Assembly (NCBI GenBank): GCA_002104905.1
Contig: MCFE01000585.1
Location: 1 to 55,616, forward strand
Length of the DNA: 55,616 nucleotides
DNA from: Basidiobolus meristosporus CBS 931.73
Taxonomy: Eukaryota; Basidiobolomycota; Basidiobolomycetes; Basidiobolales; Basidiobolaceae
Direction: 5' to 3'
Under the pieces are notes generated by a model. It was not told the DNA's origin. It searched no databases and worked only from the letters and a program-made list of their open reading frames with translations. Below, piece by piece: positions 1 to 55,616 of the stretch (position 1 is its first letter; each line of letters opens with the position of its first letter). Position numbers and translations under genes: made by a program.

Positions 1-187
1 TGTAGTTCAATAGTTTTCCCTTGACAAGCTTGAGGCTTTATCCCCCATCACATTAGATTAGACAAAAGACCCAGTATTCCTAGCAAGCTTTTGCCAGAGG
101 TTATTGCACCCAGTGAACACCCCACACACATTCACACTTGAGAAGTGTTGGCTGTATTTTGCCCTTTGGACTTATACACCACCACAG
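1..187. other. left-edge sequence of unknown nature
   Basis: This stretch precedes the point where similarity to the copia polyprotein starts. It does not match the corresponding part of the complete element at 45.4-45.6 kb. It marks the breakpoint where copia copy 1 lost its 5' half, or foreign DNA joined to it. Nothing else is recognised. Confidence 0.5.
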
Positions 188-2682
188 CGTATACAAAATT
201 TATCCTTAAGTGGGAAGAAGTATTTAATCACTTTTATTGATGATTATACAAGATACACATGGGTCTACTTCATGGAGAGAAAGGAAGAAGCTCTGTCTAA
301 GTTCAGGGAGTTTAAAGCCATGGTGGAGAGAGAAACTGGTGAAAAAATCAAGAAAATACGCTCTGACAATGGTGGAGAATATACCTCAAAACTCTTCATC
401 CACTTCTGCAAAATTCATGGGATAAAGCAAGAGACTACTGTACCATACTCCCCACAGCAAAATGGAGTAGCAGAACAAGCCAACAGATCAATAATTGATA
501 TGGCAAGATCTATGATCCATGATCAAAAATTATCATATGATTTTTGGGTGGAATCAGTTGCCACTTCTGTATACCTTAAAAATAGGAGTTATAACAGAAT
601 ACTTTGTGATTCCACTCCATTTGAAGCATGGTATGGGTGCAGACCAAGCGCAGAACATCTAAGAATATTTGGGTGCACAGCATATGCCAAAAAACTGGCC
701 GGAAATCAGTCAAAATTTGAGCCAAAAAGTGTAAAATGCATATTTTTGGGCTACTGCAATGAGAGTAAGGCATACAGACTCTACAATACCAAAGAAAAGA
801 AGCTTATCAAGTCCAGGGATGTGTTGTTTGATGAAAATTCAAAATTTTCACAAAAAATGACGTCAGATGATGACAAATATCTCATCTCAAATCCACCAAT
901 TGTCAGGATTGAATCAGAGCAAAACAATGAAGATTTTTCACTCCAGAGGAGTCTACAACCGTGGTTCAGCCAGAATCAGTGCCCAGGAATATCCCAGAAG
1001 TGATCATTCCAGTATCAAATGCCCGGAGATCCAATCAGACAAGAAATAGGCCAAATTACCATATCAATGAGGGTACAAACTTAGCCTATGCCTATTCAGT
1101 CCATATTGATGAGCCCCAGACTGTAAAAGAGGCCCTAAATAGCCCTCAGACAAAGTTTTGGAGATCAGCAATGACTGAAGAATATCAGGCCCTGATGGAA
1201 AATCAAACTTGGGACTTAGTCAAATTACCAATCAACCAAAAATCAATTGGATGCAGATGGGTCTTCAAGACAAAATACAAGGCTGATGGTAAAATTGAAA
1301 GATACAAAGCAAGACTTGTAGCCAAAGGATACTCTCAAACAAAAGGGCTTGACTATACTGAGACCTTTGCACCGGTAGCCAAGTTTAATTCCATCAGATT
1401 AATATTGGCTATTGCAGCCAAATATAAGTTTTTTATTCATCAAATGGATGTAAAAACTGCATTTTTGAATGGAGAACTTAATGAGGATGTGTATATGGAC
1501 CAGCCTGATGGGTTTGTTGACCAAAATAACCCCCATTTGGCTGGCAAGCTTAAAAAGTCACTATATGGTCTCAAACAATCACCAAGAGCCTGGAATTGCA
1601 AGATAGATTCTTATTTGGAATCTTTGAGTTTCAAAAGGAGCAATGCTGACTATAGTATATACTATAAGCCAGATAGAGCAAATCCAGTTCTATTAGCTCT
1701 ATATGTGAATGATCTTATTATAGCCACCAATAACCTAGAAACATTGGAAGAAACTAAATCCAGCCTATCTAAGGGGTTCAAGATGTCTGATTTAGGAGAA
1801 CTTAGTTACTACTGAGGAATTAAGTTTTCCATAGACAGAAGTACCCAGACTATCACCCTAAGTCAATCCAAGTATATTCAAGATATACTAAAGAAGTACA
1901 AAATGGAAGACTGTAAACCGGCAGCTAACCCAATGGAGACAAACCTTAACTTGGTCAAAACTCAACCAAATCAAGAGAGCTTGGTGCCATCTGAAAGCCC
2001 TGACTTTCCTTATCAATCTATGGTTGGCAGTCTGATGTATATCATGCTTGGAACACGTCCAGATATCTCATATTCAGTGGGAGTTGTCAGCCAACATAAT
2101 CAGAATTATGGATCTGATCATATTGCAGCAGTTAAGCGGATTTTTAGATACCTTAAAGGAACTGCTGATATCTGCTTAAGATAGATTTATAAGGATTCAG
2201 AAAAGGATCTTGTGGGATACTCTGATGCTGATTGGGGACAAAATTTTGAAGGCAGAAGATCCACCACAGTATACACCTTTCTTTAGTGTAAAGGAGCAAT
2301 TTCATGGAATTCAAGAAAGCAACCAACCGTAGCACTTTCCACCACAGAGGCAGAGTATATGGCAGCCTGTGAAGCTACAAAAGAAGCAATGTGGTTAAGA
2401 AAGCTGTTTACAGATTTAGGCCTATGTCAAAAAACACCTATTACTTTATTTCAAGATAATCAAGGATGTATACAATTAGGTAGAAATCCAACTTTTCATG
2501 CTAGAACCAAGCACAGACATATTAGACATCATTTGATACGTGATGCTATAGAGAATAACTTAGTTAGCTTAGTTTACTGTCCTACAGATGAAATGATTGC
2601 AGACATATTTACCAAACCATTAGCTAGAGACAAGTTTGAATATCTCAGGTCAAAATTAGGACTAGTCAGTATGAACATTTAG
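188..2682 (+). pseudogene. copia pol remnant (integrase-RT-RNase H), copy 1
   Basis: The remnant encodes the copia integrase core (SDNGGE and NGVAE catalytic segments), reverse transcriptase and RNase H. It is broken: one T is missing near 935-939, shifting the frame between integrase and RT. In-frame stops follow at 1813-1815, 2182-2184 and 2284-2286. The RT active site reads YVND instead of YVDD (Asp to Asn codon at 1708-1710), so the polymerase would be dead even if translated. The final stretch from 2359 to the stop at 2680-2682 is open. Lesions were found by comparison with the copy at 44-48 kb in this window. Confidence 0.9.
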
Positions 2683-2693
2683 CTGAGTGGGAG

Positions 2694-3043
2694 TGTTGTA
2701 AAAATTTGTAATTCCAACTAAATATTCACCTAACTTAGTCACTTAGATCATCACCTTCAAATCCTAGAGAATACTGACCAAAATTCCTTGTTGGGATTTA
2801 CTTACAATATTTTCACCAAAATACCAGGTACCCAGAACATGATAATTCTCAAAGTTGTCCAAGCTGCCCCAAACTGGACACACATGTTCTTAGGACCTTC
2901 CTTAACCTATTCTATGTGTTTGTTATGCCAAGAACATGTATAAGTATAAATACTACTTTTACATTCAATAAATCATTAAGTGAAAACCACACAATCTACT
3001 TGTCCTCCCAATCACTTCCAATATCTCCAAGACTCTTACAACA
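2694..3043 (+). repeat. 3' LTR of copia copy 1 (350 bp)
   Basis: It begins TGTTGTAA and ends TTACAACA, the terminal inverted repeats shared by all LTRs of this family here. It contains a TATAAATA promoter motif and an AATAAA polyadenylation motif near its centre-right. A purine-rich tract (GAGTGGGAG) lies just upstream. It differs at many positions from the young LTRs at 43.8 and 48.1 kb, so it is older. Confidence 0.92.
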
Positions 3044-3050
3044 ATAAACG

Positions 3051-4200
3051 CCATTTGGTCTGCAAGCTTAAAAAGTCTCTATATGGCCTTAAATAATCAC
3101 TGAGAGCCTGGAATTGCAAGATAGATTCCTATTTGGAGTCTTTGAGTTTCAAAAGGAGTAATGTTGACTATAGTATATACAATAAGCCAGATAGAGCAGA
3201 TTCAGTTTTATTAGTTCTATATGTGGATGATCTTATTGTAGCTGCCAATAACCTAGAAACATTGGAAGAGACTATATCCAGCCTATCTAAGGAGTTCAAG
3301 ATGTCTGATCTAGCAGAACTCAGTACCTACTTAGGGATTAAGTTCTCCATAGACAGAAGTACCCAGACTATCAGCCTAAGCCAATCCAGCTATATTCAAG
3401 ATATACTAAAGTGGTACCAAATGGAAGACTGTAAACTGGCGGCTACCCCAATGGAGACAAACCTTAACTTGGTCAAAACTCAACCAAATCAAGAGAGCTT
3501 GGTGCCATCTGAAAGCCCTGACTTTCCTTATCAATCTACAATTGGCAGTCTGATGTATATCATGCCTGGAGCATGTCCAGATATCTCATATTCAGTGGGA
3601 GTTGTCAGCCAGCATAATTAGAACTATGGATCTGATTATATTGCAGCAGTTAAGCGGATTTTTAGATACCTTAAAGGAACTGCTGATATCTGATTAAGAT
3701 ACATTTATAAGGATTCATAACAGGATCTTGTGGGATACTCTGATGCTGGTTGGGGACAAAATTTGGAAGGCAGAAGATCCACCACAGGATACACCTTTCT
3801 TTACTGTAAAGGAGCAATTTCATGGAACTCAAGAAAGCAACCAACCATAGCACTCTCCACCACAGAGGCAGAGTACATTGCAGCCTGTGAAGCTACAAAA
3901 GAAGCAATGTGGTTAAGAAAGCTTCTTACAGATTTAGGCTTATGTCAAAAAACATCTATTACTTTATTTCAAGATAATCAAGGATGTATACAATTAAGTA
4001 GAAATCCAGCTTTTCATGCTAGAACTAAGCACAGACATATTAGACATCATTTCATACTTGAAGCTATAGAGAATAACTTAGTTAGCTTAGTTTACTGTCC
4101 TACAGATGAAATGATTGCAGACATATTTACCAAACCATTAGCTAGAGACAAGTTCCAATATCTCAGGTCAAAATTAGGACTAGTCAGTATGAACATTTAG
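3051..4200 (+). pseudogene. copia RT-RNase H remnant, copy 2
   Basis: The remnant starts at the 'HLVCKLKKSLYGLK' part of RT and keeps an intact YVDD box. Gln codons became stops (TAA near 3091, TAG at 3619-3621), and further stops lie near 3692 and 3718. The RNase H segment from 3730 to the stop at 4198-4200 is open and keeps the DAxW, TEAEY and QDN motifs. It is non-functional as a polyprotein because all upstream domains are missing. Confidence 0.88.
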
Positions 4201-4211
4201 CTGAGTGGGGG

Positions 4212-4561
4212 TGTTGTAAAAATTTGTATTTCCACCTAAATATTCACCTAACTTAGTCACTTAGATCATTACCTTCAAGTCCTAGAGAATACTGACCAAA
4301 ATTCCTTGTTGGGATTTACTTAGAATACTTTCACCAAAATACCAGGTACCCAGAACATGAAAATTCTCAAAGTTGTCCAAACAGCCCCAAGCTTTGCACA
4401 CATGCTCTTGGGACCTTCCTTAGCCTTTTTTATGTGCTTGCTATGCCAAGACCATGTAAAAGTATAAATACTACTTTTACATTCAATAAATCATTAAGTG
4501 AAAATCACATAATCTACTTGTCCTCTCAATCACTTCTAATATCTCCAAGACTCTGACAGCA
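4212..4561 (+). repeat. 3' LTR of copia copy 2 (350 bp)
   Basis: It starts TGTTGTAA. The expected TTACAACA end is degraded to GACAGCA. It aligns throughout with the LTR of copy 1 and has the same TATAAATA and AATAAA motifs. Confidence 0.88.
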
Positions 4562-4624
4562 GTTAAGACTTTGTTTACACCTAAGCCACTCATAAGAAAT
4601 ATGATTGTATTGAGATTTTAGCTA

Positions 4625-4903
4625 TGTTATGACTTGTCTACTACAACTTAGTTTCTACAATATTTACCAATTCTCATAATTAGTCCAGGCCTGAAGGTTG
4701 ACATTATTCTCAAGCTCATCCTAATGCCCCTCAACTTTGCACACAGCTTCTTAGGACCTTCCTTGAAGTTCTCCTTTCACAGGTTCATGAAGGTCTCCTG
4801 AAAGTATAAATACCTCACTTGAACACAATAAAACAGCAAGTGAGTATTGTCATGTTGTTGTAGTTCTCAAAAGCAGTTCAAATACTCCCTAGAGTCTTGT
4901 AAT
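4625..4903 (+). repeat. distantly related copia-type LTR fragment
   Basis: Collinear patches match the right two thirds of the copia LTR: a CTTTGCACACA segment, GGACCTTCCTT, AAGTATAAATAC and a CAATAAA motif, in the same order and spacing. The ends are not clear, so the borders are approximate. It is probably a solo LTR of a sister family. Confidence 0.5.
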
Positions 4904-5700
4904 GGTTTGAAGAACTGTAAGATACTGCTCTTCACTGGTATTCTAGTATATCTGACTTATTTTATTAGCTGAAGTGGTTTATTTGAATAAGTAAATGTCC
5001 TAAATATAGCAATATTGACAGATCAACAGGTAAGTTCCAAAGTATCCCTTGAGCTTTAGTTTGACTGGTTGCAAAGTGTATGTAACCAGTAACAGGAAAG
5101 ATTTACGCCTAGGGTAATTGGAATCAGCCATTTTGGAATACATATGAACTCGCTTGATACAGATCTTTATGCCAAGTGTGAACTTCAAGAGTCTGAGTAG
5201 TTGAGTGCAATACAAGCAAAATTGCAAATATTATTTCTATATCAACCCATTTATACCTCTAGTAATAGCATGCTAACATTCTGATGTTGATAGAACCCTA
5301 TACTTTGATATTTCAAGGATTTGATTACCCAGTGGTATAAGAATCCAAGTCACATTAATGACTGATTGATTAGTATTATCTACCAGATTGATAACTGTAG
5401 ATATGGGATCTGGAGGGGGGGGGAGGGGTAATGTAATAGGCTTCAAACAAGAAATTGAAGTGAATCTCTATTCGCAGCATAATCAATATTGTCTACCAGT
5501 TACCGGATGGCGATTGCGCTGAATGATACGAACCTTACGTCAGAGATAATAAGTCATGGATTCCAAGGCTTAGGAAGTCTGAAATATCATGGAAATAGTC
5601 CATGTTTGAACACCCTTTAGATTTTCCAGTTCGCCCTACTTTTCAAATACCATTATTGATTGTATACTTCCCCTTTGCATCCAACTTGGCCCCACATACA
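4904..5700. other. intergenic
   Basis: No convincing gene is seen. A G-rich run lies around 5413-5428. The last part, 5600-5700, is pyrimidine-rich and is probably the 5' leader of the DM9 gene that follows. Confidence 0.5.
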
Positions 5701-7019
5701 ATGCCTCCTTCCTCTCCGCCTTTTCCAATTCCAGAGCTCGACCCTCGCATGCCAAAAGCGCCGACACAAGAAGAGCAGACACCCAGGTCTATGCCGAAAC
5801 CTCCAGGCGTTAGGTCAATCAATATGCCAAGGCCTCCAACAGTAGACCAAACTTCAACTCAGATGCCACAACCGCACATTCCTCAAAACACTCGGGCTAC
5901 TTCCAAATACCAGTCGATAGATTCGACCAATAGACCCCAGAATACCGTCTCCTTTCCTGAACCTATTACTGAAGCCTCAACCTTAGGGCTCCAGAATAAC
6001 GGAGTTTCCAGCGAGCACAGTAATCGTCCCCCCGGAAAGATTTTTTTCCCCCAACCCGAGTTACCGGACCATTTGACAACCACCGAAGCCATTCGAATGC
6101 CTACCGTCGAGGTGCCCAACTTCTCGATTCCTTTGGCTCAGCCTGCTGGGGAAATGCCCAGATTTCCGGTCCCAGAGATCTATCTAGGGTCTGGGGAGAA
6201 CGAGGAGGGTTGCGAGGAGGGTTCAGCAGAAGAAACCAGCTTTTCTGACAATGATTCCAATATGGTAGGGGTTGTGCCCGTAACTGATGACCTATACCCG
6301 CCTTTATTCTCAGGTTATCCACCAGCCAAACCCTCGCAGGTGGCAGCCTTATCCGATCTGACCGGGAGAAAAGATCTCGGCCAATTTGAGTGGGTTTATT
6401 CAGTAGATGGGTGAGTGAATACTTTTCCTTTGACAGCATATCGGATGTTGATCTTTGGTGATCTCGGCTCCAGATATATCCCACCCGAGGCGGTTGGTTG
6501 CGGCAAAGAGGTCAATGGAGCGCCGCTGTACGTCGCTCGTAGAGACTACAAGAAAGTCACCCACGTTGGCCTTGTAGGCCCTCATCTGAAAGGAATCCGA
6601 TTCACTCGAAAGAGTAAGTGACGTGTAAAGAGCACTCTCTGTTGCTTCACTATACTGACACACCGTTGCGGGTGTGCAGACTCGGTTCTGAAACAGAAGG
6701 CATGCTATGTATTATGTGGAAATATTCAAGGCCTCCGATGGATTAAGCATATGGGCTCCTTCAAAGCAGCCGGTGAGGAATTGGTTCAAGCCGGAGTGAC
6801 GGAGAATGGTAAACCAGTAAGTCGCTCTCGCACACCCCTGCTCATGCTATGGAAACCAGCTTAACCTCGTAACCTCAGATACACATCGGTATTGTTGATT
6901 ACCGTGGCGGGATTTACATCGGTGAAGTCGGTGAACATATCCAAGGTGGCATGTCGTTCGCATATCAAAGCAAGAAGATCATCGCTCCAGATTTTTACTA
7001 TGTTCTCGCATATAACTAG
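5701..7019 (+). CDS. DM9/DUF3421 domain protein with Met-Pro-rich N-terminus
   Basis: This is a four-exon gene: 5701-6410, 6474-6613, 6680-6816 and 6879-7019. The introns are 63, 66 and 62 nt with GTGAGT, GTAAGT and GTAAGT donors, and the spliced frame is open (375 aa). Residues from about 228 to the end form a DM9/DUF3421 domain (seen: FEWV, GYIPPEAVGCGKEVNG, LYVARRDY, HVGLVGPHL, then a second related half with LCGNIQGLRWI and IGIVDYRGGIYIGEVG). DM9 proteins in animals bind carbohydrates; a sugar-binding role here is inference. The N-terminal ~200 residues are low-complexity with repeated MPxxP units and an acidic segment. There is no signal peptide. The frame is open from 5602, but ATG 5701 follows a pyrimidine-rich leader and begins the MP-repeat, so it is preferred. 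Confidence 0.78.
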
Positions 7020-9520
7020 TCGACCTCTATTGTAGCTAGAGTGTGTAGAGCTAGAACATGGCATTTCTCGCAGAGTCTGTATATAAATGTGCGTGTTATT
7101 TCCCTAGTTACTGATAAGGCCTGCTGATATGCGTGGTAAACTCCTCCTATGCTCTCTCTCTCTCTCTGTCGCTCTATTAGCTCGGTCAACATTTCTACCC
7201 ATATCTCTTCTTTTCTGCTTCCCCAACGGCGAAAGGCATTACTTCAATTACATGGCTCAAGAAGAACCAAGTGGCATCCTCGGTTGCATTTGTCGAGGGG
7301 CTGTCTCGTGGCAAGTAGGGGATTTACTTCGGTGCATCAATTATATTAGTAATGCGCTTCAGCACTAAGGCGTGCAGTTGAATGGCAAGTATGGATGCAA
7401 AGCACCGAAGCGGCAGGCATTTTTACCGAGTCCTTCAATTGGACTCCTAAATACGTAGATCCTTTTGAAAGTAGAATGACCCAAACCAATAGGATGATAT
7501 GGAAAGCACCTTTATTTGCTCGCCTGATTACAGTGACGTAAATGGACCCTTCCACCCGGCCCAGGGGAAAATTTTCCTGGCCGGTTTCCCAACTCCATAG
7601 CTACCGGATTGTGTTGCAAGGCCGACCGAAAAGGGTAAGCATTGCTGGTGCTTCCATTTAGGCAAAACTCCAACCCCTTGATTGGAAAATGACCGGCGCT
7701 TCCCATGCTGACTTGGAAGAACTGTTCATGGCACAAGGGCTTTCTTTGGAATCCGTGTGAATGAGGAATCTATACTATTTTGGAATGTTCCACAGGAATG
7801 GGTGTATAAGCGCTATGCACAATATGTTCTGCTGAACATCATCTGATGAGCGCCTCACCAATTAGATCATACATCGTCTCATTCGGAGGGTAAGACAGCC
7901 AAATCCGCTCGATCGTTTCCGTAGGGTTAGGGCTGAGGCTCGGGCTCGGGCTGGAGTGGGGCATCCAGTTGACCTCCATAACATTAATTTGGTTTACAGC
8001 TAGGCTAGACTAGATGGTAGTGCATACCCCACCAAGAAGCAGCCCTCCGCTCATACGAGTGATTGATTTGGACCGTCTGCTGCACAAAAAGGAATCTCCA
8101 AACGACGCGAGATCAATGGGAGGAGGCCAAATAGCTCGGACCGATTCTCAAGTTCTGATAGCTCCTTCCTCATCAAGCGGCGAGGGTCTCGGGAAAATAA
8201 GCTTGCGAGATAAGCTATGTCAGAGTTCGTGACTTATCTGGGTCCATATACGAAGTAAGCTTAAACTACCCTTCGGGCCCACCTCGCTACATGCCACTGG
8301 GATGCCGCAACGCGATTATGCTTTGACGCGCATCCACCCTGGAAAAAAATGGCTCCTGGGTTTTCAGTGAGATATCACTCGATACCAGTGCGTTGAGTGT
8401 CAAAGCGCATCCGGCCACGCCGCTTAGGTAGCCGGAATCTGCGGCCTCTCATGCGCCTCCAATTCATCGTGTTGGCTCGCTGTGGGAGGCATTAGTCCCT
8501 CACATCACAGTTGCTGCTGATCAGACGATGACTCTTGCATCGACAACCATCTGCAAATCTGGCAATTGAAGAAAGTTCGACGGAATGGGACGGCGTTCAA
8601 TAACGGAATCCCCCACATGCATCTTGGTTTCAATCGGATTGGGCATTGGTAGCGGGATTTTGGCCTTGCCCATCACGCCTACACGTATCATCCTGCGGCT
8701 GGTTGATTGTGCCAGCCTGACTGACCACCATGGTCTATGTGCCATAGGCTCTCCTCAGATCAGGGCCTATTTCAAGCAACCGCTCCTCAGTCCACCTTGT
8801 CTCAGAGCTCATGCAATCGCTGGGCATGATCCGACCCGCCCCCATTGGGCACTCTTGCATAATGATGTGGTCTGTACTCACTGATAGGACCAGAAATCGG
8901 CTGGACTCAAGGAATATACCCGAGTCTTTCTACACCATTGAGCGAAATCACGGCTGCCATTTCAGGAAACCAAGGCTGCGAGGGCAAAGGCTTGATTGAG
9001 TGGTCAGCACGGTCTATATGTGGTCATCCTAATCCCATCCCAAAGCAATTTCCACCGAATGGACGTGGTACAGTATGTGAGATCGTGCCTAAAGAACTTC
9101 CATTAGATCAAGTTTAGGATGCCGCTGATGTACAGCCCAGGTTTGAATCCCCTCGACCACAATCACTGGCCATCTTACATAATTGGGTAGAGTCGATACA
9201 CAGGATTTCCATTTCGCCGCTGGAATGTTCCAAAGCACCGACGAACACGATTCTTCACCTGCTGGCGTCTGGATAGATATATGGCCACTATTTCAAGGGA
9301 GCTGTCCTTGGGCAGGAGCATCGCCAGTCCGCAGATTCATGTGTACAGTGTGAAATCGTTTATTTACATACAGAGCTACTAGGGAAACAATCACAGCGGA
9401 AATTATGTCTGGGAGCAGTGGTTTACATGGAATTAGGTGGGCGTGAAGAATGCAATGAATGGTTTGAATGTGGTGCTAGAGTAGGAATTAATATTCTCTT
9501 CGAGACAAAGGGTGCTTATG
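7020..9520. other. intergenic, no gene recognised
   Basis: This holds the 3' flank of the DM9 gene, a CT microsatellite near 7150-7170, a G/C-rich GGCTCG repeat around 7930-7955, and the 3' flank of cyclin 1. Short open frames (for example 7129-7368 and 8585-8884) show no recognisable domain. Confidence 0.5.
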
Positions 9521-10099
9521 TCACCATCCTTCGAAGTAAAGGCCAGCTTGGAGTAAATTCCGGTAATCATTGAGAAAAACACGAACGTCTTCGGAGTCCA
9601 CAAAGAGTTGATAACCAATGAGGCTGAGGAAGCATCGCTCCATCTCGTTGATTTCAAACAGAGTGAAGTATCCATCGCATAGACTGGCCATCTTGCAGTT
9701 CTCTATGGGGCGATCGTTCAGAAACTTGCTCGCCGAGAGAACCGCAGCCAGAAAGATTTTGTACGGGGTCTCGTAATCCCCTCTGGCGGAGGGCGGAAGC
9801 GATTTGTGCAGACGTTCTACGTATACCAAGGAAACTATGATTGTTGGGAGTGAGAGCTTGGTGCGAATGGTCATTAACTTGACGAACGCCTCCAAACTTG
9901 GGAGGTCAGGTCGGGCGGTGTTTGTCTTTTCGCACTGAAGAGCAGCCTCGACTCTGGAGGCAGCGAAGGTCATCAGGGCATCTGGGTCTCTGAGAAGAGA
10001 CTTCGAGAGCTTGATGGGCGACTTGAGGTCAGCGCCGTGAAGGCTGGACATCGTTCCAGGCAATGGGTGGCAGTTGTATTCGGGAACACTAACAGCCAT
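9521..10099 (-). CDS. Pcl/Pho80-type cyclin 1
   Basis: A single-exon, 192-aa cyclin-box protein. The recognisable segment is LPTIIVSLVYVERL, then an AVLSASKFLND helix and an INEMERCFLSLIGYQL helix, the order found in fungal PCL/Pho80 cyclins that activate Pho85-type CDKs. The family role (known) is cell-cycle, phosphate or polarity control. Which CDK it binds cannot be told. The ATG at 10099 follows an A-rich leader, and a TATAAAA box lies about 185 nt upstream. The protein is short, essentially just the cyclin box. It is paralogous to the cyclin at 30.1 kb, which keeps a more canonical KFLEDD motif. Confidence 0.85.
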   Translation of the reverse strand: MAVSVPEYNCHPLPGTMSSLHGADLKSPIKLSKSLLRDPDALMTFAASRVEAALQCEKTNTARPDLPSLEAFVKLMTIRTKLSLPTIIVSLVYVERLHKSLPPSARGDYETPYKIFLAAVLSASKFLNDRPIENCKMASLCDGYFTLFEINEMERCFLSLIGYQLFVDSEDVRVFLNDYRNLLQAGLYFEGW

Positions 10100-10280
10100 T
10101 GCTTACGTTGTATATGGATATATGTATGTTGTACTGGGTGATCGAAAAGTAACGTAACAAATTTTCGTAGAGTACTGTAACAGACTCCTGGGCTCAAGAG
10201 CGAACTGTTTCGCAAAATGGAATGGGATTTAGAAGAGACAAAATCAAATAATGAAGGGTGGCCACAGGCGAGCTGAAGTC

Positions 10281-10287
10281 TTTTATA
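10281..10287 (-). promoter_or_regulatory. TATA box of cyclin 1
   Basis: TATAAAA on the minus strand, 182-188 nt upstream of the cyclin 1 start codon, in a promoter without other open frames. Confidence 0.5.
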
Positions 10288-13200
10288 AGGCATGATGCTC
10301 GTGTCATATTCCGATCAACACAAAGAGGGAAATATGACTTATCAGCCAAGTGATACGATAGAACTGCATTGGAGAAGCAAATATGTTGCTCCATCCAACC
10401 ATAATAAGTAGCAATCCCCTACCTCTAAATTCGTCAAATGGAATCTATTATAGCAATATACACTTGCGCTTTCATGCAACACCAAGTGATGTCTTCTGAT
10501 CAAATCAGTATGCAGGACATTATGCTATTTAATGAAATCAATTGCGATATTAATAAGACTTCCTCATCGACATGAACGGCTTGAAGCGACAAACACACCA
10601 ACACGAAAAATATCCATTCCTGGAATCTGAGACAACAAATCACCCAACGCTCTAATGGGAATTCCATCAGACCGATCCAATATCGAAATAATGGAATTCA
10701 AGCCGAGCCTTTTATGGGCAGCGATGATATCGCACTTGGTTGATTCCTGCCACCATGACTCAATCCCATCGGCATCTCAGACATTCCATTGAGCGAAGAC
10801 ACGGCAGAAGCGCTGTGGACGCCCGAATGCCAATGTATTTTCCTATTTACCGCTATCGCTGAGCCTTTTTTGTTTGGGAGGCAGGAAATTGGCAACGAGA
10901 TACACAGCCCATTAGATGGGTTTCAGTGCTTGCAGGTGGAGAGTCTGGCAGTGCCAGGAATATCAATCAACATGAATGGCGGATCACATTTCGGCTATTC
11001 ATAGAAAGTTCATTTAGAACCGCCATCCAGCAAAGAGTCTGACTCGGACCATGATGTCTCACCCGCGTATCCCAGCAACGCCCAAACCCTCCTCTACGTG
11101 CGGTGGGTTCCCAGCTACAGCCTAACCCTTGCTGGCCGTTCTCTAGGCCGAAGTCGCCTCTCCATAGCACCAGCAGTATGTGTCCCGACTACCTCAAAAA
11201 CTGTACCACCTGCTGGCTGATTGCATAAGAATCAAGGATCGGAGTGAATATGGATACTGGACGTGACACATGAAAAATTAGCTACCCCATCTTTCCTTGG
11301 TATTCGGCAGCATATTTTGGATATTTAGGACTAACGCTAGAGGGGGAAAATATTCTCTCTGTAGCACTGTCCATGATTTAGCCGGCGCTAATAGTCATAT
11401 GTAGCCGATATATTAAAGGTGATACTATCGCCTAATCTACCGGTTTTTTATTCACATATCATTAGTATCGGGGATATGTCCAGCGTCAGGAGATTTGCCC
11501 AATAGCCACAGTCCTGGGCAATGTGGAACAAATAGTGGACGCACTGCTTATCATTTGAACGGAGAAGATTACGCGAGTACCTTGGCCACTCGTTTATTGA
11601 CGACAGACGGGAAAAGTGCACGACGATTTTAATCATAGCTGCACCGCTTCCATGTCGATCATCACCCTGAGGAAAAGACAGGCACCTAGGCTGAGGATCA
11701 TATGAAAATGAACAGGATGTGCTATATTCAGAAGCCTTGATGATTCCGTTTGGGGTAACCCTCAAACGTTGATAGAGCAGGTATTGGAGCAGAACTACGA
11801 AGCCTTTCAGTGACAGAACTGTCGCCTATCAGTTCACTGCTCTCCTAATAATGTTGGCCAGAGATGAACGGGTTTGCTAATCAATCAGCACTAAAGAAAT
11901 CAAATCGCCATTCTCGTACAACGGAGTGATATCGTGCCTCTAGTTTGCAATATTTCTACCAAGAGCTAGCACCCACTCTCGGTTGGCTGAATGGAGCGGA
12001 TTGTTTAATACGCACATGGATTAGTCATTACTTTGGAAATAGATATCAATTCAAACGCTGTATAGCCGGATAGATGTTTTTCCGTGTGACGTGAATTCGC
12101 CAGTCTGAGAACCCTAATAATACCAGTCATGTGTGAGATATGTAGTTCTGAAGTAACCTTAATAAATCAAAAGTTGTGGGAAAGTTTACAGGAAATAGGA
12201 TCCCTTCCCCCTCTTATCGATCTAATTGGAGGGTCCACCCACTAGCGCACTCTTCCAGAACACCTGGGCAAATCGAATGACAATTATATATATAGAGTAG
12301 TCATCAACTTCCATTTGCCAACCATCTTCTACCATCTATCAGACTATGGGTTGATAGCCAATGGAAATCTCAGCATGGATGCATCTTTGTGACCACGGGC
12401 ACCGTTGGGCAGCGATAAGCTGAAGTTGTATAGAATTACCAAATCAAATTGTTCCCCGACTTCGTCAACGGTTGAATAAATCAGGGACAGTACGAATTGA
12501 AATACCGCTAGCCATTCTGTGGGCACTTCTGTCTTGCTAATTTCCACCATCAACAGTTGATATGGTGCACAATAGCAAACAGGTTTCATTTTAATTAACT
12601 TCCATATTCTCAATACTGATAGTAGAACCATCACAGCCAACGAGCAATTGATAACGAGCCTTCACCCTGCACTCACATCAGCCCTGCATACACGTAATGT
12701 GCATTGACTGTCCCCCACAAAATGTAAGCATCCGTACCTCCCTGGCTAGGAGGAAACTTGGCGGTTTCGGGACATACAACCAACAGTAAAGTCCCATAGG
12801 CACCAGGTGTGTATTTAGTCTCATTTGGACTGGCTAGAGTGGCTTGCTGTTTGGTAATTTCGATTTGTGAATGATTCTTGGATTGATTGGCAGGTATCAA
12901 CCAAGTGCTCAGCAAAATTGTCTTGGTGCTGTGACGTGGAATATCACTCATTACTATTAATAAGCGGTGATAGTGAGGACTTAATTCTATTTATGGAGTG
13001 CTCATCCTTAATCTTTAAGTTCTGGCTGAATGGCCAATTAGGCAATCGACTGCGAAATATAGTTTGAGCAAATTCCCATATGTGGCTTAGAGCATGAGCA
13101 TCCAAACCAACCAGCATTGGTCGCATACACGAAGAAACCCACACTCCAAAAGCTTATGCGGCTCATGATTTCTGATCGTGAATGATCAGATGACGCAGAG

Positions 13201-14631
13201 CGCCCATAACATCCTCCAACACCGATTTCTTCCTATTGATGGATCGATATGCGCTTGATGTTTCACCAGGCCTCTATTTAGCAATCCCCCCTTTGCCATG
13301 GAGAGTCTAGTGGGTGAAAATCTGGTAAGTCGTGCGAGATCGTATCATAACCATCTCTACTGCGAATTTAATATACAATGGCGATTTCATTGGATCAATC
13401 CATCAGCTTCCTGAAACGGATCTTTGATAACCATCACCTGACCATCCTAAATCAGCAGCAGCTAAGCATGATTGCGGTAGGGTTTTCATTCTTGTTGATA
13501 GCTCACGTTAGTCTTTTCAGATTGCATATTGTTTGGTGGAAAGTCGCCGCAATGATACATAGTTTACTACACCGTGTTTTTCCATCACACCACGGAATGC
13601 AGTTGGGTTTTTCGTGAAACATCCTTGGTTTGTAAAAAGAGCTACGATCTCCATGGAAGAGAATCCCTTTTACTCAAGTGTCTGGGATGGCCCTGAAGGT
13701 GTACCTGCTTCGGATAATTCATGCCTGAAACATGATCAGTATTCCAAAGAAACTAATTCCCTCAAAAGTCGACCATACCTGCTGCTGCCAAGAAATAGCC
13801 AAGTCGTAGCGGGTATAGCCATCTGCCATTCCTCCCGTCACCTTGGAATAATCTCGTTTGCTGGTGTTGCAGAGGTCAGTGACGGACTTGATACTACTGC
13901 ATAAGCACCCAACCTGAGTATTGTCTGTTGAAAGCCATAGCCTCAGCCATCGAAGGGTTGGTTTGAGCATTTGTCAACAATGAGTCAGGGTGAACTTCAA
14001 TCATGTGACTGATCATACGATATAGAAGCTTGATATCCTTCAGCAATCAAATCAAATCCCAGCATTGAGAACTAGGTAAGTGATCCAGAATTTCGATCAT
14101 ATCACATCCATATCAACCTATACGGTGGCGCTTCCCTTACGTGATGTTCAGTGGACTCTGGCTTAAGCATGAATGGAGTGCTGAAAAGTCACAACTACAC
14201 GCCAAATAGATACCACATATTGGACCGATCGACACAGCGTATCTCGATTGAAACATGGACTGACATCCATGTCGCATACCCTGATACATCGAGAGAATGG
14301 TATAAAACAGCCAAGAGCGGGTATCCAATGAGCAAGAGGGACGCTATCAACTGACGAATGCTCAAATTGACTTGGATAGTGGACATCACTAAGGGTGTTT
14401 TACGGGTGCAAAAACTCCATCTAATGCGAGTCAATCCGCATCAGAATGTAGTATTGTGGCTAATGATTCCGAGGAGTAGGTTCTGGGGCAGTCAACTGAG
14501 GGTTTGTTGATTATCTTAATCATGAAAACTTTCAATAAGCAATATTTTAACTAATCAGAATGTTTAGATGATCTAAACCAAACACAATATTGCAAATTTG
14601 CATGGACCGACGAAGGTTCAACATTTCCAAA
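10288..14631. other. intergenic, only weak open frames
   Basis: About 4.3 kb without a gene I can defend. Small frames exist on both strands, notably 12344-12951 (-) and 13378-13904 (+), but none carries a recognisable domain or a consistent splice model. A TATATATATAGAG motif near 12290 has no credible gene downstream. Confidence 0.45.
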
Positions 14632-15436
14632 ATGGTAAGTTTCCTGCCGCAGATTCCGTGGTCCTCCGATGGATGCTAGCATTTCTTTATGGATTCGGAA
14701 CCGAGCATCCCATTAACGATTATATAGGTTCGTGGACCTAGGAGGCATCTGAAGCGTCTTAATGCACACAAGCATTGGATGGTGGATAAGCTCACTGGTA
14801 CATACGCAGCTAGACCCTCTGCGGCCTCCACAAACCAAGAGAATCCCTTACTTTGGTCATTTTCTTGAGAAATAGATTGAAGCATGCTCTTACCAAGAAG
14901 GAGGTTCAGAGCATTTTGATGCAACGCCTTGTAAAGGTTGACGGTAAAGTTCGCACCGATACCACCTACCCCTCTGGTTTCATGGATGTTATCTCCATCG
15001 ACACAAAGTCAAGAAAGTACAGATTGGGGCGAAAGGCAACCTCTTTGTGATCACCCACGATAGCTGCACCCTTCGTTACCCCGACTCACTAGTCAAAGCC
15101 AACGACACCGTCAAACTCGACCTCGAAACTGGGAAAATGGCCGATTTCATCAAGTTTGATATTGGCGATGTTGCCATAATTACTTGTGGTCGAAACATGG
15201 ATTGTGTCAGAGTCATCACTCACCGTGAAAAGCATCATGGTGGCTTTGATATCGTGCACGTCAAGGATGCCCTGGACCATTAATTCGCTACTCGTTTGTC
15301 CAATGTGTTTGTCGTTGGTGAAAGCAATAGGCCCTGGATTAGTTTACCAAAGAATATGGGTGTCAAGCTCACTATTGCCGAGGAGCGTGATTGTAGAAGA
15401 GAGCGGCGGCTAGCTGTTTCCGCCCAAGCAAATTAA
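14632..15436 (+). pseudogene. RPS4: ribosomal protein eS4 (RPS4) pseudogene
   Basis: Similarity to small-subunit protein eS4 runs nearly end to end ([69 protein letters not shown]). The start is an ATG at 14632-14634 followed at once by a GTAAGT intron (14635-14727). The copy therefore arose at DNA level, not through mRNA. It is broken by a one-base deletion near 14820, by loss of about 30 codons plus a frame change around 15027-15047 (the KGRFAVHRI region is gone), and by a TAA at 15281-15283 inside DALDH-FATRL. A functional eS4 must exist elsewhere. Single-base lesions could be assembly errors, but the large deletion cannot easily be. Confidence 0.85.
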
Positions 15437-15608
15437 TTAATTACATTAATGTTTCGATAATATTGATTCTCCGCAATAAAATAATTTAGTCAATATCAGT
15501 CATTTGCACCGCAATCCCATATGATCGCACAGCCATCGAAGGGTTTTGGTGAAATCGATGAATATTTTGTTGATGTTGCAAGGTGTCTGATCATCATTTC
15601 TTGCTTCT

Positions 15609-17111
15609 ATGTGTGACACTTTTTCATATCAACTTCCCACTGGTGGTGAGAGAAGTATTCTTAATGTATTCGACTTCGACAATACGCTATTCCGCTCGCC
15701 AACACCTAATCCAAAGCTATGGGAGTCCTCTCTAATCGGCCCCTTGACCGCTTTTCAGCAAGTAAACAATGGTTGGTGGCATGATCTGCGGAGTTTGCAA
15801 CTGGGCGAGGAAGTAGAGAAACAAGGCTGGAAGGATTGGTGGATTGAGCCTATTGTCGGTATTTATTTGCTTGAAAAACGAGTTTCCCTAACTAAGCGGT
15901 TAATTCACTCATAGGTTGACAAAGTTCGGCAGTCAATGAGCGAACCTCACAATTTCACAGTTCTGTTAACCGGAAGAGTGAAAGACATATTTGAGCAACA
16001 GATCTTATCTATGGTAACTTCCAAAGGTCTATCGTTTGATTTGGTCATTCTGAAGCCACCTATCAACTACGAATCTGTACGGTTAACTGGTGAAGAGACC
16101 CATTCTACCACCAGCTTCAAAAAGTCTGTGATTGAGAACATTGTTGAACAGAACCCCAGCATAAAGGAAGTGTACATGTGGGAGGATCGACCGGCCCATG
16201 TTCTGAAATTCCAAGCAGCTATATCTGAACTGCTTGCTAGCGGAAGAATCGAAAATGGTGCGGTAATACAGGTCATAGAGCCTCCATCGCATATGCCCGA
16301 AGCTATTGAAAAAAGTCGAGTGTCTGAGATGGTGAAGGAGCACAACGAATTTGTAGACAGATGGTTCAAGCTATACGGCGATAAGCGCCCACCAGCTAAA
16401 GAGCTGGTACCAAGAAAAATGGAGTTGATAACATTTGTAAAATACACCGGTGTATTCTTTTCCGAGGACAGCACCAATCTCTTGTTGAGTCAGCTCTCAC
16501 CTCCTTTCGGGGCAGAGGTCGACACATCGGGCTGGACGACTTCTGCAAACCATGTTACCATGTGCTTGCTAAGATGCTCGGAGTCGATGTTAGATGAATG
16601 TGGAGGTTTGGGAGCATCGGTTTTTGTGAAGATCGTGGCCGTTGGGCAATATAGAAATCGAATCTGGGCGCTAAAGGTAGTCGAGGCCACCATGGATGAT
16701 GTACGCTCGAACAACATACAGCTGCATGGCCAGGAGAATATCGGCCACTTGGTATCAACGAACCCGGTACCTCACATCACCATTGCATATGACCAAACGC
16801 AAGGTGCCAAGGCACTCGAGAGCAACCTGATCACTGACTGGCAGGAGCTACCGCCCAGCAAACAGTATGTGCTTCGAGGAGTCATTATGGAAAAGCTAAT
16901 TACAGGCGTCAAGAAACGACCACCTCCGCCCCCACCCCCAAAGGCTGCGGTAAGCCTTGGCGCCCTGATCAAGCAGCACCGACCAGAGCTCAAGGGGCCA
17001 GAAATCGGCAATCTGGTCAAGTATGTACAAACCCGCATGGTGGAATCCAACATTTTGAATTCCATAGAGAATTCCGAGGAAATCACCTCGTTAATCGTCA
17101 ATGCGCCCTGA
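15609..17111 (+). CDS. HAD-family 'Swiss Army Knife' RNA-repair-like protein with C-terminal 2H-like domain
   Basis: Two exons (15609-15854, 15915-17111) with a 60-nt GTCGGT..AG intron; spliced length 480 aa. The N-terminal HAD domain shows motif I DFDNTLF (D22, D24), motif II in VLLTGR (T101) and motif IV MWEDR (E172, D173). With the WWxxPI..VRQSM segment this matches the fungal HAD_SAK_1 family. The second half contains two HxT motifs, NHVTMCL (H295) and PHITIAYD (H369), about 74 residues apart. This is the signature of 2H phosphoesterases, which act on cyclic phosphate RNA ends. A polyproline run (about 406-414) leads to a C-terminal tail. The RNA end-processing role is inferred from the family. 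The 3' end is convergent with RPS14, about 108 bp apart. Confidence 0.85.
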
Positions 17112-17219
17112 ATGCCCGCGGCGCCAACAAAGCTAATAAAGGCCATTCTTCGTTCTGATAGGAAGTCTTCGATTCTTTTATTTTATAGTGGATGAATATA
17201 GAACATACAGAAGCGATGC

Positions 17220-17743
17220 TTACAAACGACGACCACGGCGACCACCCTTTCTACGAGTGCTATCGGTGGGGATGGGGGTAACATCCTCAATACGGCCGAT
17301 TCTCATACCAGCTCTGGCCAAGGCACGGAGTGCAGATTGAGCACCAGGACCAGGGGTCTTGGGGCCGTTGCCACCGGTAGCACGGATCTTGATGTGAAGA
17401 GCAGTGATGCCGAGTTCCTTGCAACGGACAGCGACGTCTTGGGCGGCCAACATGGCGGCGTAAGGAGAAGACTCATCACGATCAGCCTTAACCTTCATAC
17501 CACCGGTGACACGAACCATGGTTTCGCGGCCGGTCAAATCAGTGACGTGGACGAAGGTGTCGTTGAAAGAGGCGAAGATGTGGGCAACGCCGAAGACAAG
17601 CTCGCCTTCGCGAACCTGGGGGCCAAGAGAAACGGTTTCCTGAGCCTTAGTGACTTTTCCGGCTTTCTTAGACTACACATAGAACATAGCGGTGAGTCGG
17701 AAGTGTGCTCGACCAAAGATTACCCGAACAACAAACATACCAT
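17220..17743 (-). CDS. RPS14: 40S ribosomal protein uS11 (S14)
   Basis: Component of the 40S platform. Exon 1 is only the ATG (17743-17741). A 68-nt GTATGT..TAG intron (17740-17673) follows, and exon 2 (17672-17220) begins [17 protein letters not shown]. The total is 151 aa, the normal length. Family hallmarks seen: [57 protein letters not shown], and the basic C-terminus [10 protein letters not shown]. It is transcribed divergently from RPS28 across about 400 bp, consistent with coordinated ribosomal-protein expression. Confidence 0.97.
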
Positions 17744-18146
17744 TCTGAAATATGGACGGATGGAAGGTCAAGCCTGACGATGGATTCGGCCAAAAATGTA
17801 AGAGGAAGCAGGAATCGAGCAAATCCAGTGTTGTTAAGCAGTCGGCCAGATCTGCGACAGGGGACTCGTAAAAAAAGAAATCCAGAATCGCATCAGCATC
17901 AATCGCTGCAATGTTGGGCAATCGTGCTGATTTCAACTGGCTGGGCACACTTTGGTGTGGAGATGCCCGTTCACAGGCGTGAGGAGTTGTGATTGACGGA
18001 TCAGTGAAAAAATTTGATTTCTATCGGTCGATGGCTACCAGGGGTCGTTCGGAAATCCCAATCATGGTCGAATAAAATAAGTTAGCCAAGTGCAGGAAAC
18101 GTCCTTTTTCTCGTTACCGCCTAAGTCGCAGCACGGTCTATCCACA
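17744..18146. promoter_or_regulatory. shared divergent promoter of RPS14 and RPS28
   Basis: 403 bp separate the two start codons, which point away from each other. The region must hold both ribosomal-protein promoters. No clear TATA box is seen on either side. A pyrimidine-rich TCCTTTTTCTCG stretch precedes RPS28. Specific factor sites cannot be assigned by eye. Confidence 0.6.
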
Positions 18147-18408
18147 ATGGTCAGTGTCTCATCCATTTACATACCACTAGCATGCCAGCCAAGTAACATC
18201 ATTGCAGGAAAAACAAGCCCCCGTTAAGCACGCCAAGGTTATCAAGGTTCTCGGCCGTACCGGCTCCCGTGGTGGTGTCACTCAAGTTCGTGTTGAATTC
18301 ATGGACGATACCTCTCGCTCTATCATCCGTAACGTCAAGGGCCCCGTCCGTGAAAACGACATCTTGGTTCTCATGGAATCCGAGCGTGAAGCCAGACGTC
18401 TTCGTTAA
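18147..18408 (+). CDS. RPS28: 40S ribosomal protein eS28
   Basis: Exon 1 is only the ATG (18147-18149). A 58-nt GTCAGT..CAG intron follows (18150-18207). Exon 2 (18208-18408) encodes the rest, 67 aa in all, the exact length of the yeast protein. The conserved core [20 protein letters not shown] and the C-terminal [10 protein letters not shown] are present. It binds the 40S head near the mRNA exit. Confidence 0.97.
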
Positions 18409-18997
18409 GAAGCTACTTCATTTCGACTGAACAGGTCTTCTGAAGGCCTACACTGAAATACATGTCAATAAAAGTAACGGACGCCCTTTAGTGCTGTCTT
18501 CTACTTGAATCCCTAGTTTCTATTGCTTCGCCAGGCACCGGCTTGAGTTTTGGATGGATGGCGGGTGTGTTTAATAGACGATCGGGCAAACGCATGCCCA
18601 TGTTGTCGTTGGCAGCATGCCGATGGTAAGCGCAGCCAGTGGGAATAAGATTGTGCAGTGAGGTTGAATGCTTGCACCCGTACATCATTACACAATGAAT
18701 ACCATGTGTTCTCGTGATCCAACGTTAAATATAGGGTGAATGTGTGCTGGAATGATGAATGGCGAAGTCGTAATAATCAATGATCTAGATCAAATCGATG
18801 TTCAGAATAGTTTCATCTGACCAACCATAAATTCGCAGTCAAGCCAAAGCTAAATTAACAGTACATTTGATAAACGGTGGATTTAGCAAGAGTGAGAAAT
18901 ACTGCAATGCTATTAAGTTTCCACTCTAATAGCCCTCTTTAACCTTTATCTATACCAGCCCTACTTACTCTACATACTGCCATCTTGGTTGTTAGCA
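18409..18997. other. intergenic between RPS28 and HSV2
   Basis: This holds the RPS28 3' flank with an AATAAA motif near 18468 and the HSV2 promoter, which ends in a pyrimidine-rich leader before ATG 18998. Nothing else is recognised. Confidence 0.5.
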
Positions 18998-20831
18998 ATG
19001 AACTTAAGCCGCCCTTCTCCCTCCTCCTCTCCTACAGACGCACCTAATCTACTCTATGCTGGCTTCAATCAGGACTACGGTTGCTTTGCTGTTGGTTTGA
19101 AAAACGGGTTTCGCATCTACAACTGTGATCCACTGAAGGAAAAAATGAGAAAAGGTACGTATTAGTGGATCTTCTTCATTGAGTATTTCAGCGATAAACT
19201 ATTGGCCAGAATTTGACGATGGTGGCCTGGGGATTGTGGAGATGCTCTTTCGGTGTAATTACTTGGCCCTGGTTGGAGGCGGAAAGAATCCAAAATACTC
19301 ACCCAACAAAGTCATAATATGGGACGATTTGAAAGGGAAGGGGATAATCGAGCTGGAATTTCGCAGTGAGGTGAAAAATGTCAAACTTCGTAGAGACAGG
19401 TATTGACTCTCTTCAGGGGATGTCTGCGTTCCTCGCTAATACGTAGCTCAACAAATAGAATCGTTATCGTCCTGGGGAATAAAGTATTCGTGTATACTTT
19501 CAGCGCTTCGCCACAAAAGCTCCAAGTATATGAGACAACGGACAACGAGAAAGGTATTGCCAGTCTACTCGCTTCACGTATTCGTCGGTTCAGTTTCTCA
19601 CACCTGTTGCCAGGGTTGGCCGCATTATCGCCTAACCCCAACTCCTCCATCCTTGCTTTTCCTGGACGTCAACCTGGGTATGTGCAAATAGTGGATTTGA
19701 ACACTTTGGTTCCGACCACCATTTCGACCGTATTACCAGGATCCTCCGGTGGGCAATCTTCTCCCGGAAAGATGCATAATCCTTCGACTAACCATAGAAA
19801 TTCTGTATCCTCTCCTCATACGACACCCAACTTATCTAACAACCAGTCTGTTAAATTTGGATCCCCGAAGATCTCCAGGTCCTCTACTGCCACATCACAC
19901 AACACCACTACCAGCACTCTCACCTCCAATGTCAGTATCATTGCTGCGCATACAACTACTCTGAGCTGTTTAGCTATAAGCATGGACGGAACAAAAGTAG
20001 CCACTGCTAGTGTCAAGGTAATAGTAGCGTGCATGCATATTATAGCCACCCACCACAAAATACTCAAATCCTTTCCAGGGAACGTTGATCCGCGTTTTCG
20101 ACTCCTCGTCGGGAAAGCTGCTCAACGAGCTAAGACGAGGGTTTGACAGAGCAGAGATATACAGGTTGGGACAATCAAATTAGGCTCAGTCCTATCCATT
20201 ACTCATTGCGGTGTCACACGTGTAGCATTGCTTTCAGCCATGACGGGACTCGACTGTGTGTGTCATCGGACAAAGGAACCGTCCACATCTTCAACCTTGA
20301 GTTTGATTTTGACTCTATTGAAAAGGCCGAAGGCAACATATCACCATACTATGGGATGCTCAGTATTCGGTAAAGCTTGCAAGAGCGTATACTTATTTAC
20401 GAATGTAAGCATTTACTAATCCGCGACAACTGTAGAGATCCCATATCACATACTTCCTCCACTGGAAACCGATTGTCTAGGTAAGATGAGGATTTGTTGT
20501 ATTCACTGAGCCCAGGAAGTTAACAAAGACCTTTACCAGCCTCTCGTTCATGAAAGACCTACTTCCCAAATACTTCTCCTCTGAGTGGAGCTTCGCGCAT
20601 TTCCATGTTGCCACAGAAGGGCGTTGCATCTGCGGCTTTGGATCCGAGAAGAATACAATAATTGGTAAGGACAGAACGAGCCTCACCATGGCCAATCGAC
20701 TCTAATCCTTTCTTTTCACAGCTATTTGTGCTGATGGAAGCTGCTATAAATTCTCATTTGATCTTCGCAAGGGTGGAGAGTGTGTGCGAGAATCATACAT
20801 CAAATTCTTAAAGAGAATCGAGGAGGATTAG
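18998..20831 (+). CDS. HSV2: PROPPIN WD40 protein, HSV2/WIPI3 type
   Basis: Nine exons: 18998-19154, 19210-19399, 19459-19553, 19614-20017, 20079-20164, 20226-20369, 20436-20480, 20540-20664, 20722-20831. All eight introns are 55-66 nt GT..AG, and the spliced frame is open for 451 aa. Hallmarks of the WIPI3/HSV2 branch are seen: [38 protein letters not shown], the phosphoinositide-binding LRRG at about 300-303, [24 protein letters not shown] and [10 protein letters not shown]. Known family role: a seven-bladed propeller that binds PI3P/PI(3,5)P2 on endosomal or vacuolar membranes in autophagy. Unusual: a Ser/Thr/Asn-rich insert of about 80 residues (about 177-255) between middle blades. Confidence 0.95.
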
Positions 20832-22192
20832 TAATAAAGCCTATGTAAAGCAATCAGGATACACGTAGGATTCTTTCCGCGAAGGATGATAGGAGATTCC
20901 TAGTTGAGGGTAATCATAGAACCCACTGTACATTCATTTATGGTGGGTAATCGATGTGTTCCTACTCAAAAACTGGTGAGTTAAGCAAGGCACTAGTTGA
21001 TGCCAGAGTTGCCTCTTTTCTAAGAATATCTGCGAATCTCTTAGATACATGTTTCCTTGATTCTGGTGATGATAGGAAAGGTGCAAACCTCTGAGGCAGC
21101 AACTCAATCAAAATATGTTTAGCATGAAGCATACTTGCTACATGCCACAATAGAAACCAATCAATATATTCTGATTGGAGCTACCAACTAGAAAGATGCT
21201 TTCATAACACTGAAGTTTTCAGGGTTAAGAGAAGGTGGCAATATGCACTGAGGCTTCAATCTGAATGATCCCATATGTGCGATGTCACCTTTGGTATTAT
21301 CATATCATATTCTTTCTGAATTGCTGGCTAACAAGCACCAAGGTTTAAAATTGTGGTCTCTAAAAATATCCCACCTTCTGGAGATGTCATAAGACACACC
21401 AGGAATGGGCTCCATTCGTTAATTCTATCGAAATTTTCCATGCTTGAGTACCAACAAACTGCCCTATTGAACGACCATGTCAGATCAAAAAATCCATACG
21501 GTAGATGCTCCCATTGTCTGCAAGCAAGGGGATGTAAGCGGGACCTGAACAACACAAAGCTCTTATAGGCATAGCAAATGCACATGCAAAAGCTATCGCA
21601 TTGGGATTCACATGGCCACCTGGTAGCCTATCATTGTATGAGTCTGACGGTTTCCTAAAGATGGTCACCTGTCTCACCAAATAAATAGACCGAGACACAG
21701 TCTCAAACATATCAAACATGGGACCCAACTTCATTATTTCCATGAGCTCTGCCGGGATTTCTCGATCGGTCGGTAGTACGAAGTAGAGACAAGCCAACAC
21801 GTACGATGATTCAAAATGGAAATATTTTCTACCAGTGGACCATATAGTGTGTAGGGTTTATTTTGGGAGAACACTGACTTGTGATGGAGAGATTCCCAGC
21901 AGCGAATTCGTGCTAGCAAGGCTCGGGCCACGGAAATGCCAACCATGGTAGTAAGTGATGGAGAATGTGGTGTATATGTACAATCAAGCTCATTGGGAAA
22001 TTTCACTTCGACATGGCACAGCGAGAAAACCAATGCACTGATTAGAATTTATACAGGAAATGATCAAGATGGTTCAGACCGACTTCGTAGTAGAGCCCCA
22101 ATCTTAAAGAAATATGCCCACTTGGGTGACGAATGTTCAATCCAGTCAAGAGAAATGCTGGCTTGGGAGTATGGGCGGATCTATGGACTATC
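20832..22192. other. intergenic
   Basis: HSV2 terminator region (AATAAA near 20834) followed by about 1.3 kb with only short, domain-free frames, ending in the BTB 1 3' flank. Confidence 0.5.
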
Positions 22193-22810
22193 TTACAGAT
22201 TCTCGTAATATCGAGCCAAAACATAATAGGCATCTTGGTTGAGGCGCAAATAAGCCACATTGGCTAGGATACCGTCGAAGCTCTCCTCATTCATACTAGA
22301 CAACCATTTGTCATCATCATGCACATACAGCCATTCCAGTATAGCACCAAATGTAATCGAACATGGAACTTCTAGCTGCACGTAAAGTTTGTCCGATTCT
22401 TCATCTTTCTCAATCTTCCCCCTTTCCAACCAACCATGAAGCTCAGCAAACGGCGAAGAGGGCCTACGAGGGCGAGAGGTATTCAATAAACGAAACAGCA
22501 GGGGGCTCTCCTGTGAAAAATAGAAATCGTGAACCCAAAACGCATCCTTGTTTCCCTGCTTGTCGTAAATCTGGAGTCTCACATTGGTGGAGAATGAGTT
22601 GTTGAATAGAATCGAGCCCATCTGTCGAAGATGCTCGAGTATGTAAGCCTTCGGGATTGCTTCATTCTCCGAAGCACGGACAAAGCCTGGTGCCTCCGGG
22701 GTGTCCTCTATGGCGACCCATGAGACGATGGGTGGTAATGCTTGGCCCATACGACTCTTCATCGCAGGGGAGACATTTTTGTACTTGATGGAGTTCTGGA
22801 CAAGCGCCAT
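22193..22810 (-). CDS. BTB/POZ-like protein 1
   Basis: A single exon of 205 aa. The C-terminal half has the order expected of a BTB fold: a strand ending WVHDF (compare the xVHK of BTB), an SPLLFRLLN helix, an acidic linker, then VPCSITFGAILEWLYVH and FDGILANVAYLRL..AYYVLARYYE. BTB domains are dimerisation or Cul3-adaptor modules; no partner domain is visible, so the function is unknown. A paralogue lies at 33.7 kb with the same VPCxxTF, WLYxH, AYLRLxxxAY and YYE-like blocks. The start codon is the first ATG after a TATAAAT box 131-137 nt upstream. Confidence 0.72.
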   Translation of the reverse strand: MALVQNSIKYKNVSPAMKSRMGQALPPIVSWVAIEDTPEAPGFVRASENEAIPKAYILEHLRQMGSILFNNSFSTNVRLQIYDKQGNKDAFWVHDFYFSQESPLLFRLLNTSRPRRPSSPFAELHGWLERGKIEKDEESDKLYVQLEVPCSITFGAILEWLYVHDDDKWLSSMNEESFDGILANVAYLRLNQDAYYVLARYYENL

Positions 22811-22940
22811 TATGGCAGAATATATTAGTAATTAAACGCTCAGAAAATAGGTGCGACTATGATCGAAGGGGTAATATACAGGCACGCGGTGGAAAAAGAA
22901 AGCGACAAGGTTGAGGAAGCACCGAAGGGAGACCAAGACC

Positions 22941-22947
22941 ATTTATA
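22941..22947 (-). promoter_or_regulatory. TATA box of BTB 1
   Basis: TATAAAT on the minus strand, followed 30-60 nt downstream by a pyrimidine-rich CTTTCTTTTTCC stretch typical of fungal transcription starts. Confidence 0.5.
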
Positions 22948-25900
22948 GCAATAGCCATCCTGACCATGATTTCTACATCCTCGTAGTTCGGCGCTTTTGT
23001 ATTTGGCCAAAATAGATCTGTTTAGGTGACCCAGAATGTTTTCCTCATTCGAGACCTCGCTGCCCATGTAACCGTTTCCGTAAGTAAGATACGCATTGAA
23101 CCGGCTTTGATCCATCAGCTCCTTATTTTCTGATTCGCAATCTGGTAAATGAGGGTGATTCAAGTCAATCAATCAAGTCAGAGGGCTACATCTCACCTGA
23201 CCATTGGAATAAAAGGCAGCATTGGAATAGACGCAGCTGTCGGCTGCTTGAGCCAATAAAATGGCCGGAAGCAACCATTGTTCAAGCCATGCGCACCAGG
23301 AAATGGATTGGGCTTCGAGGTGGAGATGCGACTGGGCCGGGTACCAGAGGGCTTTCATCGGTATGCCGTCTTGGCCAGCGAAGCCGTCAGATGACTCACC
23401 GAGTCTAGCCTATGATTTTGGATGCAACCCTACTTTGAGCTATCAATTGAGTATGCTCCGAACCACGAGGATAATTCGAGTAGCCAATATCACCGACGAG
23501 GCCTGATGAGCTTGTTTGTCGGCTTCTCGCGGGTTGCCGACATTCCAAACGGTATAGTAAAACTCCATTGGCAGGGCCTTTCCTACAGGTGAATACCTGG
23601 CGTAGTTTCAAGTAGAACTTACTCATTTGAAATTGGCCAGTCACACCACCAGGTATGAACTATTGGCACCATTTCTTACTAAACTTAGCCCTAAAACGAG
23701 TATCTGCATAATTGCGCTAAGGTATAGATGCCAAGATTCATGTGGGTACCTAGACTACGGCCTATCTCAGCAGTATCCGGCATGCAGTCAACCCTGGTTG
23801 TTGAGATCACAGAAGGCATCCATCATTCCGAGGTGTGAATGCTAACAGACCTAACACTTAATGCTCCCTGGATCATTTGGAGAGTTTCGCCGCTTCTGCA
23901 CACTCCGTGCATTGTTACGTTGCATGAAGACTATTGCTGATTCAGTAGATCGGGCAGTGTGTGATTCGCACCACAGATGTATTGGTTGTGACTTTCATAC
24001 TCAGAGCTGCGCTGTACGCTGCGGTAAAGCGTAGCGCCAGCACCGTTATTTGAATGTCCCCGTATTGACTCATCTTTCCTTGTCATCGCCCAATCCAAAA
24101 CAAGCTATTCAGCGATATTGAACTTGCATGGCAATTAAGAAACGACACCAGTGTTGACCTTGTGAATTGTATCCTGAGTCAACTAGTACAAAATAGGAAG
24201 ACCCATGGCTCCAATTGGAAGCATACCTTCCAAACCATTAATAGAACAGCTCCGACATATTCATCAACATTAGGGTAAAAGGAATGCCTCGAATCCACCA
24301 AGATGGAGCCTGATGAATCAGCAAATAGAGTAGCTGCGATTGCAAGACCTTACAATAGCTATCCTTGCATATATCCAATTCGTCATGTGTTTGATCATCC
24401 TAACTATCCCTCAAATAGATGTCTGCACCTTGGATCCCAGCCAAGTCGAGTCGATGTTTGCCAGCCTAATCCAAATCCAGTAATATTGAAGCAATGGTTA
24501 TTCTGCTAACAACTCGATTCAATCTCCTGACTCGTGTCACAACCCATCAAGATGGTGAGGCTGGAAGTAAATAGCAAGGTAGCTACCACCCAGCATTCTT
24601 GGCATCCGTTGGTCAATGATTGCCTAGAAGAGCAGCCTTTAGTATGTCTGGTGCATGCCCCTTCTCACTTTGGCTGCAGATCAGTACTCCAAATGTACAT
24701 GCCAATGCTATTGGGGCACAGCACATACAGATGAATCACCTGGTGGCCGATTTGCAACCATATCCAGTGCAATGAATGGATTATGGCAAACGTTGAGAAT
24801 CCTAATCTCTGGATAAACCGATATTAGCACGTAATCGTCCAGTTGCATTAAACTTGCTCAAATCCCCTCACTCATTAACCATCGGTGGAACCAGCCACCG
24901 CAACTATTGGTGGATTCTCCTAATGCCCAAGTGAAACCACTTCGATATGTGCTAGTCCGCAATTGGTGTGATGTGGACCCAAGAAATTAGAGTTGGAATC
25001 GTCCGCCTTGATAAGACATGGATACCACAGCTCTGTAAAATGCAACTGATTCAAAATGTATTGTAATTCCCCCACGAGGCTTGATTGGATGATCGTATAT
25101 GTGGTCTCAGCTTACCTGAGTACCTCAAAGTATTGGATGAATACTTCAGCATGATTGTCGATGTACACACCGACTCACAACCAAACATTTGATGGAATCG
25201 TCAGTAGCATGTCTTTAGGTGAAAGCCATCAGATTGTCTACACTAATGGAGAAATCTCAGCTAATGAACACCCAGAATTTCATCTCGGCTGGAAGGATCA
25301 AGCTGAAAACCATCAGTGTGGAAAACACCCAACAAACTTCACGTAGTTGGTGACGCAGTAACTCTTTCTTAGGCGTGGGCTGACTGACTGAACCAATGCA
25401 TGTCTCTTGGCCTGGCATATCATTTGGGATTATCTTCAGCACTACACTACTCATGGAGCGGACCAATATAGACACTGAAAAAGAAAACTCAACAATCCAT
25501 TTTGGCCTATTGACTTGTGGATTTAGGATGGGTTAGCCAACCCTAACACTTGACTATTGACAAAGCTTGGGTGCTATCCCATTTAAAGAGCCGTATACCT
25601 TTTACAAGGTCTCCAGAATGATGGAACTTTCTTGACTTCATGTAGCGGGCGATCCATACATTCACTCATTCACTATGCCAACAACCAAACGTGATACTTT
25701 ATTTACTCTCACTGTTTTTCACAACTTTAGTCCAAACACCAGGTCATTCAATTGAGGAGCATACATATTTTAATGTCCCATACAAGCATATATGGAGTGT
25801 GGTCACTCACTGTGGAATATGATGGTGGATCCTCCCACCCTAACATGTATCCTGATTGATAATAGCAGACATGGCTGTAGAGGTAAAAGCTCATATATCA

Positions 25901-28900
25901 AGGCTTTTGAAACCCCCCAACCAGGGCGCATCATAGGTCTCTCCAATATCTGAACAGGCTAAAAATATCAGGTTAGAATTGTTTCCGAATGAGTCATTAC
26001 GGAACATTGTTATGGAAATACCTTGCTCCAAATTATCCATCCACACAACCGTGTAGCCATGTTTATCAAATGCACCCATTATTGTTACTCCAAAAGTCCA
26101 AATAGAAAGCACCAAACGCCATTTCCGAAATTCCTTTGGACCGTTACACTTGATCCTACGACGTTTAAGACAATACATATCCACCAAGTCTACAATAGTG
26201 AATGGTTTGCTGCAAACCATGCATAGCCAGAATCGATACCAAAGGGCCGCATTTCATTATCGACGGACATTAGGTGTTTGCTGCACGAATGCCTTAACAG
26301 GATTCTCTGCGAAGTAGAACATTTCGTCCATGGATGTTAGGTACCAATGGTTTGAGTGGGCAAAAATTAGTACCACCTGTACAGCACCTCATGGGCAATC
26401 TACCTCCATTACTAATGTGCCTTAGAATGAGATTCATAACAAAGCTGCCCATATATATAGTCTAATCAGCAGTAGGCAGCTGATGTCTACCCATCCCCGT
26501 TGTTATCCATCTTAGTCACGCGCCGGGCCGCTCTTCTCAAACGGAAGCCAGCCCTATCTAGCATATAGGACAGGGTGCGCCCTCATAAAACTGTCCTAAC
26601 CGTACTCCAATGACGCTGCTGCACAAGTAATTCGCAATATCGTCGATTTCGAGACATTTCCACATTCCAGATATCACTTCACACATCATCATTCCATCAG
26701 CAAATAATCAGCATTCTTCTCGATATACCTTAGCATGTGTACGCATTAGGTAGGTCTATGAGCTGGCTACTGAGTTGGTCTTGGACGCAACTCTATTGTT
26801 GCTCTCCATTGTGCACGAATGTAATGAAATAGGGTAAGCGATCACTGCATCCAGGTTTCATGGCGCAGTGATGAATAAAACGGAGATGACACACATGGCA
26901 ATGCAATGATGTAAATGTAAAGAGTCTATTTCTGCCGTACTTGGTGGTATTGCTATTTAGCTAAATTGATTTGAGTCAATGGATGATCTTGATCTAAATA
27001 TAAGTGGTCCATGCAATGATGTTTTGGTACAAACACTGGATCTTGATCCCTAGTCCTTATGAACGTTGACCACGATAGGATCTAAATATAGCTTAGGACG
27101 GATTGCTTTGCCGAATGTGTGTCACATCAAGCCTGACGAATGCCGGGACTGATCACTGGTGCTACCAACCTGGCCACATGAAAGAAGCTATTCAATAGGA
27201 GTCGAGCCTTTAGCATGAATGCAATGTGAGCGCGGTCAGAAAGGTTCGAGAGAGGCCAGGATGCTCATGGTTCGAGGGATCCATGTTGATTCAACAATCC
27301 AATAAATAAAGGCACTGTAGGTTCCACCCGTTCGTCATCTTGGTCCGGACTCATGGGGCAACCCGGTATCCCATGAGTGCTTGCACAATTGGACTTCAAG
27401 GTGAATAGATGAAAAAATGATGATCACTTCCGGAAGAATCATCTGTTGGTTGATTTTCTGGGAGACAAGGAATACCAATTTGAGTGTGGTAACCGAGACA
27501 AGAAAAAACTGGAATCGTCATTGGTCGCACCTGCGGGTTGTCTTGAAGCACCGCACACCACCAACACCATGTCAATGATCATGCAGCATACCTAAATATA
27601 CTGATCTCTAGACTAAGAGTCCACCAGGGGTTTCGAATTCTCCGAATGGAAAGTGCGCTCACCATCATGATAAGGAAGTGCAGCGGTTGAATACCACAAC
27701 ATGAATCCAGAGTACACATCACGGCTCAAACAGGATCAATACAACCAGAAAATAGGTTTCTTTTAGCACATTTTGATTGGTCGAGCACCTGGTTTGCAAT
27801 GGGTATTATTACACTTTCAGGCAGACCCATATATAGAAAACCCTGCTGGTGCATGTTTGAAAGACCTCAATATGCGTCATTTGCTCACAAAGATGTGGTG
27901 AAATAGAATCTAGAGTGCCACATTTATCCAGAGTTACTCAGTTGGGGGAGGTGTAACGGAAGGGAAGATCATGCACCTCCACCAGAGTTCTCTCCCTCAC
28001 TATTCCCCTATTCAAATCCATCTATCCACAATTAGATGGCGACCTGGGTGAGACAATGTTAATATTGATTGCGATTTCGTATTACCTAAGGCTTGTGAGA
28101 AAATTGGTAGATGTCATACAGCTCTTGCTATTCCACGTTACCACATTTAACGATTCATTTTGTGGTTTATCAGATCCATGAGCAATCACAGTGTTACATT
28201 ATATTGCATTGACTGCAATTTGAAACTCCATTTTGTTACGCAGCATTCTACTCCAAGCCCTTCTGATGTTTTGCTGGTCAGATTTTGCAATGTAATACTT
28301 GATCATATTGAGACGGTTTGGCTCCATCAACGAGGCTACTACCGCTTGTAGAGCCTTCTACAACACTCACTATACTGCGGTTGCTACACATGGACTTCCC
28401 AGTTGGTATGATGTAATTGCTGAATCCACACGGTATCTTAATATGACGCAGATCGTTTGAGATACATTGGGTAAGCACCTAGAGGGTAGGGATGCTGACA
28501 TGGTTGGACTTGTTTAGCTGGGTCGCCTGAGGTTGTGATGGGCTTTCAAATCAGCCACATCTCAAACGCGGGCTGTAATTGTCTGTACTGAGAACACCAT
28601 TGGGCATATCGCCACCCTGGCCAACTATATTGGTGCGTGGTTTTACATTCGGTTGAGCTTGGCTGATGAGTATAATTACCATTCAATGCGCAATGAATGT
28701 GTTAGTGTGGCAATGCGCTCGCCTATGCTGACACAGTTACTTTCCATCACAGCAGTACCCGGTTATTCTGCTGCTTGTCCAATCATAGCAGGAATCGTGA
28801 ATTCGGGTCGTGCGTCTGTATCAGGGCTATACCACAGGCTGGCACAAGGTAGGGCTTGTATAAATAATTGAAACCATGGAAGAATCGTGCATGATTATGA

Positions 28901-29969
28901 TTGATTATGGGTACACAATGCTAGCACCGCAATAACTGGATACCTAGATGCATCTACTGCACCGCTACCGTTCTTAGCAATGCCAAGTCATCTGAAAAGC
29001 TTGACTAAGCCAAGATCTTGATAGCACCATTCAAGACAGCTATCAACACCGATGAGCACATTGATTGTGGTCTCTTAGCTTCTTGTTAGATTTAATTCAC
29101 CAAAGTCGATCTGATCCGGAGTTGGCTCCTGCAGCAAATAATTGTCTCACATTAGGGGAATTTAATGAAATCACCACTCTACTCCATATGCATGCTCCCG
29201 GCTTGTCAAGGACGACTCAATGGAAAAAACTGATCCAGAAAACTCTTAACGCATGAAGGATTGCTGAGAAACGGATTTGTTTGATGTGTAAGAGGAGGGG
29301 TCTTTACCCAGGCTCTCGCAAATGAAACCATCGGTGAGTAAGCAGAATAAGATGATCACACAGCTTGTTGAGTTGGACCAACAGACTGGCTGTGGATTCA
29401 ATTGGGATCGATGCGGGCTATTTAATCATGCTATTTTAGCAACATAAAAGTTGGATACATCACAAAGGTTGCTATTCCAAGGTGCCACGGGAGTTGATAC
29501 CTCATTGAATGGGAAAATGCCCAATAATCAGCATCTAAAGAATGGGGTACAAATGGTACGATTCAGAGCTTGCAGACCTCACCCTATATTGCAATAATAA
29601 CCAAACTGTACAGATGTGCACATATTGTCCATTTTGAAATATCGCCCTTTCGGTTGCCAAAACCAATCTGATACTTGCAATCTAATGTTACTCAGTAATA
29701 TGCTGCTGACTGACTGGATTAGCTAACTGCGGATGCCAAAAATCAATGATGCGAAGAGAATTCACTTAACCCCCATAGGTAGATCACAGCTAATTAAATG
29801 ATTTAGAATTGGCTCATAATCCGCCCGACTGATCTGTTCTTGGTGACACAATCGGCAGTATGTGGTAAGTTGTTATTTCCTGACCACCAAGAGACTCAAA
29901 CCTGATCGAGTCGGGTTTCCAATACATTCTGAATCCTCAGGTTTGTGATCAAGTTAGCATCCGCTCGAA
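22948..29969. other. 7-kb region without recognisable genes
   Basis: Base composition resembles the flanking genes, but stops are frequent in all frames. No domain, tRNA, rRNA or transposon similarity was recognised. TATA-like motifs occur (for example near 26450 and 27830) without a credible gene. A possible two-exon model at 22840-23358 on the minus strand was considered and rejected. It may hold decayed genes, lncRNAs or multi-exon orphans. Confidence 0.4.
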
Positions 29970-29976
29970 TATATAA
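29970..29976 (+). promoter_or_regulatory. TATA box of cyclin 2
   Basis: TATATAA, 100 nt upstream of ATG 30076. The in-frame upstream codons from 29983 lie at or before the expected transcription start, which supports the downstream ATG. Confidence 0.55.
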
Positions 29977-30075
29977 GCTGCCGTGGTGCTCGCCCGACTG
30001 GCAATTACAGGCTGTCGACAATTTGCATCTGCTATAAAACTCATATTAGAACCTCGTTGCTCAACGTCACCAACT

Positions 30076-30669
30076 ATGGACTTGTATCTCAGCAATCCTG
30101 TCGAGCAATTGAACTGCTTCTGTCAGGGCAGTACGCTCTCGCAGCATTTCCTTTCGCTTACCAACGATTTCTCCCCCGTGAACTTTGTATCGGAGATGGT
30201 CGAGCATCTGTGGCATTGCCGCCCGACCCTCTTTCCCTCCTCCACCCAACACATGTTCACCGTCTTCTGCAAAAATATCATCACCCGAATGTCGGTTCTG
30301 CCAACCACGCTCTTTCTTGCCCTGAAATACATCCATCGCCTGCGGAAGAGCTCGTCCAACTCATGCCCCTCCGAAGGGTCGGAGTATCTGGTCTTCATTA
30401 CCTCCCTGATCCTTGCACACAAATTCCTTGAAGATGACACGTACACCAATCAGGCCTGGGCTGATATCTCCAAGATTCCTGTTGAGCAGTTGAACAAGAT
30501 GGAGAAACATTTCCTAAGAAGGATGAACTACCATCTCAATACTTCGCAGGAAGAGTTTATCCAATGGGTGGAATACCTTGAAGGCTACCTCTCTTACCGA
30601 TCAACTCTCCGTGTGATGACTTCATCGAGCCCAGCCGCCCCCATCTATCTTTCCAATAGCATGTTCTAA
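30076..30669 (+). CDS. Pcl/Pho80-type cyclin 2
   Basis: A single exon of 197 aa. A cyclin box spans roughly residues 45-175: FCKNIITRMSVLPTTLFLALKYIHRL, LVFITSLILAHKFLEDDTYTN, WADIS, and EQLNKMEKHFLRRMNYHL. The KFLxD and NxMExxFL blocks are typical of PCL1/2-like fungal cyclins that partner Pho85-type CDKs (known family role). The frame is open upstream to 29983, but TATA placement favours ATG 30076. It is a paralogue of the cyclin at 9.5 kb. Confidence 0.88.
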   Translation: MDLYLSNPVEQLNCFCQGSTLSQHFLSLTNDFSPVNFVSEMVEHLWHCRPTLFPSSTQHMFTVFCKNIITRMSVLPTTLFLALKYIHRLRKSSSNSCPSEGSEYLVFITSLILAHKFLEDDTYTNQAWADISKIPVEQLNKMEKHFLRRMNYHLNTSQEEFIQWVEYLEGYLSYRSTLRVMTSSSPAAPIYLSNSMF

Positions 30670-33600
30670 GCCCATTCATCCCCACTGCTGTAGATTGTTT
30701 GATCATGGTTACTCACCTGACCTGTGAATTTCTTTGGTATCACCTGTATTTTTACTACGCTCCAAACTAGAATGCCCGAGTTGCACCAAAATTTATTACC
30801 GTCATGTCCTGTATATTCAACCAGCCCGAATCCTGTAGAATAGTCAAATATAAAGATTACATAGCACCAAGTGTTTGGCCCGTCTTTTACCGTGTGAATC
30901 TTACCATTAAACCAACATTCTTCCACAATGCTGAATGCCTAAAATCTTTATCCGCACATCTATTGGAGTGGTGGAAACAAGGCTATTCACGCCGATTCAT
31001 GCTCCACCAAACCACCGCAAAGTCCGAATGCAATGGCAACAATTGGCGAGAACGTGCTGGGAACTCAATCAACAGTGCCTTATTATCCGCCATCTGAGAG
31101 TTTCAGCAGGATTGGCAGGCATAGCGACTCCTTTTGGGGCATGAACTTGTTGGGAACCGGTTAATGGTCAGCTATGGTACTGTAGATGCGGCATTCTCAC
31201 TTTGTTTCTGAGAAAGGTTTGTTTGGGAATATATGCCTGACGTGAGCAGCCTTTTGCTATCTCACTGTTTGGGACAAAACGCCCATATGAGCCCTTACAC
31301 CTTGGCCACCCCAGTCATGCGCACTCGGAGTGTTTGAATGTTTGAGACGACTGGGGGCTATGTCTACGATAATGGGTCAGGGGTGTATTCCCATTGTGTA
31401 TCCGAAGCCGAGCTGGCTAAAACGCTTGTTGAATGGATGTTATTTGATAAAAGGGAAATAGTCGGGGCCTATCTCCTCTACTAGTTTGATTCATGTTGAT
31501 TCAACCCCAGGCATGACACTATCCGCTGCTAATTATCCAAGCGTGAATAGGAGCCGGTTAGGGACCACATCCAGACTACATGGCATTGTGGGCAACACAT
31601 CTTCTTGTGATCAATGGTATTCCTATCAATGAAGGTCTCATGGTCGCATTGATATGAAATCTCTACATGAGCATTTCCAGGGAACCAGTTTTCTGCTGAA
31701 ATCGACTCGACCAGAGTTGAGACCAAACCTGGAATATTACTCAGAATACCCACTTAACCAGATTCCTTTAAGTGGCATGCCTATGCCATAATAGGATCAT
31801 AGTATATTACTCCTCGTGCAAATCACCTCGACGTGCAATGACAAGCACCCCCATCCTGATTGCGGACGCTGTATATATGTTTTTCCAAGTCACCATGTTT
31901 CAAATGGCCGAGCTCGTGCATCCGCCCATGTGAAGGGTGATTGCCGGAGTTTTTCCGGGGCTGAGGATTCACCCAGCCATCATATTCTCAGCAAAATCTC
32001 AATGGCGGATCTAGTATTATCGCAGAATATCTGATATTATCGTCAAATCACGTCACCTCCAATGAAATGACCCGTTTGCCACCAGATTGCTTGGGAGACT
32101 GATTTAGCCTTTTCAGTTTCCCCTGCCATGTCATGGAGTGAGAACGTGCTTGGATGGATTATGTAGGTGCTGTGAACACCATTGGCTAGCAGTCGGCAAG
32201 CGTAAACTAACCAAAAAGCATGATCCACCAACCACAAGTGTGTCCAGATACAACACCCACCTTCCTGAATGATGCCGACTTATGCCAGATGGCTTGGAGC
32301 ATCCATGCTTCAAGGAGCAACCCAACATCCCATCCAACGATCATACGTCCCACACTGGATGCAGCATCCAGCCCTCCTTGGCTGAAGAGTTGAGATTGCT
32401 GTTGTGCCTTCCGAATCGAGTTGTCATGCACGTTGGTTCCACGCAAAATACTTGAGCCACAGCAGAGGTTAAATTTAGATTGAGTAGGGTGAATTGCATG
32501 ATGGACCAGCCATCCACAAAAATGGTCGATTTTTCCATCGCTGTTTTTAGATGGCTTGCTGGGACCACCCTGCATCGGTTTAGGCACCATATATGACTCG
32601 CCGGCATGCTAAAGAATGCTTACATAGGCCAATTGCTTAGTGCCTGGGTGCTTGGAATGTAGATGTAAGGCATGGATCGGCCAGAAGACACCATCTGTAG
32701 CGCCGCAGGGCTGGATGATTTTGTCTACAGACTACCCACCCAGCTGATCCCACCCCCGACCAGGAACTAGCAACTGATAACCTATGGACGCTGCGGCCCC
32801 AGTTGGGAGTGGCCGAAGACGACTCACACTCCGCCACTCCTCCATGCAGTGTCATAATCTTAGGACCTGGATGCTCGCACCCGAATGGGACTTGGATGAA
32901 GGCTATCTGATAGACTCATCGATACACCCGCTGGGCTGAATCACCTCCCACCACCGTGGTCTACCCTACGTAGGAAGGAATGAGGATACATGATTCATCC
33001 GGCGTAACAACACGAGCCAAACTTGAGTCCTGGTCGAGATGATTCACCGGGGCAGAAGTGCCAACCGATAGGAGCAGGAGATCAGAAGGGGAAATCGCCA
33101 AAACCTGCAAACCAAGCATTATTAATCCACCCCCGGAGCTCTTTCTCTTTTCTATGACCCAGCCTGTAATCAATCAGGACATCTCAGATAAATCATACCA
33201 TGGATTTCTCAACCAATTGACAATCTGGGAAGGATGGTTCCTCCCGGAACTTAATCTACCGAGTTCACGATCACCTGGCCGCAATCAAGGCTCTGAACGG
33301 ATTTGTAACTAACTCAAATTAGTAATCATCATGAATTGGCCAATTGCTTTGTGCGACCACCACTGAAGCCCCATTGTTTTCTGAAGGAACTGGAGGAGAA
33401 GGTATCGGATTCGCCAAGAGCACTTACCAATTTAAGGAGTTTCTCTCTTGGGTCATGCATGCAGCTAGCCTTCCTCCCTGCCTGTGTTTTATCCATTCCC
33501 ACATTAAGAATGTCAACCATATGGCGGATAATACTCCTTAGATTAGGAATTTATCGATGCACCCTTGGTAGGCCAAGAGCGATCCCATTGGATGGCGGTG

Positions 33601-33716
33601 AGAGTCAAAATTTTAGGCGGTGTTTTCGTTTAGATAAATAACCAATTCCAATGGAGCTCCGACGTAAAGTTACTTCCACCTCCCGCCCTTTTATCCACCA
33701 CTTTTCTGGATTCACC
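30670..33716. other. intergenic, no gene recognised
   Basis: Only short frames are seen (for example 33336-33641), none with a recognisable domain. The right end is the promoter of BTB 2, with a TA-rich GATAAATA about 85 nt before its start. Confidence 0.45.
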
Positions 33717-34268
33717 ATGTTAGCCCAAAGCGTGAACAGTAACCGTTTGGCCAAGAGCGAGGGCGCGCATCTGGGGCAAAGGAGGGTCAAGCTTATCACC
33801 GGAGAGTTCCACACCACCCACGAAATCCTCTCCCATCGACACACGCTCGCCCCACTTCTGTTCAACGACCAGGAGTCTTCCGACTTCTTGCTTCGACTCT
33901 TCGACGCCAAAGAGACCCGCGAGATTTGGGTACATGATTTTCTCCTTGTCAACCAGAGCCAACTGTTCGCTTGCGTGTTTCGTAAATGCGAGAAGCAATC
34001 CAATAATTGCACCAACAACAATTCCATCTGCTCCAAGATCCCCATCTCCATGAGCTTTGAAGGAAAGGAAGTTCGATGCGTTGAACTGAACGTCCCATGT
34101 ATCACCACCTTTGTGAACCTACTGAAATGGCTCTATGACCATAACGACAAAGCATGGATGGACACTTTCACCAGAGAGAACTTTCAGAACGTCCTTGAAA
34201 ACATCGCCTACCTGCGACTTGGAATGGAAGCCTATGATGTTTGTGCCGAATTCTATGAAACCTTCTAA
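33717..34268 (+). CDS. BTB/POZ-like protein 2
   Basis: A single exon of 183 aa, homologous along its length to the BTB-like protein at 22.2 kb. Seen: IWVHDFLLVNQSQLFACVFR, an Asn-rich linker, then LNVPCITTFVNLLKWLYDH and FQNVLENIAYLRLGMEAYDV ending in EFYETF. The frame is open from 33651, but ATG 33717 (MLAQSVN) lines up with the start of the paralogue. No additional domain is visible; function unknown. Confidence 0.72.
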   Translation: MLAQSVNSNRLAKSEGAHLGQRRVKLITGEFHTTHEILSHRHTLAPLLFNDQESSDFLLRLFDAKETREIWVHDFLLVNQSQLFACVFRKCEKQSNNCTNNNSICSKIPISMSFEGKEVRCVELNVPCITTFVNLLKWLYDHNDKAWMDTFTRENFQNVLENIAYLRLGMEAYDVCAEFYETF

Positions 34269-36518
34269 GAATATGAGCCCAAAGCGCATCGTATCAATCA
34301 TTGTATTAATCTTAATATAGATCGGAGGCATGGTGCCATCGTTCGGGGTTGAGCTATTGGATGAGAATCTGTAAATTACTCAACCTCATTCTATTCCATG
34401 GTCGAACATGGAAAGGAGTGTATATAATAATCATGGCTGAATATAGTTGATTACAATAGATGATTATTCCAGCATATCTATTTCGTTTTTAGCAAATAAA
34501 TAGTGAAGAACGCTTATCAAACCATATTTTTGGGCATCGCTTTGGAAAACAATAGCCGGTTAGCAAGTGATGAAGCATGGCATATCAGGCCTTTATGGCA
34601 TCGGGTATTTATTGCTGGTTGCGAGCAGGCTCGTAGTGAGTGATATGAGAGGTATAATATTGATCGGGAACGGTGGGTGCTACATTATATTGCCTATTGC
34701 CATGATAGGCTAGGTAGTTGAATACTTAGGGCGAGGCATTCATAGGCCATCTAATTTTCCAGATTCATTTTTCCGTACGCCGCACAACAAATCAAATCGG
34801 TAGTTTTGTTGAGAGGAGCAAGGGCCTCCTTATTTTGTACCCGCATGTTCGATAGGCCAGTACGAATACGTATCGATTGTGTGAATCTTCCCTTGTCAGC
34901 CTGCTACAGTTTGGACGACTTTCTTCTACGTGTTATTTCGAAGTTGCCAAGAATGTGCTATTGTCCCATTGATTTTTGGTGGTATCCTTTCTGCAAGCAA
35001 CAGCGGATGCGGATTTCCGATTGTAATTTCGGTTAGCATGGTCCCTGCGAAATGCTTGGCCCAAATAGAATGCCTGGAGTTCCGTAATAATCTGGAAACC
35101 CCGCTCATTATGGTGCAAATTAATCACATTTATCAAAGCAATTGGTAATTGGACTCTGAATAACGCAAGGTTTGCTTTTCGAAAGCCCGGTTACATCTGT
35201 AGCATGTAAATCAAATTTTGTGAGCCTGCGTGAACCAGTCAAATTATGTGCTCCTTTGGCAGGTAACATCTTTACAAAGCTGCATCAGAGACAGTGATTT
35301 TCAGTCCTCCCCAAAATTCCAAGCTGTAAGGGCCTTAGCATAGTGGGGTGTCGCCGTCACTTCCTGTGCTGCGAATGAATTTTGTCAAACGGTTGATTCT
35401 ATTTCACCAAGTATGCATCTACTATTTCTACCAACTTGAACAAGTAGAAGGATTAGAACCGCGATAATTCTAAGTGAGTTTTCAAATCGTCTGGCAACAC
35501 TCAAGCGCTGTATCTAGTTTTCTGGACCCATTAATGGTATGGGCTCACATTTAAGGTTATCTAACTCTGTTGGCAAGCATATTATATATGCCTTACCGAT
35601 AATCATTGATCTATGCAATATTCTCTAAATGTGCATTACTAAACCTAGTATAATGTAAAATGAATCGTAACAAAAAGCCGGAATATCTTGCTACTTAATT
35701 TGGCTTCAAGATACATCTGGAGCCAATCATGCTTAAATTATTACCTATATCCAGCTAAGAAAACTCCAATAGTACTATGTATCCGCTGTTATTCGACCCT
35801 TGGTTTTTTAGCACTTGCAGTGTGATTACTACAAATGCAAGTCCAGAAATTTCGCTGATTGTAATTTACTTAGGTTAGTGGAATTTTTGCCGACTTTCAC
35901 ATGTGCTCTGATGGTATCCAACGAAAGCTTCAACTAGGGCTAATTTCTGATGCCAATATTACAACCTTCATCAGGAATATATTTTTTCCACCCCATTATG
36001 ACCAACAACGAGTTGTTGGGATTTATAGATACTTTCGGCGCTGAACTAAATAATCTCAAGTTTCGAATCATCTAGTTTCCCTTGATGAGTCATCAGGTTG
36101 ATTTTATACGATTCTTCTGCTTCTATCGACCATTCTCTATATTCTCCCAGATTTTGCAGAGCAATAAACGCATTCCAAGTATGCAACATTATGAGCCTTA
36201 TATAATAGAAATCCTAGTATGTTTGGTGTTAATATATAAATTATATCAAGTATATATGAATACTCTGAAATCAGTTTTTTATTTTACTGTATTCACATGT
36301 ATCATCACTTGGGTATTATGGACTATGAATAGTGGGTGCCCTCCTGCTCGAAATATATGGGTGTCAGTTGGTTGATAGATATGGAATACCTGAAACTATC
36401 TTGGAGTATCAAGTATTTAGAGGTAAACAGTCTATTTCCTCATGGCGTAGGTTATAAATACTTCAGGGATATTGGAGATACTGGAACTCATTAGGAAAGT
36501 ATGCGGATTATGCATTTT
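34269..36518. other. intergenic, AT-rich toward the right
   Basis: No gene recognised. A hydrophobic frame at 36082-36375 lies in AT-rich sequence and is judged spurious. Confidence 0.45.
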
Positions 36519-36865
36519 TGTTGTAAGAATCTTGGGGATATTGGAGGTGACAGGGAGAGCAAGTAGATTTTATGGTTTACACCTAACGATTTACTGAATG
36601 TAAACGTAGTATATATATTTTTACATGGAATTACCCAGAAAAACACGTAGAATATGCTTAGGAAGGTTTCAAGAGCAGGTGGGCAAAGTTTGAGGCTGTT
36701 TGAATAACTTAACAACTTTTCATGTCCGGGGTACCTGATATTTTGGTGGGGTATTCTTGGTAAATCCCGACAGGGAATTTAGCCAGAATTCTCTAAGATT
36801 TGTAGACTATGATCTAGGTGACCAAGTTAAATGAATACCTAAGTGTAATTACGAAATTTATAACA
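36519..36865 (-). repeat. solo copia LTR
   Basis: Read on the minus strand this is a full-length relative (347 bp) of the copia LTRs elsewhere in the window. It starts TGTTATAA, ends TTACAACA, and keeps the TTTGCCCACCTGCTCTTG, TATATATAC and CAGTAAATC equivalents. No internal region adjoins it. Flanking T-runs make the target duplication ambiguous. Confidence 0.85.
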
Positions 36866-39800
36866 TTTTTATCTAATGGCACACTGCACACAAAGATGGT
36901 ATCAACTCTCCTACAAGATACAGTTTAGAAAGAACACTGAATATGCTCAAACGGGTTAAAGAGCACATATGTAGAATTTAAGAACTATTGCACTTTTTCC
37001 AAAGGTACCATACTCAGGGAACCTGACAATTCAATGGAAATATTACAGGTATTACCAAATAGTAATTCTAATCTTTAAGCTTTATTAAATTCTGACCAAC
37101 TTCCAAGTCAGCAAGCTGACATATATATTTAGTTGTGATAGCTAAAAATAGTACAGGAGATGATTGCTTGAATAAAGACAATGTTGCATCTATGTTTGCT
37201 ACTTGAAAGTTGCCATTGAAAATGCCATGACCACCACTTTGCGTTTAGTTACCAAAGCAAGATAGGAAGTTTTTGCAGAGTATGGTTGAAGCCCAATTGG
37301 CTTGAAACTATTTGACCTATTAATTCCTATTTTCATCATTTTATCAAATTATCACCATGTTATTATGATAGTATGTCGTTATTCCTTGAATCATGAGATC
37401 AGTTACCAATGAGTGAGGATCTTAGCATGGATATATGCAAATAGAGAACGGTTGCATATTAATGTTGTGGTATGGCAATACTTTAACAATCCATAGTTTA
37501 AGCAATTTTTAATTGATGTTATATGAAAAACCAATGAGTATAGAATAACATGAAAACACATTGTATCACAAGGGTGTTTTGGTTTTAGACAGCAATCAAA
37601 TCCTCCAAGTCTCTCCAGTGCAGAGCTATTCATTATACTACAACATTTAGTAGGGGTAGCTATATTAAATCCCACTGGCATTTACCATGCTATTGCCCCA
37701 TACAATGCCATGCCCTAGGTAAACCTGGATGGTGTGCCGGAATATTAATGTGTATTCACTATGTTCATGTGAGATAGTATGATGTGTTGTTGGCTATCAA
37801 GGAATTCAATAGTAAACATCCACAGTTCGAGAATATAGATTTACCATAATTTCTTCACATTATGAAAGTGACCAATACTAAACCACCGTGGAAAATACAT
37901 ATTGATGCTTACGCCCTTGCCGGTGAATGATCAAATTCCATGTGCATGATCCTATTTATGGGCCAAAAAATTCATGAAGTAGGGCTATGTTATAGATGGA
38001 TGCGGGATGCGGAGCCTACCAGACTAATGCCAATGCATAATATGCAGCGGATATCAAGGTATCATGTTGTGCGAGATTCTCGAACTTTGCTATGCATTCA
38101 TCTCTCTTGGCAATTCTCTTATCTACTATTCCACCAGAGGTACATAGGCACATTCATACGGAGAGGTAATCGACATGTGCTAACCCGGGTGCATATCCAC
38201 GATCATTGAAAGCGCAGCCTCTCTTTCATGCAGATTTTAATGAACACAATGACTGTATCCGGTCACTATACGCATGCCTCTGCCCCCACAACCAATACAA
38301 TGTAATAAGGTATTCAGACTCTGGATGAAATTTTGATATTTTACAGGATATCGCTTGATGTACACGAACCGTTGGTTCGAAGTGACAGTACGTTGATCGC
38401 ACTGCGCATCGACAAAGCGAGAGCAATCCGTAAACCATTCGTGCAATGGTTTTTTGATACCATGTTCTAGGAACGCAAGTGCCATCAAAGGAGGCACTTA
38501 TTCTCAGGGTTTCAGCCGCTACTTACTACAAGACACTTAGTCGAAATGGATACACTATTTTCTACACGGGGTTTCAAGAGCTAGAATAGATACAACAAGC
38601 ACAGCATTGTGGGTTTCTTGTGGCCAGAAATCCACTGAACCAATACCGCAAAAGAAAATTCTTGGGAGAAGCAACGTAGGGTTAGGTATCTTCATCTGTG
38701 ATACAGGATAAAACCTAGGGAAGCCTCTCTACTATGACGTAAGGTTCCAAAACACCTCCCTGATCAACGACAGCGTACATGCGATATGGGGTTCATGACG
38801 GTATTGGGTCGTCTATTAATACTCCAGAATATCGGTGGATTTGTGACACGCTACCGCCCATCCGGTTTCAAATTAGGCCTACTCGAAGGCTACTAATGGG
38901 ATGGCCTGTCAGAAGCCAGGTGCGGAGAAAATCAAGCCCAGCTGAGCGGCCCATGTTGGCATGATCTAATCGGCGCTTGATATTGGCACGAGTAATATTT
39001 CATCCGGTCTCGTGTCGGTGTTACCTCGCTTTGGGCTCATGAAGCCTAGCTATCAAATCGGGATTAGTAATGAAATTTGGCAAGCAATGCAGCTAGTAAA
39101 TCAAAGAGCTTCTGGTCGCTTCGAGTGATCGAGTAGAGCAGTTGCGATTGGTAAGGGATGCAGTGATATTATCAGCGCGCAGGTCAAATCCGCGCTCCGA
39201 GCCAAATATGGGTCGCGGAATGGTCCGCACATGGTAGGCCAAGCGATGTAGCTGTGATAACCACTGCTCGACCAGTCAATGTGCACAACAGATATCTTAA
39301 GCCTCTATCACATTTGGCTGCCCTGAAGAGCCCCTTAGAAATTAGGGTTCCGAAGAGCATGCAGATTACGGAGATGTAATATGCAAATCAACCTGTGTAT
39401 CTGACACTCCTAGCCAATCCGGTACTACCAGGACTCCCTCCAACCTTATGCTTATTAGTAATCAGTGCCAAGCGGCCACTGATAGCGATCATGCAAGCAA
39501 TATTAAGCAGCTCAACCTCCAAGATAGGATACGAATGGGTGCCCATATGGAGCCTGTTGTCACGCGCGAGAGGCGGTCCACCAGATAGCTTCATTTGTCG
39601 TAGACTCTTCTTCAGTAGTGTCCGTATCCCAAGTATGCATTCAACCTAGTGATGTCATTGAGATCCTTGTTTTTGGAAAGACCACTCTAAAATACAGTCT
39701 GGAACAGGCAGTACCCAATAACCACCTGGCTGCCACATACATCGAGATGTCGGGGCATTTGTCAAATGCATTGCTTATCTCAAACATGCCAAAGACCAAT

Positions 39801-40503
39801 TGATCCACAGGCCATCAGTATGGTTACGCTAAAGCCGATACCCAATTCCGGCACTCCTCGTTAGTATGACCTCATGAAGAGTAGCAACTGCCCACCTCCA
39901 GCTCATGCTCCATTTCATGAGGCGCGGCCTATGGTCCAATTCTAGATTCAGGGAGCATTGAGTGCCGCCCAGTGACCATCTTCCGATATTTGTCACATAG
40001 TAGATCTCCTTCCAGACGAAAACATTACTCACAGTTCAATTGCACCGTAGTGGTGCCGTGGAAATTAGCCTATTGATGGCGGAGCACCCGCTTTGGTGCC
40101 CACATGCCCTTTTCGGCGATTAGAAGTCGGACCAAAATCCGTTCGCAGTTTCAGTCCCACCTTTCCATAGATACGGTCATCAAGACTCTGCCTGCACAGT
40201 ATGTGACTTTCAGGTGTTGGCGATTGCCTGTCCATACCCAAGGATTTGGTTTATTCCAAGCAGAAGTATCAAGAAAGTGGCGGAACTCAGAATATTATAC
40301 GAAGTATATTTACAAAAAATGGGCAATGAATACAGAAGCAGGATAGCATGTAGGGTTAGCACAACCAGAGACCGTAGCTAGAAATGGCACTGACGCGTCT
40401 AGTTTCCACGCCTTGCCTCTCGCCAGCCATGGGTTAATACTATTGTACGAGAAGCTCTGGATTTGGTTTTTGCATACGAATCCTGGGACAGGATTATACG
40501 AAG
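36866..40503. other. intergenic, no gene recognised
   Basis: AT-rich on the left, more balanced from about 37.9 kb. Short frames (for example 39395-39649) show no domain. It may include decayed sequence. Confidence 0.4.
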
Positions 40504-41616
40504 CTAGCATTTGAGAGGTATTGTCAGCTTATGCTCAGAGCGATAGTGCCGTTTCAAAGCATCTGTGCGATAGAATGATTTGGTGCAAATACTACAACTG
40601 TAAGGCCTCTCTCCAGTGTGCAAGCGAATATGTCTGTGGAGGTCATGTCTGCGGCGGAAATGACGGGAGCAAAATGGGCACAGATGTGTTCGCTTCTCCT
40701 TCTCACCAGGGGATGGTGCAGAGTCTGCTACCCCATTCATGAAGTTAAAAGGGGCGCCTCCATTGTTAGAATCGTTAGGCCTAGAGTCACCCATAGCGTG
40801 TGGGTGATAACGAAATACTCTGGAAGTAGATGAGTGGATGCCTTTGGATGGATTGCAATGGATAAATTTGATTCTGTTGGGAATTGACCCTGGTAAGAGA
40901 TTGGGGCTGGAATTGGAATATGCCTCGAGACCGACTGGATCCATAATCTCCTCCTCGAAACTTGAGGCCAAGTGCTGTGCAAGATGATCCGTTTCATCGC
41001 TGTGTATATCAAATTTGGAGCTTGTCACTTCTGTGGGAAAGAAATGTGCACTGTGTATCCCGAGGGGAAACAGCGGATAACTGTAGATGGGTGCGCAGTG
41101 GGTGACTGGATTCCGTATTGAATGATGCAATTCGGGAATCTGGCAGCAGGAAGAAATTCTCGGAGTATTTGCTGCTGGAAGAAGTAGTGGAGTAGCCATA
41201 TGGCACTGTGGGTTTTCAATGGCAGTAGTGCTAACTTGTGTGAGAGTCGAGGGATGTTGGTGAGGAGCAGAACGTAAACCATTGGGAAACTCTGCTCTCA
41301 GCTGATGGCTGAGTACCACAGGGCTGGCACCATCTACTGGGGCCCTGGTAAGATTCTTTGCAGGGGAGAGATGTGGCCTGTGGTTTGGTCCAATGTTTAA
41401 TGGCTGACTATTTACCAAGTATGCAGAGAGCGATGCATCGTAATCTAGCAAAGTAAAGACTAGATTTTAGTAGAAAACCTTGGGAACGTTTCCAATAACT
41501 ATATTACCAGCAGAAATTGGCTCAGTATCAGAGTAGAACCAATCCTCAATACTCATGTCATGAATGCTCGGATTGAGAGGACCAGCAGGGTTTATGCGGT
41601 TGGAGAGGGGCATCAT
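40504..41616 (-). CDS. C2H2 zinc-finger transcription factor (two fingers)
   Basis: Two exons (41616-41508, 41444-40504) joined across a 63-nt GTAATA..TAG intron that contains a TACTAAAA-like branch site; 349 aa. Two adjacent C2H2 fingers form the C-terminus: finger 1 C292, C295, H308, H312; linker TGERPY; finger 2 C320, C323, H336, H341 with a KSFYRTDALKRH helix. The rest is Pro/Ser/His-rich and probably disordered, with a short EDWF-containing acidic start. Known family role: sequence-specific DNA binding in the nucleus. The target is unknown. The first ATG pair is at 41616/41613. Confidence 0.87.
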
Positions 41617-43114
41617 AGTGGTGTTGAGATGGAAAACGCGTAATATGTCCTTCGAAGATACCAAGTGGGTAAATGATTATGACGTCTAGTCCTGTAAGTG
41701 CCTTTTTATTCAATTTCTCAGTAGCCAGAGTTCTCAGGAACCAACCAAGCAATGTTTCACTAATGAGAGTTTCAAACCCGGTCAGATGCTATCACAAAAA
41801 CCGATCCAGAATAGTGTAGTCAATACGATTGCTAGGTGAGCCAGTATTAGGGACTGTCGTGTAACAAACTGAAGATGAAATAGAAGTATAGGTGTGCTAC
41901 TTTGGTATACTGTGATCAACAGTTGCGATAATAAAATAGTCACAAGATTAGCTAGCAAAAACATTTTTCCTGGGGATCATTACTGCTTAAAGCGGAGCTC
42001 TTTAGAAAATCACCATACCAGTTTTGGAAACGTTACTTGTTTCATTAGTGGTAAGCACACTCTGCTATTGTAACTTTCGTGGACTAGCTGCTGGTTCAGG
42101 ACGTTGCATTAGTGTGTGAGTATAGGACTTGGTTGCACGGTAGCCATTCAGATATTGCCCATCCCGTCCCTTAGAGCATCGCCCACTGCCGGTACACTGC
42201 TGGGTTTTACCGCTTAAGAGGGCTCAGAATTGTTGAGCACAATTAGGAAATGGACAGACTTTATCCCCATTGGATTTCAAGAGCGCGTGATTACCCAATT
42301 GCTAATGAACTTTAATATTAACAGCATTATTTTTCTGGATATATATGGCAACAAAGGCAGTGATACCACTTTGGGATGCTTTGCTCTGGTAACTCGCTGA
42401 CTAGATATGTGCAGCTTTAACTTTAACCAGGATGATCAAGTAAAATATCGTAGGGAAACATATAGTAGCAGAGGAGCAGTGATTCGATGATCATCAGCCC
42501 CATTGTTTCCTTATCAACTTGTATATACTCAAAAGGCCATCGAATCAGCCCAATAGAGCACTAGCTATGGGCTCAGATTCTCAGCCCCGGTGAACCAATG
42601 GATACGGTAGAATATTACACAAACACAAGATCAACTATATTGTAGGAATTCACGGCAATTGAAGCTGGAGATGACATGCTACATAAAGAGATTCCTTTCC
42701 GTTTTAGTTCATCGTGGTGAAGCTCTAATATGAGTTCGGTTACATTATAGCTCAATTGCAGGACCTAGGCAAGGTCTCCTCCCATACTGCTGGTCACGAT
42801 TCTGTCAACCATAATTTGTGGCATCCCAACCTCACATCAAAGAAGATTAGGCATCAGCAATTATGCCGTGTAGATCCGACTATATGGCGTCCGCTTCAAC
42901 ACAAGTCCAAAAATAGTACGAGTCTGTCAATATTAGCCTGCTCTATTATTGTTTTATGAAATCAATTTTACCCTCAATGAAACATAGGAGTTGTAAAGAA
43001 TTTTGATGAATCCTATTATCCCAAAGGTTTGAATATTGGATTTCTTTAGATAGATGACACTTTTATAATCATTTGATCCAAAATGATGCTAGTGCTTTGT
43101 GCTATATATATTTA
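41617..43114. other. intergenic
   Basis: Promoter side of the zinc-finger gene, then AT-rich sequence leading into copia remnants. No gene recognised. Confidence 0.45.
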
Positions 43115-43249
43115 CCTTGTGTTTTGGTAAAATATTCCAAGTAAATCCTAACAAGGGATTTGGGTAAGACATTTCAAGATTTGTTGACCATGATCTAAGT
43201 GACTAAGTTAATGGATTATATAAGTGTAACTGCAAGATTCATAAAAACA
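43115..43249 (-). repeat. copia LTR 5' fragment
   Basis: On the minus strand this matches the first ~130 bp of the family LTR (TTAACTTAGTCACTTAGATCA and GGATTTACTTGGAATATTTT equivalents). The rest of the LTR is missing, so it is a truncated solo LTR. Confidence 0.7.
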
Positions 43250-43683
43250 AGTACTCTGCTGAGTAGTATATGCAAAGCTGAATAAACACTTGGTACAGAG
43301 TATGGCTTAATAAAACTATACTAAGCTTCATAATTCTTTTCAGGTTGCTGCCAGAGCTTAATCAAACTTGCATCCCAGATCACCAGGCCTAGCCTCTCAA
43401 ATAAGGCAACTCTTGCATGCGCTACCGCCAGCCTTGCTAAGTCATTTGTTATTTATCATGATCTCTTCTGCTTATAAGGATATCTGGGAGTTCTTGTACT
43501 TTGCATTTGTTTGCCATTTGGCTTGGTCAGCATAGTTTGAATTTTGTTTCTTTTCTCCAACTTTGGCAGAGCACTTAATGACACCACTTCCTGTTGCTCA
43601 AAACTTGTAAAAATCAATGACTAAAGTTATTAATTCCATAATATCAGTTATCCAGAGTACAAGAGCACTCAAAGTTATTCAAA
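43250..43683. other. intergenic, between copia remnants
   Basis: AT-rich sequence between the truncated minus-strand LTR and the older plus-strand LTR. No gene recognised. Confidence 0.4.
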
Positions 43684-43761
43684 CTGTTGTAAATTCTGCA
43701 ATTATGCCAAAATATTCACCTACCTCAGTCACTTAGATCATTGCCTGCAGATCTCAGTGAA

Positions 43762-43766
43762 TTCAG
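43762..43766 (+). repeat. target-site duplication of copia copy 3 (left)
   Basis: TTCAG immediately precedes the 5' LTR and is repeated exactly at 48455-48459 after the 3' LTR. Five bp is the normal copia duplication length. Confidence 0.93.
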
Positions 43767-44116
43767 TGTTGTAAAAATTCGTATTTTCCACCTAAATATT
43801 CACCTAACTTAGTCACTTAGATCATCATCTTCAAATCCTAGAGAATACTGACCAAATTCCTTGTCGGGATTTACTTAGAATATTTTCACCAAAATACCAG
43901 GTACCCAGAACATGAAAATTCTCAAAGTTGTCCAAACAGCCCCAAACTTTGCACACATGTTCTTGGGACCTTCCTTAACCTATTCTACGTGTTTGTAATG
44001 CCAAGACCATGTAAAAGTATAAATACTACTTTTACATTCAATAAATCATTAAGTGAAAACCACATAATCTACTTGTTCTCCCAATCACTTCCAATATCTC
44101 CAAGACTCTTACAACA
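43767..44116 (+). repeat. 5' LTR of copia copy 3
   Basis: TGTTGTAA...TTACAACA, 350 bp. It contains TATAAATA at 44018-44025, the likely Pol II promoter, and AATAAA at 44040-44045, the likely polyadenylation signal, so a very short R region is expected between them and the end. Confidence 0.95.
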
Positions 44117-44133
44117 GGTTATGAGCCCCGAGC
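44117..44133 (+). other. copia primer-binding site (half-tRNA type)
   Basis: GGTTATGAGCCCCGAGC starts at the first base after the 5' LTR. Its reverse complement reads as an initiator-Met tRNA anticodon arm (GGGGCTCATAACC, anticodon CAT), as in Drosophila copia, which is primed by a tRNA-iMet half cut in the anticodon loop. It does not resemble the acceptor-stem site TGGTATCAGAGC of plant elements. The internal ATG of this site is also the likely gag start codon. Confidence 0.75.
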
Positions 44134-47100
44134 TGTCACTCTCTGCAATGTCTACTACTGCTATTACTGGAATTTTTCCCTCTGCTGAAAAGTTGGATGG
44201 ATCTAACTACCAAGTGTGGAAGGTGAAGATGAAGATGCTGCTACAAGAAAGAGGCCTTTGGGATATTGTCATGGGAGAAGAATGCCCTCCTAAAAACGTG
44301 GGAGAGGAAGCCTTGAAGTACCAGAAGAAAGAACAAAGTGCCTTTAACTGCATTTGCCTTAATGTCAAGGACAAATTGCTAATTCAATGCTCAAGAGCAA
44401 AAACGGCAAAGAATGCCTGGAAAGCATTAGAAGACACCTACCAGTCATGTTCAGCTGCCAAGAAAATGTATCTGAGAAGAAAATTCTTTACTACAAAGAT
44501 GCTGCCAGGAGAAGAAATGAAAAATCTAATTAACAGAATTACCCTGCTGGTAGATGAGATGGAATCTGTGGGCGTACCAACTACTGATGAGGATGTGATA
44601 GTTACCATCCTGAATAGCCTGACAGACGAGTTTCAGGGCCTTGTATCAGCCCTAGAGTCCAGAACTGAAGATTTGACCTTAAATTACGTATATGGAAGGC
44701 TCCTGGATGAAGAATTAAGAAAATCAAGCGCCAATAAGAAGGAAGAAGAAAATGCTTTAATAAGCAATGATAACCAACAAAGGAGGTACCCAAGACCCTA
44801 CAAAGGCAACAGCAACCTATTTTGCAACTACTGCAAAAGGAAAGGACACACATCAGACCGGTGTTTCAAAAAGAGAGATTATCAGCAAAAGAAGCCTGAA
44901 TATGGAAATGCTGTAACAACTGAAGATAGACTATTCATATCTGCACTAAATATGACCACAAACAAGGATTCTCAGACGTGGTATATTGACTCTGGAGCTT
45001 CTCAACACTTTACACACCAAAAAGAACTTTTTACCCAATATCAAGAAATTCCAATTAAGAAGGTTTTCATGGGTGACGATAGAACACTTGATGCAGTGGG
45101 AGAAGGAACTATCCAAGTAAACCTTAGAAGCAGTGAAGGAAGCCATACACTGACCTTTAAAGAAGTACTCTATGTACCAGAAATAGCCAAGAACCTACTC
45201 TCTGTAAGCAAGGCCACAGCAGAAGGACTCAGTTTCAGTTTTGACAATTCTGGATGCAGGATCACTGATCAAAATGGTGCCCATATTGCTTCGGGCATCA
45301 GAGATCAGAACCTATACAAGTTGACTTATATTCCATCATATCTGGAAGCCAATATAAGTAACTTAAATGAAGAAACACCAATGCTTTGGCACAGGAGATT
45401 TGGACACATCAATTTTGATTATTTGCGTAAAATGATCAAAGATCAGCTAATTTCTGGAGTGAAAATTGATCCCCCAGCTATTTTGGAGCACTGTGAAGCC
45501 TGCATATATGGGAAACAAGCCAGACAACCGTTCAAGAGCTCTGGGTTAATCAAAACTAAGAAAAAATTAGATCTAATTCACTCAGATCTGTGTGGACCTA
45601 TGCAAAATTTATCCTTAGGCGGGATGAAGTATTTAATCACTTTTATTGATGATTATACAAGATACACATGGGTCTACTTCATGGAGAGAAAGGAAGAAGC
45701 TCTGTCTAAGCTCAGGGAGTTCAAAGCCATGGTGGAGAGAGAAACTGGTGAAAAAATCAAGAAAATACGCTCTGACAATGGTGGAGAATATACCTCAAAA
45801 CTCTTCATCCACTTCTGCAAAATTCATGGGATAAAGCAAGAGACTACTGTACCATACTCCCCACAGCAAAATGGAGTAGCAGAACGAGCTAACAGATCAA
45901 TAATTGATATGGCAAGATCTATGATCCATGATCAAAAATTATCCTATGATTTTTGGGCGGAATCAGTTGCCACTGCTGTATATCTTAAAAATAGGAGTTA
46001 TAACAGAATACTTCGTGATTCTACTCCATTTGAAGCATGGTATGGATACAGACCAAGTGCAGAACATCTAAGAATATTTGGGTGTACAGCATATGCCAAA
46101 AAACTGGCCGGAAATCAGTCAAAATTTGAGCCAAAAAGTGTAAAATGCATATTTTTGGGCTACTGCAATGAGAGTAAGGCATACAGACTCTACAATACCG
46201 AAGCAAAGAAGCTGATCAAGTCCAGGGATGTGTTGTTTGATGAAAATTCAAAATTTTCACAAAAAATGACATCAGATGATGACGAAAATTTGATCTCAAG
46301 TCCACCAATTGTCAGGATTGAATCAGAGCAAAACAATGAAAATTTTTTCACTCCAGAGGACTCTACAACCGTGGTTCAGCCAGAATCAGTGCCCAGGAAT
46401 ATCCCAGAAGTGATCATTCCAGTATCAAATGCCCGGAGATCCAATCGAACAAGAAATAGCCCAAATTACTATATCAATGAGGGTACAAACTTAGCCTATG
46501 CCTATTCAGTCCATGTTGATGAACCCCAGACTGTAAAAGAGGCCCTAAATAGCCCTCAGACGAAGTTTTGGAGATCTGCAATGACTGAGGAATATCAGGC
46601 CCTGATGGAAAATCAAACTTGGGACTTAGTCAAATTACCAATCAACCAAAAATCAATTGGATGCAGATGGGTCTTCAAGACAAAATACAAGGCTGATGGT
46701 ACAATTGAAAGATACAAAGCAAGACTTGTAGCCAAAGGATACTCTCAAACAAAAGGACTTGACTATACTGAGACCTTTGCACCGGTAGCCAAGTTTAATT
46801 CCATCAGATTAATATTGGCTATTGCAGCCAAATATAAGTTTTTTATTCATCAAATGGATGTAAAAACTGCATTTTTGAATGGAGAACTTGATGAGGACGT
46901 GTATATGGACCAGCCTGATGGTTTTGTTGACCAAGATAACCCCCATTTGGTCTGCAAGCTTAAAAAGTCACTATATGGTCTCAAACAATCACCAAGAGCC
47001 TGGAATTGCAAGATAGATTCTTATTTGGAATCTTTGAGTTTCAAAAGGAGTAATGCTGACTATAGTATATACTATAAACCAGATAGAGCAAATCCAGTTC

Positions 47101-48093
47101 TATTAGCTCTATATGTGGATGATCTTATTATAGCCGCCAATAACCTAGAAACATTGGAAGGGACTAAATCCAGCCTATCTAAGGAGTTCAAGATGTCCGA
47201 TCTAGGAGAACTTAGTTACTACTTAGGGATTAAGTTCTCCATAGACAGAAGTACCCAGACTATTACCCTAAGCCAATCCAAGTATATTCAAGATATACTA
47301 AAGAAGTACAAAATGGAAGACTGTAAACTGGCAGCTACCCCAATGGAGACAAACCTTAACTTGGTCAAAACTCAACCAAATCAAGAGAGCTTGGTGCCAT
47401 CTGAAAGCCCTGACTTTCCTTATCAATCTATGGTCGGCAGTCTGATGTATATCATGCTTGGAACACGTCCAGATATCTCATATTCAGTGGGAGTTGTCAG
47501 CCAACATAATCAGAATTATGGATCTGATCATATTGCAGCAGTTAAGCGGATTTTTAGATACCTAAAAGGAACTGCTGATATCTGTTTAAGATACACTTAT
47601 AAGGATTCAGAACAGGATCTTGTGGGATACTCTGATGCTGATTGGGGACGAAATTTAGAAGACAGAAGATCCACCACAGGATACACCTTTCTTTACTGTA
47701 AAGGAGCCATTTCATGGAATTCAAGAAAGCAACCAACCGTAGCACTTTCTACTACAGAGGCAGAGTATATGGCAGCCTGTGAAGCTACAAAAGAAGCAAT
47801 GTGGTTAAGAAAGCTCTTTACAGATTTAGGCCTATGTCAAAAAAACGCCTATTACTTTATTTCAAGATAATCAAGGATGTATACAATTAGGTAGAAATCC
47901 AACTTTTCATGCTAGAACCAAGCACATAGATATTAGACATCATTTCATACGTGAAGCTATAGAGAATAACTTAGTTAGCTTAGTTTACTGTCCTACAGAT
48001 GAAATGATTGCAGACATATTTACCAAACCATTAGCTAGAGACAAGTTTGAATATCTTAGGTCAAAATTAGGACTAGTCAGTATGAACATTTAG
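44121..48093 (+). CDS. copia gag-pol polyprotein, frameshifted near its end
   Basis: Starting at ATG 44121 (alternative 44148), with the frameshift ignored, the frame would encode about 1,323 aa. Domains in order: UBN2-type gag (LDGSNYQVWKVKMKMLL); CCHC knuckle CNYCKRKGHTSDRC at 235-248; protease WYIDSGAS with D290; GAG-pre-integrase; integrase D489, D552, E588 (35 residues between the last two); RT with YVDD at 998-1001; RNase H beginning around D1172 with STTEAEY. An A7 run at 47839-47845, A6 in the two older copies, shifts the frame and gives a stop at 47868-47870. The original frame resumes to the stop at 48091-48093. All catalytic motifs otherwise look intact. The shift may be a real null mutation or a homopolymer sequencing error. 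Confidence 0.93.
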
Positions 48094-48104
48094 CTGAGTG
48101 GGAG
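48094..48104 (+). other. polypurine tract of copia copy 3
   Basis: CTGAGTGGGAG lies between the pol stop codon and the 3' LTR. Its GAGTGGGAG core is the expected plus-strand primer and is conserved upstream of all three 3' LTRs. Confidence 0.75.
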
Positions 48105-48454
48105 TGTTGTAAAAATTCGTATTTTCCACCTAAATATTCACCTAACTTAGTCACTTAGATCATCATCTTCAAATCCTAGAGAATACTGACCAAATTCCTT
48201 GTCGGGATTTACTTAGAATATTTTCACCAAAATACCAGGTACCCAGAACATGAAAATTCTCAAAGTTGTCCAAACAGCCCCAAACTTTGCACACATGTTC
48301 TTGGGACCTTCCTTAACCTATTCTACGTGTTTGTAATGCCAAGACCATGTAAAAGTATAAATACTACTTTTACATTCAATAAATCATTAAGTGAAAACCA
48401 CATAATCTACTTGTTCTCCCAATCACTTCCAATATCTCCAAGACTCTTACAACA
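48105..48454 (+). repeat. 3' LTR of copia copy 3
   Basis: Apparently identical to the 5' LTR across 350 bp by eye. It is followed by the TTCAG target duplication at 48455-48459. Confidence 0.95.
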
Positions 48455-48720
48455 TTCAGGACAAATTCCTTGATGGGACCTGGAGTGTTTTCACTGCAAC
48501 ATCAGATATCCAAATCATTAGAAATCTCAAAGTTGTTCAAACTGCCCAAACTCTGCTCACTTACACTTGGGACCTTGCTAAACATGTTATGCATATTTGT
48601 CTTACTAAGACCCTGTAAATGCATAAATATTTCTAATACACTCAACAAACAATTACATGTCATACACATAGACTATTTGTCCTCCCAATCATTTCCAATA
48701 CCCCCAAAACTCTTACAACA

Positions 48721-50617
48721 TCAACAAATTTATAAATTATGCACACATATTTTGTACTCAAATTCTCATGGCCTTTTAGAAGCATTCAGCAGTAAAGCTC
48801 AGTTGTTGCAAAGATATACTTACATTAACCTTCAGTTCACTAAGTCAAGTTTGGTACACCTAAACACTGAAAAGATACAACAATATAGGGCCAGCATCAT
48901 AATATCATAATATCAGCTGAGTTCCAAGTTTCTGTAAGCTTACAACTCTCAGTACATCAGGTACTAGCAATTTGGCAGCCAAACAGACAGATTTTTGACA
49001 CAGAGGCTTGTCTAAATAGCATCAATATCAAGTTTGGAAATAAGCTAACCACTACTTCCACAATGTATTACTACTAAAAGTTTGAAAGAAAAGCACCAGA
49101 TGAATGCCAGCAAAATACCATTAGAATACCAGTTGATACCAGCAGATTATTAGGTGAATTCCAAGTCTGGGGCTTCTCACTGGGCAAGCTGAATCATAGA
49201 AACAAGGATACTACATAAGCACTGAAATAATAATTACAGTATAAAGAAAACAAAGGATTATTATGACCATATAATACAGAGGTCCAGTTGTGGCAACCAT
49301 TATGTTAGACTTGGCCATCCATACTGGAAGATTATAAGGAATATTTCAAGTGATCTGAAGCACTACAAGGATTGAATGACATTTACTTATTGATTTATTG
49401 AGCATTAATAAAGTACTTATACTTTTAATGGAGTTTTGTGAGACCAATGATGCAATAATTTTGGGATGATCCCAGAAAGTAGTGTGCCTCATTTGGGGAC
49501 TTTAAATGGGCTTGAGAATAGTATCAATTTCCAGGCCTTTACAGATGCTTAGAGTTGGCCAATATGTGACAAGCTAAATCTCATGTGAATAACTCATAGC
49601 TGGGCAATTAGCTAAGTAGAATTTTATGATATATGAGTGGTGTATGTGTAAACTAAATATTTGCAACAACACAGGTATGCATGTTGGTGACAAGCCCCCA
49701 AAGTATAAGTTAAGCTACCTGAGAAGGCTCTTTTGGCAGTTTTTCTTTGGGAGAATGCTTGTAGTAGCCATGCCTGTTCAGAGTATTTACTTCATTTACT
49801 AACCCTAACTTCCCTATCAAATCTAGCAAAGTCTGAACACATCTCTTGCATTTGTATAGCTGAATTAGTTTGTATACCAAAGCGTTGATCGAATTCCAGT
49901 ATTGCGCAATTTATCATCCAAATCTCTGATCCAATGGTGGGAGAGTTCCCTTGTATGTTTTATGCAAGTTAAACAACCTAAAGACTGAGAGGCCAGAGCT
50001 CTTTGAGGAAGTGGATCATAGGGTGCAATGTTTTTTGCCGATTTTCCAGCAATTAGTCAGCTTCATTACTGCTACAGCAATAAGTCAAACAGCTGCAATA
50101 ACACAGGACGGGTTTCAGACAGCTTAGTGCTAATCACTATGGTCCCTTCTTGCAAGCCACACGCGCGAATCATCAACATTCAGATTTCCAATCACAAACC
50201 TCAACCTAGTCGAGTAAATCACGCAATCGGCCTCCGACAATTTTCCAATGTTTTAACTTACTATTCAATTTGACAGCACAATATTCCTCAATGTCAGAGT
50301 ATTCGAAAATAGCTTGTTCGAAAGTGCCAGGCTGTGGGACTACGATTGTTGCCAGTAAGCTTACCAACCCAAATAAGAGCGTTACCTTTTGCCCAGTTTA
50401 AAATACTACCGATATGGCATACACCTATGCTACAAACACCATGGTTCGTACTTTCTACAATTTTTCACGCTTAGATAGTAAACGTTCAAAGTGCCTTTAA
50501 TAACACCCAATTGCGTGGTTTATTATTTTTCGGTTGGAGTGTCCGCGGGACTTACAGACCACTAAACCAAAAGTATATATCAGCGCAATGCTATCACACA
50601 TGTGCTGGGAGGCGTAA
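48721..50617. other. AT-rich intergenic region
   Basis: No gene or repeat recognised. The right end is the 3' flank of the aldo-keto reductase gene. Confidence 0.45.
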
Positions 50618-51769
50618 CTAAGAATGCCCAATTGGCTTTGTATCCTGCTCAATCACCAAGAGTGCACCGGATGTTGCAAGCCCAGTGAATTGGCCAGTTA
50701 CTTTTGGATCTGGCCCAATTAGGTTATTTGGGAATCCTACATCGAATGGATTGACGCTCTCCAAATAATCAATCTGCTCCTTTGTCAGCCTGATATTCAA
50801 TGCTTGTATGTTCGCCTCCAGGTGCTCTACTTTTCTTCCTCCAATGATAGGGAAAACACGTGGCGTCTTGGACATAACGTACGCAATAGCAATGGCCGTT
50901 AACGATTCGATGCCATGTTCTGACGCCACTTTGGCTAGTGCCTCGCTCATTCTTGCCTCCTCCTCACTCTGTCCCTTACCAAAGATGCTCCGAAGGCCCT
51001 CTCCTCTCTTCTCGCGTTCAGCGATAGCTGCTTTAGTCTGGAATTTGCCCCCACCGAGGACATCCCAAGGTGCCAGAGCCATACCAAAGTGGCGTGCCAT
51101 GGGGATGATCTCGCGCTCGAAATCCCGCCTCATGATATTCCACCTGCCCTGGTAAATGCTGAATGGTGTCTTACCATGAGAGCGAGCGTAGTAGTTTGCT
51201 GCACTCACGATCCAAGCGGGAGTATCAGATATACCAAGATATAGGACTTTGCCTTGCTGTACAAGAATATCAAGACTGTCCATGATTTCTTCGATCGAGG
51301 TTGTGTGGTCCCACCAGTGCACGTACAAAATATCAATCCAATCCGTCTGTAGCTTGAGTAAGGAATCACGTACACTCATGTGAAGACTTCTCTTGTGGTT
51401 TCCACTGTGATTTGGTACTTTCCCCTTGCCCAGCTGGTGGGATTTGTAGTCGGAGGTGTATTTGGTTGCAATCACGATTTGATCCCGGTTTTTACGCTGG
51501 GCCATCCATTCGCCAATCCAAGTCTCGGACTGCTCAGATTGATAATTATTGGCGGTGTCAATGAAGTTACCTCCGGCATCATAGTAGGTGTCAAGCATTT
51601 TGAAAGCAGTCTCCTTATCCATGGAACCCATGAATTCGGACCAGGCGTCACCAATAGACCCTGCCCCAAGTTGCAGAGGTGATACGCGAATCCCAGCGGT
51701 CGAAGAAAGGATGCGGTAGCGTCCAAGCTCGGTGGAAGGTTCAGGTGCAGGTTTCATGAATTCTGCCAT
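50618..51769 (-). CDS. aldo-keto reductase, aryl-alcohol dehydrogenase (AAD) type
   Basis: A single exon of 383 aa. NADP(H)-dependent reductase of the AAD14/norsolorinic-acid-reductase-like AKR group, cytosolic, reducing aromatic or other aldehydes (family knowledge; substrate unknown). The catalytic tetrad is visible: D71 and Y76 in [11 protein letters not shown]103 in ATKYTS, H151 in LYVHWWDH. Also seen are [32 protein letters not shown] and a C-terminal [13 protein letters not shown] cofactor-binding loop. The frame is open further upstream, but a TATATATA box only 55-62 nt before ATG 51769 makes that ATG the start. It is the last host gene before the telomeric LINE array; yeast AAD genes are also often subtelomeric. 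Confidence 0.95.
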
Positions 51770-52293
51770 GGTGAATGTTTGCAATGTATTTGAGTTGTGC
51801 CCCAAAGATGGCTTACATGCCAATATATATACTCTGCGTTGCCGGGTAAATGGATCTATTAGTGATTCCGGAAGATGACTCTCTAATGGCATCCGCAGCG
51901 TCCTATATTGGAACCGCACTTTTGTCAGTCAAGTTCTTTTCACCCAACCTTCAGCATAGACGCTTAATTGATACGACACGTAAGCGAGGAATCATTAGTA
52001 ATCCTACTTGTGGAAGGGGTTGGAACCGTCTATCCAGCGTTATTGGTTTTAAGCTGCTTGAAAGCTTTAGCAGATCCTGAGGTTCATAAAACTGGGAATC
52101 AATATGCCAACTACAAGTTCTATCACCTCGCTTTCGCCTACCCGTCTCAAAATCATTGCGTAGTGGGACTTACAAAATACTCAATGGTATAACTAGCTTA
52201 ATTACACAAACTTCTGGTTGCTTCTAAGCAAAAATTGAACCGCAAATACTATGGCCATTGGAATGGTTACCACACACGGAGTCATCAGGACTA
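51770..52293. other. AKR promoter side and unique sequence before the LINE array
   Basis: Short frames without domains. Unique sequence ends abruptly at the first TTAGGG pair (52295), which may mark an old healed chromosome end or the first LINE insertion point (inference). Confidence 0.5.
51824..51831 (-). promoter_or_regulatory. TATA box of the AKR gene
   Basis: TATATATA on the minus strand, 55-62 nt upstream of ATG 51769. Confidence 0.55.
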
Positions 52294-52294
52294 C

Positions 52295-52306
52295 TTAGGG
52301 TTAGGG
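52295..52306 (+). repeat. telomere-type repeat (TTAGGG)2, junction 1
   Basis: CTTAGGGTTAGGG at the 3' border of LINE fragment A. The minus strand reads AATAAA (complement of 52318-52323), then AACTTAGAA, then CCCTAACCCTAAG. Confidence 0.85.
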
Positions 52307-52957
52307 TTCTAAGTTCTTTTATTGAGTCTGATTAAGTTTTATAATACCATTTCAACTTGATTCAAGTTGAATAGTGCAAATTGTACAAGGTAGTTATATC
52401 TATATTAATGTGAAGGTAAAAATACTGCAAAAATTGAGTTGAGTTCTGAAAAGGAATTTGTCAACAAGTCAGGCTAGAATATGAAGTAGAGCTGGGAGTT
52501 ACTTGAAAGCAAAGCACCAAGGGAAAGTGTAAAGCTTTACTACCACTTCCTGGAAGGCAGTAACCTCTCAGGAAGGCAGATGCTCTGGTCTTACTGCGGA
52601 TATGATAGCAGAAAGTCACTGGATGAGCTCCCTTTGTTTGTGGAATTGGAATGAAGATTGGGTATCTTTGAACCCAAAGCAGCTCTCTATATGAGAGAAG
52701 TAAAAATACATGCTACAGTGGGGGCATTTGGAACCCAAGCAAAGTGTGTTCATTCTCCACCTTATGACCTGGAAAGCAAAGAAGGAACTCCTGATGTAAA
52801 GGGATATGTCTACTCCACTATGGGACTGTCAACTCTCATGAGAAATAAGTCCAACTCTGTCTTTTGAACTAGTGACTCTGGAGATATTCTCCAGCTTCCT
52901 TTTATGCATTGCTACAGAGAGAGAGGAATATGCTCACTGGGTGACTTGGCACCGTAA
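52307..52957 (-). mobile_element. LINE fragment A (family I), 5'-truncated
   Basis: Minus-strand LINE 3' end. It contains a decayed version of the C-terminus of fragment B, including a still readable CCHC knuckle (CPHC, then H and C at the same spacing), followed by a long 3' untranslated part and a family-I tail with AATAAA and CCCTAACCC. Several stops break the frame. The 5' border is at the hairpin-only insert at 52958. Confidence 0.75.
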
Positions 52958-52991
52958 GGTAGGGGAGGGAAGTCACCAAGTAGGTGAAATC
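52958..52991 (-). mobile_element. hairpin-only LINE tail (family II), extreme 5' truncation
   Basis: About 34 bp match only the terminal hairpin (TCACC-AAGTA-GGTGA on the plus strand) and C-rich end of family-II LINEs. They are sandwiched between fragment A and the telomeric repeat of fragment B. It looks like an insertion in which reverse transcription stopped right after the hairpin. Confidence 0.6.
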
Positions 52992-53003
52992 TTAGGGTTA
53001 GGG
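52992..53003 (+). repeat. telomere-type repeat (TTAGGG)2, junction 2
   Basis: CTTAGGGTTAGGG at the 3' border of LINE fragment B, in the same phase relative to the tail as at junction 1. Confidence 0.88.
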
Positions 53004-54135
53004 TTCTAGTGCTTTATTGGGATAATGAGTATTGTAATGGAACATACATGCTAAAGGAGCAAATACTAGCTGATGTAAAGCCTGTGTAAGCAAGAGGGAT
53101 AGCTGGGAGTGTTCAGAGTGTGAAAATTATGTCAAAGTGGTTTGAACATGAAAGGGCCAAGGTAATCTCATAGTAGCTGGTAATCATTTGTGTTAGTGGT
53201 ACAGATATTTCAAGGCAGAAGCTCAAGTCTAATTGCAGCTATTATGCAATTTAATCTTCTGACCAAAGCTCTCTGAGTATGAAACTGGAAGAGTGCATCA
53301 GTATCCTTGAATTCAGAGCATCTTTCAGCATGAGTATAGTAGAAGGGCTGCTTGCAGATTGGGCACTTGGAGCCCAGACATAAGGTATTCATCCTCCATC
53401 TTATAGCCTGGAGGGAATAGAAGGTGCACTTCAGGTACAATGACACATCAGCACCACTATGTGTGTGTCTACTGTCCTTTCTGATAAGCCTAATTCTATC
53501 CCTTGATGTAGTAACTTGTGATATATTCTGAAGTCTCCTTTGATGCATTGCAACCCAAAGGGGAATCTGTCCTCCAGGAGGTGCACTGCTGTTGGCTAGT
53601 ACATATTATTTGCAGCCAGCTGGGCAATGTACTCCTTTTTTGATTAAAGAGTTTGGAGTAGTGTCTATTCTTCTTCCTACAATGGCATCTACCAAAGCCC
53701 TCAATGGGTTGTCAGGGCTAGACTTTGCAAAGTGCTGGTCAAACCTGATACTTAAAGTCTCAAATCTCTGGGATACTGATTCAATGCCGGTCAAGCTTTG
53801 AATCAATCTATGGTACTGGTTAGTATGATACAGAGAAGAACTTACTACCCAGCCTAAGCTTTCCCTTTGTACTAGTTCAATTCTGTGCAAGATATCAGGG
53901 CTGAGAGTGAAGTGCATCATTGGGGCAGAGTACTCCCACCAAGATCTTAGGAAGGATTTAAATAGTTGCAGTCCAACAAGGAGGGGCCATCTTGAACCTT
54001 TTGCCTGCAAAGTTCTCAGTAGTGCAAGAGCTTTTGATATACAATTGTCAACATAAAGTTGCCAATCAACACCAGTTCTACATACAGGTAGGCCTAGATA
54101 GCTGTAATAATTGGGAGCAGGTAGTGCTACTCCAT
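53004..54135 (-). mobile_element. LINE fragment B (family I), 5'-truncated
   Basis: About 1.1 kb comprising the C-terminal part of ORF2, a roughly 190-bp 3' UTR with AATAAA (complement of 53013-53018), and the family-I tail CACTAGAACCCTAACCC. The 5' end is truncated inside reverse transcriptase, directly at the next telomere-like junction. Confidence 0.85.
53210..54135 (-). pseudogene. LINE ORF2 C-terminal fragment (RT end and CCHC knuckle)
   Basis: The reading begins in the RT thumb region (YSYLGLPV, then LRTLQAKGSRWPLL and FLRSWWEYSAPM), continues through the post-RT domain and ends in a CCHC zinc knuckle, C-x2-C-x7-H-x3-C. One in-frame TAA at 53606-53608 interrupts it; the same frame continues on both sides to the stop at 53210. 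The 5' part, including the RT active site, is missing, so it is non-functional. An open frame extends upstream to 54163, but those first codons belong to the telomeric junction and the tail of fragment C. Confidence 0.82.
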
Positions 54136-54150
54136 CTAGGGTTATGGGGG
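54136..54150 (+). repeat. degenerate telomere-type junction 3
   Basis: CTAGGGTTATGGGGG separates LINE fragments B and C. One TTAGGG unit carries a substitution, so this is an older or imperfect junction. Confidence 0.65.
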
Positions 54151-54683
54151 AGACAGTCACCAACAGGTGAAATCTTTATTTCAGTTGAAACAAAGAAGCC
54201 AGCGCTACTGTTGTAGCTTTGATACAAGAGTGTGTAACTGAGGGGAATTTGTAGGTACGTTAATAAGAAGTGATGATAGTTCTTCAGTGCTCAAGACACT
54301 GTTCAGTGGTAAGGGGGGTAGCAAGAGAGGTAAGAATGATTTGTGAACAACATTAATGAGGGGAATGTGATAAGGATTGATATTCATCATAAAGGGAGTG
54401 TGCTGCTGCAGATATTGCTGCCAAAGGTCTGTCAAGTACTTCAGGTAGGCCAGCTTGGGTTTTTCTGACTGCAGAATAAATTCAGCAAACTTCTTGACTT
54501 CAGGATCTCCAAGTATAGTTCTCCAGCAGGAGCCAGGTGTAGTGTGGTGTGTTCTCTTCCAGGCCTTAATCAGTGGGTTGTTGCAGTTGTGAAGTCTGAG
54601 GTATAATCTGGTTCTAAGGTAGAGAAGTCTGATCTTATAGGGCATAAACCCAAAAGCATCAAGAATAGCATGTCTGTAGGGGC
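54151..54683 (-). mobile_element. LINE fragment C (family II), 5'-truncated
   Basis: About 530 bp of minus-strand LINE 3' end: coding tail, AAATAAAG, then the family-II hairpin (plus strand TCACC 54157-54161, loop AACA, GGTGA 54166-54170). The C-terminus differs from that of family I and has no CCHC knuckle. Confidence 0.8.
54205..54683 (-). pseudogene. LINE ORF2 C-terminal fragment, family II
   Basis: About 158 codons of a post-RT domain (FGFMPYKIRLLYLRTRLYLRLH, NNPLIKAWKRTH), ending SKLQQ-stop about 30 nt before the tail. FGxxPxxxRxLYLRxxLYxRLH is typical of LINE C-terminal regions. No start codon and no catalytic RT residues are present. Confidence 0.7.
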
Positions 54684-54696
54684 TTAGGGTTAGGGG
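54684..54696 (+). repeat. telomere-type repeat (TTAGGG)2G, junction 4
   Basis: CTTAGGGTTAGGGG between LINE fragments C and D, same phase as junctions 1 and 2. Confidence 0.88.
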
Positions 54697-55250
54697 AGGG
54701 AAAGTCACCAAAGTAGGTGAAATCTTTATTTGATTTCAGACAAGTCTAACTACAAATAAAGAGGCCAGCTGGGAATAGAAGATTCCCAAAGTAAACACTA
54801 AGTTGAATATGAATAAATCTAAGTTAAAGTTAAGGCAGTATCCCAGAGTACACTGGAGTTCAGGTTCATGGGGGAGTGAAGTAGATAAGCTTGAGAGATA
54901 TAATAATCTTTGAGGAAGTGGGTAACAGCAGGTGAAGGGGAGTTTTTGATAAGTGAAGTGAATCTTGAGATCAGAGATTCCTCTAATGAGAAGGTCTTGT
55001 AAACTGGAGAATCAGGAAACTCTTTGAAGGCATGGTCAGTAGGTTCCCAGTAAAACTGGTCAGAGACATTTTGAGAGAATTGCTCAGCAATATTTTTGTC
55101 AAGTACTACCTCCAGGGTGTGATGGTTGATAAATCTCATGTTGACAATCTTGGATAAGTTGTAACCTTGTTGCTTGAGATACATCCTATGCTCAGATATA
55201 GGAATAAACTCTACATTGGCAAAGTAGCAGACAGCCCAGTCAGTAGCAGG
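54697..55250 (-). mobile_element. LINE fragment D (family II tail, ORF1-like interior)
   Basis: It carries the family-II tail (AAATAAAG plus hairpin TCACC-AAAGTA-GGTGA), but its coding content is unlike B or C and resembles a LINE ORF1 segment. Either an internal deletion joined ORF1 to the 3' UTR or a different element shares the tail. Confidence 0.72.
54819..55247 (-). pseudogene. LINE ORF1-like fragment
   Basis: An open frame from the 5' truncation point through DWAVCYFANVEFIPISEHRM and NLSKIVNMRFINHHTLEVV to a stop at 54819. The pattern (hydrophobic strand, RMxLKxxG helix, KIVNMRFI..TLEV strand) is like the nucleic-acid-binding ORF1 region of fungal LINEs, but I cannot name a domain with certainty. 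No zinc knuckle is seen. The 5' end is cut by the telomeric junction. Confidence 0.5.
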
Positions 55251-55260
55251 AGGGTTAGGG
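55251..55260 (+). repeat. telomere-type repeat, junction 5
   Basis: AGGGTTAGGG followed by a G run, between LINE fragments D and E. Confidence 0.8.
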
Positions 55261-55616
55261 GGGGAGGAAAGTCACCAAGTGGTGAAATCTTTATTTACTT
55301 ATGACAAGTATCTAAAGAAGCCAAGTTAATCTGAAGTTATTCCTAGAAAGCTAGGTCTGAGAGATATCTTCCTGGTAAGCCAGGTCTGAGAGTTGAGAAG
55401 CTGAGTGGTACTATATTTCCTAGTTAGCTAGGTCTGAGAGAGGTTTCCTGGAAAGCCAGGCCTGAGAAGTGAGAATCTGAATATATCTGAGCTAAGTTAT
55501 ACTGGTTTGCGGTAGCTGAATTGTGGCCGGAATGGCCAGTAGACTGGGGGAACTGAGAGGAATTTCTGGGCGATCACTGGCCAAATTTACTAGGCAAATC
55601 TGGCCAATTAGCATTT
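55261..55616 (-). mobile_element. LINE or LINE-tailed element E (family II tail), runs off the window
   Basis: It begins with the family-II hairpin (plus strand TCACC 55272-55276, loop AAGT, GGTGA) and AAATAAAG. Its interior is noncoding in all frames visible and contains four short hairpin repeats. It could be a long 3' UTR of an autonomous LINE or a SINE-like parasite using the LINE tail. The 5' end lies beyond 55616. Confidence 0.65.
55342..55468 (-). repeat. four 22-nt hairpin repeats with compensatory changes
   Basis: Copies at 55342-55363, 55371-55392, 55419-55440 and 55447-55468. The plus-strand pattern is a 5-bp stem, 4-nt loop, 5-bp stem, then TCTGAGAG: CCTAG-AAAG-CTAGG, CCTGG-TAAG-CCAGG, CCTAG-TTAG-CTAGG, CCTGG-AAAG-CCAGG. 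The fourth stem pair alternates A:T and G:C while the stem is preserved. Confidence 0.8.

What the first reader, a model, noticed from the sequence alone, without database searches (positions are those of the whole stretch)
52294..55616. Tandem array of 5'-truncated LINEs with TTAGGG at every junction: candidate telomere-primed retrotransposons
Seen: at least five LINE pieces, all on the minus strand. Each has its 3' tail adjoining CCCTAA-type sequence (52295, 52992, 54136, 54684, 55251), and its 5' end is cut by the next junction. The plus strand therefore reads TTAGGG, then the complement of a LINE from 3' to 5', then TTAGGG again. This is what results if the telomeric G-strand 3' end primes reverse transcription of an RNA ending in CCCUAACCC and the telomere is then extended again. 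Known parallels: SART/TRAS of silkworm, HeT-A/TART of Drosophila, MoTeR of Magnaporthe. Inference: the true chromosome end lies to the right and these elements help maintain or cap it.
Basis: partly seen in the sequence, partly recalled or inferred. Interest (0 to 1): 0.87.

Follow-up and report, generated by a model that had tools for sequence, protein, structure and literature searches.

The report
Retrotransposon arrays capping fungal chromosome ends
In a gut fungus, several kinds of jumping DNA pile up head to tail at chromosome ends, joined by scraps of telomere sequence, and some are joined straight onto genes cut in the middle, as if they helped seal broken chromosomes alongside telomerase.

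Summary
The window is contig C852 of an 89 Mb genome identified as Basidiobolus meristosporus CBS 931.73. Its right end is a head-to-tail array of 5'-cut non-LTR elements, 3' ends inward, separated by 0-2 TTAGGG. The contig stops inside the last element, but sister contigs run on: of 23 array-bearing contig ends read to the end, 16 finish in (TTAGGG)n, 15 of them 191-243 bp. The genome holds 1,671 copies of the shared 3' tail; in ten contigs over 100 kb, 38 of 38 listed tails point 3' inward within 22.2 kb of an end. Seven joins to non-telomeric DNA with a known uninterrupted site (an ABC-transporter gene, Copia) show elements attached to truncated ends; host sequence does not resume, and six of seven run to telomere. 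Telomerase is encoded, so sole maintenance is unsupported. Best reading: the G-strand 3' end, natural or broken, primes reverse transcription of RNAs with a CCCUAA-type tail. It works like MoTeR or HeT-A but is neither.

The parts
43842..47870 (+). Copia polyprotein open frame; this Copia region (43301-48400) served as the uninterrupted site for six element joins found in sister contigs
50618..51928 (-). aldo/keto reductase gene, last recognised host gene before the array
   Evidence: PF00248 270.7 bits; 85% protein match to Basidiobolus meristosporus
52295..52306 (+). junction 1: (TTAGGG)2 between host DNA and element A1
   Evidence: alignments to 19 other A1-type places begin at AGGGTTAGGG or further left in 19 of 19; of these only the C11 copy was read
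52307..52961 (-). element A1, 3' portion, 5'-truncated
   Evidence: tail recurs at 19 other places: 6 on the minus strand at 271-5,922, 12 on the plus strand at 41,171-155,045, and C285:5,241 plus
52962..52991 (-). 30-nt scrap of a hairpin-type 3' tail
   Evidence: GGGGAGGGAAGTCACCAAGTAGGTGAAATC
52992..53003 (+). junction: (TTAGGG)2
53004..54136 (-). element A2: a different coding sequence, frames ending with CPICKQPFYYTHAERC (CCHC-like); taken as a second LINE lineage by its look, the 179-aa piece has no Pfam match
54137..54150 (+). junction: degenerate TAGGGTTAT plus 5 G
54151..54683 (-). element B (two-ORF LINE family; full copies about 4.6 kb), 3' 533 nt
   Evidence: 97% to the L022 copy
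54684..54696 (+). junction: TTAGGGTTAGGGG
54697..55250 (-). element C (ORF1-only family), 3' portion with the ORF1 C-terminal part 54822-55247
55251..55264 (+). junction: AGGGTTAGGGGGGG
55265..55616 (-). element D (SINE-like, 520 nt when complete), cut by the contig end
   Evidence: same sequence as the D copy in L011; 16 copies with the full 5' end motif average 96.9% identity

Best explanation
The array is part of a chromosome end built by non-LTR retrotransposition onto the G-rich 3' strand. Element RNAs carry a shared 3' tail (AATAAA, a TCACC/GGTGA stem, a C-run, then CCCUAA-type sequence). The 3'-OH of a shortened telomere or of a broken chromosome pairs over a few nucleotides with the C-rich tail and primes reverse transcription, so the element lies 3' end inward. 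Synthesis often stops early or the end erodes, giving 5' truncation; telomerase re-seeds TTAGGG there over a few nucleotides of microhomology; the cycle repeats. LINEs B and G probably supply the enzyme for ORF1-only elements C and E and for SINE-like D, which share the tail. Shown: location, orientation, arrays, joins to truncated host DNA, microhomology at B ends, a telomerase domain. Inferred: end priming rather than an endonuclease nick, RNA-borne origin of the telomeric letters, enzyme sharing, repair role.
For: 16 of 23 contig ends read to the end (picked because they carry tails or terminal repeats) finish in (TTAGGG)n; C424 starts with CCCTAA repeats, has minus-strand element sequence at the left and plus-strand tails at the right. 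38 of 38 listed tails in ten contigs over 100 kb lie within 22,160 bp of the end their 5' side faces (another pattern adds C80:24,745, same orientation). Tracts are short: 76 of 79 with t at most 9 nt; genome-wide 320 tails with at least two repeats and 68 with at least three, against 1,671 tails by a slightly different pattern. An ABC-transporter gene (ABC_tran 40.2 bits) is cut in C1 as ...CCCTTCAGG|GTTAGGGGGGG-element, where C1241 and C476 read ...CCCTTCAGGCCGGCG; six Copia joins likewise; host sequence does not resume in 7 of 7, six of the seven stretches end in telomere. Microhomology of at least 3 nt at 11 of 27 distinct B 5' junctions against 6% in a blunt-join simulation. T6 within 20 nt at 1 of 79 junctions.
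Against: The endonuclease domain is kept (APE-like fold, GDLN and SDH motifs), which an element needing only free ends might lose; only the catalytic glutamate reads D. C402:165,365 is interior. Tract length falls off smoothly (81% of the 79-junction sample with at least one repeat; 19% and 4% genome-wide for two and three), so a fixed RNA-borne tail is not proven for the hairpin families. The window's own end is not seen; 7 of the 23 ends read stop without a terminal array. Array copying between ends is possible: the same complete D 5' end is joined by GGTTA to the next element in 8 of 79 junctions.
Confidence: 0.7

Rival explanations
1. MoTeR-like history: elements nick and insert anywhere inside long telomeres; long internal TTAGGG tracts break and are lost, so only insertions next to the base with at most two repeats survive.
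For: In Magnaporthe stable internal tracts are at most (TTAGGG)2 and longer ones break (passages of PMC7367193). Here 68 places have three or more repeats against 1,671 tails. The endonuclease domain is retained.
Against: Seven joins start directly in non-telomeric DNA with 0-2 repeats. With terminal arrays of about 200 bp, insertion within two repeats of the base should be rare (inference). No REL-type CCHC or RHD/N motif in family B ORF2.
Confidence: 0.2
2. Most arrays arose by recombination (break-induced replication, gene conversion) copying arrays between ends; retrotransposition is old.
For: The same complete D 5' end joined by GGTTA to the next element recurs in 8 of 79 junctions; C2 carries three near-identical units of about 120 bp.
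Against: The B truncation points are mostly different. B copies are mostly 95-99% alike, with outliers of 85-94%, some with long open frames, and ORF1 of family C has pooled pN/pS 0.26, which suggests recent coding-competent sources.
Confidence: 0.15
3. Telomerase alone heals broken ends; elements insert afterwards into the first new repeats and have no role in healing.
For: A telomerase RNA-binding domain is encoded; terminal arrays start with microhomology at several B ends.
Against: Joins with almost no telomeric letters exist, such as L017 1582 and L029 5193 (t = 1); the first is imprecise and the left flank of the second is unidentified.
Confidence: 0.3

Closest known systems
MoTeR1/MoTeR2 (Magnaporthe) and FoTeR (Fusarium)
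   Same: Fungal telomeric non-LTR arrays, 5' ends toward the chromosome end, short TTAGGG tracts, truncated copies capped by new telomere, a non-autonomous partner, repeats upstream (passages of PMC7367193; abstract and sections 16, 18, 19 of PMC12857005)
   Different: FoTeR and MoTeR1 group with CRE/SLACS and have a C-terminal REL endonuclease; here the endonuclease is N-terminal APE-type and no REL-type motif was found in family B. Here there are several LINE families, ORF1-only elements and a SINE-like element.
HeT-A/TART/TAHRE (Drosophila)
   Same: Head-to-tail array, 3' end inward, attachment to broken ends, a Gag-like-only element (C, E) beside a polymerase-bearing one (B, G) (these features of HeT-A are recalled)
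   Different: Drosophila lacks telomeric repeats and telomerase activity (passage of PMC7265360); this fungus has the repeats and a telomerase domain. No sequence relationship shown.
TRAS/SART (Bombyx)
   Same: Telomeric repeats as home, telomerase-type repeats retained, short telomere-like RNA annealing proposed for SART1 (passages of PMC7265360); APE-type endonuclease (recalled)
   Different: SART1 work reports a poly(A) tail and at least three target repeats; here T6 adjoins 1 of 79 junctions and joins to non-telomeric DNA occur.
Stringent LINEs with a recognised 3' stem-loop (zebrafish ZfL2-1, ZfL2-2)
   Same: A 3' stem-loop bound by ORF2 protein (abstract of PMC4176376); a shared tail between LINE and SINE-like elements fits that logic
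   Different: Here the shared tail also carries a telomere-complementary end and copies sit at chromosome ends.

Membership tests
MoTeR/FoTeR (CRE group) | REL (restriction-like) endonuclease with CCHC motif, C-terminal | tested here: not met
   no C-x-C-x-H-x-C or RHD/N motif in ORF2 of family B by pattern; model of relative P0001 resembles L1 ORF2p and APE-family nucleases
MoTeR/FoTeR (CRE group) | 5' ends toward chromosome end, head to tail, TTAGGG between copies | tested here: met
HeT-A/TART system | replaces telomerase | tested here: not met
   terminal (TTAGGG)n and two Telomerase_RBD pieces, 40.5 and 34.7 bits, the second with one TAG inside
HeT-A/TART system | Gag-only element beside element with RT | tested here: met
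   C and E copies seen carry ORF1 only; B and G carry ORF1 and ORF2
TRAS/SART (R1 clade) | APE-type endonuclease in ORF2 | tested here: met
   Exo_endo_phos_2 21.1 bits, below the 27.4 cut-off; Foldseek: L1 ORF2p first, APE-family nucleases from rank 23
TRAS/SART (R1 clade) | R1-clade reverse transcriptase | not tested
   no labelled clade references; named proteins in the list are mostly insect, about 25-39% identity
TRAS/SART (R1 clade) | poly(A) tail at the 3' junction | tested here: not met
   T6 within 20 nt in 1 of 79 junctions
tRNA-derived SINE (element D) | Pol III boxes A and B | tested here: inconclusive
   box B pattern at nt 56, box A consensus pattern not found (box motifs recalled); ARAGORN and Rfam report no tRNA
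tRNA-derived SINE (element D) | short, non-coding, shares 3' tail with a LINE | tested here: met
   520 nt, longest ATG frame 40 aa; common tail

The most novel reading that the evidence does not exclude
A telomere-healing community: LINE reverse transcriptases copy several RNAs, including Gag-only RNAs and a 520-nt non-coding SINE-like RNA with a telomerase-like C-rich tail, directly onto broken or eroded chromosome 3' ends without a nick, so that a SINE can be the outermost cap before telomerase finishes the end. A complete D 5' end followed by at least three TTAGGG occurs at 27 places; in six of them, including both ends of contig C424, it lies at most 212 bp from the end of a contig of known length, while others (C45, C760, C424:311,587) are internal.
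Probability: 0.4. Interest if true: 0.86.

Novelty: new variant of a known kind. Interest (0 to 1): 0.74.

Why it matters
If end-priming holds, this is a fungus far from Magnaporthe and Fusarium that joined an APE-type LINE lineage, Gag-only elements and a SINE-like RNA to chromosome-end repair while keeping telomerase. It would be an intermediate between ordinary telomerase telomeres and the Drosophila type, and would let one ask how a retrotransposon takes over chromosome ends. Over 1,600 tails in one genome, plus empty sites, make the mechanism directly testable. Basidiobolus is known for very many small chromosomes (passage of PMC3281927); frequent end breakage and healing could be part of that (speculation).

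Tried and rejected
Hard cap at exactly two repeats as proof of an RNA-encoded tail: suggested by 79 junctions (none with t 10-18), but genome-wide counts fall off smoothly (320 then 68 against 1,671 tails; the numerator patterns do not require the whole tail), so dropped for the hairpin families; kept as likely only for family A1 (19 of 19 alignments).

Empty site for the window's own junction: none; only a paralogue of the gene part at C448. Empty sites for the L023 and L021 left flanks: both proved to be repeats, so the 30 'host or other' junctions are mixed with uncharacterised elements; the lack of difference from the 49 element junctions (p 0.25) is weak evidence.

tRNA origin of D: ARAGORN and Rfam negative; relaxed ARAGORN gave only tRNA-??? 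calls elsewhere in the element. Covariation of the tail stem: not testable, stem nearly invariant. RT clade: not assigned, for want of labelled references. Some negative microhomology values come from imperfect array starts; one junction there is listed twice (27 distinct, not 28). Stretch L030 stops 404 bp short of its contig end and is left out of the count of ends (23), but its tail is in the 79.

In print: only 3 papers of the library hold both Basidiobolus and telomere, none on this subject by listing; searches, seen as ranked listings, showed none on telomeric retrotransposons of Basidiobolus nor one recognisable as about a telomere-targeted SINE. Open-licence PMC only.
Full report
What the window is. 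The window is the whole of contig C852 (55,616 bp) of a genome of 89.0 Mb in 1,311 contigs. The window's aldo/keto reductase has an 85% relative named Basidiobolus meristosporus CBS 931.73 on a contig of 123,797 bp; contig C448 of this genome, which holds the 84% DNA paralogue, is 123,797 bp long. I take the organism to be that strain.

Check of the observation. CCCTAACCC occurs five times in the window, four at stated junctions, against 0.25 expected. Reading 52,294-55,616 gives A1, a 30-nt tail scrap, A2, B, C and D, all minus strand. (TTAGGG)2 lies before A1 and before A2, a degenerate TAGGGTTATGGGGG before B, TTAGGGTTAGGGG before C and AGGGTTAGGGGGGG before D. The contig stops inside D.

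The chromosome end. C1, C2 and C21 end in (TTAGGG)n preceded by the same elements. I fetched 24 right-end stretches (C1, C2, C21 and the window's own, plus twenty picked because they carry tails); 23 reach the contig end, one stops 404 bp short. Of the 23, 16 end in TTAGGG arrays, 15 of them 191-243 bp and one 49 bp; 7 do not. Twenty left-end stretches of other contigs (18 of 600 nt, two longer) showed no terminal array. TTAGGGTTAGGG counts 9,082 forward and 237 reverse; at 30.2 per terminal array (16 arrays) this is at most about 300 telomeric ends, in keeping with reports of about 60 to many hundreds of chromosomes (passage of PMC3281927). C424 (312,558 bp) begins with CCCTAA repeats, has a minus-strand tail at 1,175 and plus-strand tails near its right end.

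Census. The tail GTCACCAN{3,6}GTGAAATC occurs 1,526 times forward and 145 reverse, 0 in reversed-pattern controls. Only the first 100 places are listed; 38 of them lie in the ten contigs over 100 kb whose length I know, and 38 of 38 point 3' inward, at most 22,160 bp from the end. A 16-nt pattern adds C80:24,745, same orientation. One interior copy was seen (C402:165,365, 80.7 kb from the right end).

The elements. Family B, about 4.6 kb, has ORF1 (502 aa; weak coiled-coil type Pfam matches), a single in-frame stop, then ORF2 (922 aa). Some B copies have broken frames (L022). ORF2 has RVT_1 (89.8 bits) and a weak Exo_endo_phos_2 match (21.1 bits, cut-off 27.4). An AlphaFold2 model of the relative P0001 (mean pLDDT 77.6, pTM 0.61) matches human L1 ORF2p first, and APE-family nucleases from rank 23; no TRAS1 endonuclease is among the 50 rows shown. 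GDLN and SDH are kept; the residue aligned with the catalytic glutamate of other LINEs reads D in B, P0001 and P0003 (the catalytic role is recalled), and G reads LIDVKL too. Five unnamed relatives are 48-80% identical; the other 78 hits are 21-39%. Family G is a second LINE (RVT_1 72.6 bits). In the copies I saw, families C and E carry only an ORF1-type frame (242 and 266 aa from the first ATG). Thirteen C stretches aligned to one copy without gaps, 4 of the 13 with an in-frame stop; pooled pN/pS over pairs of the nine longer than 300 nt is 0.26 (pairs are not independent). One relative was found, in B. ranarum (49%, partial). D is 520 nt with no ATG frame over 40 aa; 16 copies with the full end motif, among 22 D tails, average 96.9% identity. 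B, C, D, E, F and G share AAATAAAGATTTCAC-loop-GGTGA and a C-run. A1 and A2 have other tails; A1 tails recur at 19 other places, 6 on the minus strand at 271-5,922, 12 on the plus strand at 41,171 or more, and one at C285:5,241 plus (most of these contig lengths are unknown).

Junctions. Among 79 tails the telomeric match before the G-run is 0-9 nt in 76 and 19-25 nt in 3. Genome-wide at least two repeats precede 320 tails and at least three 68. B 5' ends meet the next telomeric letters with at least 3 nt of microhomology in 11 of 27 cases against 6% in simulation.

Joins to non-telomeric DNA. Contig C1 cuts an ABC-transporter gene (ABC_tran 40.2 bits over profile positions 84-137 of 137) after ...CCCTTCAGG and continues GTTAGGGGGGG-AGACAGTCACC; C1241 and C476 read on as ...CCCTTCAGGCCGGCGTACAG (97% and 94% alignments ending at this point; 61 nt of each read). 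Six joins lie inside Copia, three in each orientation, with the window's own Copia as the uninterrupted site; overlap is 0-3 nt in five and one (L017) is imprecise; L035 rests on 33 nt. The host sequence beyond the join does not resume up to the contig end in 7 of 7 (600 nt searched for each Copia case, 38 nt for the ABC gene), and in six of the seven the contig ends in telomere.

Mechanism. The plus strand reads host or telomere, then the complement of the element from its 3' end, so the G-strand 3'-OH primed first-strand synthesis. Short tracts, joins to truncated genes, lack of poly(T) and microhomology favour priming by free 3' ends on a CCCUAA-bearing RNA tail. Whether the telomeric letters come from the RNA or from a brief telomerase seeding is open. 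The kept endonuclease domain is the main point against a purely nick-free mode. A telomerase RNA-binding domain is encoded at C880 in two pieces (40.5 and 34.7 bits, the second with one TAG inside).

Compared with what is known. MoTeR and FoTeR are the closest in architecture but have REL endonucleases and CRE-group reverse transcriptases. HeT-A/TART is closest in logic but without telomerase. SART1 needs telomeric target repeats. I found no report for Basidiobolus in the open-licence library.

Noticed in passing
G000, all contigs: TTAGGGTTAGGG is 9,082 forward against 237 reverse, so terminal arrays lie mostly at right contig ends; probably how the assembler orients contigs, not biology.
   Followed up: partly
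L022 5700-6120, L017 5480-6200, L035 4300-4610: The three B copies with the 5' leader that I read carry CCCTAACCCTAA about 75 nt before ORF1; element D has CCCTAACCC near its 5' end. Possibly a binding site for a telomere-repeat protein acting as promoter (speculation).
   Followed up: partly
L022 5895-6099: A 100-105 bp unit is repeated twice in tandem at the 5' end of B, reminiscent of the upstream repeats of FoTeR.
   Followed up: partly
L023 4600-5222: Another repeat of about 620 bp, in the same orientation sense (plus at high, minus at low coordinates in most rows), at over 20 places; unclassified.
   Followed up: no
L011 1-99: U6 snRNA gene about 4.9 kb from the telomere of contig C21 (74.7 bits).
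   Followed up: no
C402:165300-165420 (L061): Interior tail copy with TTAGGGTTAGGG, 80.7 kb from the right contig end; relic, insertion or mis-join.
   Followed up: partly
L009 4846-4882: About 37 bp of unidentified filler between the last truncated element and the terminal telomere of C1.
   Followed up: no
L022 4262; L032 element nt 388-390: ORF1 and ORF2 are in one frame separated by a single stop in families B and G, suggesting re-initiation or stop read-through.
   Followed up: partly
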